A stretch of DNA of 64,000 nucleotides, from assembly GCF_030678875.1 (NCBI RefSeq), contig NZ_JAUUDS010000011.1, forward strand, positions 1-64,000, read 5' to 3'. Made by a program: the position numbers and the translations under genes. The notes under the pieces were generated by a model. That model saw nothing but the letters and a program-made list of their open reading frames with translations, ran no database searches and was not told the DNA's origin. Source of the stretch: Sphingomonas aurea (GTDB lineage Bacteria; Pseudomonadota; Alphaproteobacteria; Sphingomonadales; Sphingomonadaceae). Below are positions 1 to 64,000 of the stretch, in pieces. Positions within the stretch are counted from its first letter, which is position 1. Each line of letters opens with the position of its first letter.

Positions 1-803
1 GGCGGGCACGGCGGCGCGCCGGGCGAACCGCGGCACTGGAGGCGGCGGTGGCGGCGCGCACCGCCGACCTCAGCCGCGAGATCGCCGAACGCGCGGCGGC
101 CGAGGCGCGGGCCGCGGATCTGCGCGACGACCTGCGCCAGGCCAACCGGCTCGCCGCGCTCGGGCAGATCACCGCCAGCGTCGCGCACGAGACGGCGCAG
201 CCGGTCGCGGCGATCCGCAACTATGCCGCGGCCGGCGAACAGCTGCTCGACCGCGGCCAGGTCGAGGAGGTGCGCGGCAACCTGCGCGCGATCGACCGGC
301 TGACCGAGCGGATCGGCGCGGTCACCGCCGAACTGCGCGGCTTCTCGCGCAAGGGCAGCGGCACGATCGGCCCGGTGCCGCTGATCGAGGTAATCGACGG
401 CGCGCGCCTGATCCTGAAGGAGGGGCTGTCGCGCGTCGTGCTGTCGCTGCCCGACATCCCGTTCGACCTGCTGGTGGTCGCCGGGCGCGTGCGGCTGGAG
501 CAGGTGGTCGTCAACCTTCTCCAGAACGCGATCGAGGCGCTGGCCGGGCGCGCCGATGCGGCGGTCACGCTGACGCTCGACCTGCATCCCGACACGGTGG
601 TGCTGACCGTCGCCGACAATGGGCCGGGGATCGATCCGGCGATCGCCAGCCGCCTGTTCACGCCCTTCGCGACCAGCCGGCCCAAGGGCCTCGGCCTCGG
701 CCTCATCATCGCGCAGGACATCATGGGCGACCTGGGCGGGTCGCTGCGGCTGGTGCCCTCGACAACCGGCGCCGCCTTTGCCGTCGAGCTGCGCCGGGCA
801 TGA
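1..803 (+). CDS. Sensor histidine kinase, DctB-like, C-terminal part (5' truncated by window)
   Basis: The reading frame is open to the left edge, so only the cytoplasmic end of the kinase is present. A charged Ala/Arg/Glu-rich helix resembling a signalling coiled coil leads into a HisKA H-box (SVAHETAQPVAAI). This is followed by an HATPase_c domain with an N-box (NLLQNAIEAL), a G1 box (VADNGPGID) and a G2 box (GLGLGL). The H-box resembles the AHEINQPLAAI version of DctB-type kinases, but with T-A in place of I-N. The stop codon overlaps the start of the response regulator (ATGA), so the two are translationally coupled and form a two-component pair. The sensor domain lies outside the window and the ligand cannot be read; C4-dicarboxylate is only the family precedent. 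Confidence 0.88.
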   Translation, partial: RARRRAGRTAALEAAVAARTADLSREIAERAAAEARAADLRDDLRQANRLAALGQITASVAHETAQPVAAIRNYAAAGEQLLDRGQVEEVRGNLRAIDRLTERIGAVTAELRGFSRKGSGTIGPVPLIEVIDGARLILKEGLSRVVLSLPDIPFDLLVVAGRVRLEQVVVNLLQNAIEALAGRADAAVTLTLDLHPDTVVLTVADNGPGIDPAIASRLFTPFATSRPKGLGLGLIIAQDIMGDLGGSLRLVPSTTGAAFAVELRRA

Positions 804-2107
804 GCGCGCAAGGCCGCGTCGCGCTGGTCGAGGATGACGAGGATCTGCGCGCCTCGACCGCGCAGCTGCTGACGCTGGCCGGCTTCGCGGTCGACGCCTG
901 GCCGGCCGCGCCACCGGCGCTCGACGCGATCGACGCCGACTTTCCGGGCGTGGTCGTCACCGACATCCGCATGCCCGCCATGTCGGGGCTGGAGCTGTTC
1001 CGCACCCTCCACGATCGCGACCCGGCGCTGCCGGTCATCCTGGTCACCGGCCATGCCGACGTCGCGATGGCGGTCGACGCGCTGAAGGCGGGGGCATGGG
1101 ATTTCCTGGCCAAGCCGTTCGATCCCGCCGCGCTGGTCGCCGCGGTCGGCCGGGCGATGACCGCGCGCGGCCTGGCGCTCGACAACCGCCGGCTGCGCGC
1201 CGCGGCGGCCAGCACCGACGAGACGGTCGCGGCCGGGCTGATCGGCCGATCGCCCGCCATACGGCGGCTGCGCGAGATGGTGCCGGTGCTGGCCGATGCC
1301 GGCATCGACCTGTTCGTCGAGGGCGAGACGGGCACCGGCAAGGAGCTGCTCGCCCGCCTGATCCACCGTGCCGGGCGCCGCGCACGACACCGCTTCGTTG
1401 CGGTCGCCTGCGCCGCGCTGCCCGATGCGGTGATCGACGGCGAGCTGTTCGGCGGCGCCGGCGCGGGCGGCGTTGCGGCATCGGCGCGCGGCACGCTGTT
1501 CCTCGACGATGTCGACCGCGCCTCGCCGATGCTGCAGGCACGGCTGGTGCCGCTGGTCGAGAACCGCGCCGTGCCGGGCAGCGGCGGCCGTGCGCCGACG
1601 CCGATCGACCTGCGCGTGATCGCCACCGGTGGTGAGGGTGGATCGGCGGCGATGCTGCCCGAGCTGTTCTATCGCCTCGCCGCGGTGCGCCTGCGCCTGC
1701 CGCCCTTGCGCGAGCGGCGCGAGGATGTGCCCTTGCTGTTCGCGCATCTGGTCGACGCCTCTGCCGCGCGGCTGCGCGTGCCGATCCCGCCGCTCACCGC
1801 CGCTGCGCGCGACCGGCTCGGCGATCACGATTGGCCGGGCAATGTCCGCGAGCTGGCGCATTTCGCCGACCGCTTCGTCCTGGGGCTGGAAGATCAGGCT
1901 GGCGCCGCCCTGCCCCCCGCCGGCACCCTGCCCGACCGTGTCGCCGCGTTCGAGCGCGACGCGATCGTCGAGGCGGTGCTTATCGCGGGCGGCGAGACGG
2001 GCGCGGCGATGGAGCAGCTGGGACTGCCGCGCAAGACCTTCTACTACAAGGTCCAGCGCCACGGCATCGACCTGGCGGCACTGCGCCGGCGGGTGCGGTC
2101 GGGTTAG
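800..2107 (+). CDS. DctD/NtrC-type response regulator lacking the GAFTGA loop
   Basis: This 435-residue regulator has three domains. The receiver domain is residues 6-120, with likely phospho-acceptor Asp55 in TDIRMP and Lys105 in AKPFD. The AAA+ domain has Walker A GETGTGKE at about 175-182 and Walker B LFLDDVD at about 233-239. A Fis-type helix-turn-helix ends the protein (LGLPRKTFYYKVQRHGID). Family members carry ELFG-x(3-5)-GAFTGA between the two Walker motifs, the loop that contacts sigma-54. Here the stretch after ELFG is short and reads GAGAGGVAASARG, so the loop is missing. The protein is coupled to the upstream kinase by an ATGA overlap. It may regulate sigma-70 promoters, as regulators of this class without GAFTGA do (for example TyrR and Rhodobacter NtrC). 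That role is inferred. Confidence 0.9.
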   Translation: MSAQGRVALVEDDEDLRASTAQLLTLAGFAVDAWPAAPPALDAIDADFPGVVVTDIRMPAMSGLELFRTLHDRDPALPVILVTGHADVAMAVDALKAGAWDFLAKPFDPAALVAAVGRAMTARGLALDNRRLRAAAASTDETVAAGLIGRSPAIRRLREMVPVLADAGIDLFVEGETGTGKELLARLIHRAGRRARHRFVAVACAALPDAVIDGELFGGAGAGGVAASARGTLFLDDVDRASPMLQARLVPLVENRAVPGSGGRAPTPIDLRVIATGGEGGSAAMLPELFYRLAAVRLRLPPLRERREDVPLLFAHLVDASAARLRVPIPPLTAAARDRLGDHDWPGNVRELAHFADRFVLGLEDQAGAALPPAGTLPDRVAAFERDAIVEAVLIAGGETGAAMEQLGLPRKTFYYKVQRHGIDLAALRRRVRSG

Positions 2108-2114
2108 CTCCCAT

Positions 2115-2190
2115 CGTCATCCCGCGCAGGCGAGAGTTCAGGTCATGGCTGGAACCGAGCCTCAGCGGCTCTGGATGCCCGCATACGCGG
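2115..2190. repeat. Degenerate REP-like inverted repeat
   Basis: The left side (CGTCATCCCGCGCAGGCG) and the right side beginning CTCTGGATGCCCGC resemble the arms of the better-preserved element at 31047-31142. The arms have drifted and no longer pair well. The element lies between the regulator (+) and the GNAT gene (-), two genes that converge here. Confidence 0.4.
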
Positions 2191-2191
2191 T

Positions 2192-2707
2192 TCACCCACG
2201 AACGAAGGTCAGGATCGGACGTCCGCCATACCGCGCCTCGCCCGCGGCGCGGTAGCCGAGCCGTTCCGCCAGCCGGATCGAGGCTGCATTGTCGGGATCG
2301 ATGATGCACCCCGTCCGCGCAACGCCGGCATGCCCCGCCCAGTCGAGCACCGCCTCCATCGCCTCGCGCGCCAGCCCGCGGCCGTGGGCGTAGCTTGCCA
2401 GCGTCCAGCCGGCTTCGGGCAGGTCGGGCAGCGGCGGCTCGACCGTGCGGCGCGAGGTCATCAGCCCTGCCTCTCCGACGATCTGCCCCGTCTCGGCCTC
2501 GCGCAGCACCCACATGCCGTGGCCGAAGGCGGTCCACTGGCCGATATGGCGCAGCAGCCGCAACCACACCTCCTCCCGATCGCGCGCGCGCCCGCCGATA
2601 TGGGCGTAGACCAGCGGATCGGACCAGATCGCCGTCAGCGCGTCGAGGTCGTCGGGCCGATGGCCCGACAGGATCAGGCGGGCGGTGCGGAGCGTGGGTG
2701 CGGTCAT
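2192..2707 (-). CDS. GNAT family N-acetyltransferase (RimJ/RimL-like)
   Basis: The product is 171 residues and matches the acetyltransferase_3 (RimJ/RimL) layout. It starts TLRTARLILSGHRPDDLDAL and ends ERLGYRAAGEARYGG, the usual final strand-helix-strand of the fold. Acetyl-CoA is the donor; the acceptor cannot be predicted. The ATG at 2707 is preferred because it directly precedes the conserved RTxRLxL strand. A TTG 36 bases further upstream is in frame but has no Shine-Dalgarno sequence. The gene lies 53 bp after the TonB receptor on the same strand and may be read with it, though a functional link is not evident. Confidence 0.8.
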   Translation of the reverse strand: MTAPTLRTARLILSGHRPDDLDALTAIWSDPLVYAHIGGRARDREEVWLRLLRHIGQWTAFGHGMWVLREAETGQIVGEAGLMTSRRTVEPPLPDLPEAGWTLASYAHGRGLAREAMEAVLDWAGHAGVARTGCIIDPDNAASIRLAERLGYRAAGEARYGGRPILTFVRG

Positions 2708-2760
2708 CGCGGCCGGGTTCGCGCCGTTGCCGGGGAAATGCAACGGCGCGAACTGGTCGA

Positions 2761-5313
2761 TCAGAAGCGGTAGCGGATCGAGCCCGTCACCGTCCGGCCA
2801 TAGAGCGCGGTGTTGTTGAACACCGCCGAGGTCGACGACAGGATCGGGTTCAGGCTGCCGCCGCCACGGAAACCGAGCTTATCGAACAGGTTGTTGACGT
2901 TCAGCCCCAGCTCGACCCGGTCGACAGGGCGGAATTTCAGGAAGCCGCTGACGAAGGTCGACCCCTTGGCGGTGTAGAGGTTGAAGTCGTCGAGCGGCGT
3001 GCTGGTCTGCCCCGTGAAGCTCAGGCCGCCCGCGAACAGGCCGGCGTCGTAGGACGGGGACACCGAGAACAGCAGCTCCGGCTGGCCACCCGGCCGATTG
3101 CCGACCAGCGCCGCCGTGGCGCTGTCGGTGATCTTCGACTTGATGAACGTCCCGTCCGCGGCCAGGCGGAAATTGCCCAGGTTGAAGCGGCCGGTGAACT
3201 CGATGCCGTACGAGCGATAGCTGTTCGAGATGTTCGGGTCGTTGTTCGGCGCCGGGTTGTTGATGCGGGTGAAGTCGTAATTATTCTCGGTCAGGGTCGA
3301 GCGGAAGCCGGTGATCTCCGCCGTGTACGACCCGCCGAGCAGGTCACCGCGCTGCTTCAGGCCGACTTCCTGCTGGTTCAGATAGTTGATCGACACGCCG
3401 CGCCCGTTCTGGGTCAGCGAGCCGTCGGCGTTGAAATTGCCCGACAGCACCAGGCGGTCGGCGTTGAAGCGGCCGCCGCGGCTGACCCGGGCGAACACGC
3501 TGGTCGAGTTGGTGAAGGCATAGAGCGCACCCGCCGACCAGCTGACATAGTTGCGGCGATAGTCGATATTCTCGACCGTGCTGCTCGGCACCAGCGACGG
3601 CAGCAGGGCAGAACCGAGCGCGTCCGACACGCGGAAGAGCGGGCCGGTCTGGCCGCCCTGCGCAGTGCCCTCACCCTTCACGCTGTCCCAGCGGACGCTG
3701 GCGTCCAGCTCCAGCCCGCCACCCGAATAGTTGAACGAGCCGAACGCCGCATCGTCGGTGTATTTCAGGTCGACGGTGCGCTGGCAGCAGGTGCCCCAAT
3801 TGTCGTTGAAGCCCGCCTGTCCCGCCGCGGTCAGCTGGTTGCCGGTCGGCGAGAACAGGTCGAGCGGCGCGGCATTCTCGCCGTTCAGCTCGCTATACTG
3901 GCGGTTGACGTGCCAGTCCTGCTGGATGTTCTGGCTCATGTGGAACCAGCCGGCGATCGCGCGCAGCGTGCCCGCACCGACGTCGAACTTCTTGGTCAGC
4001 TGCAGGTTGTTCACGAAATTGCCCATGTCGGTCATGCGCGTGTTGATGTTGGGATTATTGTTCACATAAGTGCCGGTGTAGAGCTGCCCCAGCTTCGGCC
4101 CCGCGGCGTAGCGGATCGACCCCACGGTGCTGCCGTTGACCGACGAGCCGAGCAGGCTGGCGGTGGTCTGCACGTTGATGAACTGGGTGGTGAAGTTGCC
4201 CTTCATATCAGTGTAGCGGATCGAGTCGTCGACGGTGAAGCCGCTGTCGAAGTCATAGTGCAGCTGCGCACCGATGGACGTGACGCGCGGGTGAATGCCC
4301 TCCACCTCGGCATTCTCGATCTGGCCGCCATTGGTCAGATACTGGAAGCTGCGATTGTAGATCGAGTAGCTCGATCCGTCGCGTCCGTCGAAGGTCGGCA
4401 GCGGGCTGAACCCGACGACCTTGTTGCCGTCGAGTTTGGCCAGAGACGGCGTGGTGGTGTTGGTCGGCGCCTGCTCGTCCAGCCGCTTGAACAGGATGCG
4501 GATGAAGCCCTTGTTGTCGGCGAAGTCCTTGGTGACGTTACCCTTGATCTGGTAGCCGCGCAGGATGTTCCAGTTCTCGTTGGTCAGGCCGCCGCCGTTG
4601 CGGGCATAGCCGCCAACGTGGAAGCGCAGGCTGTCGCTGATCGGCGCGCCGTAATCGAAATCGACGCGGTGCTCGCGATATCCCAGGCCATTCGAGTACG
4701 CGACCGAGCCGCCCGCGCGATCGCCGGTCTTGCTGATATAGTTGACGACCGCGCCCGGCGCCTGGCTGGTCGCGGTGGAGGCGGAGCCGCCGCGCACCGC
4801 CTCGACCCGCTCGACATTCTGGTCGAAGCGCAGCCAGTAATCGTTGTTGCCGAAGTTCATGTCACCGAACAGCGTGACGGGCAGGCCGTCCTCCTGCAGC
4901 GCGACATATTCCGAACCGCCTGTCGACACCGGGATACCACGCACGCCGATATTGGCGTTACCGCCCGGGCCGGCGGTGTCCGACGGCTGGAGGCCGGGGA
5001 TCGAGCGCAGCACCTCCGCCTCCGAACGCGGCGTGAAGTTCTGGATCGATTCGTTGCTGACCTGGCTGACCGAGATCGAGCTGCGGAAACGCGAACGCTC
5101 GCCGGTGGTGGCGGTGACGACGATGTCCTCGCTCTGCGCCGCCGCATCGGGCACCGCGCCGGGGTCGGTCGCCGGGTTCGGCGCGCCAGGGGCGGTGGTG
5201 GCGGGCGTCGTCGCCTGCGACGGGCTTGCATCCTGCGCCGCGGCGGGAATTGCCCAGCAAGCGGCGGCGAGGGCCAGTATCGAGGTGCAGGAATAGCGAT
5301 CGGCGCGCATCAT
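2761..5313 (-). CDS. TonB-dependent outer-membrane receptor next to a tryptophan halogenase gene
   Basis: The product is 850 residues. It has a signal peptide ending AIPAAAQD, a Pro/Ala/Thr-rich spacer, a TonB-box-like segment (EDIVVTATTG), a plug domain (IGVRGIPVSTGGSEYVALQ) and a beta-barrel ending in the aromatic C-terminus SIRYRF. TonB/ExbBD energises import of the ligand into the periplasm. The start is the first of two adjacent ATGs, with AGGAGAGG 8 bases upstream; a longer in-frame reading has no such site. The flavin-dependent halogenase gene lies immediately upstream on the same strand. Receptors with this partner in Caulobacterales, Xanthomonadales and sphingomonads usually belong to carbohydrate-uptake loci under LacI control, and the paired operators at 5384-5416 fit that. 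The substrate is unknown. Confidence 0.92.
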   Translation of the reverse strand: MMRADRYSCTSILALAAACWAIPAAAQDASPSQATTPATTAPGAPNPATDPGAVPDAAAQSEDIVVTATTGERSRFRSSISVSQVSNESIQNFTPRSEAEVLRSIPGLQPSDTAGPGGNANIGVRGIPVSTGGSEYVALQEDGLPVTLFGDMNFGNNDYWLRFDQNVERVEAVRGGSASTATSQAPGAVVNYISKTGDRAGGSVAYSNGLGYREHRVDFDYGAPISDSLRFHVGGYARNGGGLTNENWNILRGYQIKGNVTKDFADNKGFIRILFKRLDEQAPTNTTTPSLAKLDGNKVVGFSPLPTFDGRDGSSYSIYNRSFQYLTNGGQIENAEVEGIHPRVTSIGAQLHYDFDSGFTVDDSIRYTDMKGNFTTQFINVQTTASLLGSSVNGSTVGSIRYAAGPKLGQLYTGTYVNNNPNINTRMTDMGNFVNNLQLTKKFDVGAGTLRAIAGWFHMSQNIQQDWHVNRQYSELNGENAAPLDLFSPTGNQLTAAGQAGFNDNWGTCCQRTVDLKYTDDAAFGSFNYSGGGLELDASVRWDSVKGEGTAQGGQTGPLFRVSDALGSALLPSLVPSSTVENIDYRRNYVSWSAGALYAFTNSTSVFARVSRGGRFNADRLVLSGNFNADGSLTQNGRGVSINYLNQQEVGLKQRGDLLGGSYTAEITGFRSTLTENNYDFTRINNPAPNNDPNISNSYRSYGIEFTGRFNLGNFRLAADGTFIKSKITDSATAALVGNRPGGQPELLFSVSPSYDAGLFAGGLSFTGQTSTPLDDFNLYTAKGSTFVSGFLKFRPVDRVELGLNVNNLFDKLGFRGGGSLNPILSSTSAVFNNTALYGRTVTGSIRYRF

Positions 5314-5383
5314 CGTAGAATCCTCTCCTGAACGTTCCGCCGGCTCTTTGGCAGGCGATACCCTCGCGCTGATACGCACGTTT

Positions 5384-5416
5384 CAATCGTTTGCAAAGGA
5401 AAAATGCAAACGATTG
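5384..5416. promoter_or_regulatory. Two LacI-type operators upstream of the TonB receptor
   Basis: CAATCGTTTGCA (5384-5395) and TGCAAACGATTG (5405-5416) form a perfect 12-bp inverted pair with a 9-nt gap. Each half is itself close to the palindrome GCAA-W-CG-W-TTGC with a central CpG, the usual form of LacI/PurR-family operators. The pair lies 71-103 bp upstream of the receptor start. A third copy is at 7009-7020. The cognate regulator is not adjacent. Confidence 0.6.
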
Positions 5417-5438
5417 CTGGCACAGCCTTGCCGTAGCG

Positions 5439-6956
5439 TCAGGCGGTGCCGATCAGGCGGCCGATGGTGTCGGCGTGGCGCGGCATCGTGTCGGCGACGC
5501 GCGCGATCGTCGCGGCGAGCCGCTCGACATAGGCGGTGCTCTGGCCTGCGTCGCTGGCATAGCCGAGCAGCGGATCGACACCGCGCGGCCAATTGAGCTG
5601 GCCGATATGCACCGCCAGCCAGCTCGCCGCGCCGAACAGGTCCATATCGCGCGCGATCAGCCGGCCACCGTCCTGGAAATGCGCGATCTTCAGCGCCAGC
5701 GTGTCGGGAATCGCCATCGCCGCGCAGTCGCGCCACAGCGGCGAATCGGCGCGCGCGGTCAGCTTGTAGTGAAGGATCAAAAAGTCGCGGATCCGCTCGA
5801 ACTCGGTGATCGCGATCCGGTTATACTCGTCGATCACCAGCGGGTCGAAGGCGCGGGTGGGGAACAGCGCGAGCAGCTTGGCGATGCCCGCCTGGATCAG
5901 GTGGATACTGGTCGATTCCAGCGGCTCCATGAACCCGCTCGCCAGCCCGATCGCGATCACGTTGCGATGCCAGAACAGGTTGCGCCGCCCGGTGACGAAG
6001 CGCAGCGGGCGCGGATCGCCGAGCGGCTCGCCGTCGAGGTTCGCGAGCAGCGTCGCCGCCGCCTCGTCGTCGCTGACATGCCGGCTGGCATAGACATAGC
6101 CGTTGCCCGTGCGGTGCTGGAGCGGGATGCGCCACTGCCACCCCGCGGCGCGCGCGGTCGATCGGGTATAGGGCAGCGGATCGCCGTCCTGCATGGAGGG
6201 CACCGCCAGCGCGCGGTCGCAGGGCAGCCAGTGGGTCCAGTCCTGATAACCGGTGTGCAGCGCCCCCTCGATCAGCAGCCCGCGAAACCCCGAACAGTCG
6301 ACGAACAGCTCGGCGGCCAGCACCCGCCCGTCGGCCAGGGTGACGCCTGCGACGCGTCCGCTCTCGCCATCGAGCGCGACATGCGCCACCCGTCCCTCGG
6401 TCCGCACCACGCCCCGCGCCTCGGCATAGCGGCGCAGGAATGCGGCGTAGAGCCCGGCATCGAAGTGATAGGCATAGTCGAAGGTCGAGCCGACGTTGCG
6501 CGGATCGCCGAGTGGCTGGGCAAAGCGCCCGCGGCTGGCGGCGCCCCACGCCATCGACAGGTCATCGAGCGGGATCTCGCATCCCGCCGCCCGCGCCGCC
6601 AGCCAGTGCTGGTGGACCGCGAGCATGTCGAACGGCTTCCCGAACGTGCCGAAGGGGTGGAAATAGCGGTGGCCGAGCTGCGCCCAGTCGACGAATTCGA
6701 TTCCCAGCTTGAAGCTGCCCTTGGTCTCGCGGACGAAATTCGCCTCGGCGATGCCCAGCGTGTCGTTGAACAGGCGGATAGGCGGGATCGTCGCCTCGCC
6801 CACGCCGACGGTGCCGATCTCTTCCGATTCGACCAGCTCGATCCGGCAGCCGCGCGGCAGCGCATGGGCGAGCGCCGCGGCAGTCATCCAGCCCGCCGTG
6901 CCGCCGCCGACGATCAGGATAGACCGGATCGCATCGTCTGCCTTGTCGTCCATCAT
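5439..6956 (-). CDS. Flavin-dependent tryptophan-halogenase family protein
   Basis: The product is 505 residues, normal for the family. It has the FAD-binding GGGTAGW (residues 17-23), the flavin motif VGEATIPP (52-59), the WxWxIP halogenase signature as WQWRIP (273-278) and an EPLEST motif (344-349). By family alignment, Lys83 in GSFKLG and Glu347 correspond to the catalytic Lys79 and Glu346 of PrnA, so the chemistry could be intact. A separate reductase would have to supply FADH2; none is seen nearby. The gene precedes a TonB receptor on the same strand and has a LacI-type operator in its own promoter. No biosynthetic cluster surrounds it, so the substrate may be something other than free tryptophan. 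The start is the first of two ATGs, after a GGGGGAGGG site. Confidence 0.9.
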
Positions 6957-7008
6957 CGCCCTCCCCCGCGCGACGATCGTTCGTCGCTGCGGAGCCTCAT
7001 ACAGCGCC

Positions 7009-7020
7009 GCAAACGATTGT
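7009..7020. promoter_or_regulatory. LacI-type operator upstream of the halogenase gene
   Basis: GCAAACGATTGT matches 11 of 12 positions of the sites at 5384-5416. It lies about 53-64 bp upstream of the halogenase start, between that gene and tetR. Three copies in front of two neighbouring same-strand genes suggest one regulator controls both. Confidence 0.5.
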
Positions 7021-7036
7021 CGTCAAGCGAACAGCG

Positions 7037-7660
7037 TCACGCCTCCACCGGCAGTTGCGCCAGTTCGTCGTCGATGATCCGCTCGATCTTGGCGTGGAGC
7101 GCGGTGGCATCGCCGCCCTCGCTGGCGATGCGGCGACAGGTCAGTCCGGTGCCGATCGTCATGATGAAATCGGCGAGCAGGTCCAGCCTGGCAGGATCGG
7201 CATGGGCAGGAGCCAAAGAGGCGAGCGCGGTCGTCAGGCTGTCGCGCACCCGCCGCTCGATCCGGCGGTTGATCTCCGCCATCCGGTCGTTGCGGGCGAT
7301 CTCGGCCAAGATCTCGGTCATCATCCGGCAATCCTCGATCGGCTCGTCGATCGCGAGCAGCCGCGTGATCCAGGTCCGGACCGCCGTCCGGTCGCCGCGA
7401 TCGATCGCCTGGGCAAGGCACGCCTCGTGCAGGAATCCCTCGATATCGCGCTCGACGATCGCGGCGATGATGTCTTCCTTGCTCTGGAAGTCGCGATAGA
7501 TCTGCCCGACCTTCACCCCCGAGGCGGCCGCGATCTGCGCCACGCCCGTGCTGTGAAAGCCGCGCTGGACGAACAGCGCCCGCGCGGTTTCCAGCAGATG
7601 TTCCCGCCGGGCATCGGCCCGGGTTGCACGCGCGGCATTGGTGCAGTGCAATAATTTCAT
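7037..7660 (-). CDS. TetR/AcrR family repressor of the adjacent RND efflux operon
   Basis: The product is 207 residues. The N-terminal helix-turn-helix (HSTGVAQIAAASGVKVGQIY, then RDFQSKEDII) is the TetR signature; the rest is an all-helical ligand-binding domain. The ATG at 7660 puts the HTH in the usual position; an in-frame extension to 7735 would run through the palindrome at 7720-7739. The gene is divergent from the efflux operon, and the palindrome sits between the two starts. The likely role is repression of both genes until a drug or metabolite binds. The inducer is unknown. Confidence 0.9.
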   Translation of the reverse strand: MKLLHCTNAARATRADARREHLLETARALFVQRGFHSTGVAQIAAASGVKVGQIYRDFQSKEDIIAAIVERDIEGFLHEACLAQAIDRGDRTAVRTWITRLLAIDEPIEDCRMMTEILAEIARNDRMAEINRRIERRVRDSLTTALASLAPAHADPARLDLLADFIMTIGTGLTCRRIASEGGDATALHAKIERIIDDELAQLPVEA

Positions 7661-7719
7661 TCTCGTCCCGGTCCCGGTGGCTTGCCAAGGATCGACCTTT
7701 AGGAGTAGTCGGCTGAACC

Positions 7720-7739
7720 GTGAATGATCGATCACTCAC
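7720..7739. promoter_or_regulatory. TetR-type palindromic operator between tetR and the RND operon
   Basis: GTGAATGATCGATCACTCAC is a 20-bp palindrome that pairs at 18 of 20 positions around a central GATC. It lies 28 bp before the membrane fusion protein start and 60 bp before tetR. Its size and position fit a binding site for the adjacent TetR protein. Confidence 0.65.
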
Positions 7740-7766
7740 GAATTGGCAAGGCAGCAGGTCGAAACC

Positions 7767-9041
7767 ATGAAGAATTCCGCGCCGGCAACCAGTATCGCCC
7801 TGATGCTCGCCGCCCTGACGCTTGCCGGATGCGGCGGCGGCAAGGAGCAGCAGCAACAGCAGCCGGCAGGCCCGACTCAGGTCGGCGTGGTCACCGTCCA
7901 GCCTCAGGCGGTGACGCTGACCACCCAGCTGCCCGGCCGTACCAACGCCTATGAGACGTCGGAGGTCCGTCCGCAGGTGAACGGCCTCGTCACCGCCCGG
8001 CTGTTCCAGGAGGGCGACTTCGTCCGCCAGGGCCAGGCGCTCTACCGGATCGATCCGTCGCCGTATCAGGCGCAGGTCGCCAGCGCCCGCGCCGCGGTGA
8101 CGCGCGCCCGCGCCGCGATCGCGTCGAGCCGCGCGCTCGCCCGCCGCTACGGCGAGCTGGTCAAGATCAACGCCATCTCGCGCCAGGACTTCGAGAACGC
8201 GACGACGCAGGCGCAGCAGGCGGAGGCGGACGTCGCCGCGCAGCAGGCGGCGCTGCGCAGCGCGCAGATCGACCTTGCCCGCACCACGGTGCGCGCGCCG
8301 ATCTCCGGCCGGATCGGCCGCTCGACCTTCACCACCGGCGCGCTGGTCACCGCGGCGCAGACCGAGCCGCTGACCACGATCCAGCGACTCGACCCGGTCT
8401 ATGTCGATATCCAACAGTCGAGCGCCGACCTGCTCCGCCTGCGCCAGCAGATCATGGCGGGCCAGCTGTCGCGCGGCGGCGGTGCGGCGCGCGTGCGGCT
8501 GAAGCTGGAGGACGGCTCCACCTATCCGGTCGAGGGCACGCTGAAGTTCGCCGACGTCACTGTCGATCCGGCGACCGGTAGCCAGGCGATCCGCGCGCTG
8601 TTCCCCAATCCCAATTCGCTGCTGCTGCCCGGCATGTACGTCCGCGCCGAGCTGGTCGAGGGGACGCAAGGAAACGCGATCCTCGTCCCCCAGCGCGCGG
8701 TCACCCGCGACGAGAAGGGCAAGGCGACGGTGATGGTCGTCGGCCCCGACAACAAGGTGCAGCCGCGCGTCCTCACCGCCCCGCGTACGATCGGCGACAA
8801 CTGGCTGGTCACCGACGGGCTGAAGGCCGGCGACAAGGTGATCGTGGAGGGCGGCATGATGCTGCGCCCCGGCATGCCGGTGAAGGCCGTCGCCTGGAAC
8901 CCCAACGCTGCGCAGCAGCAGCCCGGCCAGCAGCCGGGCGGCGCGGGCGGACAGGATCAGAAGCCGGCCGCCGGCCAGGACCAGAAGCCGGCCGCCGCCG
9001 GCCAGGACCAGAAGCCGGCCGCCGCCGGCGAGGCAAAGTAA
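7767..9041 (+). CDS. RND efflux periplasmic adaptor (membrane fusion lipoprotein, AcrA/MexA type)
   Basis: The product is 424 residues. The signal peptide ends in a lipobox (LTLAGC), so the mature protein is a lipoprotein. The lipoyl-like half-motif (RPQVNGLV) is followed by a long alpha-hairpin rich in Ala/Gln/Arg, then the second lipoyl half (VRAPISGRIG) and the beta-barrel and membrane-proximal domains. It bridges the inner-membrane pump and the outer-membrane channel. The C-terminus carries three near-identical units of GQDQKPAA, which are not part of the conserved fold. The ATG at 7767 is preferred over an upstream in-frame TTG at 7743 because it directly precedes the signal peptide. It is first of three genes, with 6 bp to the pump. 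Confidence 0.93.
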   Translation: MKNSAPATSIALMLAALTLAGCGGGKEQQQQQPAGPTQVGVVTVQPQAVTLTTQLPGRTNAYETSEVRPQVNGLVTARLFQEGDFVRQGQALYRIDPSPYQAQVASARAAVTRARAAIASSRALARRYGELVKINAISRQDFENATTQAQQAEADVAAQQAALRSAQIDLARTTVRAPISGRIGRSTFTTGALVTAAQTEPLTTIQRLDPVYVDIQQSSADLLRLRQQIMAGQLSRGGGAARVRLKLEDGSTYPVEGTLKFADVTVDPATGSQAIRALFPNPNSLLLPGMYVRAELVEGTQGNAILVPQRAVTRDEKGKATVMVVGPDNKVQPRVLTAPRTIGDNWLVTDGLKAGDKVIVEGGMMLRPGMPVKAVAWNPNAAQQQPGQQPGGAGGQDQKPAAGQDQKPAAAGQDQKPAAAGEAK

Positions 9042-9047
9042 CGCCCC

Positions 9048-12000
9048 ATGTCCCGCTATTTCATCGACCGGCCCATCTTCGCATGGGTCATCGCCATGGT
9101 GCTGATGCTGGCCGGGGTCATCGCGATCCGCAGCCTGCCGATCGCCCAGTTCCCCGAGATCGCGCCGCCCGCGGTCGCGATCACCGCCACCTATCCCGGT
9201 GCCGATGCCGAGACGCTGGAACGCACGACGACGCAGATCATCGAGCAGCAGCTGAAGGGCATCGACAACCTCCGCTACTTCTCGTCCTCGTCCTCGTCGG
9301 CCGGCACGCTGACGATCACCCTGACGTTCGAGCAGGGCACCGATCCCGACATCGCGCAGGTGCAGGTCCAGAACAAGCTGCAGGCGGCCACCCCGCTCCT
9401 GCCGCAGGAGGTCCAGCGCCAGGGCATTCAGGTGACGAAGTCGGCGGCCAGCTTCCTGGTCGTCGTCGGCCTCGTCTCGCAGGACGGGTCGCACACCAAC
9501 AACGACCTGGCCGACATGGTCGTGTCGAAGTTCCAGGACCCGATCAGCCGCGTGTCGGGCGTCGGCGAATTGCAGGTGTTCGGCGCGCAGTACGCGATGC
9601 GCATCTGGATCGATCCGCTGAAGCTCAACAGCTATCAGCTGACCGTCGCGGACGTGTCGGCGGCGGTGTCGGCGCAGAACGCGCAGGTGTCCGCCGGGCA
9701 GATCGGCGCGCAGCCGGCACCCAAGGAGCAGATGCTGAACGCGACCGTCTCGGTCCAGTCGCGGCTCCAGACGCCCGAGCAGTTCGGCGCGATCCGCCTG
9801 AAGACGACGACCAACGGCGCGGTCGTGCGGCTGAGCGACGTCGCCCGGGTCGAGCTGGGCGCCGAGAATTACGGCTTCGACGTCCAGTATAACGGCAAGC
9901 CCGCCGCCGGTTTCGGCGTGCGCCTCGCCGCCGGCGCCAACGCGCTCGACACCGTCCAGCTGGTCAAGGACCGCGCCGCCGAGATCGGCAAGACCCTGCC
10001 GCAGGACGTGAAGGTCATCTACCCCTACGACACCACGCCGTTCGTGCGGCTGTCGGTGGAGCAGGTGATCCACACCCTGGTCGAGGCGGTGATCCTCGTC
10101 TTTCTCGTTATGTTCCTGTTCCTCCAGAACTGGCGCGCGACCGTCATTCCGACGATCGCGGTGCCGGTGGTGCTGCTCGGCACGTTCGGGGTCATGGCGC
10201 TGGCGGGCTTCACCATCAACACGCTGACCCTGTTCGGCATGGTGCTGGCGATCGGCCTGCTGGTCGACGACGCGATCGTGGTGGTCGAGAACGTCGAACG
10301 CCTGATCGTCACCGAACACCTGTCGCCCAAGGAAGCCGCGCGCAAGTCGATGGACGAGATCAGCGGCGCGCTGATCGGCATCGGGCTGGTGCTGTCGGCG
10401 GTGTTCCTGCCGATGGCGTTCTTCGGCGGGTCGACCGGCGTCATCTATCGCCAGTTCTCGATTACCATCGTGTCGGCGATGGTCCTGTCGGTGATGGTCG
10501 CCCTGATCCTGACGCCCGCGCTGTGCGCCACCATCCTGAAGCCGCACGATCCCAAGCGGATCGAGGGCAACGGCATCTTCGCCCGCTTCTTCCGCTGGTT
10601 CAACGACAAGTTCGACCGCGGCCAGCACAAGTATGAGGGTGGGGTGAAGCGGACGGCGCGCAGCTGGAAGCGCTCGCTGCTCGTCTACGCGCTGATCGTC
10701 GCCGGCATGGCGGTGATCTTCATCCGCCTGCCCAGTGGCTTCCTGCCCGAGGAGGATCAGGGCACCGTGCTGGCGCTGGTCCAGGGTCCGGCGGGCGCCA
10801 CCAGCGCGCGCACCGAGAAGGGGCTGACGCTGGTCCGCGACCATTTCCTGAAGCAGGAGGGCGCCAACGTCGCGGGCGTGTTCACCATCAACGGCTTCAG
10901 CTTCGCCGGACAGGGCCAGAATGCCGGCCTGGTCTTCGTCAACCTGAAGCCGTGGGACGAGCGCGGCGGCGCCGACAACAAGGCGCAGGCGATCGTCGGC
11001 CGCGCGATGGGCGCCTTCTCGCAGTACACCGACGGGATGATCTTCGCGCTGATCCCGCCGGCGGTGCAGGAGCTGGGCAATGCCACCGGCTTCGATGCGC
11101 AGCTGGTCGACACCGGCGGCATCGGTCACGAGAAGCTGGTCCAGGCCCGCAACATGATGCTGGGCATGGCCGCGCAGGACAAGGCGCTGGCGCAGGTCCG
11201 GCCGCTCAGCCTGGACGACGCGCCGCAGCTGAAGGTCAACATCGACGAGGACAAGGCGCGCGCCCTCGGCCTCGACCTGAGCGACGTGAACTCGACCATC
11301 GCCACCGCCTGGGGCGGCGGGTACATCAACGACTTCATCGACCGTGGCCGCGTGAAGCGCGTCTATGTCCAGGCCGATGCGCCCTATCGCATGTCGCCGG
11401 AGAATATCGGGCTGCTCTATGTGCGCAGCGCGACCGGGCAGATGGCGCCGTTCAACGCCTTCTCGACGCAGGAGTGGCGCAACGCGCCAGTGCAGCTGAC
11501 CCGCTACAATGGCCAGTCGGCGATGCAGATCCAGGGCTCGCCCGCACCCGGCCAGAGCACCGGCGCGGCGATGAAGGCGCTGGAGGCGATCCACGCCAAG
11601 CTGCCGCCCGGCACCTCGCTGGAATGGACCGGCCTTTCCTATGAGGAGCGGCTGTCTGGCGGGCAGGCGCCGGCGCTCTATGGGCTGTCGCTGCTGATCG
11701 TGTTCATGTGCCTGGCGGCGCTCTACGAGAGCTGGTCGGTGCCGATCGCGGTGCTGCTGGTGGTGCCGCTGGGCGTCATCGGCGCGGTGCTGGCGGCGAT
11801 GCTGACGGGGTTGAACAACGACATCTACCTTCAGGTCGGCCTCATCACCACGATCGGCGTCTCGGCGAAGAACGCGATCCTGATCGTCGAGTTCGCCGAG
11901 GAGCGGATTCGCGACGGCATGAACGCCTTCGACGCGGCGGTGGAGGCGGCACGCCTGCGCCTGCGCCCGATCCTGATGACCTCGCTCGCCTTCATCTTCG

Positions 12001-12275
12001 GCGTGCTGCCGCTGGCGGTGTCGACCGGGGCCGGCGCGGGCGGGCAGAACGCGATCGGCCGCGCGGTGGTCGGCGGCATGTTGTCGGCGACGGTGCTGGC
12101 GATCTTCTTCGTGCCGATGTTCTTCGTCGTGGTCAGCCGCCTGTTCGGGCACGGCAAGCACGAGGACGGCGAAGGCAAGGGCCGGCACCACGACGGCGAC
12201 GCGCCACAGGGCGACGACCGGCCGTTCGACGCGGGCGAGGCGCCGCATGGCGGCCCGCAGCCGCAGGGAGCATAA
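9048..12275 (+). CDS. RND multidrug efflux permease, HAE1 family (AcrB/MexB type)
   Basis: The product is 1075 residues, the standard size, starting [20 protein letters not shown], typical of HAE1 pumps. Twelve membrane segments flank two large periplasmic loops. The proton-relay acidic pair is visible in TM4 ([15 protein letters not shown]), and the relay Lys in TM10 ([16 protein letters not shown]). The pump takes hydrophobic or amphiphilic compounds from the inner leaflet and periplasm and expels them by proton antiport. The tail after TM12 is rich in His, Asp and Gly. The gene is 6 bp after the adaptor and 3 bp before the channel, so this is a complete tripartite operon. Confidence 0.96.
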
Positions 12276-12278
12276 GCA

Positions 12279-13838
12279 GTGACGAAATCCTTGATCTCGG
12301 CCCTGCTGGCGGCATCGACGATGCTGGCCGGCTGCAACCTGGCGCCGACCTATGTCCGGCCGGCGGGTGCGATCCCGGCGACCCTGCCACAGGGCGGCGC
12401 CTATCCGGCCGCCGCCACCGACGCGCGCGACGTGACGCGCACGGCGTGGCGCGACTTCTTCGTCGACCCGCGCCTGCGCGGCGTCATCGAGCTGGGGCTG
12501 GCCAACAACCGCAACCTCCAGCTCGCCGCCGCCAACGTGCTTCAGGCCCGCGCGCAGTACCGCGTCCAGCGCGCCGACCTGGTGCCGTCGACCACCGCGT
12601 CGGGTGCAGGCATCTATACCAACAACATCTTCGGCGCGGCGGGCAGCTCGGGTGCCAGCGCGGGCGCCGGAACCGGGACGGGCGCGGGCAGCGGGGCAGG
12701 TGCTGGAACCGGTGCCGGCGGCGCGGGTGCGGGCACCAGCGTCGGCACCGGCGCGTCGAGCAATATCGAGGCATACTCGGTCAACGCCGGCTTCTCGGCG
12801 TTCGAGCTGGATCTGTTCGGTCGGGTCCGCAATCTGTCGCAGGCCGCGCTCCAGCAATATTTCGCGACCGAGGAGGCCCAGCGCGCCGCCCGCGTCAGCC
12901 TGATCGCAGAGATCGCGACGGCCTGGCTGACCATGGCGTCCGACCAGGAGCAGCTGCGCCTATCGCGCGACACGCTGAAGACCTTCCAGCAGACGCTGGA
13001 CCTGACCACCGCGCAGTTCCGCATCGGCGTCGGGTCCGAGCTGGAGGTGCGGCAGGCGGAGACCAACTACCAGTCCGCCCGCAACGACATCGCGACGCTC
13101 CAGACCCAGATCGCGCGCGACCAGAACGCGCTGAACCTGCTCGCCGGCACGACGGTCGCGGCCGACCTGCTGCCCGCCGACTTCGCCGCGCCGAACTACA
13201 CGCTCGACGCGCTGCCCGCCGACATATCTTCGAACGCGCTGCTCCGCCGGCCCGACGTGCTCCAGGCCGAGCATCAGCTGATCGCGCAGAACGCCAATAT
13301 CGGTGCCGCGCGCGCGGCCCTGTTCCCGTCAATCTCGCTGACCGCGACGCTGGGGACGATCAGCACCGCGCTGTCGGGCCTCTTCGCTGGTGGCAGCTTC
13401 ACGTACAACGCCCAGCCGGCGGTGTCGCTGCCGCTGTTCGATGGCGGGCGGCTGCGCGGCAATCTGGACTATGCCCGCGCGTCGCAGCAGGCGGCGGTCG
13501 CCACCTATGAGCAGACCATCCAGACCGCGTTCCGTGAGGTCGCCGATGCGCTGGCGCAGCGGGGCACGATCGGCGAGCAGGTATCGGCCCAGTCCGCGCG
13601 TGCCAACGCCGCCCGCATCACCGCGCGCCTGTCCGACGCGCGCTTCCGCGCCGGCATCGATTCCTTCCTGACCACCCTCGACTCGCAGCGCGCCGCCTAT
13701 GCCGCGCAGCAGAGTTTCGTCACCACCCGCCTGACGCGCGAGACGAACCTGATCGAGCTGTACCGTGCGCTGGGCGGCGGTCTGACCGGCGATGCCGATG
13801 CGCCGAAGGAAGCGCCGCTGCCGGCCGCGGACCGGTAA
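12279..13838 (+). CDS. Outer-membrane efflux channel lipoprotein (OprM/NodT family)
   Basis: The product is 519 residues. The signal peptide ends in lipobox MLAGC and is followed by the NLAPTYVRP start typical of OprM/NodT proteins. Two outer-membrane-factor repeats form the long periplasmic helices; typical signatures are DLFGRVRN and LLRRPDVLQAEHQLIAQNANIGAARA. A Gly/Ala/Ser/Thr-rich insert of about 40 residues lies in the first repeat, where surface or strand loops are expected. The start is GTG at 12279, preceded by GCAGGGAG. It is the last gene of the RND operon; a strong hairpin follows at 13851-13880. Confidence 0.93.
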   Translation: MTKSLISALLAASTMLAGCNLAPTYVRPAGAIPATLPQGGAYPAAATDARDVTRTAWRDFFVDPRLRGVIELGLANNRNLQLAAANVLQARAQYRVQRADLVPSTTASGAGIYTNNIFGAAGSSGASAGAGTGTGAGSGAGAGTGAGGAGAGTSVGTGASSNIEAYSVNAGFSAFELDLFGRVRNLSQAALQQYFATEEAQRAARVSLIAEIATAWLTMASDQEQLRLSRDTLKTFQQTLDLTTAQFRIGVGSELEVRQAETNYQSARNDIATLQTQIARDQNALNLLAGTTVAADLLPADFAAPNYTLDALPADISSNALLRRPDVLQAEHQLIAQNANIGAARAALFPSISLTATLGTISTALSGLFAGGSFTYNAQPAVSLPLFDGGRLRGNLDYARASQQAAVATYEQTIQTAFREVADALAQRGTIGEQVSAQSARANAARITARLSDARFRAGIDSFLTTLDSQRAAYAAQQSFVTTRLTRETNLIELYRALGGGLTGDADAPKEAPLPAADR

Positions 13839-13850
13839 GCGACGCCACCC

Positions 13851-13880
13851 GCGGCATCCCGGCGCTGGCCGGGATGCCGC
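13851..13880. terminator. Hairpin between convergent efflux channel and GH3 genes
   Basis: A perfect 12-bp stem (GCGGCATCCCGG / CCGGGATGCCGC) with a 6-nt loop lies in the short gap between two convergent genes. There is no T-run, so it may act as a bidirectional barrier rather than a classical terminator. The stem resembles the arms of the REPIN-like element at 57893-57987. Confidence 0.5.
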
Positions 13881-13893
13881 TGTCAGGCAGAGC

Positions 13894-16176
13894 CTATCGC
13901 ACCAGATCGAAGGTCGTGTGCACGCCCTCCGCCTGTGCGGAGGGTGCGATCCACAGGTCGAACGTGCCCGGCTCGACCGTGGGTTGCAGGTCGAGCCCCA
14001 GGAACTGGAGCTGCTCGCGGGTCAGGGTAAAGGCGACGCGCTCGCTGGCGCCGGGCGCCAGCGCGACCTTGCGGAACGCCTTCAGCTCGCGGACCGGGCG
14101 GGTGATGCTGGCCACCCGGTCGCGGATGTAGAGCTGCACCACCTCCTCGCACGCGCGCGTGCCGCTGTTGGTGACGGTGGCGCTCACCTCCAGCTTGCCG
14201 TTCCAGCCGAGCGTCGGCGGGCTCACCGCCAGCCCCGCATAGGAAACCTTGCCATAGGTCAGGCCGTGGCCGAACGGGTAGAGCGCGGCGTTGGGTGCCG
14301 TGCGCCACTGCGCCTTGTAGGGCTGGCGCGGCCCCTCCGGCTGGGGACGCCCGGTCATCTTGTGATCGTAGTGATACGGCTCCTGCCCGCTCTCGTAGGG
14401 GAAGCTCATCGGCAGGCGGCCGGCGGGGCTGTAGGTACCGAACAGCACGTCGGCGATCGCGTGTCCGCTTTCCGAGCCGAGGAACCAGGTGACGAGGATC
14501 GCCGGCGCGTCGCGCACCGCCCCCTCCAGCGCCAGGCCACGGCCGTTCTTCAGCACGACGACGACCGGCTTGCCTGTTTTCGCTACCGCCTCGGCCAGTT
14601 CCATCTGCGGCGCGGGAACGGTGATCGACGTGCGCGACTGCGCCTCGCCCGACATGCCTTCGTTCTCGCCGATCGCGAGCAGCACGACGTCGGCCGCGTT
14701 CGCCGCGGCGACCGCCGCCTCGATCCCGCCGGCCAGCGGCTCCTCGACGCCCGAACCCGCGGTCACGCTGACATTGCCGGCACCGACCACCGCGCGCACG
14801 CCTGCTGCCAGATCGACGGCATTGGCGTTGTCGCCATAGACCACCCACGGCCCGTTCAGGTCGTGCTGACCGCTGGCGAACGGACCGATGATCGCGACCT
14901 TGCGATCCTTGGCCAGCGGCAGCACGTCGCCCTCGTTCTTCAGCATCACGATCGCCTTGCGCCCGGCCTCGCGCGACAGCGCCAGATTCACCTTGGTGCG
15001 CGAGCGGCTCTTCTCGCGGCGTGCGTCGATGCGGCGGAACGGGTCGTCGAACAGGCCCAGCATGTGCTTGACCGCGAGCACCCGCCGGACCGAGCGATCG
15101 ACCACCGCCTGCGGCACCGCACCCTCGCGCACCAGCGCCGGCAGGTGGAGCGCGTAGAGGTTGGACTGCATGCTCATGTCGACGCCTGCCAGGATGGCGA
15201 TGCGCGCCGCATCCTTGCCGTCCTTGGCAAAGCCCGCCGCGATCATCTCCTCGTCGCCGGTATAGTCGCCGACGACGATGCCGGGGAACTTCCACTCGTC
15301 ACGCAGGACCTTGTCCAGCAGCCACGGATTGCCGTGCGAGGGCACGCCGTTGATCTCGTTGAACGAGGCCATGCCGCTCATCGCGCCAGCGTCGAACCCG
15401 GCCTTGTAGGGCGGCAGATAGACCTCGCGCAGGGTCCGTTCGGACAGGTCGACGACGTTATAGTCCAGCCCCGATTCCGCCGCGCCATAGGCCGCGAAAT
15501 GCTTGACGCAGGCCATCATCGCGTCGTTCGCCTTCAGGTCCTTGCCCTGAAAGCCCTGCACGCGCGCGGCGGCGAACAGCTTGCCGAGCAGCACGTCCTC
15601 GCCCGCGCCCTCCATAGTCCGGCCCCAGCGCTGGTCGCGGGCGATGTCGACCATCGGGAAGAAGGTCCAGTCGATGCCCGCACCCGCCGCCTCGAACGCG
15701 GCGGCGCGCGCGGTGCGCATCGCCAGGTCGGGCTCGAAGCTCGCCGCCTCGGCGACCGGCACCGGGAAGATGGTGCGGTGGCCGTGGATCACGTCGGCAG
15801 CGAAGATCAGCGGGATCTTCAGCCGCGACCCCTTCATCACCGCCGCCTGCATCCGCTGCGCCATTGCCGCGCCGTTGCCGTTGAACACGCCGGTCAGCTT
15901 GCCCGCCACCGCATCGGCCAGCTGACCATCGAAATTGCTCGCGCCGCCCGGCGGGTTCAGCGCGGTGGCGACGCCGCCCGCCCAGGCCGCGGCGTTCAGC
16001 TGCAACTGGCCCGCCTTCTCCTCCAGCGTCATCCGCGCGAGCAGGGCGTCGACCGACGCGGGCACCGCGCCCGTGCCCGCCTGCATCACCAGCGCGCGTA
16101 CCGGGCTGGCCGCCCAGGCGGTCGCCGCACCCGCGCCGAGCAGGGCCGCGCGCCGCGAAATCATCATGTCCGTCAT
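13894..16176 (-). CDS. bglX: Glycoside hydrolase family 3 beta-glucosidase (BglX-like), exported
   Basis: The product is about 760 residues. A Tat-like signal (SRRAALLGAGAATAWAASPV) is followed by the GH3 N-terminal barrel (ARMTLEEKAGQLQL), with the likely nucleophile Asp near residue 300 in VVGDYTGDEE. The GH3 C-terminal domain and a fibronectin-III-like domain (LYIRDRVASITRPVRELKAF) complete the fold. It removes terminal beta-glucosyl units from oligosaccharides in the periplasm. Because the lacI divergently beside it also leads to a GH144-like gene, the natural substrate may be sophoro-oligosaccharides, but GH3 linkage preference cannot be read from sequence. The start is uncertain: ATGs at 16176 and 16188 are both possible. 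A GTAACCGGTTAC operator lies 49 bp upstream. Confidence 0.92.
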   Translation of the reverse strand: MTDMMISRRAALLGAGAATAWAASPVRALVMQAGTGAVPASVDALLARMTLEEKAGQLQLNAAAWAGGVATALNPPGGASNFDGQLADAVAGKLTGVFNGNGAAMAQRMQAAVMKGSRLKIPLIFAADVIHGHRTIFPVPVAEAASFEPDLAMRTARAAAFEAAGAGIDWTFFPMVDIARDQRWGRTMEGAGEDVLLGKLFAAARVQGFQGKDLKANDAMMACVKHFAAYGAAESGLDYNVVDLSERTLREVYLPPYKAGFDAGAMSGMASFNEINGVPSHGNPWLLDKVLRDEWKFPGIVVGDYTGDEEMIAAGFAKDGKDAARIAILAGVDMSMQSNLYALHLPALVREGAVPQAVVDRSVRRVLAVKHMLGLFDDPFRRIDARREKSRSRTKVNLALSREAGRKAIVMLKNEGDVLPLAKDRKVAIIGPFASGQHDLNGPWVVYGDNANAVDLAAGVRAVVGAGNVSVTAGSGVEEPLAGGIEAAVAAANAADVVLLAIGENEGMSGEAQSRTSITVPAPQMELAEAVAKTGKPVVVVLKNGRGLALEGAVRDAPAILVTWFLGSESGHAIADVLFGTYSPAGRLPMSFPYESGQEPYHYDHKMTGRPQPEGPRQPYKAQWRTAPNAALYPFGHGLTYGKVSYAGLAVSPPTLGWNGKLEVSATVTNSGTRACEEVVQLYIRDRVASITRPVRELKAFRKVALAPGASERVAFTLTREQLQFLGLDLQPTVEPGTFDLWIAPSAQAEGVHTTFDLVR

Positions 16177-16224
16177 CTCAGCGTCCATCCCCTCACCGGC
16201 CAAGGTTTCGCGTTGACCGTCGTC

Positions 16225-16238
16225 TGTAACCGGTTACA
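16225..16238. promoter_or_regulatory. Palindromic LacI-type operator between GH3 and lacI
   Basis: TGTAACCGGTTACA is a perfect 14-bp palindrome with a central CpG, in the divergent gap between the GH3 gene and lacI. The 12-bp core recurs exactly at 18847-18858 in front of the Oar-like receptor. It is the likely site of the LacI protein encoded beside it. Confidence 0.75.
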
Positions 16239-16296
16239 TAGACGCGATGCTTGCCGCATGGCAATCATGGACCGACCCACGACGCGATGTCGAGCC

Positions 16297-17328
16297 ATGA
16301 TGAGGGAAGAGGGTGTGTTGAAGCCGGCATCCGCCACGATCCGCGACGTCGCGCGCCACGCCGCGGTGTCGGTCGCCTCAGTCTCGCGGGCGCTGAACGG
16401 GCACAGCAACGTCCATCCCGACACCCGCGCCCGCGTGCTCGCGTCGGCCAAGTCGCTCGGCTACGTTCCCCATGCCGGCGCGCGCAGCCTGTCGCTGGCG
16501 CGCAGCCACGCGATCGGCGTCGTCCTGCCCGACCTGCACGGTGAGTTCTTCTCCGAGATCGTTCGGGGCATGGACCGCGAGGCGGGCGCGCACGGCTATC
16601 ACCTGCTGCTGTCCAACATGCATGCCGATGCCGAACTGGCGGCGCAGGCGATGCGGTCGATGCGCGGCCGGGTCGACGGGCTGATCGTGATGGCGCCGCA
16701 GATCGACGCGACCGGGCTGGACGAGGCGCTGCCCGCCGGCATCCCGACCATGCTCATCAACTCGCCCGACAGCACGGGCCGCGGCGCGATGCGGGTCGAC
16801 AACCGCGCCGGGATCGACGCGATCGTCCGTCACCTGCTGGCGAGCGGGCGGCGCGCGCTGGTCCATGTCGCCGGTCCCGCCGGCAACATCGACGCTCGCG
16901 AGCGGCGCGAGGGGTTCCTGGCCGCGATGGCGCGCCACGCGCCCGGCCAGCCCTCGCGCGTGATCGAGGGCAATTTCCGCGAGGAGGCCGGCGAACGCGC
17001 CGTCGCCACACTGCTGGACGAGGGCGAGGCGGTCGACGGCATCGTCGCCGCCAACGACATGATGGCGCTGGGCGCGCTCCAGGCGCTCAGGGAAGCCGGG
17101 CTCGACGTGCCCGACGCGGTGGCGGTGACCGGCTTCGACGATGTGCCGCTCGCCCGCTACATGGGGCTGACCACGGTGCGCGTGCACCTGGCCGACATGG
17201 GCGCGCGCGCCGTGGCACGGCTGATCGACGCTCTCGAACATCCCTCGGACAGGCCGGGGGGCGACACCGAATGGCTGACGCCAACGCTGGTCGTCCGCAC
17301 CACCACCACCGAACGGACGGACCCATGA
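16297..17328 (+). CDS. LacI family transcriptional regulator
   Basis: The product is about 343 residues. The LacI helix-turn-helix (TIRDVARHAAVSVASVSRAL) is followed by the hinge helix region (ARSLSLARSHAIGVVLPDL) and a periplasmic-binding-protein-like effector domain (FDDVPLARYMGLTTVRV). It normally represses sugar-use genes until the inducer binds. The start is unclear: ATG at 16258, 16297 or 16300, or TTG 16318 with AGGGAAGAGGG just upstream, all keep the HTH intact. Its stop overlaps the ATG of the next hydrolase (ATGA), so the two are coupled. The palindromes at 16225 and 18847 are its likely operators, giving autoregulation and control of the whole locus. Confidence 0.92.
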   Translation: MMREEGVLKPASATIRDVARHAAVSVASVSRALNGHSNVHPDTRARVLASAKSLGYVPHAGARSLSLARSHAIGVVLPDLHGEFFSEIVRGMDREAGAHGYHLLLSNMHADAELAAQAMRSMRGRVDGLIVMAPQIDATGLDEALPAGIPTMLINSPDSTGRGAMRVDNRAGIDAIVRHLLASGRRALVHVAGPAGNIDARERREGFLAAMARHAPGQPSRVIEGNFREEAGERAVATLLDEGEAVDGIVAANDMMALGALQALREAGLDVPDAVAVTGFDDVPLARYMGLTTVRVHLADMGARAVARLIDALEHPSDRPGGDTEWLTPTLVVRTTTTERTDP

Positions 17329-18755
17329 CCGACATGATCCTCGACCGCCGCACCCTCCTGGCCGGCGCACCGCTGGTCGCGGCGGGTGCGATGCTGCCCA
17401 CTAGCGCTGGCGCAGCCGCCGCGAAACGCAGCCTGCCCGGCTGGTTCGACGATCTTGAGCACCGCACCTTCCGCTATTTCTGGGATCTCGCCAGCCGCAG
17501 GAACGGGCTGGTGCCCGATCGCTGGCCGACGCCGTCCTTCGCCAGCATCGCCGCGGTCGGCTTCGCGCTCACCGCCTATCCGGTCGGGGTCGAGCGCGGC
17601 TGGATCAAGCGGCAGGAGGCGCGCGACCTGACGTTGACGACGCTGCGCTTCTTCGAAACCGCACCCCAAGGCGACGCACCGAGCGGCACCAGCGGCCACA
17701 AGGGCTTCTTCTACCACTTCCTCGACATGGAAACGGGCACCCGCTTCCGCGACACCGAACTGTCGAGCGTCGACACCACGCTCCTGTTCCTCGGCATCCT
17801 GTTCGCCGGCGCCTGGTACGACCGTGCCGACCCGGTCGAGGCGGAGATCCGCCGCCTCGCCGAGCGGATCACCGAGCGTGCCGACTGGCCCTGGTTCACC
17901 AACGATCGCGGCACCGTGTCGATGGGCTGGCACCCCGGCCGCGGCTTCATCGAGCGCGCCTGGGACGGGTATAACGAGGGGATGATGGTCTATGTCGTCG
18001 GGCTCGGTGCCCGGTCGAAACCACTCGCCGACGGCGCATGGGACGCCTGGGCCAAGACCTATCCGGCGTTCTGGCGCGGCACCGGCGCCACCCGCCACCT
18101 CGCCTTCGCACCGCTGTTCGGGCACCAGTACAGCCAGATGTGGATCGACTTCCGCGACATCCGCGACGCGACGATGCGGCAGGCGAACATGGATTATTTC
18201 GAGAACAGCCGCCGCGCCACCTATGCCAACCGCGCCTATTGCATCGCCAACCCGATGCGGTGGGACGGCTATGGCAGGGATGTCTGGGGCCTGACCGCGT
18301 GCGACGGACCCGCCGATGTGAAGCGGATGTTCAAGGGCACCGAGCGGCAGTTCTACGGCTATGCCGCGCGCGGCCCGCTGGGCCAGCCCGACGAACGCGA
18401 CGACGGTACGATCGCACCCACCGCCGCGCTCGGCAGCCTCGCCTTCGCGCCGGAGATCGTCGTGCCGGCGGCAGCGGCGCTGCGCAGGCAGCCGGGACTC
18501 TATGGGCAGTACGGGTTTCGCGACAGCTTCAACCCCTCGTTCCGCTACGCCGACGTGCCGTCCAACAGCGGCACCGTCAGCGCGACGCACGGCTGGGTCG
18601 CCAAGGACTATCTCGGCATCGACCAGGGTGCGATCAGCGGCGCGATCGCCAATCACCGGTCGGAGCTGGTATGGCAGACGATGCACCGCGCCCCGGCGAT
18701 CCGCCGCGGGCTGGAGCGTGCGGGCTTCAATGGCGGCTGGCTGGCCCGGCGATAG
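17325..18755 (+). CDS. Glycoamylase-like / GH144-type hydrolase, Tat-exported
   Basis: The product is 476 residues. A Tat-like signal (LDRRTLLAGAPLVAAGAML) is followed by an (alpha/alpha)6-type domain of the PF10091 glycoamylase-like family. Characteristic blocks are WFDDLEHRTFRYFWDLAS, FPMVD-like aromatic runs, WDGYNEGMM, FGHQYSQMWIDFRDIRD and YDxYGFRDSFNPS-like YGFRDSFNPS. Characterised relatives include GH144 endo-beta-1,2-glucanases, so cleavage of beta-1,2-glucan to sophoro-oligosaccharides is plausible, but activity on another beta-glucan cannot be excluded. It overlaps lacI by 4 bp and precedes the Oar-like receptor. With the GH3 enzyme it would degrade a glucan to glucose in the periplasm. 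Confidence 0.82.
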   Translation: MTDMILDRRTLLAGAPLVAAGAMLPTSAGAAAAKRSLPGWFDDLEHRTFRYFWDLASRRNGLVPDRWPTPSFASIAAVGFALTAYPVGVERGWIKRQEARDLTLTTLRFFETAPQGDAPSGTSGHKGFFYHFLDMETGTRFRDTELSSVDTTLLFLGILFAGAWYDRADPVEAEIRRLAERITERADWPWFTNDRGTVSMGWHPGRGFIERAWDGYNEGMMVYVVGLGARSKPLADGAWDAWAKTYPAFWRGTGATRHLAFAPLFGHQYSQMWIDFRDIRDATMRQANMDYFENSRRATYANRAYCIANPMRWDGYGRDVWGLTACDGPADVKRMFKGTERQFYGYAARGPLGQPDERDDGTIAPTAALGSLAFAPEIVVPAAAALRRQPGLYGQYGFRDSFNPSFRYADVPSNSGTVSATHGWVAKDYLGIDQGAISGAIANHRSELVWQTMHRAPAIRRGLERAGFNGGWLARR

Positions 18756-18846
18756 TCACCGAACGACGACCGTTGCGCCTCGGCCACAGTCACCACCGAA
18801 AGACGCAGATCCTGTAAAGCATTGTTGAGCATCCTCCCCGTCCAAA

Positions 18847-18858
18847 GTAACCGGTTAC
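18847..18858. promoter_or_regulatory. Second GTAACCGGTTAC operator, upstream of the Oar-like receptor
   Basis: GTAACCGGTTAC is a perfect 12-bp palindrome identical to the core at 16225-16238. It lies 73-84 bp upstream of the receptor start. It extends the predicted LacI regulon to the receptor. Confidence 0.72.
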
Positions 18859-18930
18859 ATGACGAAACCGTTATTTTACGGAGACGGCGTCTGGCCGACG
18901 CGGCCCCGCCGACAGGAGAGGATGATTTCC

Positions 18931-21900
18931 ATGAACAAGACCGTGTTCCGCGCGGCGCTGATCGCCGCGACCACCCTGGCCGCAGGCGCCATGCTGGCGC
19001 CGGTTGCCGCCACCGCGCAGGTCGGCCAGGCGTCTCTCCGCGGTCGCATCACCTCTCCGACCAGCAATGCCGCCACCGAAGTGTCGGCGATCGAGGTCGC
19101 CACCAACTATCGCCGCACCGTGCCGATCGCGGCCGACGGCACCTATAATTTCGCGTCGCTGCGCGCCGGCACCTACCGGCTCGAGGTCAAGCTCCAGAAC
19201 GGCACGCGCAACTCCGACGAGTTCACGCTGCGCGTCGGCCAGAATGCCGGGCTCGACATCGATCTGACCACGGCCCCGACCCAGCCCGCCGAGGCGACCG
19301 AGGAGACCACCCCCGGCGGCACCGCGCAGGGCGAGGGCGGCGACATCATCGTGACCGGCAGCCGCATCCGCTCGCTGGCCGGCGGCCAGGTCGGCATCAA
19401 CATCACCCAGCGGCTGATCGAGCAGCTGCCCCAGAACAACCGCAACTTCCTGGCCTTTGCCGACCTGGCGCCGGGCGTCCGCTTCGTAGAGGGCGAAGGC
19501 GGGCAGGCCCGCATTCAGGGTGGCGCGCAGGACAGCCGCACCGTCAACGTCTTCATCGACGGCGTCAGCCAGAAGGATTACGTCCTGAAGAACGGCATCA
19601 CCGGTCAGGACTCCACTCCCGGCAACCCGTTCCCGCAGCTCGCCATCGGCGAGTATCAGGTGCTCAGTTCCAACTACAAGGCGGAGTTCGACCAGGTCAG
19701 CTCGGTCGCCATTACCGCGACGACCAAGTCGGGCACCAATGCGTTCCACGGCGAGGGCTTCATCGACTATACCGACCAGAAGCTGCGCGCGCGTCGCCCG
19801 ACCGAGATCTACCCGACCAAGATCGACAAGGTCACCACGACCAACAAGCAGTTCGGCGGCGCTCTGGGTGGCCCGATCGTCAAGGACGTCGCGCACTTCT
19901 TCGTCAGCTACGAGGGCAAGCGGATCGACAGCCCCTATGACGTCCGCCCCGACAACGGCGTCCTGCCCAGCTCGCTGCCCAGCCAGCTGCAGCAATATTA
20001 CGGCACCTTCTCGCAGCGGTTCAACGAGGACCTGTATTTCGGCAAGATCGACATCGTGCCGACCGATGCCGACCTGATCGAGTTCACCGGCAAGTATCGC
20101 AACGAATCCGGCGTGCAGATCGGCACCGGCATCGCCGCCGCCGAAACCGCGACCGCGAACCGGGTGAAGGAATGGCGCGGCATGGCCCGGTGGCAGCACA
20201 CCGCCGACAACTGGATCAACGACGCGCGCCTGTCGTACGAGGACGTCAGCTGGTTCCCGTCGCCGATCACAGACGGCAATGCCAGCCTGTACCGCACCAC
20301 CCAGATCAACGGCACGGCGACCTCGACCTTCAACCTGCTGCGCATCGGCGGCGGCGGCAATTTCCAGGACAAGGGGCAGAAGGGCTGGACCTTCCAGGAC
20401 GACTTCACCTGGACCGGGATCGAGCGCCACACGATCAAGGTCGGTGGCAAGGCGAAGTGGGTGCGGCTGAACTCGGTCCAGCAGAACCTGAGCAACCCGC
20501 TGTTCAGCTATGACACGACGCTGGGCGGCGGCTTCAACACCACCCTGCCCTATCGGCTGGAATTCGGTGCGGCGATCGGCGACGCCGATCCCGCGATCCG
20601 CTCGAACAATTTCCAATTCGGCATCTACGCGCAGGACGACTGGGACGTCACCGATCGCCTGACCCTGAACATCGGCCTGCGCTGGGATTATGAGCGCACG
20701 CCCGCATATCTCGACTATGTGCCATCGGCGGCGCAGGTCGCGGCGGTGTCGTCGATCAACTATCCGAACCTGAACAACGCCGATTACGACATCAACGATT
20801 ACATCTCGAACGGCAGCAACCGTAAGACGTTCAAGGGTGCGTTCCAACCGCGGCTCGGCTTCACCTACCGTTTCGACGAGGCGGGCCGCTTCTCGATGTT
20901 CGGCGGCTATGGCCGCTCGTACGACCGCAATCAGTTCGATTTCCTGCAGCAGGAGCTGGCGCAGGGTGCCTATGCCACCCGCGTGTTCAACTTCATCGGC
21001 AACGATACGCAGAATCCCTGCACCGCGGGTTCGACCTGCATCGCCTGGGATCCGGTCTATCTGACGCCCGAAGGACGCCAGCGGCTGCTGGCTGGAACGT
21101 CAGGCGGCGGGCGCGAGTTGCGCTTCATCAACAACGACCTGAAGGTGCCCTATTCGGACCAGTTCAGCCTGGGTCTGCGGGGCCGGTTCAGCCCGGTCGA
21201 GCTGGAGGTCGGCTATACCCATATCGAGAGCAAGGACGGTTTCGTCTATCTGCTGGGCAATCGCCGTCCGGACGGATCGTTCTTCTACAACGATCCCGCG
21301 AGCGCGACCGACGTGCCCAATTCGCCGTTCAACTTCACGCCGCCGGGCTTCAATTCGATCATCATCGGCAGCAACGGGCTGGAGACCAGCTCCGACGCCG
21401 CCTATGTCAAGCTGACCAAGACCTACTCGGCCGCCTCGCCGTGGAGCCTGGACGCGACCTATACCTATACCGAGGCGACCGAGAACCGGCAGTTCGGCGA
21501 GACCTTCTCGCTCGATTATCCGTCGATCAACGACTATCCGGTCCTGCGCTCCTCGGGTGTGCCGCGTCACCGCTTCGTCGCGGCGGGCAGCGTCGATACG
21601 CCGATCGGCGTGACGCTGTCGGCGAAGTTCCAGATCGAGTCGCCTCTATACCAGAAGGCGTTCATCAACTCGGCGGTGCCGTTCGAGCGCGTTCTCATCG
21701 GCGGCTTCCGCGACTCGCTCGGCGATATCTGGGGCCGACGCCAGCTCGACGTGGCGGTCACCAAGTATATCCCGCTCGGCTTCATCACCGATGACACGCG
21801 GATCCGTTTGCGCGTCGACATCATCAACCTGATGAACGACCGCAACTATGTCGACTTCAACAACAACCCGGCCGACAATGTCCGCGATGCAGGCTCGCCG

Positions 21901-21984
21901 ACCGTGTATGGCGAGCGGGTCGGCTACAGCATCGGTGGCAACCAGCCGCGCACGATCAAGCTGTCGGCGGGCTTCTCGTTCTGA
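18931..21984 (+). CDS. Oar-like TonB-dependent outer-membrane receptor
   Basis: The product is 1017 residues. A signal peptide ending VAATAQ is followed by a carboxypeptidase-regulatory-like beta-sandwich (ASLRGRITSPTSNAATEVSA, GTYRLEVKLQNG). Next come a TonB-box-like GDIIVTGSRI, a plug with NRNFLAFADLAPGVRF and a large barrel ending IKLSAGFSF. This N-domain plus divergent barrel is the Oar/OmpA-related TonB receptor type common in sphingomonads and Xanthomonas. It probably imports the oligosaccharide used by the neighbouring hydrolases. The ATG at 18931 follows AGGAGAGG by 10 nt; the ATG at 18922 is too close to the ribosome site. The LacI-type operator upstream ties it to the locus. Confidence 0.92.
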   Translation: MNKTVFRAALIAATTLAAGAMLAPVAATAQVGQASLRGRITSPTSNAATEVSAIEVATNYRRTVPIAADGTYNFASLRAGTYRLEVKLQNGTRNSDEFTLRVGQNAGLDIDLTTAPTQPAEATEETTPGGTAQGEGGDIIVTGSRIRSLAGGQVGINITQRLIEQLPQNNRNFLAFADLAPGVRFVEGEGGQARIQGGAQDSRTVNVFIDGVSQKDYVLKNGITGQDSTPGNPFPQLAIGEYQVLSSNYKAEFDQVSSVAITATTKSGTNAFHGEGFIDYTDQKLRARRPTEIYPTKIDKVTTTNKQFGGALGGPIVKDVAHFFVSYEGKRIDSPYDVRPDNGVLPSSLPSQLQQYYGTFSQRFNEDLYFGKIDIVPTDADLIEFTGKYRNESGVQIGTGIAAAETATANRVKEWRGMARWQHTADNWINDARLSYEDVSWFPSPITDGNASLYRTTQINGTATSTFNLLRIGGGGNFQDKGQKGWTFQDDFTWTGIERHTIKVGGKAKWVRLNSVQQNLSNPLFSYDTTLGGGFNTTLPYRLEFGAAIGDADPAIRSNNFQFGIYAQDDWDVTDRLTLNIGLRWDYERTPAYLDYVPSAAQVAAVSSINYPNLNNADYDINDYISNGSNRKTFKGAFQPRLGFTYRFDEAGRFSMFGGYGRSYDRNQFDFLQQELAQGAYATRVFNFIGNDTQNPCTAGSTCIAWDPVYLTPEGRQRLLAGTSGGGRELRFINNDLKVPYSDQFSLGLRGRFSPVELEVGYTHIESKDGFVYLLGNRRPDGSFFYNDPASATDVPNSPFNFTPPGFNSIIIGSNGLETSSDAAYVKLTKTYSAASPWSLDATYTYTEATENRQFGETFSLDYPSINDYPVLRSSGVPRHRFVAAGSVDTPIGVTLSAKFQIESPLYQKAFINSAVPFERVLIGGFRDSLGDIWGRRQLDVAVTKYIPLGFITDDTRIRLRVDIINLMNDRNYVDFNNNPADNVRDAGSPTVYGERVGYSIGGNQPRTIKLSAGFSF

Positions 21985-21993
21985 CCTGACATC

Positions 21994-22019
21994 GGCGGGC
22001 GGCCTCGGGGCTGCCCGCC
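21994..22019. terminator. Hairpin between convergent receptor and histidine kinase genes
   Basis: GGCGGGCGGCC and GGCTGCCCGCC form an 11-bp stem with one mismatch and a 4-nt loop, followed by ACTCCGCTTTT on the + strand. It probably ends the receptor transcript. Confidence 0.6.
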
Positions 22020-22028
22020 ACTCCGCTT

Positions 22029-24506
22029 TTATCGCAGCAACCGGTCCACCCGCGCGGTCAGGTCGTCGACCGCGAAGGGCTTGGTCAGCACCTCCATGCC
22101 GCGTGCGATGTGGCCGTGGTTCAGGACGGCGTTCTCGGCATAGCCGGTGATGAACAGGATCTTCAGCTCCGGGCGCAGCGCGCGAGCGGCCTCGGCGACC
22201 TGGCGGCCGTTCATCCCGCCGGGCAGGCCGACATCGGTGATGAGCATGTCGATATGCTCGGCCGCCTCGAGGATGCGCAGCCCCTCGGCGCCGTCGCCCG
22301 CCTCGGCACAGGCATAGCCCAGCTCCGCCAGCGCATCGACGACCAGCATCCGCACCGTCGGCTCGTCGTCGACCACCAGCACCGTCTTGCCGGTCGCGGC
22401 GCGCAGCGGCGTCGCCTTGAGCGGCGCCTCGTCCACCTCCTCGGCGTCGCCCAAGTGGCGCGGCAGGTACAGGCACACCATCGTTCCCTGCCCCACCTCG
22501 GAGTAGATGCGGACATGGCCGTGGCTCTGGCGTGCGAAGCCATAGACCATCGACAGGCCCAGCCCGGTGCCCTCGCCCAGCGGCTTGGTCGTGAAGAACG
22601 GGTCGAACACGCGGGCCAGCGTTTCCTTGTCGATGCCGGTACCAGTGTCGCTGACACAGACGGTGACATATTGCCCCGCCTCCAGCCCGCGCTCGGCGGC
22701 GGTGCGGTGGTCGATCCACTTGTTGGCCGTCTCGATCGTGATCCGGCCGCCGTCCGGCATCGCGTCGCGCGCGTTGATGCACAGATTGAGGATCGCGTTT
22801 TCCAGCTGGTTGGCATCGACCAGCGCCGGCCACAGCCCGGCCGCGGCGATCGTCTCGACCCGGATGTCGGGGCCGACGGTGCGCTGGATCAGCTCGACCA
22901 GCTCGCTCATCAGGCGGTTGACGACGATCGGCTTGGGGCTGAGCGTCTGCCGGCGCGAAAAGGCGAGCAGGCGGTGGGTCAGCGCCGCGGCGCGCCGGGT
23001 CGCGCCCTGCCCCGCCGCCAGATATTTCTCCACGTCGCGCCCGCGCCCCTGCGACAGGCGGGTGCCGATCATCTCGAACGCGCCCGAGATCCCGGCGAGC
23101 AGATTGTTGAAATCATGCGCCAGCCCGCCGGTCAGCTGGCCGACCGCCTCCATCTTCTGCGCCTGGCGCAGCCCTTCCTCCGCCTCGCGCAGCCGGGCCT
23201 GTTCCGCCAACCGCTCGGTCACGTCGTAGACGAACTGGAACGCGCCGATCTGCCGTCCCTCGGCATCGCGCAGGGCGTTGAAGCGCATTTCGTAATAGCG
23301 GTCGTCGCCGGGACGGTCGACCGGCGCGATCTCGACGAACTCCTCACCCGACAGCGCGCGTGCCCATAGCGCGGCGACCCGCGCCTGGGCGGCGGGCTGA
23401 TCGTCGAGCAGCGAGATCAGATTGTCGCCGATCTGCGGAGCGATGCCAAAGCTGCGCTCCAGCTCCCACACCGCCGCACCGTTGATCGCCAGCAGCCGCC
23501 CGGTCATGTCGGCGATGATGACATAGGCGTCGGTGCCCTCGACCACATCGGCCAGCACCTTGCGCTCGGCGAGCGCCTCGGCGACGCGCGCTTCCAGCGT
23601 CTCGTTCAGGCGGACGAGTTCCAGCTCGGCCCGGCGGCGGCTGGTGATGTCCTGGAACAGCACCGCGACCTGGTTGCGGCTGGCCGGCTCGACCCGGAAG
23701 GCCGAGAGCGACAGGTAGCGGCCGGTCGCCTCCAGCTCGCGCTCGAAGCGGATCGGCGTGCCGGTGCGCAGCACGCTGCCATAACGCTCAACCCAGTCGC
23801 CCGCCTCCGCCGGCACCATGGTACGCACCTTCTGCCCGACGACATCGGGAATGCCGGCGTTCAGCGCATAGGCGGCATTCGCCTCGACATGGACGTAGTC
23901 GCTCAGCGGGCCATCGGGTCCGTCGATGAACTCGATGATGCAGAATCCTTCGTCCATCGAATCGAACAGGATGCGATAGCGGTCGTCCTGCTCGCGCCGC
24001 TCGGTCGATGCGAGCCGCAGGTTCAGCTGGTTCATCAGCTGGCGCGCCATCACCTTTAGCGCACGCTGCTGCACGTCGCCCAGATCATGCGGCCGCGTGT
24101 CGAGGACGCACAGCGTGCCGATCGCCAGCCCGTCGTCGGTGCGCAGCGGTGCACCGGCGTAGAAGCGGAGCCCCGGCTCGCCGTGCACCAGCGGATTGTC
24201 GGTGAAGCGTGGGTCCAGCCGCGCGTCGGGGACCAGCATGAACTCCTCTTCGAGGATCGCCAGATTGCAGAACGAGGTTTCCAGCGGCGTCTCGCGCACG
24301 CCCAGCCCGACCTCGGCCTTGAAGAACTGGCGCCCCTCGCCGATCAGGTTCACGACCCCTATCGGGGTGCCGCACAGGTCGGCGGCGAGCTGCGCGACCT
24401 CGTCGAACGCCGCCTCGCGCGGCGTGTCCATGATCGCGTAGCGGTCGAGCGCCGCGAGCCGCCGCCGTTCGCGCTGCCGCGGGGTTTCCTGCTCGCTGTC
24501 CGTCAT
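22029..24506 (-). CDS. Hybrid sensor histidine kinase (GAF-PAS-PAS-HisKA-HATPase-REC)
   Basis: The product is 825 residues with no obvious membrane segment, so it is probably cytoplasmic. A GAF domain (TPIGVVNLIGEGRQFFKAEVG) is followed by two PAS domains, with a coiled coil (LVRLNETLEARVAEALAERK) between them. The HisKA domain has H-box GGLAHDFNNLLAGI and the HATPase has NLCINARDAM and DTGTGID. A receiver domain ends the protein (VLVVDDEPTVRM, phospho-acceptor in LITDVGLPGGMNGR). H-boxes of this AHDFNN form are typical of soluble hybrid kinases of the HWE-adjacent class that pass phosphate to a C-terminal receiver. No output regulator is adjacent. The gene is 174 bp downstream of the symporter on the same strand. 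Confidence 0.9.
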   Translation of the reverse strand: MTDSEQETPRQRERRRLAALDRYAIMDTPREAAFDEVAQLAADLCGTPIGVVNLIGEGRQFFKAEVGLGVRETPLETSFCNLAILEEEFMLVPDARLDPRFTDNPLVHGEPGLRFYAGAPLRTDDGLAIGTLCVLDTRPHDLGDVQQRALKVMARQLMNQLNLRLASTERREQDDRYRILFDSMDEGFCIIEFIDGPDGPLSDYVHVEANAAYALNAGIPDVVGQKVRTMVPAEAGDWVERYGSVLRTGTPIRFERELEATGRYLSLSAFRVEPASRNQVAVLFQDITSRRRAELELVRLNETLEARVAEALAERKVLADVVEGTDAYVIIADMTGRLLAINGAAVWELERSFGIAPQIGDNLISLLDDQPAAQARVAALWARALSGEEFVEIAPVDRPGDDRYYEMRFNALRDAEGRQIGAFQFVYDVTERLAEQARLREAEEGLRQAQKMEAVGQLTGGLAHDFNNLLAGISGAFEMIGTRLSQGRGRDVEKYLAAGQGATRRAAALTHRLLAFSRRQTLSPKPIVVNRLMSELVELIQRTVGPDIRVETIAAAGLWPALVDANQLENAILNLCINARDAMPDGGRITIETANKWIDHRTAAERGLEAGQYVTVCVSDTGTGIDKETLARVFDPFFTTKPLGEGTGLGLSMVYGFARQSHGHVRIYSEVGQGTMVCLYLPRHLGDAEEVDEAPLKATPLRAATGKTVLVVDDEPTVRMLVVDALAELGYACAEAGDGAEGLRILEAAEHIDMLITDVGLPGGMNGRQVAEAARALRPELKILFITGYAENAVLNHGHIARGMEVLTKPFAVDDLTARVDRLLR

Positions 24507-24634
24507 GTCTTCGGTAGAGCCCCTGAAGCGAGGATCGGCGGCCCGTTCCCCTTACCCATCGAAATCCCATGCCGCCGCCCAAGGGCGGGCGCGACGCGGG
24601 TCAGGCTCTAGCAACGGCGTCCGGGGCAAGACGA

Positions 24635-24660
24635 TCCGCGATAACCTGGATTATCGCGGA
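24635..24660. terminator. Hairpin after the symporter gene
   Basis: TCCGCGATAA and TTATCGCGGA form a perfect 10-bp stem with a 6-nt loop (CCTGGA) in the gap between the symporter and the kinase gene. Only a weak T-rich stretch follows on the minus strand, so termination is uncertain. Confidence 0.45.
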
Positions 24661-24680
24661 CCGCGGCACCCGGGCCACAC

Positions 24681-26279
24681 TCACCACCAGGTGGCGTAGA
24701 GCGCGATCAGGATCAGCACCACGCCGATCGCGGCGATGTTGAAGCTGGACGCCGTGGCGTAGCTGACGTCGCTGGTGACGACGCGGTTGGCCTCGCGGGC
24801 CTGCGGGCGGGCGAGCGACACCACCACCGCGAGGGCCAGCGTCGCCAGGAACACCACGCCCATTCGGTCGATGAAGGGCAGGTCGGGCAGGCCGTATTTC
24901 AGCGCGATCGACAGCACGAACGATCCGATCGCGGCGACCAGCGCCCCCGCCTCGGTCGCGCGCTTCCAGAACAGGCCGAGCAGGAAGATCACGGTGATGC
25001 CGGGGGTGAAGAAGCCGGTATATTCCTGGATATACTGAAACGCCTGGTCCGACTTGCCGAGCAGCGGCCGGGCGGTGACCATTGCGATCACGATCGCCAC
25101 GCCCGCCGCGATCCGGCCGACCGTGACCAGCCGGCGCTCCATCGCCGGATCCCGCGCGGCGCCCTCTTCCGCCCGGCTCGGCGCGCCCTTGCGCTTGGCG
25201 TAGAGGTCGAGGGTAAAGATGGTCGCGATCGAGTTGATCTTGGAGGCGGTCGACGCGATGATCGCGGCGATCAGCGCGGCGAAGACGAGGCCCAGCAGCC
25301 CCGGCGGCAGCAGCCGCAGCATCGTCGGATAGGCCTGGTCCGGCTTGGCGAGGTCGGGCGCCAGCACCACCGCGGCGATGCCCGGCAGGACGATGACGAA
25401 CGGCATGACCAGCTTCAGGAAGGCGGCGAGCACGATGCCCTTCTGCGCCTCCGGCAGGTCCTTGGCGGCCAGCGCACGCTGGATGATGTACTGGTTGAAC
25501 CCCCAATAGCTGAGATTCGCGATCCACATGCCGCCGATCAGCACCGAGATGCCGGGCAGATCCTTGTAGAAGGGATTGTCGCGCGACAGGATCATGTCGA
25601 AATGTCCCGGCGCCGCCTGGCTCAGCTTGGTGAAGCCGCCCAGGATGCCGGCGTCGCCGCCGATCTGCGACAGGGTGATCGCCGACACGCACAGTCCGCC
25701 GAACACCAGCAGCGTGACCTGGACGATGTCGGTCAGCGCCACCGCCTTCAGCCCGCCCTTCAGCTGATAGAGGAGCGCGAACAGGCCGAGGCCGACCAGC
25801 GCCACGTCCTGATCGACGCCCGCCACCTGGTTGACCGCGATCGAGCCCAGCCAGATGATCGAGGTCAGGTTGACGAAGACGTAGAGCCCCAGCCAGAACA
25901 CCGCCATCAGCGTGCGCAGGCTGGGACCGTAGCGCTGTTCCAGGAATTGCGGCATCGTGTAGATGCCGTTCCTCAGGAAGATCGGCAGGAACCATTTGCC
26001 GACGATCAGCAGGGTCAGCGCCGCCATCCACTCGTAGGACGAGATGGCGAGGCCGATCGCGTAGCCCGACCCGGCCATGCCGACGATCTGCTCGGCCGAG
26101 ATGTTGGCCGCGATCAGCGACGCGCCGATCGCCCACCAGGGCAGCGATTTGGACGCCAGGAAATAGTCGGAACTGTCCTTCTGGTGCCCGGCCTTCTCGC
26201 GGCTGACCCATTGCGCCAGCACGAAAATACCGATCGCATAGGCGATCACCACCACCAGATCGATCGTCGACAGTGTCAC
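24681..26279 (-). CDS. Sodium/solute symporter, SLC5 (SGLT-like) family
   Basis: The product is 532 residues with about 14 hydrophobic segments. The N-terminus (TIDLVVVIAYAIGIF), ISAEQIVGMAGSGYAIG, the YLExRYG-like FLEQRYGPSLRTLMA and the ALIAAIIASTASKINSIATIF block with its Na+-site Ser/Thr residues are all typical of SLC5 sugar symporters. It would bring a monosaccharide or sugar acid across the inner membrane with Na+. The start is GTG at 26279, after GGGGGAGAGCGGGG. It is divergent from a GntR gene and near an SMP-30 lactonase gene, so a sugar or sugar-acid substrate is likely. Confidence 0.9.
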   Translation of the reverse strand: MTLSTIDLVVVIAYAIGIFVLAQWVSREKAGHQKDSSDYFLASKSLPWWAIGASLIAANISAEQIVGMAGSGYAIGLAISSYEWMAALTLLIVGKWFLPIFLRNGIYTMPQFLEQRYGPSLRTLMAVFWLGLYVFVNLTSIIWLGSIAVNQVAGVDQDVALVGLGLFALLYQLKGGLKAVALTDIVQVTLLVFGGLCVSAITLSQIGGDAGILGGFTKLSQAAPGHFDMILSRDNPFYKDLPGISVLIGGMWIANLSYWGFNQYIIQRALAAKDLPEAQKGIVLAAFLKLVMPFVIVLPGIAAVVLAPDLAKPDQAYPTMLRLLPPGLLGLVFAALIAAIIASTASKINSIATIFTLDLYAKRKGAPSRAEEGAARDPAMERRLVTVGRIAAGVAIVIAMVTARPLLGKSDQAFQYIQEYTGFFTPGITVIFLLGLFWKRATEAGALVAAIGSFVLSIALKYGLPDLPFIDRMGVVFLATLALAVVVSLARPQAREANRVVTSDVSYATASSFNIAAIGVVLILIALYATWW

Positions 26280-26416
26280 GCCCCGCTCTCCCCCTTCAAC
26301 GCGCCCCCTTGCAGTCGAGGGTTGAACGATATTTATATTATAAGGACGGCCTGTCCAGCGGAACGGATGGCCGGTTTCGGGGAGATGGAGATGGTCGTTT
26401 GCGCGAGCTTTGGCCG

Positions 26417-27136
26417 ATGGTGACCGATCCCGACGATATCGAGCCGAACCGCGACGCGCTTGGCCGCAACCTGACCCACGGCATGCTCGACTCGCTGGGG
26501 CGCGCGATCGTCACCGGCCGCTACGAGCAGCGGCCCTTTCCGACCGAGGCGGAGATCGCCAAGGCATATGGCGTCAGCCGGTCGGTGACGCGCGAGGCGG
26601 TGAAGATGCTGACGGCCAAGGGGCTGGTCAGCGCCCGGCCACGTCAGGGCACGCTGGTCCAGCCGACCGCCAGCTGGAACCTGTTCGACACCGACGTGCT
26701 GCGCTGGATGCTGGAGCGGAAATTCTCGGTCGAGCTGCTGCGCCAGTTCAACCAGCTGCGCATCGCGATCGAGCCGGAGGCGGCCGCGCTCGCCGCCCGC
26801 TTCCACACCCAAGCGGATCTGGCCAAGATCCGCAATGGCCTGACCCGCATGGAAGAGGCAGACCAGGGCCGCGGCGATCCGCTGGGCGCCGACATCGTCT
26901 TCCACATCGCGGTGCTGCGCGCCTCGCACAATCCCTTCTACGCGCAGTTCGAGGCGGTGGTGTCGACCGCGCTGCAAACCTCGATCCGCTTCACCAACCG
27001 GGTGAAGGGCCGCACCGCCAACATCGCCGACCACGCCGCCGTCGCTCAGGCGATCGAGGCGCGCGACCCGGCCGCCGCGCAGGTCGCAATGCGACGGATC
27101 ATCGGCGACGTGCTGGACCTGATCGCCGAGCAGTAG
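26417..27136 (+). CDS. GntR family regulator, FadR subfamily (FCD domain)
   Basis: The product is 239 residues. The winged helix (FPTEAEIAKAYGVSRSVTRE, then GLVSARPRQGT) is followed by an all-helical FCD effector domain (LRIAIEPEAAALAARF, DIVFHIAVLRASHNPF, DHAAVAQAIEARDP) with the His and Asp positions that bind metal in this family. It is divergent from the symporter and flanks the lactonase, so it probably represses these sugar-acid genes. The shared promoter gap holds an AT-rich run and a GGAC-N5-GTCC repeat (26344-26356) that could be its site, but this is weak. The start is the ATG at 26417; a longer in-frame reading begins before the promoter. Confidence 0.9.
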   Translation: MVTDPDDIEPNRDALGRNLTHGMLDSLGRAIVTGRYEQRPFPTEAEIAKAYGVSRSVTREAVKMLTAKGLVSARPRQGTLVQPTASWNLFDTDVLRWMLERKFSVELLRQFNQLRIAIEPEAAALAARFHTQADLAKIRNGLTRMEEADQGRGDPLGADIVFHIAVLRASHNPFYAQFEAVVSTALQTSIRFTNRVKGRTANIADHAAVAQAIEARDPAAAQVAMRRIIGDVLDLIAEQ

Positions 27137-27146
27137 GATCGGGTGA

Positions 27147-27173
27147 CCCGACGCCGCATCGCGTCGGGCGTTT
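27147..27173. terminator. Bidirectional hairpin between gntR and the lactonase gene
   Basis: CCCGACGC and GCGTCGGG form a perfect 8-bp stem with loop CGCATC, followed by CGTTTCC on the + strand. It lies in the gap of two convergent genes. Confidence 0.6.
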
Positions 27174-27178
27174 CCCCG

Positions 27179-28045
27179 TTATCCGCCGAAACGCGGCGTC
27201 GGCAGGCCGCGGCAGCCCGGATCGACCTCGAACAGCGCGCCGGCATGCTCCTCGTCGTCCTTGCCGTCGGCGGCCGAAGTCACGAACATCCGGTCCAGCC
27301 CTTCGCCGGCAAAGGTGCAGCTGGTGATCTGCGATGCGGGCAGGGTCAGCCAGCGCTCGCGCCGGCCATCGGGATCGAAGCGACTGACCTGGCCGGTGCC
27401 CCAATGCGCCACCCACAGCCCGCCATCGGCGTCGAAGGTCATGCCATCCGGGCTGCCCCATTCGGCCTCGAACGTGACGAACGGGGTGCGCGGCGCCAGA
27501 CTGCCGTCGTCGTTGATGGCATAGCGGTAGATGGTGCCGCGCGCAGTGTCGGTATGGACCATCCACGTCCCGTCGGCCGCGATCGCCGGGCCGTTGGGGA
27601 TGCAGTACGGCCCATCAGCCTTGACCCAGCTGAGATCGGGATCGAGCCGGTAGAAGGCGCCGCTGTCCCCCTCGCACGAGAAGGGCATGGTGCCCGCCCA
27701 GATCCGGCCCTTCGCATCGGCCTTGGCATCGTTCATCCGGTTGTCGGCGAGATCCGGCTCGGGATCGCCGATTGGACGGATGGTCAGCGGATCGAGCGTC
27801 AGTTCGGCAAAGCCGGTATCGAAGCCGGCGATGAAGCCCGGCTGGGTCTCGCGCTCGACCGCCCAGCCGATCGGACGCGGCATGTCCCAGCGGGTGACCG
27901 CGCCGTCCGCCAGCGTCAGACGGTGCAGCCGCTTGCCGAGGATATCGACCCAGTACACCGCGCCCTCGCGCGCGGACCAGAGCGGCCCCTCGCCCAGCGT
28001 CGACCGGCCGCTGCCGGGGATCACGCGTGCGCTGCTGCTGGCCAT
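27179..28045 (-). CDS. SMP-30/gluconolactonase family sugar lactonase
   Basis: The product is 288 residues and forms the six-bladed SMP-30 propeller. The metal ligands expected in the family are visible: Glu19 in LGEGPLW, Asn in NRMNDAK, Asn in IPNGPAIA and Asp in SPDGMTFD. It hydrolyses sugar lactones to sugar acids. The ATG at 28045 has a strong AAAGGAGAG site at the right distance; an in-frame extension to 28126 does not. The gene converges on gntR and is close to the symporter, suggesting one pathway for an oxidised sugar. The exact lactone is not predictable. Confidence 0.88.
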   Translation of the reverse strand: MASSSARVIPGSGRSTLGEGPLWSAREGAVYWVDILGKRLHRLTLADGAVTRWDMPRPIGWAVERETQPGFIAGFDTGFAELTLDPLTIRPIGDPEPDLADNRMNDAKADAKGRIWAGTMPFSCEGDSGAFYRLDPDLSWVKADGPYCIPNGPAIAADGTWMVHTDTARGTIYRYAINDDGSLAPRTPFVTFEAEWGSPDGMTFDADGGLWVAHWGTGQVSRFDPDGRRERWLTLPASQITSCTFAGEGLDRMFVTSAADGKDDEEHAGALFEVDPGCRGLPTPRFGG

Positions 28046-28144
28046 CTGCTCTCCTTTGGCCGGCGGGTGCGGGATGCCCTTACGCTCGGCAAATGTCCTA
28101 TAATTGTCCCGATCGCGACAGCGCAACCCGCACGTTCCGCAACG

Positions 28145-28176
28145 AAAAGCGGCCCGACAGCAAGGCTGCCGGGCCG
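28145..28176 (-). terminator. Terminator of the cysE-C26-lipoprotein operon
   Basis: On the minus strand a 12-bp stem with one mismatch (arms 28150-28161 and 28165-28176) and a 3-nt loop is followed by CTTTTCG. It lies 45 bp past the lipoprotein stop. Confidence 0.75.
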
Positions 28177-28220
28177 GAGTTTACGCCTAGGGAGCATTCC
28201 TGGCGCGTGGCGGAAAGCGG

Positions 28221-28472
28221 TTAGAGGGTGTTGCCGGTTGGCTCCGTCGCGTTACCCAGCGGTGCGGCGGCGTTGCCGACCGTCGGGTCGGCGAGGCCGG
28301 CGGAAGAGTTGGCAAAATCGTCGATGCCGCCGGCATTGCCCTCGGCCGGGATCTCGGCCTCGTTGAAGCTCGCCTCGGCCGTGGTCGCATTTTCCTCGAC
28401 GACCGGCTTTTGGCAGGCGCCGAGCGACAGTGCGGCCGCGGCGACCAGCGTGGCGAGGAGGATCTTCTTCAT
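28221..28472 (-). CDS. Small secreted lipoprotein
   Basis: The product is 83 residues. MKKILLATLVAAAALSLGAC is a textbook lipoprotein signal with the lipidated Cys at position 20. The mature part is acidic and rich in Ala, Asn and Glu, with repeated GNA/NAT units, and has no recognised domain. The ATG lies one base past the stop of the C26 gene, with AAGGGACATTGAG upstream, so it is translationally coupled as the last gene of the cysE operon. Its function is unknown. Confidence 0.75.
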   Translation of the reverse strand: MKKILLATLVAAAALSLGACQKPVVEENATTAEASFNEAEIPAEGNAGGIDDFANSSAGLADPTVGNAAAPLGNATEPTGNTL

Positions 28473-28473
28473 C

Positions 28474-29244
28474 TCAATGTCCCTTCGGTGTTGGAAGATG
28501 CGCCGGGCCACCGCGCAGCGACGCCCCGATCATGGCAAAGAAGGCGCGGCTGCCGGCATTGGCCGCGGCATCCCATTCCGGATGCCACTGCACCGCCAGC
28601 ACGTCGGCACCGCAGGGATGCGCCCAGATCGCCTCGACCAGCCCGTCGCCGGCGGCGACGGCCTCGACCACCAGGCCGCCGCCCAGGCGGTCGATACCCT
28701 GCTGGTGGACCGAATTGACCGACAGCCGCCGCACGCCGGTTGCACCGGCCAGCCGGCCACCAGCGGTCAGCTCGACTTCGTGCCGGTGCGCGAACAGCCC
28801 GGCATAGCCGCCGTCCTGCCCGTCCTCGCGCTGATGGGTGCCGCCCCGATCCATCGCCAGCGTGCCGCCGAACAGCACGTTGATCTCCTGCAACCCGCGG
28901 CAGATGCCGAAGACCGGCTTGCCGACCTCGATCATCCGGTCGGCCAATGCCAGCGCCACCTCGTCGCGCTGCTCGTCGAACTGGCCGGTGACATCCGGCC
29001 CGCCATAACGGTGTGGCGCGACGTGCGAGCGCGATCCGGTCAGCAGCAGCCCGTCCAGGATCGCCGCCAGCTGGCGCGCGTCGCTGCTGTCGGCCAGCGC
29101 CGGGACCAGCAGCACGGTGGCGTCCGACAGGGTCGACAGCGGCGCGACGAAGCGGCTGGCAACGACCTGCACCGGCCGGTCGACCACCTCGTTGCAGCAC
29201 AGCACGCCGATCACCGGCCGCTGGCGACTGATACCCGTCGCCAT
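28474..29244 (-). CDS. Gamma-glutamyl-gamma-aminobutyrate hydrolase family protein (peptidase C26)
   Basis: The product is 256 residues with a class-I glutamine-amidotransferase fold. The nucleophile Cys is in FGICRGLQEIN and the catalytic His in VQWHPEWD, so it should be active. PuuD relatives cleave gamma-glutamyl amides such as gamma-glutamyl-GABA. Its start overlaps the cysE stop (ATGA) and its stop abuts the lipoprotein ATG, so it is the middle gene of a tight three-gene operon. The link to cysE may point to gamma-glutamyl-cysteine or glutathione derivatives as substrate, but that is inference. Confidence 0.88.
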   Translation of the reverse strand: MATGISRQRPVIGVLCCNEVVDRPVQVVASRFVAPLSTLSDATVLLVPALADSSDARQLAAILDGLLLTGSRSHVAPHRYGGPDVTGQFDEQRDEVALALADRMIEVGKPVFGICRGLQEINVLFGGTLAMDRGGTHQREDGQDGGYAGLFAHRHEVELTAGGRLAGATGVRRLSVNSVHQQGIDRLGGGLVVEAVAAGDGLVEAIWAHPCGADVLAVQWHPEWDAAANAGSRAFFAMIGASLRGGPAHLPTPKGH

Positions 29245-30224
29245 CAGCCCGCCGCCGCCAGCGCTTCGCGGATCGTCACCGCGCCGCCCGCGTCGGCGAC
29301 CTGCGCCTCGGGCTGGACGACGATGCTGTCGGGCGGGACGTCGGTCAGCAGCCAGACATTGCCGCCGATCGTCGTGCCCCGCCCGATCCGCACCCGGCCG
29401 AGGATGGTCGCGCCGGCATAGACGACCACGTCGTCCTCGATGATCGGATGCCGCGCATAGCGCTCGCGCGGCCCCACCGTCCGTGCGCCGAGCGGAGTGC
29501 GCGCGCCCAGCGTGACATGCTGGTACAGGCGCACGCCGCGGCCGATGATCGCGGTCTCGCCGATCACCACCCCGGTGCCGTGGTCGATGAAGAACCGCTC
29601 GCCGATGGTCGCGCCGGGATGGATGTCGATGCCGGTGCGCTCATTGGCCAATTCGGAGATGATCCGCGCGGTGATCGGCGCGCCCAGCATGTGCAGCTGG
29701 TGAGCGATGCGATGGTGCAGGCTGGCGATCGCGCCGGGATAGCAGACCAGGATCTCGTCGACGCTGCGCGCGGCCGGGTCGCCCAGGAACGCCGCCTCGA
29801 CATCGCTGTCGATCAGCCGGCGCACGCTGCCGAGCCCGGCGGCGAACAGCCGCACGATGGTGCCGGGCTGGTTGGGGTCGAAGCGGCTGCCGCCCGCCTC
29901 CGCCTCCCAATAGCCCAGCTCGGCGGCGACCTCGCGCTCCAGCTCGGTGGTGGCGGCGAGCAGCTTGGCGACGACGAACCCATCCTCATCCTTCTCGAGC
30001 CCGCGAAAGTGACCGAGCCGGCGCGGATAGAGCGCCGCCGCCAGCGTCTCGACGATCCGCTCCAGCGCGGCGCGGCCGGGAAAGCTGGCGACGTCGCGGC
30101 CGGCCTGCTGCCGTCCGCGCCATGCGGTGCGCGCCGTCTTCAGCGCAGCCGTGGCGTCGGCGATCGCCGATCCGGTCGGCACCGGGCGCATCAGGGTCAA
30201 CGGGCGGTCGTGGGTCGGCGTCAT
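29244..30224 (-). CDS. cysE: Serine O-acetyltransferase, EpsC/CysE type
   Basis: The product is 326 residues. A helical N-terminal domain (SVDEILVCYPGAIASLHHRI) is followed by the left-handed beta-helix of hexapeptide repeats, with catalytic residues in DHGTGVVIGETAIIG and the CoA-site turn TLGAR. It makes O-acetylserine from serine and acetyl-CoA, the first step of cysteine synthesis. It has an extra N-terminal helical region (VEYxxD-like EpsC form) and is longer than E. coli CysE (273). The ATG at 30224 has GGAGACGAAG upstream. Divergent to it is the YdeN-like gene, and an inverted repeat at 30266-30286 lies between them. Confidence 0.9.
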   Translation of the reverse strand: MTPTHDRPLTLMRPVPTGSAIADATAALKTARTAWRGRQQAGRDVASFPGRAALERIVETLAAALYPRRLGHFRGLEKDEDGFVVAKLLAATTELEREVAAELGYWEAEAGGSRFDPNQPGTIVRLFAAGLGSVRRLIDSDVEAAFLGDPAARSVDEILVCYPGAIASLHHRIAHQLHMLGAPITARIISELANERTGIDIHPGATIGERFFIDHGTGVVIGETAIIGRGVRLYQHVTLGARTPLGARTVGPRERYARHPIIEDDVVVYAGATILGRVRIGRGTTIGGNVWLLTDVPPDSIVVQPEAQVADAGGAVTIREALAAAG

Positions 30225-30265
30225 GCTTCGTCTCCGTGCCGCCCCACAATATCCCATCAGTTTAG

Positions 30266-30286
30266 TAGGTATTGCAAGAAAACCTA
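30266..30286. promoter_or_regulatory. Inverted repeat in the cysE / YdeN-like divergent promoter
   Basis: TAGGT (30266-30270) and ACCTA (30282-30286) are inverted with an 11-nt gap, in an AT-rich stretch. On the minus strand TTGCAA followed after 18 nt by GATATT could be the cysE promoter, overlapping the repeat. This would suit an Rrf2-type (CymR/IscR-like) or other cysteine-responsive regulator, but no regulator is encoded nearby. Confidence 0.35.
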
Positions 30287-30413
30287 TTCATGGATCAAGA
30301 TCGATGAGTCCGGTTGGCACTCGTCGCGGCAATTGACCCGTCCGGCGGATCGGTGGTCCGGCCCGCCAAGCAAAAGCGTATGGATGACCGTTCGTTACGG
30401 CGAGGAGATGCCC

Positions 30414-30983
30414 ATGATCGCACTGGCCCCGACCGACCGCTTCTCGATCGTCACCGTGCTGGACAGCGGCCGTCCCCCCGCCTGGGCGACGATGTTCGGC
30501 TGGCCCGCGACAGGCGGAGAGGCGGTGCCGCTCAGCGTGCGCTCGGCCGGCGACCGCACGCGCTGGGCGGCGCGCCTCGACACGGCAGTACGCGGGGCGG
30601 ACCGGGCGGTGCTGCTGGTCGCCGACGGTCTGGGCTGCGCGGCGAGCGCGTGGTGGGCGCGGCTGTCACCCGCCGACTATGTCGACCGGATCGCCGGCGC
30701 GCTCCTCTTCGCGCCCAACGAGGGAGCGGAACCCGGACTGTTCGACTCGCCCCAGACCCGCCTGCCCTTTCCCTCGCTGGTCATCCAGCCCGGTGCCGCC
30801 GCTACGCCGGTGCAGGCCGCCGTCGATGATTGGGGCAGCCGGCTGGTGATCGGCGCGCGCGAGCGGCAGCGCGGATCGGGCGCAGTCGCCTGGCGGCAGG
30901 CGCAGCGGCTGTTCCTGCGCCTGACCGAGCAGGTGGTGGCCCACGACGTCGACCGCGCCCATGCGATAGCAGGACGGCGCTAA
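30414..30983 (+). CDS. YdeN/RBBP9-like alpha/beta-hydrolase fold protein lacking its catalytic residues
   Basis: The product is 189 residues. The layout follows small serine hydrolases of the RBBP9/YdeN family. Blocks that fit are RWAARLDTAVRGADRAVLLV (with WxxxLD), DGLGCAASAWW and AGALLFAP. In active members the nucleophile elbow reads AHSLGC; here it is ADGLGC, so Ser is replaced. The usual GHIN-x(2)-SG-x-G-x-W segment near the C-terminus has become RERQRGSGAVAW, without the His. It is probably a non-enzymatic relative. The ATG at 30414 has GAGGAG 6 bases upstream. It is divergent from cysE, which may hint at a role in sulfur metabolism. Confidence 0.72.
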   Translation: MIALAPTDRFSIVTVLDSGRPPAWATMFGWPATGGEAVPLSVRSAGDRTRWAARLDTAVRGADRAVLLVADGLGCAASAWWARLSPADYVDRIAGALLFAPNEGAEPGLFDSPQTRLPFPSLVIQPGAAATPVQAAVDDWGSRLVIGARERQRGSGAVAWRQAQRLFLRLTEQVVAHDVDRAHAIAGRR

Positions 30984-31046
30984 AGTCCTTCTACCCCGCC
31001 CTGGATAGGGAGGGGCTGGGGGTGTGTCGGCGTGCAGGCCATGTTT

Positions 31047-31142
31047 CGTCATTCCCGCGGAGGCGGGAATCCAGAACCTCCGACGGCGCGGCTCTACAAG
31101 CAGCCTCCGCGCGTCTGGATTCCCGCCTTCGCGGGAATGACG
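31047..31142. repeat. REPIN-like inverted repeat, type A
   Basis: Two 29-bp arms (31047-31075 and 31114-31142) are inverted and differ at one position, with a 38-nt loop. Each arm starts CGTCATTCCC and has its own short internal palindrome (TTCCCGCGxAGGCGGGAA). The form matches REP sequences in inverted pairs moved by RAYT transposases. It lies between the YdeN-like gene (+) and the TonB receptor (-), two convergent genes. Confidence 0.7.
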
Positions 31143-31185
31143 ATGGGAAGTTTTCAATGCCTGTGATGCTGGATGTCGACCCGCT

Positions 31186-33381
31186 CTAGAAATCCACCGT
31201 CACTGACGCCTTGTAGGTACGCGGCAAACCCTGGAGCAGCGCCTGGTTGAAGCTGTCGAACGACGATGCCCAGTAACGCTTGTTGCCGACATTATCGACA
31301 TTGACGCGCAGCGTGACCGGCGTCTCGGCGACCGAGGCGACGAAGCGCGCACCGACGTCGAAGCGGGTCCAGGCTGGGATCTCCAGCGTGTTCGCCACAT
31401 TCACCTGCTGCTCCCCGGTATAGACGACGCGACCGGTCAGCGTCAGTCCGCGCAGGAACGGCAGGTCCCACTCGGCATTGGCATTGGCGAGCCACGCGGG
31501 CACGCCGGGTGCGCGATTGCCCTCGGTCGCAGGGTCGATCGTATCGCGCAGCCGCGCGTCGATGTACGAGCCGCCGGCGATCAGCCGCAGCCCGCGCGTC
31601 AGCTCGCCGTCGACCGACAGCTCGACGCCGCGGTGGCGCTGCTCGCCGAAGAAGCCGAAGCGGACGAAGCCGGGGGCGGCAGCGTCGGCGGAGACCTGCC
31701 CGATCGGCCGCGCGGTGCTGAACACCGAGATGCTGGCGTTGAACCGCCCGACCGCCAGCTTGCCACCCGCCTCGTACTGGACGGAGCGATAGGGGCTCAG
31801 CGTCTCACTCGCGTTGATGACCGGCAGGGTCGCGCCCGTCGTCGGGTCGAAGCCGGTCGTCGGCGCGACCGGCCCCTGTGCCAGGCTCTCGATACGATTG
31901 GCGAACAGCGACACGCCATCGACCGGCTTCACCACCAGCCCGGCGACAGGCGTCACCGCGTCCTTCGAATAGCCCGACGACAGGCTGCCGTCCGCATAGG
32001 AGTAGCTGCGATAGGACAGGGTCTGGAGCCGCAGCCCGCCCGTCACCAGCACCCGGTCGCCAGCGATGCCGATCGTGTCCGACGCGAACATGCTGCCCAG
32101 CCGGCTGCGCGCGATCGGGAAGGGATCGTCCAGATCACCGCCGACCAGCGTCGACGACGGCAGCGCCACCTGCGGCGTCGCATAGAGGTTGGTCGCGAAC
32201 CCCGCAAAGCCCGGGCCGTAGCGGAAGTCATAGGCGTTGCGGTTCACCTGCCAGCTGCGGTTGCCGCCGACGTTGAACTCGTGGGTGATGCCACCCGCCG
32301 CCAGCTTCACCCGCACGCCGGCCTGCACCGCCTCGTTATTGTCGGTGCGCGGCACGTAAAGTGCGTTCCCGGTGCCGGCGCCGGTCGCCGCATCGGTGAC
32401 GGTGATCCCGCCATAGATGCCGTCCTCCGACCCGTCGCGCGCGCCCGCCATGGCGTAGAACAGCGCATTCGGGGCAAGATCATATTCCAGCCGCGCCGTG
32501 CCGAACACGTCGCGTAAGGTCGAATAGGTGAAGTCCTGCGCATAATTGGCCTTGGCGTCGGGCACGCGCGGGATCGCGGTGGAGGCGATCGTCACCTTGG
32601 GCCGCAGCCGGTCGACGCGCACCTTCTGATAGGCACCATCGAGCATCAGCCGCAGGTTGCCGCCGTCATAGTCGATCGCGCCGCCCGCCACGGCGGTGCG
32701 CCGGAACTCGCCGTCGACCGCCACGTCACCGGCGCGGTAAGCCCCATTCAGCCGTACCCCGACCGCGCCGTCGGCGAAGCGCCGCGCGACGTCGACCGCG
32801 CCGCCGAAATGCCCGTCGGCGGTGTAGTTTGCGGTCGCGCGGGTCAGCGGCTTCGCCCCGGCGCGCTTGGGGATCAGGTTGACGCTGCCGCCGATGCCGG
32901 TGCCGCCGGGCGCCGCGCCGTTCAGGAACGCGCTCGCCCCGTTCAGCACCTGCACCTGGTCGTAGAGTTCGGGTGCGACCAGCTGGCGCGGGGTAATGCC
33001 GTAGAGGCCGTCCATGCCGATATCGTCGCTGAACAGCGGAAAGCCGCGGATCACGAACAGCTCGGCGGCATTGCCGAAGCCATAGGTGGTGCGGACGGCC
33101 GGGTCGTTCTCCAGCAGCTGGCCCAGCGTCTGCGGCTGCTGGTTCAGGATCAGCGTGCTGTCATAGCTGCGGATGTTGAACGGAACGTCGGACGCGGGCT
33201 TGTCGCCGAGGATGCCCAACTGACCGCCGCGGATCACCTGCGTCTGGTTCTGCGCCTGCGCGGTCACGACGATGTCGTCGCTCGCCGGCTCGGCCGGGCG
33301 GTCCTGCGCCATCGCCGGCATGGCGGTAGTCATCGCGGCGATTGCCGCCAGCGATGCGGTGCCGAACAGTCTCAACGTCAT
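31186..33381 (-). CDS. TonB-dependent siderophore receptor
   Basis: The product is 731 residues. A signal peptide ends MPAMAQD, then comes TonB-box-like DDIVVTAQAQ, a plug of the siderophore-receptor type (DVPFNIRSYDSTLI, ELFVIRGFPLFSDDIGMDG), and a barrel ending TYKASVTVDF with terminal Phe. The plug sequence VRTTYGFGNAAELFVIRGFP is characteristic of the TIGR01783 receptors. It imports a ferric siderophore or similar complex. The ATG at 33381 has AAAGGGGA close upstream. It is 16 bp after the small membrane gene and in an operon with a PepSY protein, a common iron-uptake arrangement. Confidence 0.92.
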   Translation of the reverse strand: MTLRLFGTASLAAIAAMTTAMPAMAQDRPAEPASDDIVVTAQAQNQTQVIRGGQLGILGDKPASDVPFNIRSYDSTLILNQQPQTLGQLLENDPAVRTTYGFGNAAELFVIRGFPLFSDDIGMDGLYGITPRQLVAPELYDQVQVLNGASAFLNGAAPGGTGIGGSVNLIPKRAGAKPLTRATANYTADGHFGGAVDVARRFADGAVGVRLNGAYRAGDVAVDGEFRRTAVAGGAIDYDGGNLRLMLDGAYQKVRVDRLRPKVTIASTAIPRVPDAKANYAQDFTYSTLRDVFGTARLEYDLAPNALFYAMAGARDGSEDGIYGGITVTDAATGAGTGNALYVPRTDNNEAVQAGVRVKLAAGGITHEFNVGGNRSWQVNRNAYDFRYGPGFAGFATNLYATPQVALPSSTLVGGDLDDPFPIARSRLGSMFASDTIGIAGDRVLVTGGLRLQTLSYRSYSYADGSLSSGYSKDAVTPVAGLVVKPVDGVSLFANRIESLAQGPVAPTTGFDPTTGATLPVINASETLSPYRSVQYEAGGKLAVGRFNASISVFSTARPIGQVSADAAAPGFVRFGFFGEQRHRGVELSVDGELTRGLRLIAGGSYIDARLRDTIDPATEGNRAPGVPAWLANANAEWDLPFLRGLTLTGRVVYTGEQQVNVANTLEIPAWTRFDVGARFVASVAETPVTLRVNVDNVGNKRYWASSFDSFNQALLQGLPRTYKASVTVDF

Positions 33382-33397
33382 TCCCCTTTGTCTGTAA

Positions 33398-33571
33398 TTA
33401 TCGTCTGGCGCAGATCGCGCCGATCGTGGCGGCCACGGGCAAAGCGAGCGCAACCCACGCTATCCCGTCGCGAAAACCGTCGCCGGTCAGCGCGCTGACC
33501 AAACCCACCACGCTCGCCAGTGCGAGCAGGATCGGGATCGCCCAGGTCGAGCGGCGCCAGCCCGCGATCAT
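33398..33571 (-). CDS. Small two-segment membrane protein in the iron-uptake operon
   Basis: The product is 57 residues with two hydrophobic segments (IPILLALASVVGLVSALTG and IAWVALALPVAATIGAIC) joined by DGFRDG, and a basic end (ARR). Its ATG overlaps the stop of the PepSY gene (ATGA). Small two-TM proteins of this kind are often found with PepSY/TonB receptor operons; none has an assigned function that I recognise. It is short but well placed between two coupled genes. Confidence 0.72.
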   Translation of the reverse strand: MIAGWRRSTWAIPILLALASVVGLVSALTGDGFRDGIAWVALALPVAATIGAICARR

Positions 33572-34734
33572 GGCACCGCCACCGGTTCCAACCGGCCGCC
33601 GCTCTCCACCTCGCGCACCCGCGCGTCGAGCGGAGTGCGATGCTTGCCGAGCCACAAGTACAGCCCCGACCCCAGGACCACGATCGTGAACAGGTCGAGC
33701 AGCGCCCAGAGCAGCTTCAGCGGCAAGCCGCCATAATCGCCGAAATGCAGCGGTCGCGACAGCGACAGCGCCTTGAAATACCACGGCATCGGCGCCGCGT
33801 CGGTCAGCCGCCCGGTTTCCGCATCGATCAGCGCGGTGGTCAGCAACCGCTCGGTCAGCGGCGTCGCGCCCTGGAAGAACACGGCATAGTGATGCTTCGA
33901 GCTATAGCTGCCGCCCGGAAAGGCGATGAACTGCGGGTTCATGCCCGGGATCGCCCGCCGCGCCGCCACCATCGCCCGGTCGAGCGAGCCGTAGCGCGCG
34001 GGCGGCAGCGCGGGTCGCTCCGCATAGGCGGCGGTCATCGCCGCCAGCTCGCCCGCCTGCCACGCCTTGGTGATCGGCGTGACCAGCGCGTTGACGATGC
34101 CTGTCAGCCCAACCACCGACATCCAGGCGAGCGCGACGATGCCGAGCAGATTGTGATAGTCCAGCCACTTCAGTCGCTGGCTGCGCGTGGTGCGCAGCGT
34201 GCCGAAGTCCAGCTTGCGCATGAACGGCGCGTAGAGAACCGTCCCCGACACCAGCGCGACGACGAAGCACAGGCCCATCGCCGCCAGGAACAGCTCACCC
34301 TTCAGTCCCAGAAACATGTCGGTATGCAGCTGGAGCAGGAACGGCATCACCCCGCTCTCGTCCTCCATGCCCACGGCGCGGCCGGTCGTGCGGTCGAAGA
34401 TCTGCATCGTCATCGCTGCGGCCGGCGCGTCGGGCCGGGGTCCGGTGGTGATCGTGGTCAGCGGCCCGTCATTGTCGAACGCCATGAACAGCGGCACCTC
34501 GCCCGGCCGCTTTTCCAGCGCCGTCGCGAGCATCGTGTCGAGTGACACCAGCCCCGGTCCGTCGCCCGACGATCCCGGTCCCTGCACGGCAGGACCGGCC
34601 TTGAGTGCCGCGTCGATCTCGTCATGGAAGATCAGCGGCAAGCCGGTCAGGCACAGCATCAACAGGAACGCGGTGCAGACGAGGCTCGTCCACTTATGAA
34701 TCAGATACCAGCACCGGATCGTCGCGCGCGTCAC
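33568..34734 (-). CDS. PepSY-associated transmembrane protein (probable iron-uptake reductase-like)
   Basis: The product is 388 residues. It starts with a membrane segment (LIHKWTSLVCTAFLLMLCLT) of the PepSY_TM type, followed by periplasmic PepSY-like parts (HTDMFLGLKGELFLA, FPGGSYSSKHHYAVFF) and further membrane segments (LLGIVALAWMSVVGLTGIV; LLWALLDLFTIVVLGSGLYLWL). Conserved His residues in the segments resemble heme ligands of siderophore reductases such as FsrB-type PepSY proteins. It probably reduces or assists release of iron from the siderophore. The start is GTG at 34734. It is the first of three genes; a weak Fur-like site lies upstream. Confidence 0.88.
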   Translation of the reverse strand: MTRATIRCWYLIHKWTSLVCTAFLLMLCLTGLPLIFHDEIDAALKAGPAVQGPGSSGDGPGLVSLDTMLATALEKRPGEVPLFMAFDNDGPLTTITTGPRPDAPAAAMTMQIFDRTTGRAVGMEDESGVMPFLLQLHTDMFLGLKGELFLAAMGLCFVVALVSGTVLYAPFMRKLDFGTLRTTRSQRLKWLDYHNLLGIVALAWMSVVGLTGIVNALVTPITKAWQAGELAAMTAAYAERPALPPARYGSLDRAMVAARRAIPGMNPQFIAFPGGSYSSKHHYAVFFQGATPLTERLLTTALIDAETGRLTDAAPMPWYFKALSLSRPLHFGDYGGLPLKLLWALLDLFTIVVLGSGLYLWLGKHRTPLDARVREVESGGRLEPVAVP

Positions 34735-34764
34735 ACACGCCTGCTAACGTTAATGAAATTCACT

Positions 34765-34780
34765 CGCAATCGTTATCTGC
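34765..34780. promoter_or_regulatory. Possible Fur-like box upstream of the PepSY gene
   Basis: CGCAATCGTTATCTGC reads GCAGATAACGATTGCG on the minus strand, close to the first half of a Fur site (GATAATGAT) with a weaker second half. It is about 31-46 bp before the operon start. The same bases also resemble the GCAAWCGWTTGC operator, so the assignment is ambiguous. Confidence 0.3.
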
Positions 34781-34937
34781 GAGCTATGGGTGGCCGAGGA
34801 TCGTCGGGCGGGTCACCTACAGGTCCGCGACCTTGCTGAGAGCGCGAGACACCTGAGATCTCCCGATATGCGCTTCAGCGCGACCGCTCGGCCGGTCCGC
34901 AAGCAGAACGAGAAATTTCCGAACATCCCGCACAAGG

Positions 34938-34987
34938 AAAAGCGCCGGCGACGATCGCAGGGACACACCCCCGATCGCCACCGGCGC
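34938..34987 (-). terminator. Terminator of mucR
   Basis: On the minus strand two 16-nt arms (34972-34987 and 34942-34957) pair at 14 positions with a 14-nt loop, followed by CTTTTCC. It lies 40-89 bp after the mucR stop. Confidence 0.75.
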
Positions 34988-35026
34988 CTCGATCATCATC
35001 ACAGCCGGTCACCCGGCCGATCCTGA

Positions 35027-35530
35027 TTACTCCGCGCGCGCGGGCTCGGCCTTGCGGCGACGCGGGGCAGCGGCGGCGCCCTCGTCGGAACGCGCGACCT
35101 TGGTACCGGGCTTGCGGCCCAGACCGATCTTCTTGGCCATCGCGCGGCGGCTCTCCGAGTAATTCTCGGACACCATCGGATAGTCGGACTTCAGGCCGTA
35201 GCGCTCGCGATATTCTGCGGGGGTGAGGCCGTTGGTCGCCAGGTGGCGGCGCAGCGTCTTGTACGGCTTGCCGTCGATCAGCGAGATGATGTGATCCTTC
35301 GACGCCAGCGACTTGCGCACGCTGACCGCCGGGGTGAAGTCGCTGGCCGGAGCCTCGGCCACCGGCGCCTGCGTACCCGCACCCAGCAAAGCCGCAACGG
35401 TTTCGTGCATCTTGCCCAGGAATGCGGGCACCTCTTCGGCCGACGTACGAGTGTTGGGATTGCCCAACCAAGCAATCGTCAGTTCGGTTGCGAGTTCGAC
35501 GGCATTCGCGTCGTTGATATCGTCGGCCAT
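35027..35530 (-). CDS. MucR/Ros family transcriptional regulator lacking zinc ligands
   Basis: The product is 167 residues. The core KTLRRHLATNGLTPAEYRER and YPMVSENYSESRRAMAKKIG is the Ros/MucR DNA-binding domain, which silences AT-rich promoters in alphaproteobacteria (exopolysaccharide, motility, virulence genes). In Ros the zinc finger reads CLEC with two His in RHLTTHH. Here the first part reads SLID and the second His is Asn/Gly, so three of four ligands are missing (Ser83, Asp86, Asn100). Rhizobial homologues without zinc are known to fold and bind DNA. Start ATG follows GGAGACGTAA. An Ala/Arg-rich basic tail ends the protein. It probably represses its own gene. Confidence 0.9.
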   Translation of the reverse strand: MADDINDANAVELATELTIAWLGNPNTRTSAEEVPAFLGKMHETVAALLGAGTQAPVAEAPASDFTPAVSVRKSLASKDHIISLIDGKPYKTLRRHLATNGLTPAEYRERYGLKSDYPMVSENYSESRRAMAKKIGLGRKPGTKVARSDEGAAAAPRRRKAEPARAE

Positions 35531-35665
35531 TTACGTCTCCAAATACGCAGTCTTACCTAGCGTCCGCATTTGTGCCGTCAACATCGTTGCGACCGAAGAT
35601 CAAGCTGAAATATGTTACAATCTGTCGATAATCGTCGACAATCACCGACCGGCCGCAGAACAGTA

Positions 35666-36202
35666 TCAGCTTTCAGGCGGTCCACTCTTGCCGGCAAGCT
35701 TGTCCTTCAAGCTGGAAAACGCATTGAATGGCCGTGCTTCATCTTCGCTGACCACGCCAGCCTGGCGCAACACCGTCGCCGCATTGGGGCCACGGGGGAA
35801 AGGATCGATGGCGAGGGCCAGCGTTTCCGCCGCGGCTTCGCCCAGATCGATCGCGCTCCCCTCGATCTCGATCGTGTCGAGCGCGTCAGCCGACAGTTCG
35901 ACCTCGTCCGTCCCTTCCGCGGGCGGAACGAAGCGCAGCGCCACGGGCTCGTCGACCGCAGTGGTCAGCCGCTCGTCGGTCACCGAGCAGGCCTGTACGA
36001 CCTCTCCGGTCACCTGGCCCGTCACCAGCACGCCGCCCGCCTCGGCCCGCACCGTCAGGCGCGCTGACAGCCGGTCGATCGCGATCACGCCGAACCGCCG
36101 CGCCAGCGCCGTGCGCTCATCCGCATCGGCCTCGATCGCAACAGTCCGCTCGCCCTCGCCGATCGCGTCGAGGCGCTCGGGCCGGCTCCACTCGGGCGTC
36201 AT
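35666..36202 (-). CDS. YceD/DUF177 family protein (rRNA accumulation / ribosome assembly)
   Basis: The product is 178 residues. It has the DUF177 form: a beta-rich part (LTVRAEAGGVLVTGQVTGEV), the VQACSVT segment where a conserved Cys lies, DLGEAAAETLALAIDPFPRGP and a C-terminal basic/Gly end (LKDKLAGKSG). YceD homologues affect 23S rRNA levels. The ATG overlaps the stop of the chaperone gene (ATGA). In many bacteria this gene lies beside rpmF; it does not here. Confidence 0.85.
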   Translation of the reverse strand: MTPEWSRPERLDAIGEGERTVAIEADADERTALARRFGVIAIDRLSARLTVRAEAGGVLVTGQVTGEVVQACSVTDERLTTAVDEPVALRFVPPAEGTDEVELSADALDTIEIEGSAIDLGEAAAETLALAIDPFPRGPNAATVLRQAGVVSEDEARPFNAFSSLKDKLAGKSGPPES

Positions 36203-36714
36203 GGCAGCATCCCCTGGCGCAGCGCGTCGAGGGGGGTGTCGGCCAAGCCGGCACGTAGCGCGCGCAGAGCGTCGGCCACATGCGCCACCGCCGTGTCGGC
36301 AGGCGGCTGGCCGCGATAGAGATTGCGCGCCAATGCGGTCTCCAACGGCTCGCCCGGCCCGGCGAAGGCGTCGCGATAGGCGCCCAGCCTCCCGCCGAGC
36401 GCCGCCATCATCTTGCCGACATGCTTGCCGACGGTGATGTCGCCGATGCCGATCTGGCGCAGCTGCGCGTCCATGTCGTCGACGAAATGTTCGGTCAGAT
36501 GCGCGGCGGGCGCGGCGCCGTCCGCCTCGCCCTCCAGCCGCAGCAGGACCATCGACAGAACCGCGGCGATCATGTCGAACCTGCCGTCGACCGTGTCGGG
36601 CACCGCGCCTGCCAGATACCAGTATTCGGCCCGCGCGCGCAGCACCACCGCATTGTACAGCGGCAGCCACGCCTCGTCCCGCTTCTTGCCCCATAGCGAT
36701 TGCAGCCAGCCCAC
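36199..36714 (-). CDS. Ubiquinol-cytochrome c chaperone family protein (CBP3-like)
   Basis: The product is about 171 residues. LPLYNAVVLRARAEYWYLAG, TVDGRFDMIAAVLSMVLLRL and EHFVDDMDAQLRQIGIGD with VGKHVGKMMAALGGRLGAYR are the CBP3/UQCC1 signature blocks. Mitochondrial homologues assist cytochrome b assembly in complex III. The GTG at 36714 (reading MGWLQSLWG) is chosen, with GGGAAGACGG upstream; earlier in-frame sequence is basic and non-conserved and would run into the bamE promoter. It is coupled to yceD by ATGA and divergent from bamE, a gene order common in sphingomonads. Confidence 0.85.
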   Translation of the reverse strand: MGWLQSLWGKKRDEAWLPLYNAVVLRARAEYWYLAGAVPDTVDGRFDMIAAVLSMVLLRLEGEADGAAPAAHLTEHFVDDMDAQLRQIGIGDITVGKHVGKMMAALGGRLGAYRDAFAGPGEPLETALARNLYRGQPPADTAVAHVADALRALRAGLADTPLDALRQGMLP

Positions 36715-36856
36715 ACCCGTCTTCCCGATCCTGACCGGCGGCTTGTGCGCGGCCGGCTCCTCGCATATCGAGGCGATCGGCGGCCGATGCAATCGCGGGC
36801 CGGCTCGCCCTGTTCGACGCTGTCGCCGTCTCGTCGCCCGCGCGGAGTTGCCCCCA

Positions 36857-37342
36857 ATGTCCTCCCTCCCTGTCCGCGTCGCCGTCACGGCGAGCCTCGT
36901 GGCCGGCCTCCTCGCCACCGGCTGCACGCCGCTCCGGTCGCACCAGGGTTATGTCATCGACGCCGATCTGGTGAATTCGGTGCAACCGGGCGTCGACAAC
37001 CGCCAATCTGTGCAGCAGGTGCTGGGCCAGCCGACCATTGCCAGCCAGTTCGGCGCGGGCGACTGGTATTACGTCTCGCGCGACAGCCGCAATTACGGGT
37101 TCCAGACGCCCAAGGTCCGCGACCAGACGACCATCCAGATCAGCTTCGACAAGGCCGGCACCGTCACCGCGATCCGTCGCGGCGGCATGGCGCAGGTCGC
37201 GGCGATCTCGCCCTATGGCAAGAAGACGCCGACCCTAGGCCGCCAGCGCGGCTTCTTCGAGGATCTGTTCGGCAATATCGGCACGGTCGGGGCCGCGGGC
37301 GGCATGGGCGGCAGCACCGGCGGCAATCGCGACACACCGTAA
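36857..37342 (+). CDS. bamE: Outer-membrane protein assembly factor BamE (SmpA/OmlA)
   Basis: The product is 161 residues. A lipoprotein signal ends LLATGC. The SmpA/OmlA domain (LVNSVQPGVDNRQSVQQVLG, GDWYYVSRDSRNYGFQTPKV, TIQISFDKAGTVTAI) follows. A Gly-rich tail of about 35 residues ends it. It is a lipoprotein subunit of the BAM complex that inserts beta-barrels into the outer membrane. The ATG at 36857 is chosen as nearest to the signal; it has no strong ribosome site. Confidence 0.92.
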   Translation: MSSLPVRVAVTASLVAGLLATGCTPLRSHQGYVIDADLVNSVQPGVDNRQSVQQVLGQPTIASQFGAGDWYYVSRDSRNYGFQTPKVRDQTTIQISFDKAGTVTAIRRGGMAQVAAISPYGKKTPTLGRQRGFFEDLFGNIGTVGAAGGMGGSTGGNRDTP

Positions 37343-37406
37343 CGGCGCTATCTAACGCGCTCGCGCGTGTGGGGCGGGGCCGGCACCGCCATCCACGAAC
37401 ACGTTT

Positions 37407-37438
37407 GGCCGCGCCGCCTGCTACGCAGCGGCGCGGCC
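37407..37438. terminator. Strong hairpin after bamE
   Basis: A perfect 11-bp stem (GGCCGCGCCGC / GCGGCGCGGCC) with a 10-nt loop lies in the 261-bp gap after bamE. No T-run follows. It may still slow transcription or stabilise the 3' end. Confidence 0.45.
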
Positions 37439-37603
37439 GGGCCGTGCTTGGAACCGGCACCGATCCCGGAAAGGGGGAGGGATCACCGCGCCAAACGCAC
37501 CAGTCCCGCTTTGGTTCGGCACGCAGAAAAGTCCTGAAAACACCGCGTTGATGCCCATGCCCGGTTCCTCCATTCCGGTGGGATAGGGGCTCGGGGGGAG
37601 CGC

Positions 37604-38947
37604 ATGGACACGATCGACCTGCTCGTCCGGGAGGCGATGCTGTTTGCGGCAGTCGGCCTGCTGGTCGGCGGCATCGACGATCTGGCGGTGGACCTGCTCT
37701 ACTGGCTGCGGCGGATCTGGCGATGCCGCCGGCCCGCGGCGACGGTGGCCGGACTGCCCGTACCCGGCCGCCCAGGCCGACTGTTCGTGTTCGTGCCCGC
37801 CTGGGACGAGGAGCCGGTGATCGCCGCGATGCTCGCGACCGCCCTCGCCCGCTACGACCATCCCGATTTCGCCATCCATGTCGGGCTCTATCCGAATGAC
37901 GCGGCGACGATCGCGGCGGCCCGCACCGTGGCCGATCGCGACCGCCGCGTCCGGCTGGTCATCGGCCCCCGCCCCGGCCCGACGACCAAGGCCGACTGCC
38001 TGAACAGCCTGTGGCGCGACCTGATGTCGCTCGACCGGCCCGCGAAGGCCGTGATCCTCCACGATGCCGAGGACGTGGTCCATCCCGACGAGCTGCGCGT
38101 CTTCGACTCGCTGATCGAGCGGCATGGCGTCGTGCAATTGCCGGTGCTGCCGCTGATCGCACCCGGCTCGATCGTGGGTGCGCACTATGCCGACGATTTC
38201 GCGCAGGCGCATGCCAATCACCTCGCCGTCCGCACCGCGCTGGGCGCAGGCATGCCGCTGGCGGGCACCGGCTGCGCGATCGCCGTCGAGACGCTGGCGG
38301 GGCTGGCAGCGGGCAATGGCGGCGACCCGTTCGACCCCGACAGCCTGGTCGAGGACTATGAACTCGGGCTGCGCATCGCCGCGCTCGGGCATGGTGCGAT
38401 CTTCGCGCGGCTGCTCGACGCCGATGGCGAGATCGTCGCGGTGCGCGCCTATTTCCCCGACACGCTGGCGGCGGCCGTGAAGCAGAAGGCACGCTGGATC
38501 ACCGGCATCGCGCTTGCCGGTTGGGACCGGACCGGCTGGGGACGCCCGCTCGCCATCATGGAACACTGGTGGCGTGCGCGGGACCGGCGCACGCCGCTCG
38601 CCATGCTGCTGCTGCTCGTCGCCTATCTGGCCGTTCCCGCCTGGCTGGCGAGCGCGGTCGGCCACTGGTGGACCGGCACGCCGGTCGCGCCGCTGCCGCC
38701 GCTGCTGCGCACGCTGCTCGCGATCAACGCCGGGCTGCTGGCGTGGCGTATAGCGATGCGGGCGATCTTCACCGCCCAGGCTTATGGCTGGCGGCAGGGC
38801 TTCTGGTCGGTGCCGCGACTGTTGGTGGGCAATCTCGTCGCGATGCTCGCGGCGGCGCGAGCGATCCGCCGCTATGTCGCGATGATGCGCGGCCGGCCGC
38901 TCGCCTGGGAGAAGACCGCGCATGTCTTCCCGGACGCGCCCGCGTGA
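37604..38947 (+). CDS. Family 2 glycosyltransferase, NfrB-like, membrane bound
   Basis: The product is 447 residues. A membrane segment near the N-terminus (MLFAAVGLLVGGIDDLAVDL) is followed by a GT2 catalytic domain. Visible motifs are VFVPAWDEEPVI, the nucleotide-sugar site HDAEDVVHPDE, catalytic EDYELGLRI and QKARW of Q/RxxRW. At least two more membrane segments follow (PLAMLLLLVAYLAVPAWLA and LLRTLLAINAGLLA). It resembles the GT part of NfrB, the inner-membrane protein of the phage N4 receptor / NGR glycan pathway, but lacks NfrB's C-terminal c-di-GMP-binding region. It overlaps the next gene by 4 bp (GTGA), whose product resembles the end of NfrA. Confidence 0.86.
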   Translation: MDTIDLLVREAMLFAAVGLLVGGIDDLAVDLLYWLRRIWRCRRPAATVAGLPVPGRPGRLFVFVPAWDEEPVIAAMLATALARYDHPDFAIHVGLYPNDAATIAAARTVADRDRRVRLVIGPRPGPTTKADCLNSLWRDLMSLDRPAKAVILHDAEDVVHPDELRVFDSLIERHGVVQLPVLPLIAPGSIVGAHYADDFAQAHANHLAVRTALGAGMPLAGTGCAIAVETLAGLAAGNGGDPFDPDSLVEDYELGLRIAALGHGAIFARLLDADGEIVAVRAYFPDTLAAAVKQKARWITGIALAGWDRTGWGRPLAIMEHWWRARDRRTPLAMLLLLVAYLAVPAWLASAVGHWWTGTPVAPLPPLLRTLLAINAGLLAWRIAMRAIFTAQAYGWRQGFWSVPRLLVGNLVAMLAAARAIRRYVAMMRGRPLAWEKTAHVFPDAPA

Positions 38948-39906
38948 CCGGCCGGCCGCTCCGCTTCCTGGGCCTGATCGTCATGGGCTGGAGCGGCGTG
39001 CGCGTCGCGATCCTGTGGCCGAGCGTCGACTCGGTGCCCGCGCTGATCCGCGCGATCGCACCGCCGGTCGCTGCCGCCACGGCCTTCTATGCCGAGGCGC
39101 CTGTGACCCGACCTGTCGTGGCCCATGCGCCGACAGCCGCGACACCGACCAAGATCGTGCCGATCGCGTCCGCGATACCAACGCCTGCGACGACGTCGCC
39201 TCCGACGCCCGCCGCTCGGCCGGCAGAGCCTGATCTCCCGCGGTCGCTGCGCCTGCCGTCCCTCTCGCCGACCAGCAAGCCGGGTCGCTGGTCGGCCAGC
39301 CTCTGGGCGATCGGCCGCACCGGGCTGGCCGAGACGCGGCCCGGCAATCAGCTCGGCGGCTCGCAGGCCGGCATCCGCCTGCGCTACACGTTCGACCGCA
39401 CGCACCGGCTCGCGGCATCGGCGCGATTCGCAACGGCGCTCGACGGCGGCGCGCGAGAGGCGGCGTTCGGGCTCGACTGGCAACCGACCGCCGCCCCGGT
39501 CCACCTGCTGGTCGAGCAGCGCGTCGCCCTGAATGGAGGCCGCGGCGGGCCGGCGGCGCTGGTGGTAGCCGGCCTCGACCCGCACCCGCTGCCGCTCGGA
39601 CTGACAGCGGAAGCCTATGCGCAGGCCGGTGCTGTCGTTCGTGGCCGGCTGGACGGATTCGCGGACGGCGCGGTTCGCGTGACACGGCCTGTCACCACTG
39701 CCGGCGGCCTGCGGCTCGACCTCGGCATCGGTGGCTGGGCGGGTGCGCAGCGCGGCGCTGCCCGCGTCGACATCGGCCCAACCGCCTCGCTTGGTGTGCC
39801 AATGCACGGTCGCGTGATCCGCCTGACGCTCGATTGGCGACAGCGGATCGCGGGCGACGCGCGGCCCGGCTCTGGTCCCGCCCTGACCCTTGGCACCGAC
39901 CTGTAG
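38944..39906 (+). CDS. NfrA C-terminal-domain-like protein
   Basis: The product is 320 residues. It starts with an N-terminal hydrophobic helix (FLGLIVMGWSGVRVAIL), then a Pro/Ala/Thr-rich linker of about 50 residues, then a beta-rich domain (GRWSASLWAIGRTG, LGGSQAGIRLRYTF, GLTAEAYAQAGAV, RVDIGPTASLGVP, GSGPALTLGTDL). The last block matches the NfrA C-terminal domain as I know it. E. coli NfrA is a much larger outer-membrane protein with an additional TPR part, which is absent here. It is coupled to the NfrB-like transferase by a GTGA overlap (GTG start). The pair probably makes and exports a surface glycan. Confidence 0.75.
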   Translation: MTGRPLRFLGLIVMGWSGVRVAILWPSVDSVPALIRAIAPPVAAATAFYAEAPVTRPVVAHAPTAATPTKIVPIASAIPTPATTSPPTPAARPAEPDLPRSLRLPSLSPTSKPGRWSASLWAIGRTGLAETRPGNQLGGSQAGIRLRYTFDRTHRLAASARFATALDGGAREAAFGLDWQPTAAPVHLLVEQRVALNGGRGGPAALVVAGLDPHPLPLGLTAEAYAQAGAVVRGRLDGFADGAVRVTRPVTTAGGLRLDLGIGGWAGAQRGAARVDIGPTASLGVPMHGRVIRLTLDWRQRIAGDARPGSGPALTLGTDL

Positions 39907-40007
39907 AAGCCAAACCGTCCCTGAACGACGCGATCAAGCACCGTTCAACTCACCGCGCCTATGCCGAAATGGCGCGTTTTCATTCACCTTCGCGCGCACC
40001 ACCTTCA

Positions 40008-40042
40008 CGGCCCGGCGGCGCGATCCGCCGGGCCGCCTTTTT
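40008..40042 (+). terminator. Rho-independent terminator after the Nfr-like pair
   Basis: A perfect 11-bp stem (CGGCCCGGCGG / CCGCCGGGCCG) with loop CGCGAT is followed by CCTTTTTG. It ends the two-gene transcript. Confidence 0.85.
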
Positions 40043-40090
40043 GTACTCGTGCGATTGGCGCGGAGGCCATAGCGTCCTAGGAGAGCGGGC

Positions 40091-41005
40091 GTGGATCTCT
40101 ACCTTCCGGTCGCGAACCTGTCGGTCAACGCCCTGGTGATCGTGCTGCTCGGCGGCGGGGTCGGCCTGTTGTCGGGCATGTTCGGGGTCGGCGGCGGGTT
40201 CCTGACCACGCCGCTGCTGATCGTCTACGGCATCCCCCCCACTGTCGCCGCCGCCTCCTCGGCCAGCCAGGTCACCGGTGCCAGCGTGTCGGGCGTCTTC
40301 GCGCATGTCCGCCGCGGCGGGGTCGATTTCAAGATGGGCGGGGTGCTGGTCGCGGGCGGCGTGCTGGGCACCTTTGCCGGCGCGTGGATCTTCAAGCTGC
40401 TCCAGGCGCTCGGCCAGATCGATACGGTGATCGCGATCGTCTATGTCGTGATGCTCGGCTCGATCGGCGGGCTGATGGCGCGCGAGGCGCTGTCGGCGAT
40501 CGTCCGCAGCCGCCGGGGCCACGCGCCGCGCGCGGCGAAGCGCCGCCATCACCCGCTGGTCGCGGCGCTGCCGTTCCGCACCCGGTTCTACGCCTCGGGC
40601 CTCTACATCTCGCCGCTGGCGCCGCTGCTGCTGGGCTTCGTGACCGGTGTGCTGACCATCCTGCTGGGCATCGGCGGCGGGTTCATCCTGGTGCCGGCGA
40701 TGATCTACCTGATCGGCATGGCGACCGGCGTGGTGGTCGGGACCAGCCTGTTCCAGACGCTGTTCGTCACCGCCGTCGCGACGATGGTCCATGCGACGAC
40801 GACGCACGCGGTCGACATCGTGCTTGCCGGGCTGCTGCTGGTCGGCTCGGTCACCGGCGCGCAGATCGGCGCGCGGCTGGCGAACCGCATCCGCCCCGAA
40901 TATCTTCGCCTCGCGCTGGCGCTGATGGTGCTGGCAGTCGGGGTGCGGATCCTGCTGGGGCTCGTGTGGCGGCCCGAGGAGATCTTCTCGGTAACGCTGT
41001 CGTGA
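40091..41005 (+). CDS. TauE/SafE family sulfite exporter-like membrane protein
   Basis: The product is 304 residues with about eight hydrophobic segments. The Gly-rich repeats at the start of each half are characteristic (GVGLLSGMFGVGGGFLTTPL and VTGVLTILLGIGGGFILVPA). Family members move sulfite, sulfonates or organosulfur anions. GTG start at 40091 with AGGAGAGCGGG. Coupled (GTGA overlap) to the TIGR02186 gene, a standard alphaproteobacterial pair. Confidence 0.9.
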   Translation: MDLYLPVANLSVNALVIVLLGGGVGLLSGMFGVGGGFLTTPLLIVYGIPPTVAAASSASQVTGASVSGVFAHVRRGGVDFKMGGVLVAGGVLGTFAGAWIFKLLQALGQIDTVIAIVYVVMLGSIGGLMAREALSAIVRSRRGHAPRAAKRRHHPLVAALPFRTRFYASGLYISPLAPLLLGFVTGVLTILLGIGGGFILVPAMIYLIGMATGVVVGTSLFQTLFVTAVATMVHATTTHAVDIVLAGLLLVGSVTGAQIGARLANRIRPEYLRLALALMVLAVGVRILLGLVWRPEEIFSVTLS

Positions 41006-41766
41006 GGGCGCGTGCCGCCCTGCTCGTCGTCGCCGCGCCGCTGGCGATGGGGCAGGCAAAGCCGGTGCTGGTGCCCGACGTGTCGCAGCGGGCAATCGAT
41101 ATCGCCTACAGCTTCACGGGCGCCGACCTGCTGCTGTTCGGCGCGATCCTCTATCCCGGCGGCCGCGTGCCCGTGGGCGAGAAGCCGGCCGACATCGTCG
41201 TCGTCGTGAAGGGCCCGACCCAGTCGATCCTGCTGCGCGAGAAGGAAAAGGTCGCCGGCATCTGGGTCAACGCCGCCAGCGCCCGCTATCGCTCCGCTCC
41301 CTCCTTCTACGCCATCGCCTCGTCGCGGCCGATCGCCGACATCGTCGACGATCGCGCACGCGCGATCTACGAATTGGGCCTCGACAGCCTGCAGCTCTCG
41401 CCCGTCTCGACCGCCGCGCCGGATGTGCAGCAGCGCTTCGGACGCGGGCTCGTCGACCTGAAGAGCCGCGCCGGGCTCTATCTGGAGAACCCGCGTGCGG
41501 TGGAGATCACCGACAGCGTCCTCTACCGCGCCCGTGTCACCATCCCGGCGCGCGTCCCGGTAGGGCGCTTCACCGCCGAGACCTTCCTGATCCGCGACGG
41601 CCGTGTGCTGGCGGCGGCGGTGCGCGACATCGACATCCGCAAGTCGGGTTTCGAGCGGTTCGTCGCGCGGGCCGCGGAACGGGCGGGACTGCTCTACGGC
41701 GCGGTCGCGGTGGTCCTGTCGGTGGGGCTGGGATGGATCGCCGGCGCGGTCGCACGGCGTTTCTAA
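41002..41766 (+). CDS. TIGR02186 family protein (Alph_Pro_TM, PF09608)
   Basis: The product is 254 residues. An N-terminal signal-like stretch (AALLVVAAPLAMG) precedes a beta-rich periplasmic domain (LVPDVSQRAIDIAYSFTGAD, DIVVVVKGPTQS, GIWVNAASARYRSAPSFYAI) and a C-terminal membrane segment (LLYGAVAVVLSVGLGWIAGA). It is almost always next to TauE/SafE, so it probably partners with the exporter. Its function is unknown. GTG start overlaps the stop of the exporter. Confidence 0.85.
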   Translation: MRARAALLVVAAPLAMGQAKPVLVPDVSQRAIDIAYSFTGADLLLFGAILYPGGRVPVGEKPADIVVVVKGPTQSILLREKEKVAGIWVNAASARYRSAPSFYAIASSRPIADIVDDRARAIYELGLDSLQLSPVSTAAPDVQQRFGRGLVDLKSRAGLYLENPRAVEITDSVLYRARVTIPARVPVGRFTAETFLIRDGRVLAAAVRDIDIRKSGFERFVARAAERAGLLYGAVAVVLSVGLGWIAGAVARRF

Positions 41767-41832
41767 GTCCACGCTTAATTTACCGATGCCGCGCTAGGCC
41801 GTTCTCGAAACAAGAGAAAGCAGCGCCGCGCG

Positions 41833-43479
41833 ATGAGCCAGATGTTCGGATCGGAAGCGTTCGCCGGCGCCACGCCGCTGACGACCCACGCGGCGATCGG
41901 CTGCGTGCTGGCGATTGCCGGCTCGTCGAGCCGCGTGCTGCTCGACCGGGCCGCCATCGCGGCAATCGCCGACGATCCTGATACGGTCGCGGCGGCGGCA
42001 GGACAGGTCGGCAGCCAGGTCAAGATGCGGATCGGCAGCACCTGGCTTGTCGCCAACATTCGCGCCCTGAAACTGGAGGATGCCGCCGGCACGCTGGTCG
42101 CCGCCGACATCGATTTTCTGGGCGAGGGTGAGGAGGAACGGCTGACCGGCAAGCTCTACAGCTTCCGGCGCGGCGTCACCCGCTATCCGATGCCGGGATG
42201 CGAGATCTATCCGGTGACCACCGCCGACCTGCGCCAGGTCTATTCGGCCACCGACCGACCGCACATCCAGATCGGCAACGTCTATCCGACCGCCGACGTC
42301 CGCGCCGCGCTTCAGGTCGACGCGCTGCTGGGCAAGCATTTCGCACTGGTCGGTTCGACCGGTACGGGCAAGTCGACCGCTGCTGCGCTGATCCTGCATC
42401 GCATCTGCGATCTGGCGCCGCAGGGCCATATCGTCATGATCGATCCGCACGGCGAATATGCCGCTGCCTTCCGCGGCAACGGCGCGATCTACGATGTCGG
42501 CAATCTGCAGATGCCGTACTGGCTGATGAACTTCGAAGAGCATTGCGAGGTGTTCCTCACGGGCGCTGGGTCGCAGCGCCAGGTCGATGCCGACATCCTC
42601 GCCAAGTGCCTGCTCGCCGCCAAGTCCAAGGGGCGGTTGGGCCAGGAGATCGGCAAGCTGACCGTCGACGCGCCGGTCCCCTATCTGCTGTCCGACCTGA
42701 CCGGCATCATCACGACCGAGATGGGCAAGCTCGACCGTGCCGGCGACACCGCCCCCTATCTGCGGCTGAAGACCAAGATCGACGAGATCAAGTCCGACCC
42801 GCGCTACGGCTTCATGTTCTCCGGCATGCTCGTCGCTGATACGATGGCCGATTTTCTCGCCCGCATCTTCCGCATGGGTGGCGATGGCAAGCCGATCTCG
42901 ATCGTCGACGTGTCTGGTGTGCCGTCGGACATCACCGCGGTCGTCGTCGCGGTGCTGAGCCGCATGACGTTCGACTTCGCGATCTGGGCACGCAATGAGC
43001 CCCAGCGCCCGATCCTGCTCGTCTGCGAGGAGGCGCACCGCTACATCCCCGCCGGGCGCGAGACGGACAATGCGGTCGGCCGCGTGCTCGGCCGGATCGC
43101 GAAGGAAGGGCGCAAATACGGCGTTTCGCTCGGCCTCGTGACCCAGCGGCCGTCGGATCTGGCAGAGGGCGTGCTGTCGCAGTGCGGCACGATCATCGCG
43201 ATGCGGCTGAACAACGATCGCGACCAGGCCTTCGTCAAGGCGGCGATGCCCGAGGGTGCGCGCGGCTTCCTCGATTCGATCCCGGCACTGCGTAACCGCG
43301 AGTGCATCATCTGCGGCGAGGGCGTGTCGATCCCGATCCGTGTGGCGTTCGACGCGCTGGAGGAGAATCGCCGCCCCGCGTCGGACGATCCGCTGTTCTC
43401 GCAACTGTGGAGGGAAACGGGCGGAGAGGACGGGATCCTGGAGCGAACGATCAAGCGCTGGCGTGCGCAGGGCCGCTAA
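41833..43479 (+). CDS. HerA/DUF87 family ATPase
   Basis: The product is 548 residues. A beta-barrel HAS-like N-domain precedes the HerA ATPase core with Walker A GSTGTGKST, DPHGEYA, Walker B LLVCEEAHRYIP, and the sensor-like GLVTQRPSDL with LSQCGTIIAMRLNN. HerA proteins are hexameric DNA translocases, usually with the nuclease NurA in archaea; in bacteria some partner with Sir2 or other nucleases in phage defence. No such partner is adjacent, so a housekeeping DNA-processing role is as likely. It is a single-gene unit after a 66-bp gap. Confidence 0.88.
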   Translation: MSQMFGSEAFAGATPLTTHAAIGCVLAIAGSSSRVLLDRAAIAAIADDPDTVAAAAGQVGSQVKMRIGSTWLVANIRALKLEDAAGTLVAADIDFLGEGEEERLTGKLYSFRRGVTRYPMPGCEIYPVTTADLRQVYSATDRPHIQIGNVYPTADVRAALQVDALLGKHFALVGSTGTGKSTAAALILHRICDLAPQGHIVMIDPHGEYAAAFRGNGAIYDVGNLQMPYWLMNFEEHCEVFLTGAGSQRQVDADILAKCLLAAKSKGRLGQEIGKLTVDAPVPYLLSDLTGIITTEMGKLDRAGDTAPYLRLKTKIDEIKSDPRYGFMFSGMLVADTMADFLARIFRMGGDGKPISIVDVSGVPSDITAVVVAVLSRMTFDFAIWARNEPQRPILLVCEEAHRYIPAGRETDNAVGRVLGRIAKEGRKYGVSLGLVTQRPSDLAEGVLSQCGTIIAMRLNNDRDQAFVKAAMPEGARGFLDSIPALRNRECIICGEGVSIPIRVAFDALEENRRPASDDPLFSQLWRETGGEDGILERTIKRWRAQGR

Positions 43480-43515
43480 GCCGGTATCGGCGGACCCCGC
43501 CACGTCGCCGACCAC

Positions 43516-43548
43516 AAAAAGGGGCCGCCGGTCGAAACCGACAGCCCC
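43516..43548 (-). terminator. Terminator of the PEP-CTERM gene
   Basis: On the minus strand a 12-bp stem with two mismatches (arms 43537-43548 and 43521-43532) and loop TTCG is followed by TTTTT. A second small palindrome (GTTATCC-CAA-GGATAAC, 43555-43571) lies between it and the gene stop. Confidence 0.75.
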
Positions 43549-43581
43549 CCTTCAGTTATCCCAAGGATAACGGATGCGCGA

Positions 43582-44313
43582 TCAGGCGAACACGGCCTTG
43601 CTGCTGCGACGGCGGTAGCGCGCCGCACCGGCGACCATGCCGAAGCCGAGGAACATCATCGCCCAGGTCGCCGGCTCAGGGACGGCGGCGGTGAAGGAGA
43701 CGTTGTCGAACTCGAACGCGCTGTTGCCGCCCGTGTTGTAGAACTTGATGCCGCTGAACAGCGTACCAGCGGTGGCGTTGAAGGTCACGAAACGGCTGCC
43801 GGCCTGCGTCCCGTCACCCGGATAGGCCGGAGCGACATCGTTGTTCAACTGCGTGCCGGAAAAGCTGCGGATGAATGCGCCGGTCTGGTCGAACAGGTCG
43901 ATCGAGTTGTACGCGTCGATCGAACCGATGAATACGCTGATGCTCGAGAAGTTGGTGCCGGTAGCCGACGACAGCTTCAGCGACCCGTCGCCACCGATCG
44001 CGAAGAACCCGTTACCGTCATACGGCGCCGGCGTGTAGACGTTGAAGTTGCCCGAACCGTTGCCGTTGGCCTGACCCGAACCGACAACGTCGCTGCGCGT
44101 CGCCGAGCCCGACAGGTTCGCAACGAGGCCCTTCGACGTTGCTTCGCCCGCGGTGCCGATGCTCGGGGTGTTGAACGTCATGTTGGCAGTCGCACCGGCG
44201 ACGCCGGTGTTGTTCGCGCTGGTGCCAGCGACCGAGGTGAACGCGACGCCTGCGAAAGCCGGCGTGGCGAGAACGGCAGCGCCGAAGGCGAGAGCGGCGG
44301 AAATCTTGCGCAT
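43582..44313 (-). CDS. PEPxxWA-CTERM sorting-domain protein
   Basis: The product is 243 residues. A signal peptide (KISAALAFGAAVLATPAFAG) precedes a Gly/Ser/Asn/Thr-rich beta-type exported domain and a C-terminal sorting tripartite signal: VPEPATWAMM, a hydrophobic stretch LGFGMVAGAA and basic RYRRR. The signal is cut by an exosortase-type enzyme and couples the protein to the surface or extracellular polysaccharide. No exosortase gene is in the window. The body has no catalytic signature. The ATG at 44313 is chosen; the upstream in-frame extension is not signal-like. A 441-bp AT-richer region lies upstream. Confidence 0.9.
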   Translation of the reverse strand: MRKISAALAFGAAVLATPAFAGVAFTSVAGTSANNTGVAGATANMTFNTPSIGTAGEATSKGLVANLSGSATRSDVVGSGQANGNGSGNFNVYTPAPYDGNGFFAIGGDGSLKLSSATGTNFSSISVFIGSIDAYNSIDLFDQTGAFIRSFSGTQLNNDVAPAYPGDGTQAGSRFVTFNATAGTLFSGIKFYNTGGNSAFEFDNVSFTAAVPEPATWAMMFLGFGMVAGAARYRRRSSKAVFA

Positions 44314-44754
44314 GGTATAAACCCCCAAATCAAAATTGGTTTTTGAACAACGCCCCACCCGGAGCAAAATGAAACCGTCTGGACCGTTGGCGCCTAATAG
44401 GCAGATCCGGCGAGTTCCGGGACATGGAAATCGATCCAATTTTGGGACAGGACCTCGAACACGCATCCCGAAGTCGTATTTTCACGGAACGTGCAGGCAC
44501 TTAGTCAGTCCATGATATTCCGACAATTATCCATCGGACTGCTTTTTCGCGTGAACCGACGCGTTTTATTTACAATATTCTTGCTGAAATGTGCTGAATT
44601 CATGGAAGTCAGAGTCGCCGCACGGGACGCGCGGCGTCGACTCGACCCCCGGGTCATCTCCGGTTCAGCGAAATCGGGGAATCATTGCTGTCGTGCGCCC
44701 GGCACATGAAGTCGGGCAGGCGGCATCCGCCCGCCCGATCAGCCGGCTGATCGA
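44314..44754. other. 441-bp AT-richer gap upstream of the PEP-CTERM gene
   Basis: This stretch is visibly less GC-rich than its surroundings and holds no convincing gene. It contains CAAAATTGG (44331-44339) and its inverse CCAATTTTG (44436-44444), about 96 bp apart and close to the PEP-CTERM start. It must hold the promoter of that gene. I see no clear sigma-54 motif. Confidence 0.5.
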
Positions 44755-46230
44755 TCAGCGGCCGACACGCACCTGCGTCAGCTCGGCAACCCGACGCTTG
44801 AATGCCGACAGGTTTCTGCCCGCCAGCCGCGCGACGCTGGCGAACGAGATGGAGCGCGGGTTGATCGACTGGCCGTTGCGCCAGACTTCCCAGTGGAGGT
44901 GCGGCCCGGTGGACATGCCGGTCGAGCCGACATAGCCGATTACCTGTCCCTGCCGGACATGCTGGCCGCCGCGCACCGCGATCCGGCTCATATGGCCATA
45001 GCCGCTGGCAAGCCCGCCGGCATGGTTCAGCTTCACGAAATTGCCATAGCCCGCGTTGCGCCCGGCGCTGGCGACGGTGCCGTCGCGCGCCGCGAGGATC
45101 GGCGTGCCGTAGGCGGCGGCGATGTCCATCCCCTTGTGCATCCGCATGAAGCCGAGCAGCGGGTGCATCCGCATCCCGAAGTTCGACGTGACGCGCCCCG
45201 CCACCGGCATGCCCATATTGCCGCGCCGCTCGACCTGCGCGGCTGCGGCGTCGAACCAGTCGGGGTTGCGCTCACCCGCCGCAGTCCAGTGGAGCAGGCG
45301 CAGCTTGCGGCGGCCCTGGTCTAGCCCAGCGTACATCAGCTCGCCCAGCTTCACCTCGCCGGTCGCGGCGCGATCCTGCTGGATCACCATGTCGAACGTA
45401 TCGGCTGAGGACACGTCGCGCCCGATCGACAGCCGCGTGGCGATCGCCTTGATATAGGTTTCCACCGCGCGGGCTGGCGCACCGGCGGCACGGGCGGAGC
45501 GGTAGAGGCTCGACCCGACCAGCCCCTGCAGGCGCAGCGGCGTGTGATCGATCGCGATCGGCTTGCGCTCCAGCGACAGCGATCCGTCGGTGGCACGCGC
45601 CACCGTAACGGCCAGGTCGAAGCGCGCGCGCAGCGACAATTGCTCCAGCGGGCGCGGCACCGAGCGGCTGGCGCGACGACCCAGCGTCATCGCGATGCGC
45701 GTGCCAGAGGGGATGTCGGAGAGCGTCGCGGCGCCACCGACCAGCTTCGCCGCGGTCGCGGCCTCACCCCGGCCCACGCCGGCGCGTTCCAGCGCGCGGG
45801 TGAAGCTGTCACCGTCGCCCAGCGTCGCGGTCAGCTCGATCAGCGGCCGCTCGGGTGCTTCGGCCAGCGGGCGAACGAGGTCGGTCGCGGCCATGCGGCG
45901 GCCGGTACCGGCGCCCAGGCCGAGCGGCGCGACGCCCTGCGCGCGCGCCTCTTCCCACTCGTTCCCGGTGAGTGGTGCGGGGACGTTGCCGATCAGCGGC
46001 CGGTTCAGTCCGGGCGCCAGCGCCCAGGTCGCGGCGCACAGCGCGGTGCAGGTCGCGACGCCGCGCCACCAGTCGCGGCTGCCGATCTGCGTGCCGAGAT
46101 CGGGTACCCAGTCGATCTGCGCGGCACGCGCGCGCCAGTCGGTGTGGGTGGGAGCTGCTGCAAGACGGCCAAATCCACGCTGACTGGTGCCGCCGGCGAG
46201 TTCCAGACCCTGATCGCTTTTCAGAAACAA
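44755..46230 (-). CDS. M23 family peptidoglycan DD-metallopeptidase
   Basis: The product is 491 residues. A membrane anchor (WWRGVATCTALCAATWALAP) follows a short N-terminal tail. A long periplasmic linker region leads to the M23 (LytM) domain with Zn ligands in HKGMDIAA, and H-x-H in GPHLHWEVW; LGFMRMHKG and the VASAGRNAGYGN turns also fit. It cuts cross-bridges or peptide stems in peptidoglycan and would act in the periplasm, membrane-tethered. The TTG at 46230 is used; the next in-frame ATG would cut off the anchor. The gene is divergent from the helicase. Confidence 0.88.
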   Translation of the reverse strand: MFLKSDQGLELAGGTSQRGFGRLAAAPTHTDWRARAAQIDWVPDLGTQIGSRDWWRGVATCTALCAATWALAPGLNRPLIGNVPAPLTGNEWEEARAQGVAPLGLGAGTGRRMAATDLVRPLAEAPERPLIELTATLGDGDSFTRALERAGVGRGEAATAAKLVGGAATLSDIPSGTRIAMTLGRRASRSVPRPLEQLSLRARFDLAVTVARATDGSLSLERKPIAIDHTPLRLQGLVGSSLYRSARAAGAPARAVETYIKAIATRLSIGRDVSSADTFDMVIQQDRAATGEVKLGELMYAGLDQGRRKLRLLHWTAAGERNPDWFDAAAAQVERRGNMGMPVAGRVTSNFGMRMHPLLGFMRMHKGMDIAAAYGTPILAARDGTVASAGRNAGYGNFVKLNHAGGLASGYGHMSRIAVRGGQHVRQGQVIGYVGSTGMSTGPHLHWEVWRNGQSINPRSISFASVARLAGRNLSAFKRRVAELTQVRVGR

Positions 46231-46429
46231 AGGGCGACGCTCTCGTTGCTATCGGGTGCCGCCGTTCCCCCCGGCGTGCCCGGACGTTGTGAAGCAGACG
46301 TGCTAAAGTCAAATTAACCGCGGCCCCTGCAGCCCCCAGCTGCGACGAGCAGTGGCCGCCCCGCGCCAGGGTGCCGCCCCGCGCAATCTGGTCATTGCGC
46401 CGAACCGCGTAAGTCCCGATGTTGTGGGC

Positions 46430-48913
46430 ATGAACAGCCGCGTATCCGGCACCGTGACCGCCGTTCTGGGGCCCACCAACACGGGCAAGACGCATTTGGC
46501 GGTCGAGCGGATGTGCGCGCATTCCAGCGGCATCATCGGCTTTCCCCTGCGCCTGCTGGCGCGCGAGGTGTACGACCGGGTGGTGGCGATCAAGGGTGCG
46601 GATCGTGTCGCGCTGGTGACGGGCGAGGAGAAGATCCTGCCCCCCGACGCGCGCTGGTTCCTCTGCACCGCGGAGTCGATGCCCGCGCACGAGGCAGCCT
46701 TCGTCGCGCTCGACGAGGCGCAGCTGGGCGCCGATCCCGAGCGCGGGCATGTCTTCACCGACCGGCTGCTTCGCGTGCGCGGGCGCGAGGAGACGATGAT
46801 CCTGGGGTCGGAGGCGCTGCGGCCGATGATCCGCGACCTGGTGCCCGAGGCGGAGATCGTCGGTCGCCCGCGTTTTTCCACCCTGACCTATGCCGGCGCG
46901 AAGAAGATCAGCCGCCTGCCCAAGCGCTCCGCGATCGTCGCGTTCAGCGCCGAGGAGGTCTATGCGGTCGCCGAGATGCTGCGCCGGCTGCGCGGCGGGG
47001 CGGCGGTGGTGATGGGGGCGCTGTCTCCCCGCACCCGCAACGCCCAGGTCGCGATGTTCCAGGCGGGCGAGGTCGACTATCTCGTCGCCACGGATGCGAT
47101 CGGCATGGGCCTGAATATGGATGTCGCACACGTCGCCTTTGCCGGGCTGCACAAGTTCGACGGGCGGCGGCAGCGGCGGCTGACCGTGGCCGAGATGGCG
47201 CAGATCGCCGGGCGCGCCGGGCGGCACCAACGCGACGGCACCTTCGGTGCGCTGGTCGAGGAGGGGCCGGGCGCCTTCCTGCCGGAGGAGGTGCTGGCGA
47301 TCGAGGAGCATCGCTTCCCCCGCCTCGACCATCTGTTCTGGCGCGACGGCGATCCCGACCTGTCGAGCATCGATGCGTTGATCGCCTCGCTGGAGCGCCC
47401 TCCTCCACCCGGCGTCCTGCGCGCAGCGCCACAGGCGATCGACCTTGCCGTGCTGAAGCGGCTGGCCGACGAGCCCTGGGTGCGCGACCGCACCCGTCGC
47501 CCGTCGATGGTCGCGCGGCTGTGGGCGGCGTGCGGCGTGCCCGATTTCCGCAAGCTCGGCCTCGACCCACATGCCCGCTTCGTCGAGCGGCTGTTCCGCC
47601 ACCTGTCGGAGGGGCACGGCCATATTCCCCACCAGTGGTTCGCCGACGAGATCGCCCGGCTCGACACCGTCGCCGGCGATGTCGAGACGCTGGCCGGGCG
47701 GCTCGCGGCGATCCGCAGCTGGGCCTATATCGCGCAGCGCGCCGACTGGCTCGCCGACCCCGCGCACTGGGCCGAGCGCACCCGCGCGATCGAGGAGCGG
47801 CTGTCCGACGGGCTCCACGCCAGCCTGACCCAGCGCTTCGTCGACAAGCGCACCACCGCGCTGATCCGCCGCATCGGTGCCGATGCCGGCGCGCTGCCGG
47901 TCGTGGTCGGGCCGGAGGGCGAGGTGACGGTCGAGGATCATCCGATCGGTCGGCTCGACGGGTTCCGCTTCTCGGTCGAGCCGGGCGCACGGGCGGGTGA
48001 CAAGCGAATGCTGCTCGCCGCGGCAGAAAAGCGCCTCGGCACCGAGCGCGCGCGCCGCGCCGCCGCTCTGGTCGAGGCGGACGACGCGCAGTTCGCGCTT
48101 GCCGACGGGGCGATCGGCTGGACCGGGCACCGCGTCGCTTCGCTGGCACCCGGTCCGGCCGTCGCCAGGCCACGCATCGTCCTTGACCGCGACCTGGACT
48201 GTCTCGACCGCTCGACTCGCGAGCGGATCGCCGAGCGGCTGGCCTGCTGGTTGACCGCGGCCGTCGCGCGGCAAGCGCCGGTGCTCGCCGCGCTGGCAGA
48301 CGGCGCGCGCGATCCCTCCGCCACGCCCGCCTTTCGCGCCATCGCCGCGGCGCTGGAGGCAGCCGGCGGCATCGCGCCGCGCCTCCCGCTCAGGGCATCG
48401 CTCGACGCGCTGGGGCAGGACGAGCGCCGTCGCTTCCGCCGGATCGGCGTGACGCTCGGCGCACTCGACCTGTTCGACCCGCGCCTGCTGAAACCCGGAG
48501 CCGCCGCGTTGCGGCGCGCGCTGATGGCGGTGCGGGGTGAGGCACCGGACACCCCGCGCGAGGGTGCGACCGTCCTCTCCCGCGGCGCACCCGGCGCGAC
48601 CGTCGCCGCCGGTTACCGGCCGCTGGGACTGCAGGCGGTTCGCGTCGATCTGGTCGAGCGGATCGCCCGCGCCGCGCATGATGCCCGTCAGGGACGCGCA
48701 CCCTTTGCCCCCGATCCGGCGCTTGCCACCTCGATCGGGCTGGAGCCGGCGACGCTGGCACGGCTGATGGCCGAACTCGGCTTCCAGAATCCGAAGGGTG
48801 ACGCGGCCCATTGGGTCTGGCGTGGCCGCCCTGCGGCGAAGCGCGTCGCCGTCCACCCCGCTGCCGGCGACAATGCCTTTGCCGGCCTGTCGGCGCTGCT
48901 GGGCCACGGCTGA
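46430..48913 (+). CDS. SUV3-like helicase (SUPV3L1 family)
   Basis: The product is 827 residues. The superfamily 2 helicase core has Walker A GPTNTGKT (residues 14-21), motif II DEAQLG and motif VI QIAGRAGRHQ, in the SUV3 arrangement, with the KFDGRRQRRLTVAEMAQI block. A large C-terminal domain follows (DPRLLKPGAAALRRALMAVR). Mitochondrial SUV3 unwinds RNA for decay with PNPase; the bacterial role is less clear but probably RNA turnover. The ATG at 46430 is preferred; an in-frame GTG at 46352 would add 26 non-conserved residues. It overlaps the S4 gene (TGATG). The order helicase, S4, fdxA, carD is common in sphingomonads. Confidence 0.9.
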   Translation: MNSRVSGTVTAVLGPTNTGKTHLAVERMCAHSSGIIGFPLRLLAREVYDRVVAIKGADRVALVTGEEKILPPDARWFLCTAESMPAHEAAFVALDEAQLGADPERGHVFTDRLLRVRGREETMILGSEALRPMIRDLVPEAEIVGRPRFSTLTYAGAKKISRLPKRSAIVAFSAEEVYAVAEMLRRLRGGAAVVMGALSPRTRNAQVAMFQAGEVDYLVATDAIGMGLNMDVAHVAFAGLHKFDGRRQRRLTVAEMAQIAGRAGRHQRDGTFGALVEEGPGAFLPEEVLAIEEHRFPRLDHLFWRDGDPDLSSIDALIASLERPPPPGVLRAAPQAIDLAVLKRLADEPWVRDRTRRPSMVARLWAACGVPDFRKLGLDPHARFVERLFRHLSEGHGHIPHQWFADEIARLDTVAGDVETLAGRLAAIRSWAYIAQRADWLADPAHWAERTRAIEERLSDGLHASLTQRFVDKRTTALIRRIGADAGALPVVVGPEGEVTVEDHPIGRLDGFRFSVEPGARAGDKRMLLAAAEKRLGTERARRAAALVEADDAQFALADGAIGWTGHRVASLAPGPAVARPRIVLDRDLDCLDRSTRERIAERLACWLTAAVARQAPVLAALADGARDPSATPAFRAIAAALEAAGGIAPRLPLRASLDALGQDERRRFRRIGVTLGALDLFDPRLLKPGAAALRRALMAVRGEAPDTPREGATVLSRGAPGATVAAGYRPLGLQAVRVDLVERIARAAHDARQGRAPFAPDPALATSIGLEPATLARLMAELGFQNPKGDAAHWVWRGRPAAKRVAVHPAAGDNAFAGLSALLGHG

Positions 48914-49212
48914 TGGGCGAGCCCTCGATGCGCCTCGACCGATTCCTGTGGTGGGCGCGCCTTGCCCGTACCCGCACTGCCGCGCAGGCACTGGCCGAAG
49001 AGGGGCGGCTGCGCCTTGACGGGCGGCTGGTCGACCGCGCCCATGCGCCGGTGCGGTCGGGCAATATCCTGACGTTCGTCGCGCCCGGCGGCCGGGTACG
49101 CGTGCTGCGGGTCGAGGCGCTGCCGGCGCGGCGCGGTCCGCCCGCCGAGGCGCAGGGCTGCTATCTCGACCTGCAAGCTGCTAATTCGCCGCCAGAAGGC
49201 GAGCTTGATTGA
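48913..49212 (+). CDS. hslR: S4-domain RNA-binding protein (Hsp15-like)
   Basis: The product is 99 residues. MRLDRFLWWARLARTRTAAQ and GRLRLDGRLV with RVRVLRVEALPARRGP are the S4/Hsp15 (HslR) signatures. E. coli Hsp15 binds free 50S subunits carrying a nascent chain. The start overlaps the helicase stop (TGATG); an in-frame ATG 15 bases on is also possible. It is the second gene of a helicase-S4-ferredoxin-carD run. Confidence 0.85.
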   Translation: MGEPSMRLDRFLWWARLARTRTAAQALAEEGRLRLDGRLVDRAHAPVRSGNILTFVAPGGRVRVLRVEALPARRGPPAEAQGCYLDLQAANSPPEGELD

Positions 49213-49264
49213 CGACACCTCCCGCGACGCATAGCAGCGCGCGGATAAAGTCCCGGAGCCTGAT

Positions 49265-49606
49265 ATGACCTACGTCGTCACCGACGCGTGCATCCGTTGC
49301 AAATATATGGACTGTGTCGAGGTGTGCCCGGTCGACTGTTTCTACGAGGGCGAGAACATGCTCGTCATCAATCCGTCCGAGTGCATCGACTGCGGCGTGT
49401 GCGAGCCCGAATGCCCGGCCGAGGCGATCCTGCCCGATACCGAGAACGGGCTGGAAAAGTGGCTGGAGCTGAACACCACCTTCTCCGCGCAATGGCCCAA
49501 TGTCACGCGCAAGCTGGACCAGACGCCGCCCGACGCCGACGCGATGAAGGGCGTTGAGGACAAGTACGACAAATATTTCTCGCCGGAACCCGGCGCCGGC
49601 GACTGA
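49265..49606 (+). CDS. fdxA: 7Fe ferredoxin FdxA
   Basis: The product is 113 residues. The N-terminal half has [18 protein letters not shown] and then [12 protein letters not shown], giving the Cys set for one [3Fe-4S] and one [4Fe-4S] cluster. The C-terminal acidic extension ([17 protein letters not shown]) is typical of FdxA/FdII. It carries electrons at low potential in the cytoplasm. The S4 gene lies 52 bp upstream. Confidence 0.95.
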
Positions 49607-49745
49607 CGCCAGTTCCCGGCGGAGTCCGGGATCTCCTGCTTGGCAGGCGTGACGGCGAGAGCGGAAAGACCCAGGCCTGCACCGGGGTGACGTCTTCGGC
49701 CAATGGACGATGTCGGCTGCGCGTGCGTCCGCTGGTAATTTTGTT

Positions 49746-49768
49746 GCGAACGTGTTAAAGGCGTTCGC
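49746..49768. promoter_or_regulatory. Inverted repeat in the carD promoter region
   Basis: GCGAACG (49746-49752) and CGTTCGC (49762-49768) are a perfect 7-bp inverted repeat with a 9-nt gap (TGTTAAAGG). It lies about 102-124 bp upstream of carD in a 263-bp gap, and overlaps a possible -10-like element. A short palindrome GTTCGAAC follows at about 49797. The regulator is unknown. Confidence 0.35.
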
Positions 49769-49869
49769 GACGGGGGCAATGCTTTGCCGCCCGCCTGTTC
49801 GAACTCCTGTAACCGATCGCCCGCCCGTCCTGCGTCGGGCCCGATCGGCGTTCCGATGAAAGGGCCATC

Positions 49870-50403
49870 ATGGCTGCCAAGGCGCTGTTCTTCGACGTCG
49901 GCGATTATGTTGTCTATCCCAAGCACGGCGTAGGCCGCGTGATCGAGCTGCAGAAGCAGGAGATCGCGGGTGCCAGCCTGGAACTCTATGTCCTCCGTTT
50001 CGAGAAGGAGCGCATGACGCTCCGCGTGCCGACCAACAAGGCCGAGAGCGTAGGGATGCGCAAGCTGTCGTCGGACAAGACGATGCGCGAGGCGATGGAC
50101 ACGCTGAAGGGCAAGCCCAAGGTCAAGCGCACCATGTGGTCGCGTCGCGCGCAGGAATATGAGGCGAAGATCAACTCGGGCGACCTGGTGTCGATCGCCG
50201 AGGTGACCCGCGACCTGTTCCGCGCCGACGACCAGCCCGAGCAGAGCTATTCCGAGCGCCAGATCTTCGAGGCGGCATGCAGCCGCCTGGCGCGCGAGTT
50301 GGCCGCGATGGAAGAGATCGACGAGCCGCGCGCGCAGGAGAAGATCCTGGAGATCCTTCGCGCTGCCGCCGCGATCTACAACAAGGACAAGCCGGCCGCC
50401 TAA
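49870..50403 (+). CDS. carD: CarD family transcription regulator
   Basis: The product is 177 residues. The N-terminal RNA-polymerase-interacting (Tudor-like) domain (GDYVVYPKHGVGRVIELQKQ) and C-terminal helical part (KRTMWSRRAQEYEAKINSGD, YSERQIFEAACSRLARELA) match CarD/CdnL. It binds RNA polymerase and stabilises open complexes at rRNA and other promoters. It stands as a separate unit after a 263-bp gap with an inverted repeat, and a strong terminator follows. Confidence 0.94.
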   Translation: MAAKALFFDVGDYVVYPKHGVGRVIELQKQEIAGASLELYVLRFEKERMTLRVPTNKAESVGMRKLSSDKTMREAMDTLKGKPKVKRTMWSRRAQEYEAKINSGDLVSIAEVTRDLFRADDQPEQSYSERQIFEAACSRLARELAAMEEIDEPRAQEKILEILRAAAAIYNKDKPAA

Positions 50404-50424
50404 CCGGCGCACCGCTACACTCCC

Positions 50425-50459
50425 AAAAGGGGCGGTCCGGCAACGGGCCGCCCCTTTTT
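50425..50459 (+). terminator. Rho-independent terminator of carD
   Basis: AAAAGGGGCGG and CCGCCCCTTTTT form a GC-rich stem that ends in a T-run. The flanking As extend the pairing, so it may work in both directions. Confidence 0.9.
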
Positions 50460-50514
50460 CGTTGCGGTCGTGCCATTCCGCCTGTATTAGTACAGCAACA
50501 CACAGGAGGGAAAC

Positions 50515-51252
50515 ATGAACCGTCGCCTGAAACTCCCGCTGATCCTCGCGCTGCTCGCCGTGCCGGTCGCGGCCTGTTCGATGTCGTGGAGCGACGATGA
50601 CGATCAGGGCGTGACCCCGCGCGGGTCCGGCGGCGAGCGGACCTATCCGGTCGAGGGATTCGAGACGATCGAGCTGGGCGCTGCCGGCGATGTCGAGGTG
50701 CGGGTCGGCGGCGGCTACTCGGTCACGGCGACCGGCACGCCCGCCGCACTCGACAAAGTTCTGGTCGAGCGTGACGGCAAGGCGCTGAAGCTGTCGCGGC
50801 GCAAGGGCATCAGTTGGGGATCAGGCGACAAGGTCCGCTTCCTCGTCACCATGCCGCGGATCACCGGCGCCGATATCGGCGGGTCGGGCACGATCACGAT
50901 CGACCGGGTGCCCGGCGGCTCGTTCGAGGGGAACATTGGCGGCTCCGGCCGGCTCGATGTGCGCGGGCTGGCGGTCGACAAGGCGGAGTTCGCGATCGGC
51001 GGCTCGGGCGATATCGCCGCGGCGGGCACCGCGCGTTCGCTGGAGGTGTCGATCGGCGGCTCCGGCAAGGTCCGCGCCCAGCCGCTGCGCGCTGAGACGG
51101 GCGAGATCACCATTGCCGGCGCGGGCGACATCCAGGCGACCGTCACCCGCCATGCCGAGGTGACGATCATGGGATCGGGCGATGTCGACATCACCGGCGG
51201 CGCGAAATGCTCGGTGGCCAAGATGGGTGGCGGCAAGGTCAATTGCGGCTAA
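50515..51252 (+). CDS. DUF2807 lipoprotein (head-GIN domain)
   Basis: The product is 245 residues. A lipoprotein signal (AVPVAAC) precedes an acidic stretch (SDDDD) and a DUF2807 domain of stacked GIN repeats: IGGSGTITI, IGGSGRLDV, IGGSGDIAA, IGGSGKVRA, and IAGAGDIQA, a beta-helix-like layout. The function is unknown; the protein should be anchored in the periplasm facing one membrane. The ATG at 50515 follows AGGAGGG. Ten bases separate it from a second DUF2807 gene. Confidence 0.86.
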   Translation: MNRRLKLPLILALLAVPVAACSMSWSDDDDQGVTPRGSGGERTYPVEGFETIELGAAGDVEVRVGGGYSVTATGTPAALDKVLVERDGKALKLSRRKGISWGSGDKVRFLVTMPRITGADIGGSGTITIDRVPGGSFEGNIGGSGRLDVRGLAVDKAEFAIGGSGDIAAAGTARSLEVSIGGSGKVRAQPLRAETGEITIAGAGDIQATVTRHAEVTIMGSGDVDITGGAKCSVAKMGGGKVNCG

Positions 51253-51262
51253 GCTCCGCGGC

Positions 51263-51964
51263 ATGCGGATTGCCCCCTTCCTCGCCCTGATCGCCGTCGC
51301 CGCGCCGGTCGGGGCGGCGGAGCGGACGGTGTCGGTCGGCAGCTTCGACCGGGTGCGCGTCGACACGGCCGTCGTGGTGCGGATCGCCACCGGCGTCTCG
51401 CCCGCGGCGCGCATCACCGGCGGTCAGGACGCGGTCGACTCGATCGAGGTTCGGGTCAGCGGCACCACCCTGTCGATCCGTCGCCGCACCGATGGCTGGC
51501 AGGAACGCCCGACCGGCAACGCGGCGGAGCCGACCATCGTGACGCTCGGCACCGGCGCGCTGGCGGCGATCACCGTCAACGGTGCCGCGGCAGTGACGGT
51601 CGATCGGTTGAAGGGCCCGCGCGTCGACCTGTCGATCGCTGGTCCCGGCCGGATCACCGCCGGGGCGGTCGACGCCGACCTGGCGCTCGCCAGCGTGATC
51701 GGCGACGGCACGCTGGCGATCGCCGGTGGGCGTGCGCGGACCGTGCGACTCGCCGCCGGCGGTGCAGGCGGGATCGACGCGGGCGGGCTGGTCGCCGACG
51801 ACCTCTCGGTTCGGCTGGGGGGCACCGGCGACATCGCCGCGCAGGCGCGCTACACCGCGACCGTGACCAGCGCCGGTATCGGCCACGTGACGGTCGCCGG
51901 CACGCCGAAGTGCGTCATCCGCCCCGCACCCGCCGGGCCGGTGGCGTGCGGGACGGGGTCGTAG
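51263..51964 (+). CDS. DUF2807 protein, second copy
   Basis: The product is 233 residues. A short signal (FLALIAVAAPVGAAE) with no lipobox is followed by a DUF2807 domain with the same repeated strands (SIAGPGRITAGAV, VRLGGTGDIAAQA). It lies 10 bp after the first copy but is clearly diverged, so it is an old duplicate or a separate family member. It would be secreted and soluble, while its neighbour is membrane-anchored. Function unknown. Confidence 0.85.
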   Translation: MRIAPFLALIAVAAPVGAAERTVSVGSFDRVRVDTAVVVRIATGVSPAARITGGQDAVDSIEVRVSGTTLSIRRRTDGWQERPTGNAAEPTIVTLGTGALAAITVNGAAAVTVDRLKGPRVDLSIAGPGRITAGAVDADLALASVIGDGTLAIAGGRARTVRLAAGGAGGIDAGGLVADDLSVRLGGTGDIAAQARYTATVTSAGIGHVTVAGTPKCVIRPAPAGPVACGTGS

Positions 51965-51971
51965 ACGACCT

Positions 51972-52379
51972 TCAGATCAGCGCCAGTTCCGCCAGCTTCC
52001 CCACCAGCCCCGGCGGCATCGCGGCAAGGCCGCTCGCCGCCTCGCCGCCCAGGTCGACCGGCGCGTCGGCGGCCTCAAGGTAGCGCCAGCCCTGATGCGC
52101 TCGCTTGGGCCGCGCTTGCACCAGCACCAGTCCGGGGCCGAGATGGATGGCGACGCGACCCCCTTCCGCTTCGCCGAAGGACAGGATCGGCGAGCGGGCG
52201 ACCAGCTGATGCTTGATGATCCAGAACAGCGATCCGGCGCCCGCCACCTCCTCGTGCCGCTTGGGCAGGTAGCGGGTGGTCAGGAACAGCTCGCCCGCCG
52301 CGGCGCGGGCTGTCAGGCGCTCGTCCAGATGCTCGACGCTGGTCGCGCCGAACGCCACTTTGGTCAGGTGCAACGTCAT
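51972..52379 (-). CDS. DUF1489 family protein
   Basis: The product is 135 residues, the usual length. LHLTKVAFGATSVEHLDERL, FLTTRYLPKRHEEVAGAGSL, FWIIKHQLVARSPIL and AHQGWRYLEAADAPVDL are DUF1489 blocks, a family restricted mostly to alphaproteobacteria. Function unknown. It lies 16 bp after mgtE on the same strand, so it is probably in its transcript. Confidence 0.88.
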   Translation of the reverse strand: MTLHLTKVAFGATSVEHLDERLTARAAAGELFLTTRYLPKRHEEVAGAGSLFWIIKHQLVARSPILSFGEAEGGRVAIHLGPGLVLVQARPKRAHQGWRYLEAADAPVDLGGEAASGLAAMPPGLVGKLAELALI

Positions 52380-52395
52380 CGCCGACCGATGTGGG

Positions 52396-53799
52396 TCAGC
52401 CGTGCAGCCCCCACAAGGTCGCCAGTCCCAGGAACGAGAAGAACCCCATCGTGTCGGTCAGCGTGGTCACGAACACCGCAGACGACACCGCCGGATCGAC
52501 GTTCATCTTGTCCAGCGTCACCGGCACCAGCACCCCGCCCAGCCCGGCAGTCACGTTGTTGATGAGCATCGCCGTCGCGATCACGATCGACAGATCGGCA
52601 TTGCCGAAAACCAGATAGGTGCCGGCACCGATCAGCAGCCCCAGCATGGTACCGTTAGCCGCGGCGATGCGCAGCTCGCGCAGGATCATCCAGCGGGTGT
52701 TCGAGCTGGTCAGCTGGTTGGTCGCCAGCGCGCGCACCACCACCGCCAGCGTCTGGGTGCCGGCATTGCCGCCCATGCCCGACACGATCGGCATCAGCAC
52801 CGCGAGCAGCGCGAAGGCGGCGATGGTGTCCTGAAACAGCCCGACGATCGACGATGCGACCATCGCCGTGCCCAGGTTGACGATCAGCCAGATCATCCGC
52901 GTCCGCACGGTCAGCCGCACCGGCTGGTTGATGTCGCCCTCGCCCGCGCCGGACAGGCGCAGCGCGTCCTCGCCCGCCTCCTGCTGGATGATGTGGACGA
53001 CGTCGTCGACGGTAATCATGCCGACCAGCCGCCCCGACCAGTCGGTGACCGCGGCGGAGATCAGCGCGTACTTCTGGAAGCGCAGCGCCACCTCTTCCTG
53101 GTCCATGTCGACCGGGATCAGCGTCTGCTCGCGGCTCATCACGTCGGCGATCGGCACCCAGCGCGGGGTGCGCAGGATCCAGGACAGCGCGCAGGTGCCG
53201 ACCGGCTTGTGCTGCGGATCGACGACGAAGACTTCCCAGAAATCGGTGGTCAGCTCCTCGTGCCCGCGCAGATAGGTGATGACGTCGCCGACCGTCCAAT
53301 GCTCCGGCACCGCGATCAGCTCGCGCTGCATCAGGCGCCCGGCCGACTCCTCGGGGTAGGACAGCGCCTCCTCGATCGCGGCGCGGTCGTCGGGGTCCAG
53401 CGCGCGCAACACCTCGCGCTGATCCTCGGGCTCCATGTCCTCGATGATCGCGACCGCGTCGTCGGTATCGAGTTCGGCCGCCAGGTCGGCGACCTCGGTC
53501 GGGGTCAATGCATCGATCAGGTCCTCGCGGACATAATCGTTCATCTCCGCGAACACGTCGGCGTCGAGCAGGTCGGCGACCGCGTGCGCCAGCCCGGCGC
53601 GCTGCTCGTGCGGGGTCAGCTCGAACAGGTCGGCGACGTCGGCGGGGTGGAGCGGCTCGACCAGCGCGCGGGCCGCGTCGGTCTCGCCCTCCTCGACCGC
53701 GTCGAGCACGGCGCGGACGAATTCAGGACGCAGCCGGTCGTCCTCGTCCAGCTCGTCCAGCTCCGGGGTTTCCACTTCGGGAAGCTCGCTGTCGCTCAT
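52396..53799 (-). CDS. mgtE: Magnesium transporter MgtE
   Basis: The product is 467 residues. An acidic N-terminus precedes the MgtE_N helical domain (PLHPADVADLFELTPHEQRA), two CBS domains (DVMSREQTLIPVDMDQEEVA, VDDVVHIIQQEAGED) and the five-helix Mg channel (SGMGGNAGTQTLAVVVRALA, GVLVPVTLDKMNVDP). The acidic domains close the channel when Mg2+ is plentiful. The ATG at 53799 follows GGGAGG; an upstream in-frame extension is basic and unlike the family. Confidence 0.94.
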   Translation of the reverse strand: MSDSELPEVETPELDELDEDDRLRPEFVRAVLDAVEEGETDAARALVEPLHPADVADLFELTPHEQRAGLAHAVADLLDADVFAEMNDYVREDLIDALTPTEVADLAAELDTDDAVAIIEDMEPEDQREVLRALDPDDRAAIEEALSYPEESAGRLMQRELIAVPEHWTVGDVITYLRGHEELTTDFWEVFVVDPQHKPVGTCALSWILRTPRWVPIADVMSREQTLIPVDMDQEEVALRFQKYALISAAVTDWSGRLVGMITVDDVVHIIQQEAGEDALRLSGAGEGDINQPVRLTVRTRMIWLIVNLGTAMVASSIVGLFQDTIAAFALLAVLMPIVSGMGGNAGTQTLAVVVRALATNQLTSSNTRWMILRELRIAAANGTMLGLLIGAGTYLVFGNADLSIVIATAMLINNVTAGLGGVLVPVTLDKMNVDPAVSSAVFVTTLTDTMGFFSFLGLATLWGLHG

Positions 53800-53906
53800 C
53801 GCCGCCTCCCTTCGCTTGCGTCGGCGCGCTCCTACCGCGCTGTCGGGCGATTTGCCAGTCGCGACCACCCTCCCTATCTGCCGACCATCCATTCAGGAGA
53901 AGACCA

Positions 53907-54362
53907 TTGGCCGACACCCCCGAAACGCTGACGATCACGCTCGACAGCGGCGACGTCACGATCAAGCTGCGCCCCGACCTGGCGCCCGAGCATGTCGCCC
54001 GCATCGCCGAGCTGGCGAACGAGGGCTTCTATGACGGCGTGGTGTTCCACCGCGTCATCCCCGGCTTCATGGCACAGGGCGGCGATCCGACCGGCACCGG
54101 CATGCACGGTTCGGACAAGCCCAATCTGAAGCAGGAGTTCTCGAAGGAGCCGCACGTCCGCGGCACCTGCTCGATGGCGCGGACCAATGATCCGAACTCG
54201 GCCAACTCGCAGTTCTTCATCTGCTTCGACGACGCGCGCTTCCTCGACGGCCAGTACACCGTCTGGGGCCAGGTATCGGACGGCATGGACCTGATCGACG
54301 CGCTGCCCAAGGGCGAACCCCCGCGCGAGCCGGGCAAGATCGTGAAGGCCCGCGCGGCGTAA
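53907..54362 (+). CDS. ppiB: Cyclophilin-type peptidyl-prolyl cis-trans isomerase
   Basis: The product is 151 residues without a signal peptide, so it is cytoplasmic. FHRVIPGFMAQGGDPTGTGM, the catalytic Arg in FHRV, NSANSQFFICF and the LDGQYTVWGQV block are the cyclophilin core. Proline-peptide isomerisation helps folding. The start is TTG at 53907, with AGGAGA 6 bases upstream and no alternative ATG. It is divergent from mgtE and converges on the LysR gene. Confidence 0.93.
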   Translation: MADTPETLTITLDSGDVTIKLRPDLAPEHVARIAELANEGFYDGVVFHRVIPGFMAQGGDPTGTGMHGSDKPNLKQEFSKEPHVRGTCSMARTNDPNSANSQFFICFDDARFLDGQYTVWGQVSDGMDLIDALPKGEPPREPGKIVKARAA

Positions 54363-54372
54363 CGCCGCGCTT

Positions 54373-54410
54373 CGGACCGTCACCCCGGCGAAAGCTGGCG
54401 TGACGGTCCG
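54373..54410. terminator. Hairpin between convergent ppiase and lysR genes (REP-like)
   Basis: CGGACCGTCAC and GTGACGGTCCG form a perfect 11-bp stem with a 16-nt loop (CCCGGCGAAAGCTGGC). The loop region resembles the GTCACCCCGGCGAAAGC repeats of sphingomonad genomes, so it may be a half-REP. No T-run. Confidence 0.5.
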
Positions 54411-54419
54411 GGGCTGATC

Positions 54420-55310
54420 CTATTCCAGCCCCGCAAGCGTCCCGAACAGCCAGTCGTGGAACAGCCGCACGGGCCGCGACAGCATCGCGCGCGGGCGGCA
54501 GACGAACCAGTGGCTGTACGGGCTCTCCACCTCGATCTCGGGGAACAGCCGCACCAGCCGCGGATCGTTGGCGTGGTTGAAGTGGCTGGCGTGCATGAAC
54601 GCCACCCCCAGCCCCTGCGCCGCCGCCTCCAGCATCAGCCCGCCCGCATCGAAATAATCGACCGCCAGCGGCTTGATCGGGCCGATGCCGGCCGCCTGGC
54701 TCCACGCCGCAATGGTGTCGGGCATTTCGCGGTGGAGCAGCGCGGTCTGCTCCGAGAGCTGCCGGGGGCTGGTGATCGGCCGCGGTCCCTCGACCAGCGT
54801 GCGCGCGCCGATGACATAGACCGAGTTGGTATCGAACCGCTTCGAATAGAGCGACGGATCGATGTCACGCGCCAGCGCGATGACTGCGTCCAGCCCCTCG
54901 CCCAGCCGGGTGATGCCATGGCCGGCGGTATCGATGTCGAGGTGCAGCTCCGGGTGCGTGCGGCGCAGGTCGCCCAGATGCGGAAACAGCCGCTGCGCCG
55001 CGAACAGCGGCAGCACGCCCAGCCGCAGCCGCAGCAATTCCTTGCCCGCGGTCATCTCCTCGACCGCGTTCGACAGCTGGTCGAGCACCGGCGCGATCTG
55101 CGCCAGCAGCTTCTCGCCGTCTTCGTTCAGCACCATCGCCTGATGGCGCCGCGCGAACAGCGGGCGATCGATGAATCGCTCCAGCGACTGCACGCGCCGC
55201 GACAGGGCCGGCGCCGACAGCGCCAGCTCCTCGGCCGCCGCCTTGATCGAGCCGAGTCGCGCGACCTGCACGAATGCCTCGATCGCACCTAGGGGGGGTA
55301 GCCTCCGCAT
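54420..55310 (-). CDS. LysR family transcriptional regulator
   Basis: The product is 296 residues. The winged HTH (IEAFVQVARLGSIKAAAEEL, then ALSAPALSRRVQSLE) is followed by a LysR-substrate domain (LRLRLGVLPLFAAQRLFPHL, GLGVAFMHASHF). The ATG at 55310 has a GAGGAGAG site. GcvA-like in length and form. It is divergent from the cdc48-type gene, whose promoter region it shares; the target may be there or elsewhere. Confidence 0.92.
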   Translation of the reverse strand: MRRLPPLGAIEAFVQVARLGSIKAAAEELALSAPALSRRVQSLERFIDRPLFARRHQAMVLNEDGEKLLAQIAPVLDQLSNAVEEMTAGKELLRLRLGVLPLFAAQRLFPHLGDLRRTHPELHLDIDTAGHGITRLGEGLDAVIALARDIDPSLYSKRFDTNSVYVIGARTLVEGPRPITSPRQLSEQTALLHREMPDTIAAWSQAAGIGPIKPLAVDYFDAGGLMLEAAAQGLGVAFMHASHFNHANDPRLVRLFPEIEVESPYSHWFVCRPRAMLSRPVRLFHDWLFGTLAGLE

Positions 55311-55462
55311 CTCTCCTCTCTATCCCGGATCATCCAGGGCCGGACTATACCGACCACGATTGTTGTTAGCGCAATCACAATCAACCATTTCGCACTTGCA
55401 ACATAGTCCACCGCAACGCAAAAGGAACCCGCCTTTCAGGCATCCTCTCCTAAAAACTTAAT

Positions 55463-55495
55463 GGGTCGGTTCCTTCGGGCACCGGCCCTTTTTTT
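55463..55495 (+). terminator. Intrinsic terminator in the leader of the CDC48-type gene
   Basis: GGGTCGGTTCC and GGCACCGGCCC form a stem of 11 positions (two G-T pairs) with a TTCG tetraloop, followed by seven Ts. It lies 99 bp before the gene and no + gene lies upstream, so it either ends a small RNA or attenuates the gene. Confidence 0.7.
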
Positions 55496-55593
55496 CGCCT
55501 TCGCAGTCGCTACCTTCTGCTCGCTCCTGCCCTGCTCGCATCCGGAACCCGTCATCCGTCTCGCGCGCTTGCCCGACGAAGAGAGGACCGACG

Positions 55594-57879
55594 ATGGCCG
55601 ATGCCGATACTGCCCCCACCGACTCCGAAGTGCGCAAGATCCAGGTCGCCAACAGCCGGTCCGAGGATTCCGGCCGCGGGCTGGCCCACCTGCCCCGCGC
55701 GCTGATGGCGACGCTGGGTATCGGCGAAGGGGATATTATCGAGATCGTCGGTAAGCAATCCACTCCCGCCCGCGCCGTCGGCCCCTATCCCGAGGATGAG
55801 GGGTTGGAGCTGTTGCGCATCGACGGTCTCCAGCGCGCCAATGCCGGGGTCGGTTCGGGCGATTTCGTCGAGGTGCGCCGCGCCGTCTCGCGGCCGGCCA
55901 CCCGCGTCGTCTTCGCGCCGGCGCAGCAGAATCTGCGGTTGCAGGGATCGTCGGCCGCGCTCAAGCGCACGTTCCTCGGCCGCCCCTTTTGCCAGGGCGA
56001 TGTCGTCGCGACCGCCGGGCATCAGCGGGTCGCCGACATGCCGCCGACCGTCCAGCGCTTCATGAACGCGCCCGCATATGCCCTGCAGGAAATCCGCCTG
56101 CAGGTCGTCTCGGCCAGCCCCAAGGGTGTTGTCCATATCGACGAGAATACCGAGATCGAACTGCGGCCGGAATATGAGGAGGCGCGCGACACGCGCCGTG
56201 CCGACGTCACCTATGACGATATCGGCGGCATGGCATCGACGATCGACCAGCTGCGCGAGATGGTCGAGCTGCCGCTGCGCTATCCCGAACTGTTCGAGCG
56301 GCTGGGGGTCGAGCCGCCCAAGGGGCTGCTGCTCTATGGCCCGCCCGGCACCGGCAAGACCCGGCTGGCGCGCGCGGTGGCCAATGAATCCGACGCTTCG
56401 TTCTTCCTCGTCAATGGCCCCGAGATCCTCGGCTCGGCCTATGGTGAGTCGGAGGGCAAGCTGCGCGAGATCTTCGAGGAGGCGTCGAAGTCCGCCCCGT
56501 CGATCGTCTTCATCGACGAGATCGATTCGATCGCGCCCAAGCGCGGGCAGGTGCAGGGCGAGGCGGAGAAGCGCCTCGTCGCCCAGTTGCTGACGCTGAT
56601 GGATGGGCTGGAGTCGCGCGCCAACCTGGTCGTGATCGCCGCCACCAACCGGCCCGAGGCGCTGGACGAGGCGCTGCGCCGCCCCGGCCGCTTCGATCGC
56701 GAGATCGTCGTCGGCGTTCCCGACGAGCGCGGGCGGCGCGAGATCCTGGGCATCCATACCCGCGGCATGCCGCTGGGCGACAAGGTCGACCTGGCCGAAC
56801 TGGCGCGCACAACCTATGGCTTCGTTGGTGCCGATCTCGCTGCCCTCGCGCGCGAGGCGGCGATCGAGGCGGTGCGCCGCATCATGCCGCAGCTGAACCT
56901 GGAGGAGCGGACGATCCCGCCCGAGGTGCTCGACACGCTGTCGGTCACGCGCGAGGACTTTCTCGGCGCGCTGAAACGCGTTCAGCCATCGGCGATGCGC
57001 GAGGTGATGGTCCAGGCGCCGACCGTCCGCTGGGAGGATGTCGGCGGCCTCGACGACGCGCAGATGCGGCTGAAGGAGGGCGTCGAGCTGCCGCTGAAGG
57101 ACCCCGACGCGTTTCGCCGCCTCGGCATCCGTCCGGCCAAGGGTTTCCTGCTCTATGGCCCGCCCGGCACCGGCAAGACCCTGCTGGCGAAGGCGGTCGC
57201 GCGCGAGGCGGAGGCGAACTTCATCGCCACCAAGTCGAGCGACCTGCTGTCGAAATGGTATGGCGAGAGCGAGCAGCAGATCGCCAAGCTGTTCCAGCGC
57301 GCGCGGCAGGTGGCGCCGTGCGTCGTCTTCATCGACGAGCTGGATTCTCTGGTGCCGGCGCGTGGCGGCGGCGCGGGCGAGCCGCAGGTGACCGAGCGGA
57401 TCGTCAACACCATCCTCGCAGAGATGGACGGGCTGGAGGAGTTGCAGGCGGTGGTGGTGATCGGCGCCACCAACCGCCCCAATCTGGTTGATCCCGCCCT
57501 GCTGCGCCCCGGGCGGTTCGACGAGCTGGTCTATGTCGGCGTGCCGAGCGAGGAGGGGCGCCGCCGCATCCTCAAGATCCAGACGCAGAAGATGCCGCTG
57601 GCCGCCGATGTCGACCTCGACGCGGTCGCGCGGCGGACCGATCGCTACACCGGCGCCGATCTGGAGGACGTGGTCCGCCGCGCTGGCCTGGTCGCGTTGC
57701 GCCGCTCGCTGTCCGCGCGCGAAGTGTACCAGAGCGATTTCGAGGCGGCACTGACCGACAGCCGCGCCAGCGTGACGTCTGAGATGGAGCGCGACTACGA
57801 GCAGATGGCTGCCCGCCTGAAACAGGATGCCGCTGCCATCCAGCCGATCGGCTTCGCCTTTCCGTCAAAGGCGGGGTGA
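55594..57879 (+). CDS. CDC48/p97-like AAA ATPase
   Basis: The product is 761 residues. It has a CDC48 N-domain (double-psi barrel, DSGRGLAHLPRALMATLGIG and PNLVD-like elements) and two AAA domains. The first has Walker A GPPGTGKTRLA (about 249-256) and Walker B FIDEIDSI; the second Walker A GPPGTGKTLLA (about 522) and Walker B FIDELDSL (about 577). Archaeal CDC48 and eukaryotic p97 unfold tagged proteins; a few bacteria carry homologues. It forms a hexameric unfoldase in the cytoplasm; its partner protease or adaptor is not nearby. Divergent from lysR. An intrinsic terminator 99 bp upstream hints at leader control. Confidence 0.93.
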   Translation: MADADTAPTDSEVRKIQVANSRSEDSGRGLAHLPRALMATLGIGEGDIIEIVGKQSTPARAVGPYPEDEGLELLRIDGLQRANAGVGSGDFVEVRRAVSRPATRVVFAPAQQNLRLQGSSAALKRTFLGRPFCQGDVVATAGHQRVADMPPTVQRFMNAPAYALQEIRLQVVSASPKGVVHIDENTEIELRPEYEEARDTRRADVTYDDIGGMASTIDQLREMVELPLRYPELFERLGVEPPKGLLLYGPPGTGKTRLARAVANESDASFFLVNGPEILGSAYGESEGKLREIFEEASKSAPSIVFIDEIDSIAPKRGQVQGEAEKRLVAQLLTLMDGLESRANLVVIAATNRPEALDEALRRPGRFDREIVVGVPDERGRREILGIHTRGMPLGDKVDLAELARTTYGFVGADLAALAREAAIEAVRRIMPQLNLEERTIPPEVLDTLSVTREDFLGALKRVQPSAMREVMVQAPTVRWEDVGGLDDAQMRLKEGVELPLKDPDAFRRLGIRPAKGFLLYGPPGTGKTLLAKAVAREAEANFIATKSSDLLSKWYGESEQQIAKLFQRARQVAPCVVFIDELDSLVPARGGGAGEPQVTERIVNTILAEMDGLEELQAVVVIGATNRPNLVDPALLRPGRFDELVYVGVPSEEGRRRILKIQTQKMPLAADVDLDAVARRTDRYTGADLEDVVRRAGLVALRRSLSAREVYQSDFEAALTDSRASVTSEMERDYEQMAARLKQDAAAIQPIGFAFPSKAG

Positions 57880-57892
57880 TCCTCTTCGTCAC

Positions 57893-57987
57893 CGTCATGC
57901 CGGGCTCGTCCCGGCATCCACGGCACCGCGCATGTCCGGCAATTGCGCTTGCGGAACGGTGGATGCCGGGACGAGCCCGGCATGACG
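57893..57987. repeat. REPIN-like inverted repeat, type B
   Basis: Two perfect 29-bp inverted arms (57893-57921 and 57959-57987) flank a 37-nt loop. Each arm starts CGTCATGCCGGGC and has its own internal palindrome (TGCCGGG-N5-CCCGGCA). Arm length, loop length and the CGTCAT start match the type A element at 31047. It lies in the gap between the convergent cdc48 and ABM genes. Confidence 0.75.
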
Positions 57988-58015
57988 ATCAAGGCAAGAG
58001 GGAGCACGGGGACGT

Positions 58016-58336
58016 CTACGGTCGCACCCACTCGTAATTCCGCACCACCTCCGCCACCGCTACCTCGTACTGGTCGTACCAGCACGCCCGCCCGGCCTCG
58101 CGGATGGCCGCGTGCTCGGCATCGGCCCGCCAAGCCAGCGCCGCCGCCTCGTCCGCCCACCAGCTGACGGTGATGCCGAACTCGTCCGGCCCCCGCGCGC
58201 TGTCGATACCGCGATAGCCGGGCTGCGCCGCCGCCCGCGCCTCCATCGCCGCCGCCGCCTCGGCATAGCCCGCGGCGTCGACGCCGTTTCGCTGCGACAC
58301 GAAGATCACCGCCACCTGTCCCGCCCGATCCGCCAT
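58016..58336 (-). CDS. Antibiotic biosynthesis monooxygenase (ABM) domain protein
   Basis: The product is 106 residues. VAVIFVSQRNGVDAAGYAEA, PGYRGIDSARGPDEFGITVS and WWADEAAALAWRADAEHAAI are typical of the ferredoxin-like ABM fold. Members are cofactor-free oxygenases or heme-degrading and stress proteins; substrate not known. ATG at 58336 after GGGGAGG. It ends just past the REPIN. Confidence 0.85.
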   Translation of the reverse strand: MADRAGQVAVIFVSQRNGVDAAGYAEAAAAMEARAAAQPGYRGIDSARGPDEFGITVSWWADEAAALAWRADAEHAAIREAGRACWYDQYEVAVAEVVRNYEWVRP

Positions 58337-58478
58337 GCCGCGCCTCCCCGTGCCCCGGATGCCGCGCCCTATCACACGCAAACGAATGAACCGACCGGCT
58401 TGCAACACGTTCGGCACCTGTGCGACGGAGAGGAAGACCTCGCCGCTCGTGTGGGGACCACGACCGACAGGACCGTAC

Positions 58479-59090
58479 ATGGCCACTTCGACCTCTGCCG
58501 CCCGCCGCGTGCGCCGGCCCGCCGGCATTCCCTCCCCCGCGCAGATGTTCTTCCAGGGTTTCCTGAAACATCCGGTGATGGTCGGGTCGATCATCCCCTC
58601 GTCCGACAAGCTGATCCGCAAGATGCTCGGCCGGGTCGACTGGGACAATTGCAAGCTGTTCGTCGAATATGGCCCCGGCGTCGGCACCTTCTGCCGCCCG
58701 ATCCTGGAGCGGATGGCGCCCGACGCCACGCTGATCGCGATCGACACCAATGCCGACTTCATCCGCTATCTCGACGCAACGATCGTCGATCCTCGCTTCC
58801 AGGCGGTCGAGGGATCGGCCGCCGACGTGGCGACGATCATCGCCGACCGCGGCTTCGATGCCGCCGATTACATCTTGTCCGGCCTGCCCTTTTCTACCCT
58901 GCCCGCCGGCGTCGGCCCGGCGATCGCCAAGGCGACCCACGCCACGCTGCGGCCGGGCGGCGCCTTCCTGGTCTATCAGTTCAGCCCGCGCGTGAAGGAT
59001 TTCCTGGTTCCGCACTGGCAGCGGATCGATCATGCGATGGAGTGGTGGAACGTCCCCCCGGCGCAGCTGTACTGGGCCTGGAAAGATTGA
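58479..59090 (+). CDS. PmtA-like phospholipid N-methyltransferase
   Basis: The product is 203 residues. FFQGFLKHPVMVGSIIPSS is the N-terminal signature of PmtA-like methyltransferases. SAM motif I is VEYGPGVGTFCRPIL and motif III-type GGAFLVYQFSP. It methylates phosphatidylethanolamine at the membrane, first step to phosphatidylcholine. The ATG at 58479 follows ACAGGACC. ABM is divergent; a cardiolipin-synthase-like gene converges at 60434-59211. Confidence 0.82.
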   Translation: MATSTSAARRVRRPAGIPSPAQMFFQGFLKHPVMVGSIIPSSDKLIRKMLGRVDWDNCKLFVEYGPGVGTFCRPILERMAPDATLIAIDTNADFIRYLDATIVDPRFQAVEGSAADVATIIADRGFDAADYILSGLPFSTLPAGVGPAIAKATHATLRPGGAFLVYQFSPRVKDFLVPHWQRIDHAMEWWNVPPAQLYWAWKD

Positions 59091-59210
59091 GGCGCAGGCG
59101 CGGCCACGCCCGCGCCGATCGGCGCAGCCGAGCGCCCAATCCGGCCGGCGGGTCGGCAAAGCCGAACCCGTCCGACGAAAGCGGCGGCTTTGCCGTCGCC
59201 CTTCGCCAAC

Positions 59211-60434
59211 CTACTCGTCGATGCCGAAATTCAGCCCGCGCGACACGCTCGGATCGACGAACGCCAGCAGCACATAGGCCCCGAACTGCTTCACCCGCTG
59301 CAGCCACCCGGTCCGCGCCTTGTAGACCGGCCAGGTGATCGCCTCCGACTTCGCGACCTCGTCGTCGACATAGCCGCGGACATGGTCGGCAAAGGCGCGG
59401 TCCTCGATCCGCAGCATCAGCTCCAGGTTGATGAACAGGCTGCGCACATCGAAATTGGCCGACCCGATATGTACTGCGTCGTCGACCACATATAATTTGG
59501 TGTGCAGCTTGGTCGGGCGATATTCGAAGATCTGCACGCCCCGCCGCAGCAGCCCGGCATAGGTGAAGCGCGCCGCCGCGATCGTCGCATTGTTGTCCGA
59601 TTTCGCCGCGGTGACGATGCGCACCTGCTTGCTGGACCGCCCGGCCCGCTCGATCCGGCGCAGCAGCATCGGGCTGGGGGTGAAATACCCGGCGATCATG
59701 TCGATCCGCCGCCCGCGCGCGAGATCGCTACGCAACGTTCGCGCCCAGGGAGACAGCTTGCGCGTCGGGCCGCCGATCAGCCAGCGCAGCCCACCCTCGC
59801 GCTCGCTATATTTGGCCAATGCCCGGTTCAGCGGGCGCACACGCGGCCGGGGATGCTCGATCGCGGCCTTCAGCTCGTCGAAATAGCCGCCCATCCGCGC
59901 CGCCGCCGGTCCCTCGACCAGCAGGCCCAGGTCGCGCCACGCCTGATCGGCCGCGGTGCCGAAATAATCGTCCTCGACGTTGAAGCCGCCGATGATGATT
60001 CGTGGGCTCGCCTCCTCGGCATCGGCCAGCGCCAGCTTCTGGTGGTTGCGCAGCAAGTAGCGCCGCCCGAACCGCGCCGAGAAGCGGCACAGGTCGACCC
60101 CGGCGGCGACCAGCGAATCGAAGAAATCGGCCGGCGTATCGTCGCTGCCGAACCCGTCGATGATGAGCGCGACCGACACGCCGCGCCGCGCCGCTGCTGC
60201 CAGCGCCGCGTTCACCCGCCGTCCGGTCGCGTCGTCGGCGTAGATATAATAGAGTACCCGCAGCGATCGCTGCGCCCCCTCGATCAGCGCGATCAGCGCC
60301 TCCAGGCGGCGCGCGCCTGTGTCGAGCAGGGTCAGCGCGTTGCCCTCTACCGTGAAGACCGGCTGTGCCGTCCCCTCACCCGCCGTGTCCGCCGTCACTG
60401 CCGAATCGCTGGTCATCCGCGCCATAGTACGCAT
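59211..60434 (-). CDS. Phospholipase D-family protein (cardiolipin synthase-like)
   Basis: The product is 407 residues. Two HKD motifs are present: HQKLALAD (in RNHQKLALADAEE) and HTKLYVVDD, each with the spacing of the PLD active site. It joins phosphatidylglycerol units to cardiolipin or transfers phosphatidyl groups. No membrane segments are obvious near the N-terminus, unlike ClsA; more like ClsB/ClsC. Start codons at 60434, 60425 and 60416 are close and ambiguous. With the PmtA-like gene it suggests membrane lipid remodelling. Confidence 0.86.
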   Translation of the reverse strand: MRTMARMTSDSAVTADTAGEGTAQPVFTVEGNALTLLDTGARRLEALIALIEGAQRSLRVLYYIYADDATGRRVNAALAAAARRGVSVALIIDGFGSDDTPADFFDSLVAAGVDLCRFSARFGRRYLLRNHQKLALADAEEASPRIIIGGFNVEDDYFGTAADQAWRDLGLLVEGPAAARMGGYFDELKAAIEHPRPRVRPLNRALAKYSEREGGLRWLIGGPTRKLSPWARTLRSDLARGRRIDMIAGYFTPSPMLLRRIERAGRSSKQVRIVTAAKSDNNATIAAARFTYAGLLRRGVQIFEYRPTKLHTKLYVVDDAVHIGSANFDVRSLFINLELMLRIEDRAFADHVRGYVDDEVAKSEAITWPVYKARTGWLQRVKQFGAYVLLAFVDPSVSRGLNFGIDE

Positions 60435-60541
60435 CGGGGAAGCGAATGCTCCCCTCGGTCGGAGACGAGCAGAACCTTGCCTTTTCCGCTATTCCCGCCT
60501 AAGGACCCGCCTTTCCCCATTGGTGCAGGTAAGGACACGGC

Positions 60542-60886
60542 ATGGCACGCGTCACCGTCGAGGATTGCGTCGACAAGGTTTCGAACCGGTTCGACCTGGT
60601 GCTGTTCGCGGCGCAGCGCGCCCGCCAGATCTCTGGCGGTGCCGAGCTGACGCTGGATCGCGACCGCGACAAGAACCCCGTCGTCGCGCTGCGCGAGATC
60701 GCCGAGGAGACGGTGCGTCCGAACCAGCTGGAGGACTCGGTGGTCGCCAGCCTGCAGCGCGTCCAGATCGACGATGAGGACGAGGTCGACGCGATCGGCT
60801 CGCTGTCCGCCTCGGCCGAGGCGCTGCGCCTGACCGCCGCCGCCCCGCCGCGCAACCAGAACCTGGGTGCCGATTACGACGGCTGA
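60542..60886 (+). CDS. rpoZ: RNA polymerase omega subunit
   Basis: The product is 114 residues. [33 protein letters not shown] and [14 protein letters not shown] are the omega family blocks. It helps assemble RNA polymerase and is a ppGpp contact point. Followed by a terminator. Confidence 0.96.
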
Positions 60887-60904
60887 TTCCTGCTGAACTG
60901 ATCG

Positions 60905-60940
60905 AAAGGGGCGTCGCATCGCAGGGTGCGGCGCCCCTTT
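60905..60940 (+). terminator. Terminator after rpoZ
   Basis: AAAGGGGCGTCGCA and TGCGGCGCCCCTTT form a 14-position stem with one mismatch and an 8-nt loop. It lies in the gap between rpoZ (+) and rlmE (-). Confidence 0.8.
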
Positions 60941-60953
60941 GCTTTGGTGCAGG

Positions 60954-61631
60954 TCAGTCCGCCTCGACCTTCCGCCCCTTGAACCCCTGGGCGACCACGA
61001 ACCACTCGACCGAACCCTTGCGGCTCGACGGCGGCTTGGCATGCTTCACGGTGGTGAAGTTGCGCTTCATCTCGGCGACCAGGGCCGAATCGGCACCCCC
61101 GGCGAATACCTTGGAAACGAACGTCCCGCCCGGCGCCAGCACGTCGCAGGCAAAGGCATGCGCCGCCTCGACCAGCGCCATGGTGCGCAGCGCGTCGGTC
61201 TGCGGGTGACCGACGGTATTGGCCGCCATGTCGGACAGGACGAGGTCGGGGGCGCCGCCCAGTGCCTCCATCAGTCGGTCCGGCGCCTCGTCGGCCATGA
61301 AGTCGAGCTGAAAGATCGTGACCCCGTCGATCGGATCGACCGGCAGCAGGTCGATGCCGACCACCGCCGCCCCCGGCAGCCGCCGGCGCACCACCTGGCT
61401 CCACCCGCCCGGCGCGATACCCAGGTCGACGACGCGCTTCGCGCCCTTCAGCAGCTGGAACCGCTGGTCAAGTTCCAGCAGCTTGTAGGCGGCGCGGCTG
61501 CGATATCCCTCCGCCTTGGCGCGGCGGACATAGGGGTCGTTCAGCTGCCGCTCGAGCCAGCGGGTCGAGGCGGCGGTGCGCCCCCGCGCGGTGCGGACGC
61601 GCTGGCGCCCGCCGGTCGTGTTGCGGGTCAT
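60954..61631 (-). CDS. rlmE: 23S rRNA 2'-O-ribose methyltransferase RlmE (FtsJ)
   Basis: The product is 225 residues. The RRMJ family blocks are clear: RSRAAYKLLELDQRF, the SAM motif DLGIAPGGWSQ, catalytic Asp in LVLSDMAANTVGH and Lys in VSKVFAGG. It methylates U2552 of 23S rRNA, a late step in 50S assembly. The ATG at 61631 overlaps the Ppx/GppA stop (ATGA). Confidence 0.95.
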   Translation of the reverse strand: MTRNTTGGRQRVRTARGRTAASTRWLERQLNDPYVRRAKAEGYRSRAAYKLLELDQRFQLLKGAKRVVDLGIAPGGWSQVVRRRLPGAAVVGIDLLPVDPIDGVTIFQLDFMADEAPDRLMEALGGAPDLVLSDMAANTVGHPQTDALRTMALVEAAHAFACDVLAPGGTFVSKVFAGGADSALVAEMKRNFTTVKHAKPPSSRKGSVEWFVVAQGFKGRKVEAD

Positions 61632-62668
61632 GGCCGCCGCTCCCCCATCAGGCAGCGCAGGATACCCTCGCGGATGCCGCGATCGGCGATCCCCAGCCGC
61701 TCGGCCGGCCACATGTCCATGATCGTCTCCAGGATCGCACAGCCCGCCACCACCAGGTCGGCGCGCTCGGTGCCGATGCACGCGACCATTGCCCGCTCGG
61801 CCACCGACTGGTGCGACAGCGAGCGGCTGATCGCGCGCATCGCCTCTGCCGGCGCGATCATCCCGTCGACCTGCGCGCGGTCGTAATGGTCGAGCCCCAG
61901 ATGGACGCTGCCCAGCGTCGTCACCGTGCCGCTGGTGCCCAGCAGCCGCGGCCGCGCCACCATCGGCAGCCGCGCGGCGAACGGCGCCATCGCCGCCGTC
62001 ACGACGCTGCGCATCCGGGCATAGGCGCGCTCGCGACCTTCCGCATCGTCGGCCTCGTCCGCGACCTGCTCGGCCAGCGACACCACGCCCCATGGGGCCG
62101 AGTGCCAGTCGAGCACCCGCGGATGCGGACCGGCCGTGTCGACCAGCACCAGCTCGGTCGATCCGCCACCGATATCGAACACCAGTGCCGGGTCGCCGCC
62201 CGGCTCGATCAGCGCGTGGCAGCCCAGCACCGCCAGCCGCGCCTCTTCCTCGGCGGTGATGATGTCCAGCCGGATGCCGGTTTCTTCGTGGGCGCGCGCG
62301 ATGAACTCCGCGCCGTTGGCGGCGCGCCGGCACGCCTCGGTCGCGACCGCGCGCGAGAGGAGGACATTGCGCCGCTTCAGCTTGTCCGCGCAGACCCGCA
62401 GCGCCGCCAGCGTCCGGTCGATCGCCGCGTCGCTGAGCCGGCCGCTGCCGGCCAGCCCCTCACCCAGCCGGACGATGCGCGAGAAGGCGTCGACCACCGC
62501 GAAGCCGCTACCCTGCGGCCGCGCGATCAGCAGGCGGCAATTGTTGGTGCCCAGGTCGAGCGCGGCATAGATGCGCGCGTCGGACCACCGGCCGCGGGGC
62601 GGCCGGGGCGGCGCCGGACGGGCAGGGCGATCCTGCCGGTACGGCTGGCGGGTGGATGCATCCCCCAT
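61628..62668 (-). CDS. Ppx/GppA family exopolyphosphatase/pppGpp phosphohydrolase
   Basis: The product is 346 residues. YAALDLGTNNCRLLIA and VFDIGGGSTELVLVD are the ASKHA phosphate-binding loops of the family. It cuts polyphosphate chains or pppGpp. The ATG at 62668 follows no strong site. A Pro/Arg-rich N-terminal 25 residues precede the conserved core. It overlaps rlmE, an order common in alphaproteobacteria. Confidence 0.92.
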   Translation of the reverse strand: MGDASTRQPYRQDRPARPAPPRPPRGRWSDARIYAALDLGTNNCRLLIARPQGSGFAVVDAFSRIVRLGEGLAGSGRLSDAAIDRTLAALRVCADKLKRRNVLLSRAVATEACRRAANGAEFIARAHEETGIRLDIITAEEEARLAVLGCHALIEPGGDPALVFDIGGGSTELVLVDTAGPHPRVLDWHSAPWGVVSLAEQVADEADDAEGRERAYARMRSVVTAAMAPFAARLPMVARPRLLGTSGTVTTLGSVHLGLDHYDRAQVDGMIAPAEAMRAISRSLSHQSVAERAMVACIGTERADLVVAGCAILETIMDMWPAERLGIADRGIREGILRCLMGERRP

Positions 62669-62839
62669 GAGCCGTGTGCTTTCGTTCGTGTTCTGCCGTC
62701 ACGGCTTCGCCGGATCGACGAAGCCGCTCGGTGCTTGCCGCCAACGTAGCGAGCCTGCCCCGCCATCACAAGCCGGGTGGCCGATCGCGCAGCGCAGCAT
62801 TGACACGGCTGTGTCCGCCGCCTAGAGGCGCCCTCCTGT

Positions 62840-62913
62840 TGCCCCGTCGTCTAAAGGTAAGACTACGGACTCTGACTCCGTCAATTGAGGTTCGAATCCT
62901 CACGGGGCATCCA
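62840..62913 (+). tRNA. tRNA-Gln (anticodon CTG)
   Basis: The acceptor arm TGCCCCG pairs with CGGGGCA. The anticodon stem ACGGA/TCCGT encloses CTCTGAC, giving anticodon CUG, which reads CAG (Gln). The T-arm GAGGTTCGAATCCTC and the D-loop AAAGGTA are standard. CCA is encoded at 62911-62913. It is 74 nt long and is followed by a low-GC region, a typical island insertion site. Confidence 0.95.
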
Positions 62914-62914
62914 G

Positions 62915-62950
62915 TTTTTCGGCATTGGGTAGCAAACGCACCAAATGCCG
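62915..62950 (+). terminator. Hairpin after the tRNA gene
   Basis: A T-run (62915-62919) is followed by an imperfect 11-bp stem, CGGCATTGGGT / ACCAAATGCCG, with a 9-nt loop. The T-run precedes the stem, so termination may occur at the run itself. Confidence 0.35.
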
Positions 62951-62989
62951 GGTGGTCGATCGTGATCCGCTTCCCGTACCCTTTGCGAC

Positions 62990-63136
62990 ATGGGACACAC
63001 CAATCTTCGTCACTCACTGGAGAAGCGCTACTCGGCGCTCACGGGCCAGCTTCGCGAGGCTCACGACAATATCGCTCGCGTAAAGCGCGAGGTCGAGAAG
63101 CTGCCTGAACTTGAAGCGAGCATCTCGAAACGCTGA
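62990..63136 (+). CDS. Small coiled-coil ORF, possible truncated island gene
   Basis: A 48-codon frame starts at ATG 62990 and stops at TGA 63136. The peptide has heptad-like Leu/Val/Ile/Ala spacing with many charges (SLEKRYSALTGQLREAHDNI, VKREVEKLPELEASISKR) and is a predicted coiled coil. It resembles the first part of short HTH-associated proteins in tRNA-linked islands, which continue for about 60 more residues; here it stops early, so it may be a remnant. No strong ribosome site was seen. Confidence 0.4.
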   Translation: MGHTNLRHSLEKRYSALTGQLREAHDNIARVKREVEKLPELEASISKR

Positions 63137-63686
63137 TCGCGAGTGCTGCTCTGCTGCTGGCATCCACGACTGATGAGGATCACCTTTATAGGTGCGTCCT
63201 TTTATAGCTGCCGAAGAAAGCCGATCGTTACCCCAGTGGGAAGGACTCAAGACAGGGCGCAGCCACGATAGCCGCCCTCCGAGCCGCGCTCCAAGCGCCA
63301 CCCACCTACCACGTCGATGGTCTGCCCGTGAGCCGGAAGCGCGATTAAGGCCGCGACAGTCGCAATCGACCCTCGGCTCGAACGATACATATACGTCCTC
63401 GCGTTCGCCCGGCTGGAGCCGGGACGGTTAGTCACGCGCGACACGGGGTAGCACGCCCCGCGTATTCAGCCTTGCGGACTATTGTATTCTGCGGACCACC
63501 TGACAGAGCGGACCCGTGTTCAGCACGTGATGCGCTCCTCGCTCCGGTGACTAAGCCATCGCAAGGTACTTCTAACTAGCTCGTCCACAGTGAGCTTTGC
63601 AATAGGCGCTGATTACCCACGTGCCTTAGAGGTGCTGACCGATGAGGACAATCACCAGCATTGCAAGGGCAGACTCCACGAGCCAG
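63137..63686. other. Non-coding or decayed low-GC stretch of the island
   Basis: About 550 bp lie between the small coiled-coil ORF and the P-loop ATPase gene end. GC content is visibly lower than the rest of the window. The reading frames here have no recognisable content, and I see no tRNA or IS signal. It is probably decayed island sequence. Confidence 0.45.
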
Positions 63687-64000
63687 CTAACTCCCATAAG
63701 CTAGCTGAAAAACCTTCCGTAGAGACTCATGCACAATAAACGTCTCAGTGATGGCGGGTTCGCCCATATCACGAAAAGACCACCGGTCACGACGCACTTT
63801 CTGCCCTCGCTCACCTCGTACGGCGTACGAGTTACCAATCGCACCTACCCGATATAGTCCTCGGCACGCTGCTAAAACTTGATCTTGCGACCTAAAACCT
63901 TCAGTCAGGCTCGGGTCGACTGCACCTAGTCGTTTAACTCGCTCAGCAAAATCTGCAATCTTGAAGCTACTACGAAATCCCGTAAGCATTGCCTTTAAGT
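63687..64000 (-). CDS. C-terminal part of a P-loop ATPase (Sll1717-family-like), continues past window
   Basis: The frame is open to the right edge, so at least 104 residues of the C-terminus are seen and the start lies outside. YRVGAIGNSYAV, KVRRDRWSFRD and FIVHESLRKVFQLAYGS recall the last segment of P-loop ATPases of the Sll1717 type (LYEVGAIGN, RWxYRG, VHxALxKAL). The ATPase motifs would lie beyond the window. Codon use and GC are lower than elsewhere, in keeping with transfer. Such genes are frequent in islands and may take part in defence, but that is not shown. Confidence 0.5.
   Translation of the reverse strand, partial: LKAMLTGFRSSFKIADFAERVKRLGAVDPSLTEGFRSQDQVLAACRGLYRVGAIGNSYAVRGERGQKVRRDRWSFRDMGEPAITETFIVHESLRKVFQLAYGS

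Follow-up and report, generated by a model that had tools for sequence, protein, structure and literature searches.

A tail-less NfrB-type glycosyltransferase and a predicted small outer-membrane barrel protein form a gene pair typical of the Sphingomonadaceae

The window, that is, the whole stretch of DNA analyzed here, comprises 64,000 nucleotides of Sphingomonas aurea (contig NZ_JAUUDS010000011.1 of assembly GCF_030678875.1, positions 1 to 64,000 of the forward strand). It carries two overlapping genes, coding for a glycosyltransferase (GT) and a partner protein, which are listed here with their features and neighbors.

37604-38947, plus strand: processive-type GT2 glycosyltransferase, ATG start, 447 aa, a counterpart of just the N-terminal portion of NfrB, without the MshEN tail
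38063-38074 and 38483-38497, plus strand: DAED and QKARW motifs, respectively, within the GT
38944-39906, plus strand: partner, a predicted small outer-membrane barrel protein, GTG start, 320 aa
38944-39021, plus strand: partner residues 1-26, conserved N-terminal hydrophobic helix with the motif (G)RPLRF..W...R....WP
39022-39288, plus strand: partner residues ~27-115, Pro/Ala-rich linker of variable sequence
39289-39903, plus strand: partner residues 116-320, predicted 12-stranded outer-membrane barrel, likely a homolog of the NfrA barrel
40008-40035, plus strand: terminator-like hairpin 3' of the pair, 11 GC pairs followed by a T run
40091-41005, plus strand: TauE/SafE family permease (PF01925), syntenic neighbor, putative part of the system
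41011-41766, plus strand: TIGR02186/Alph_Pro_TM protein (PF09608), syntenic neighbor, putative part of the system, approximate start
40091-43479: the TauE/SafE permease and the TIGR02186/Alph_Pro_TM protein together with a HerA-type ATPase

The stop of the GT gene and the start of the partner gene share 4 nt (GTGA). The start at 38521 that a list of open reading frames gives for the partner is a mechanical one, and homologs support the GTG at 38944. From this start, the partner shows a single hydrophobic segment near the N-terminus (residues 6 to 24), a central part rich in Pro and Ala, and beta structure towards the C-terminus. These features agree with the original prediction, which was made from the letters of the sequence and described a GTGA-coupled pair of a GT2 transferase with DAED, ED, and QKARW motifs and a protein with a hydrophobic N-terminal helix, a Pro-rich linker, and a beta-rich end.

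The GT motifs were located at residues 63 (FVPAWDE), 154 (DAED), 249 (VEDYE), and 294 (QKARW). The protein matched PF13641 in Pfam at 5.3e-35 and the NCBIfam model NF011307 at 509.6 bits, above the curated cut-off of 431, and is thus a member of that family (PRK14716.1-5, glycosyl transferase family protein), the name of which leaves the specific function unstated and does not mention a partner. Its kinship to NfrB, as had been predicted, is borne out by 36% identity to NfrB of Escherichia coli MG1655 in BLASTP (459 alignment columns, reaching residue 478 of 745) and by its match to the NfrB model NF008411 (303.5 bits), although this score is far under the curated cut-off of 1170. VEDYE of the GT aligns with TEDYD of NfrB, and the DxD, (T)ED, and QxxRW motifs of the GT2 core of NfrB are all present. 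Among the sequences of solved structures in the PDB, one chance-level match was all that the GT returned. In E. coli, NfrB and NfrA constitute a glycan synthase and its pore, which form the receptor system of phage N4 (available text of PMC8669469 and PMC8669472). The window resembles that system in gene order and in the overlap, with the partner directly behind the NfrB-type GT.

Unlike E. coli NfrB, the window GT is devoid of the regulatory tail: it ends 149 aa past QxxRW versus 415 aa in the E. coli protein, and MshEN was absent from it in the Pfam search, in keeping with the earlier claim that the c-di-GMP-binding tail is missing. Searching the whole genome for MshEN yielded a single match at an E value of 0.36 and none over the cut-off. 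The available text of PMC8669469 and PMC8669472 places the MshEN domain in the C-terminal part of NfrB, and the former reports it in 1,705 of 1,841 NfrB homologs, so that tail-less homologs had already been seen in that work. All 76 GT frames that we compared carry DxED and QxxRW, with 13 of them outside a narrow pattern for the ED motif. The tail past QxxRW measures 140 to 178 aa in 62 GTs of the family and 172 to 422 aa in eight distinct GTs from outside it. Three of the loci (L147, L148, and L154, in genomes G553 and G652) code for an NfrB-type GT with 421 aa past QxxRW followed by a frame of ~200 aa, which is TPR-like by eye and in which no barrel was seen.

Both genes are widespread. Of 201 genomes of the genus (the window's own included), 187 carry the GT and 187 the partner, and the 14 without the GT are also the 14 without the partner. 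Among 59 GT loci, 57 have the partner behind the GT and in the same orientation, and the remaining two hold less than 170 nt past the GT; the distance from the GT stop to the first matched partner residue is -3 to 33 nt in 55 of the 57, with odd values of -660 and 519. Given these frequencies, the pair is not a chance juxtaposition. Across 249 genomes of the family, NF011307 (E <= 1e-20) was detected in 227, in 205 of them over the cut-off, and the partner profile (E <= 0.01) in 218. Comparison of the two lists gave 215 genomes with both, 12 with the GT only, 3 with the partner only, and 19 with neither (Fisher p 1.4e-17, a value that treats genomes as independent and ignores their kinship). 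Two of the 12 GT-only genomes were inspected: in one the partner is cut by a contig end, and in the other (L212 in G720), whose GT scores over the family cut-off, no barrel gene was recognized in the stretch behind the GT. In a draw of 240 genomes from the class, the partner profile matched 3, all within the Sphingomonadaceae, and the GT occurred in 10, of which 3 belong to the family; a search of plasmids for the barrel returned 1 record. The pair is therefore typical of the whole family, a point that the original prediction had missed, and this wide occurrence, in the majority of the genus and family genomes, sets it apart from E. coli NfrB/NfrA. It can also be lost: in Sphingomonas sp. Leaf339 (L004:7001-7612), the GT frame is broken after ~202 residues of homology and runs into unrelated sequence, and the partner, TauE, and HerA are all absent within 7 kb.

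The partner was characterized by structure prediction. A model of the entire partner was of poor quality (pLDDT 51.6). The barrel part was therefore modeled separately, and for the C-terminal 217 residues of the partner, four sequences yielded 12 strands with a pLDDT of 70.5 and a pTM of 0.63. All 15 Foldseek matches with E values up to 0.001 were outer-membrane barrels, including NanC, VhGalP, and 4y25, an entry titled polysaccharide outer membrane secretin, which we take to be PgaA; with VIA-align, BrkA and KdgM came out on top at Z 14.3. Of 56 homologs, 52 end in F and 4 in L, and a terminal Phe is usual for outer-membrane proteins. A 12-stranded barrel was hence obtained where the original prediction had proposed to look for one, and a soluble partner, which would have been fatal to that prediction, was rejected in view of the predicted strands, the terminal Phe/Leu, and the barrels returned as structural matches. 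On this model, the partner would reside in the outer membrane and give passage to a glycan.

KdgM/NanC porins and autotransporter beta-domains are 12-stranded, too, and the predicted fold of the partner resembles both; the likeness seen is one of predicted fold and not of sequence, and the gene context of the partner differs from theirs. These matches raise the alternative that the product of the GT is a short or lipid-linked glycan destined for another pathway, with the barrel passing oligosaccharides in the manner of KdgM/NanC and no polymer being exported. KdgM, NanC, and VhGalP are indeed among the best structural matches, but QxxRW and the kinship to NfrB point to a processive synthase, and the strict gene pairing also speaks against an oligosaccharide porin, which we regard as improbable. 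A GT2 synthase gene next to one for a predicted outer-membrane barrel recalls the arrangement of PgaA, BcsC, and other TPR-plus-barrel exopolysaccharide pores, from which the partner differs in lacking TPR, in its narrower barrel, and in having no profile kinship to 11 BcsC barrels. The NfrA barrel is described as 16-stranded in the available text of PMC8669472, so the partner barrel, with 12 predicted strands, would be narrower.

The relation of the partner to NfrA was examined at the sequence level. Searches of Pfam (E up to 1), of NCBIfam, and of the sequences in the PDB gave no match to the partner. PF13283 (NfrA_C), the model of the NfrA C-terminal domain with which a search had been suggested, matched neither the partner nor anything else in the genome. 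With no Pfam match, TPR went undetected in the partner, as had been claimed for the missing TPR part of NfrA, and the same search does find TPRs in three bridging NfrA-type proteins, which combine them with NfrA_C at 25.6, 84.5, and 86.9 bits versus a cut-off of 25. A first profile-profile attempt, comparing 8 NfrA C-termini with 28 sequences of the genus, gave a probability of 0.4. The successful comparison employed a more diverse partner set (58 rows, one of them, L095, a scrap of 5 residues; 56 used) and NfrA-type proteins of other alphaproteobacteria.

Homology to NfrA, the lack of which had been named as fatal to the original prediction, was indicated at a probability of 92 (score 54.7 over 206 columns to the C-terminus) between the partner barrel profile and 14 NfrA-type barrels; the probability was 17 (score 31.7) upon removal of L149 from the NfrA-type set and 1.3 (score 22.0) when that set was limited to PF13283-positive rows. 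As controls, 11 BcsC barrels, reversed NfrA, and TonB receptors scored 16.8, 14.6, and 16.3, respectively, all at probabilities below 1%, and the best of 30 column shuffles reached 17.9. Four alphaproteobacterial proteins alone gave a score of 45.0 and a probability of 81, and a comparison to which E. coli NfrA was added, its sequence being used without the last residues, gave 42.4 and 71. On these profile data, the partner barrel is likely homologous to the NfrA barrel, a result that depends on intermediates; the predicted likeness to NfrA thus holds by profile-profile comparison through intermediates and fails in the plain PF13283 search. Kinship to BcsC or to TonB receptors was rejected on these scores. 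The partner remains unlike E. coli NfrA, as far as the available text on that protein goes, in its lack of TPR, its 12 predicted strands versus 16, and an N-terminus that differs from the NfrA signal peptide. One intermediate arrangement was found in another family of the class (G589, L149:2728-7580), where a short GT is followed by a partner of ~1100 aa with TPR and an NfrA_C domain just over the cut-off. Here, the GT has no long tail while its partner retains TPR and NfrA_C, indicating that the tail and the TPR part can be lost separately.

The same data bear on a second alternative, in which the barrel is a small autotransporter- or adhesin-like protein with a surface-exposed Pro/Ala segment and the GT modifies the barrel protein or some other acceptor. 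BrkA, EspP, and Hbp, whose 12-stranded beta-domains are among the closest structural matches, also have a C-terminal barrel behind an N-terminal part. However, 12-stranded barrels match one another regardless of function, and the profile kinship of the partner is to NfrA barrels and not to those of BcsC or TonB receptors. Moreover, the linker is of low complexity, with a mean pairwise identity of 0.22, and the GT groups with NfrB, the product of which is argued to be an exopolysaccharide in the available text of PMC8669469. We therefore hold an autotransporter-like role to be quite unlikely.

We consider it reasonably probable that the pair is a minimal, family-specific NfrB/NfrA glycan synthase-pore system, in which the synthase lacks the c-di-GMP tail and the barrel serves as the exit pore. 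In such a system, the GT2 enzyme would act at the inner membrane, building a sugar polymer from a nucleotide sugar and passing it into the periplasm, as its family and motifs suggest; for NfrB, UDP-ManNAc is the substrate proposed in the available text of PMC8669469. The 12-stranded barrel, if folded as predicted, would let the polymer cross the outer membrane, and the pore is perhaps tethered to the inner membrane. With neither an MshEN tail nor a TPR scaffold, activity would probably be set by expression or substrate supply and not by c-di-GMP binding to the synthase, a control that is unlikely here because the binding region is wanting. Export, the identity of the glycan, and a phage-receptor role are inferred for the pair, and the function put forward in the original prediction, a simplified surface-glycan exporter, is reasonable to infer. 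Should the pair indeed export a glycan, it manages here with neither the TPR scaffold nor the c-di-GMP tail, and such a stripped-down NfrBA would be a tool for asking which parts synthase-dependent export needs.

Whether the partner begins with an ordinary signal peptide is a separate question within the synthase-pore model. Outer-membrane barrels typically begin with a cleaved signal, and E. coli NfrA has a usual-looking one. By that precedent, the N-terminus would be removed, and the partner would be a small, untethered porin whose sole link to the synthase is co-expression. The homologs, however, show strong conservation in this region: all 56 aligned sequences, from 16 genera, have W16 and R20, while 54 retain P5, 53 F8, and 51 R7, and the helix codons vary synonymously among the 28 rows of the genus. 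These 56 were the best-scoring matches of their searches (the best 30 loci of each), so the set leans to well-conserved members. They derive from 30 genus loci (L036-L065, the window's included), less L055 with an internal stop and L063 with an unlike end, and from 30 further loci (L079-L108), less L080, whose match lacks the N-terminus, and L095. Eight partners beyond the 56 (L161, L162, L164, L166, L167, L168, L210, and L213) all have the W and, four residues on, the R. The RF pair is kept in four of these, two with one extra residue between P and R, and lost in L164, L166, L168, and L213, indicating that the RPLRF part of the motif is less general than W and R. The N-terminal comparison of outside partners does not extend to L158, L159, and L165, and the segment compared for L163 stops short of the R.

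Mean pairwise identity over the 56 rows was 0.47 in the helix, 0.49 in the barrel, and 0.22 in the linker, and over 29 mostly more distant rows it was 0.41, 0.47, and 0.21, respectively. The helix is therefore nearly as conserved as the barrel, in contrast to the neighboring TIGR02186 protein used as a control (13 rows), for which the values were 0.36 in the signal-like segment versus 0.62 elsewhere. A strict AxA/VxA site past the hydrophobic core was present in 21 of 56 partners versus 24 of 24 scoreable TonB receptors of the genome (24 of 30 loci were scoreable, one start, that of L182, being plainly wrong), and a loose cleavage-like site occurred in 51 of 56 partners; these are simple pattern tests and not SignalP. 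A Tat signal was dismissed by eye, the twin Arg being absent. As judged from these tests, the N-terminus seems unlike an ordinary signal peptide and appears to be a conserved, unusual element, which the original prediction had missed. The loose site and the precedent of NfrA nevertheless leave a cleaved signal a serious candidate, to which we would give somewhat less than an even chance in view of the rare strict site, the invariant W16 and R20, and the conservation of the helix.

Together, these results suggest that the helix is kept in the mature protein as an inner-membrane anchor. The linker is 103 residues long on average (s.d. 8, range 89 to 121), with 19.5% Pro and 19.1% Ala, and by residue length ~100 extended residues could span the periplasm. 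We tentatively propose, as a rather doubtful extension of the synthase-pore model, that the partner is a single-chain trans-envelope protein with an uncleaved inner-membrane helix by the synthase, a Pro/Ala tether, and an outer-membrane barrel. Such a protein would physically leash the exit pore to the synthase, standing in for the TPR scaffold found in NfrA, PgaA, and BcsC. To our knowledge, no outer-membrane barrel has been described that is held to the inner membrane through its own N-terminal end. If the helix is such an anchor, it would represent a new way of coupling a synthase to an outer-membrane pore.

The helix is not part of the annotated protein in the single annotated record that we opened, Sphingomonas parapaucimobilis NZ_CP155751.1 (L210), where the pair precedes genes for TauE, TIGR02186, and an ATP-binding protein. 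In the partner frame at L210:5647-6624, the annotated start (5980) falls inside the linker and omits the helix; extending the open frame back to an ATG at 5647, at the overlap with the GT stop, brings in the same RPLRF helix. The helix would be easily missed if this choice of start recurs in other records. Most of the examined genomes of the genus and family keep the pair, but its labels in this record are 'glycosyl transferase family protein' and 'hypothetical protein'. As far as the available text of the literature on NfrB-type proteins, N4 adsorption, or MshEN in Sphingomonas goes, nothing was found on this pair, which appears to be unstudied so far.

Of 17 loci compared, 14 have genes for TauE, TIGR02186, and HerA behind the pair in a conserved order; these genes were absent from the 7.4 and 2.4 kb behind the barrel in L156 and L165, respectively, and L004, with its broken GT, has neither the barrel gene nor any of the three. 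As a terminator-like hairpin lies between the barrel and TauE in the window, these neighbors were not counted as parts of the pair; terminator-like sites in the stretch number 3 versus 0.8 expected. Between the window and L001 (Sphingomonas sp. BT553), TauE is 91% identical while the barrel is 50% identical, indicating that the barrel evolves fast. Elsewhere in the window, a PEP-CTERM protein (PF07589) is encoded at 43582-44466 on the minus strand, and the PEP-CTERM sorting signal is linked to exopolysaccharide loci. The plug domain of TonB receptors has 51 matches in the genome, two of which lie in the window at 4747-5082 and 32899-33195, both on the minus strand.
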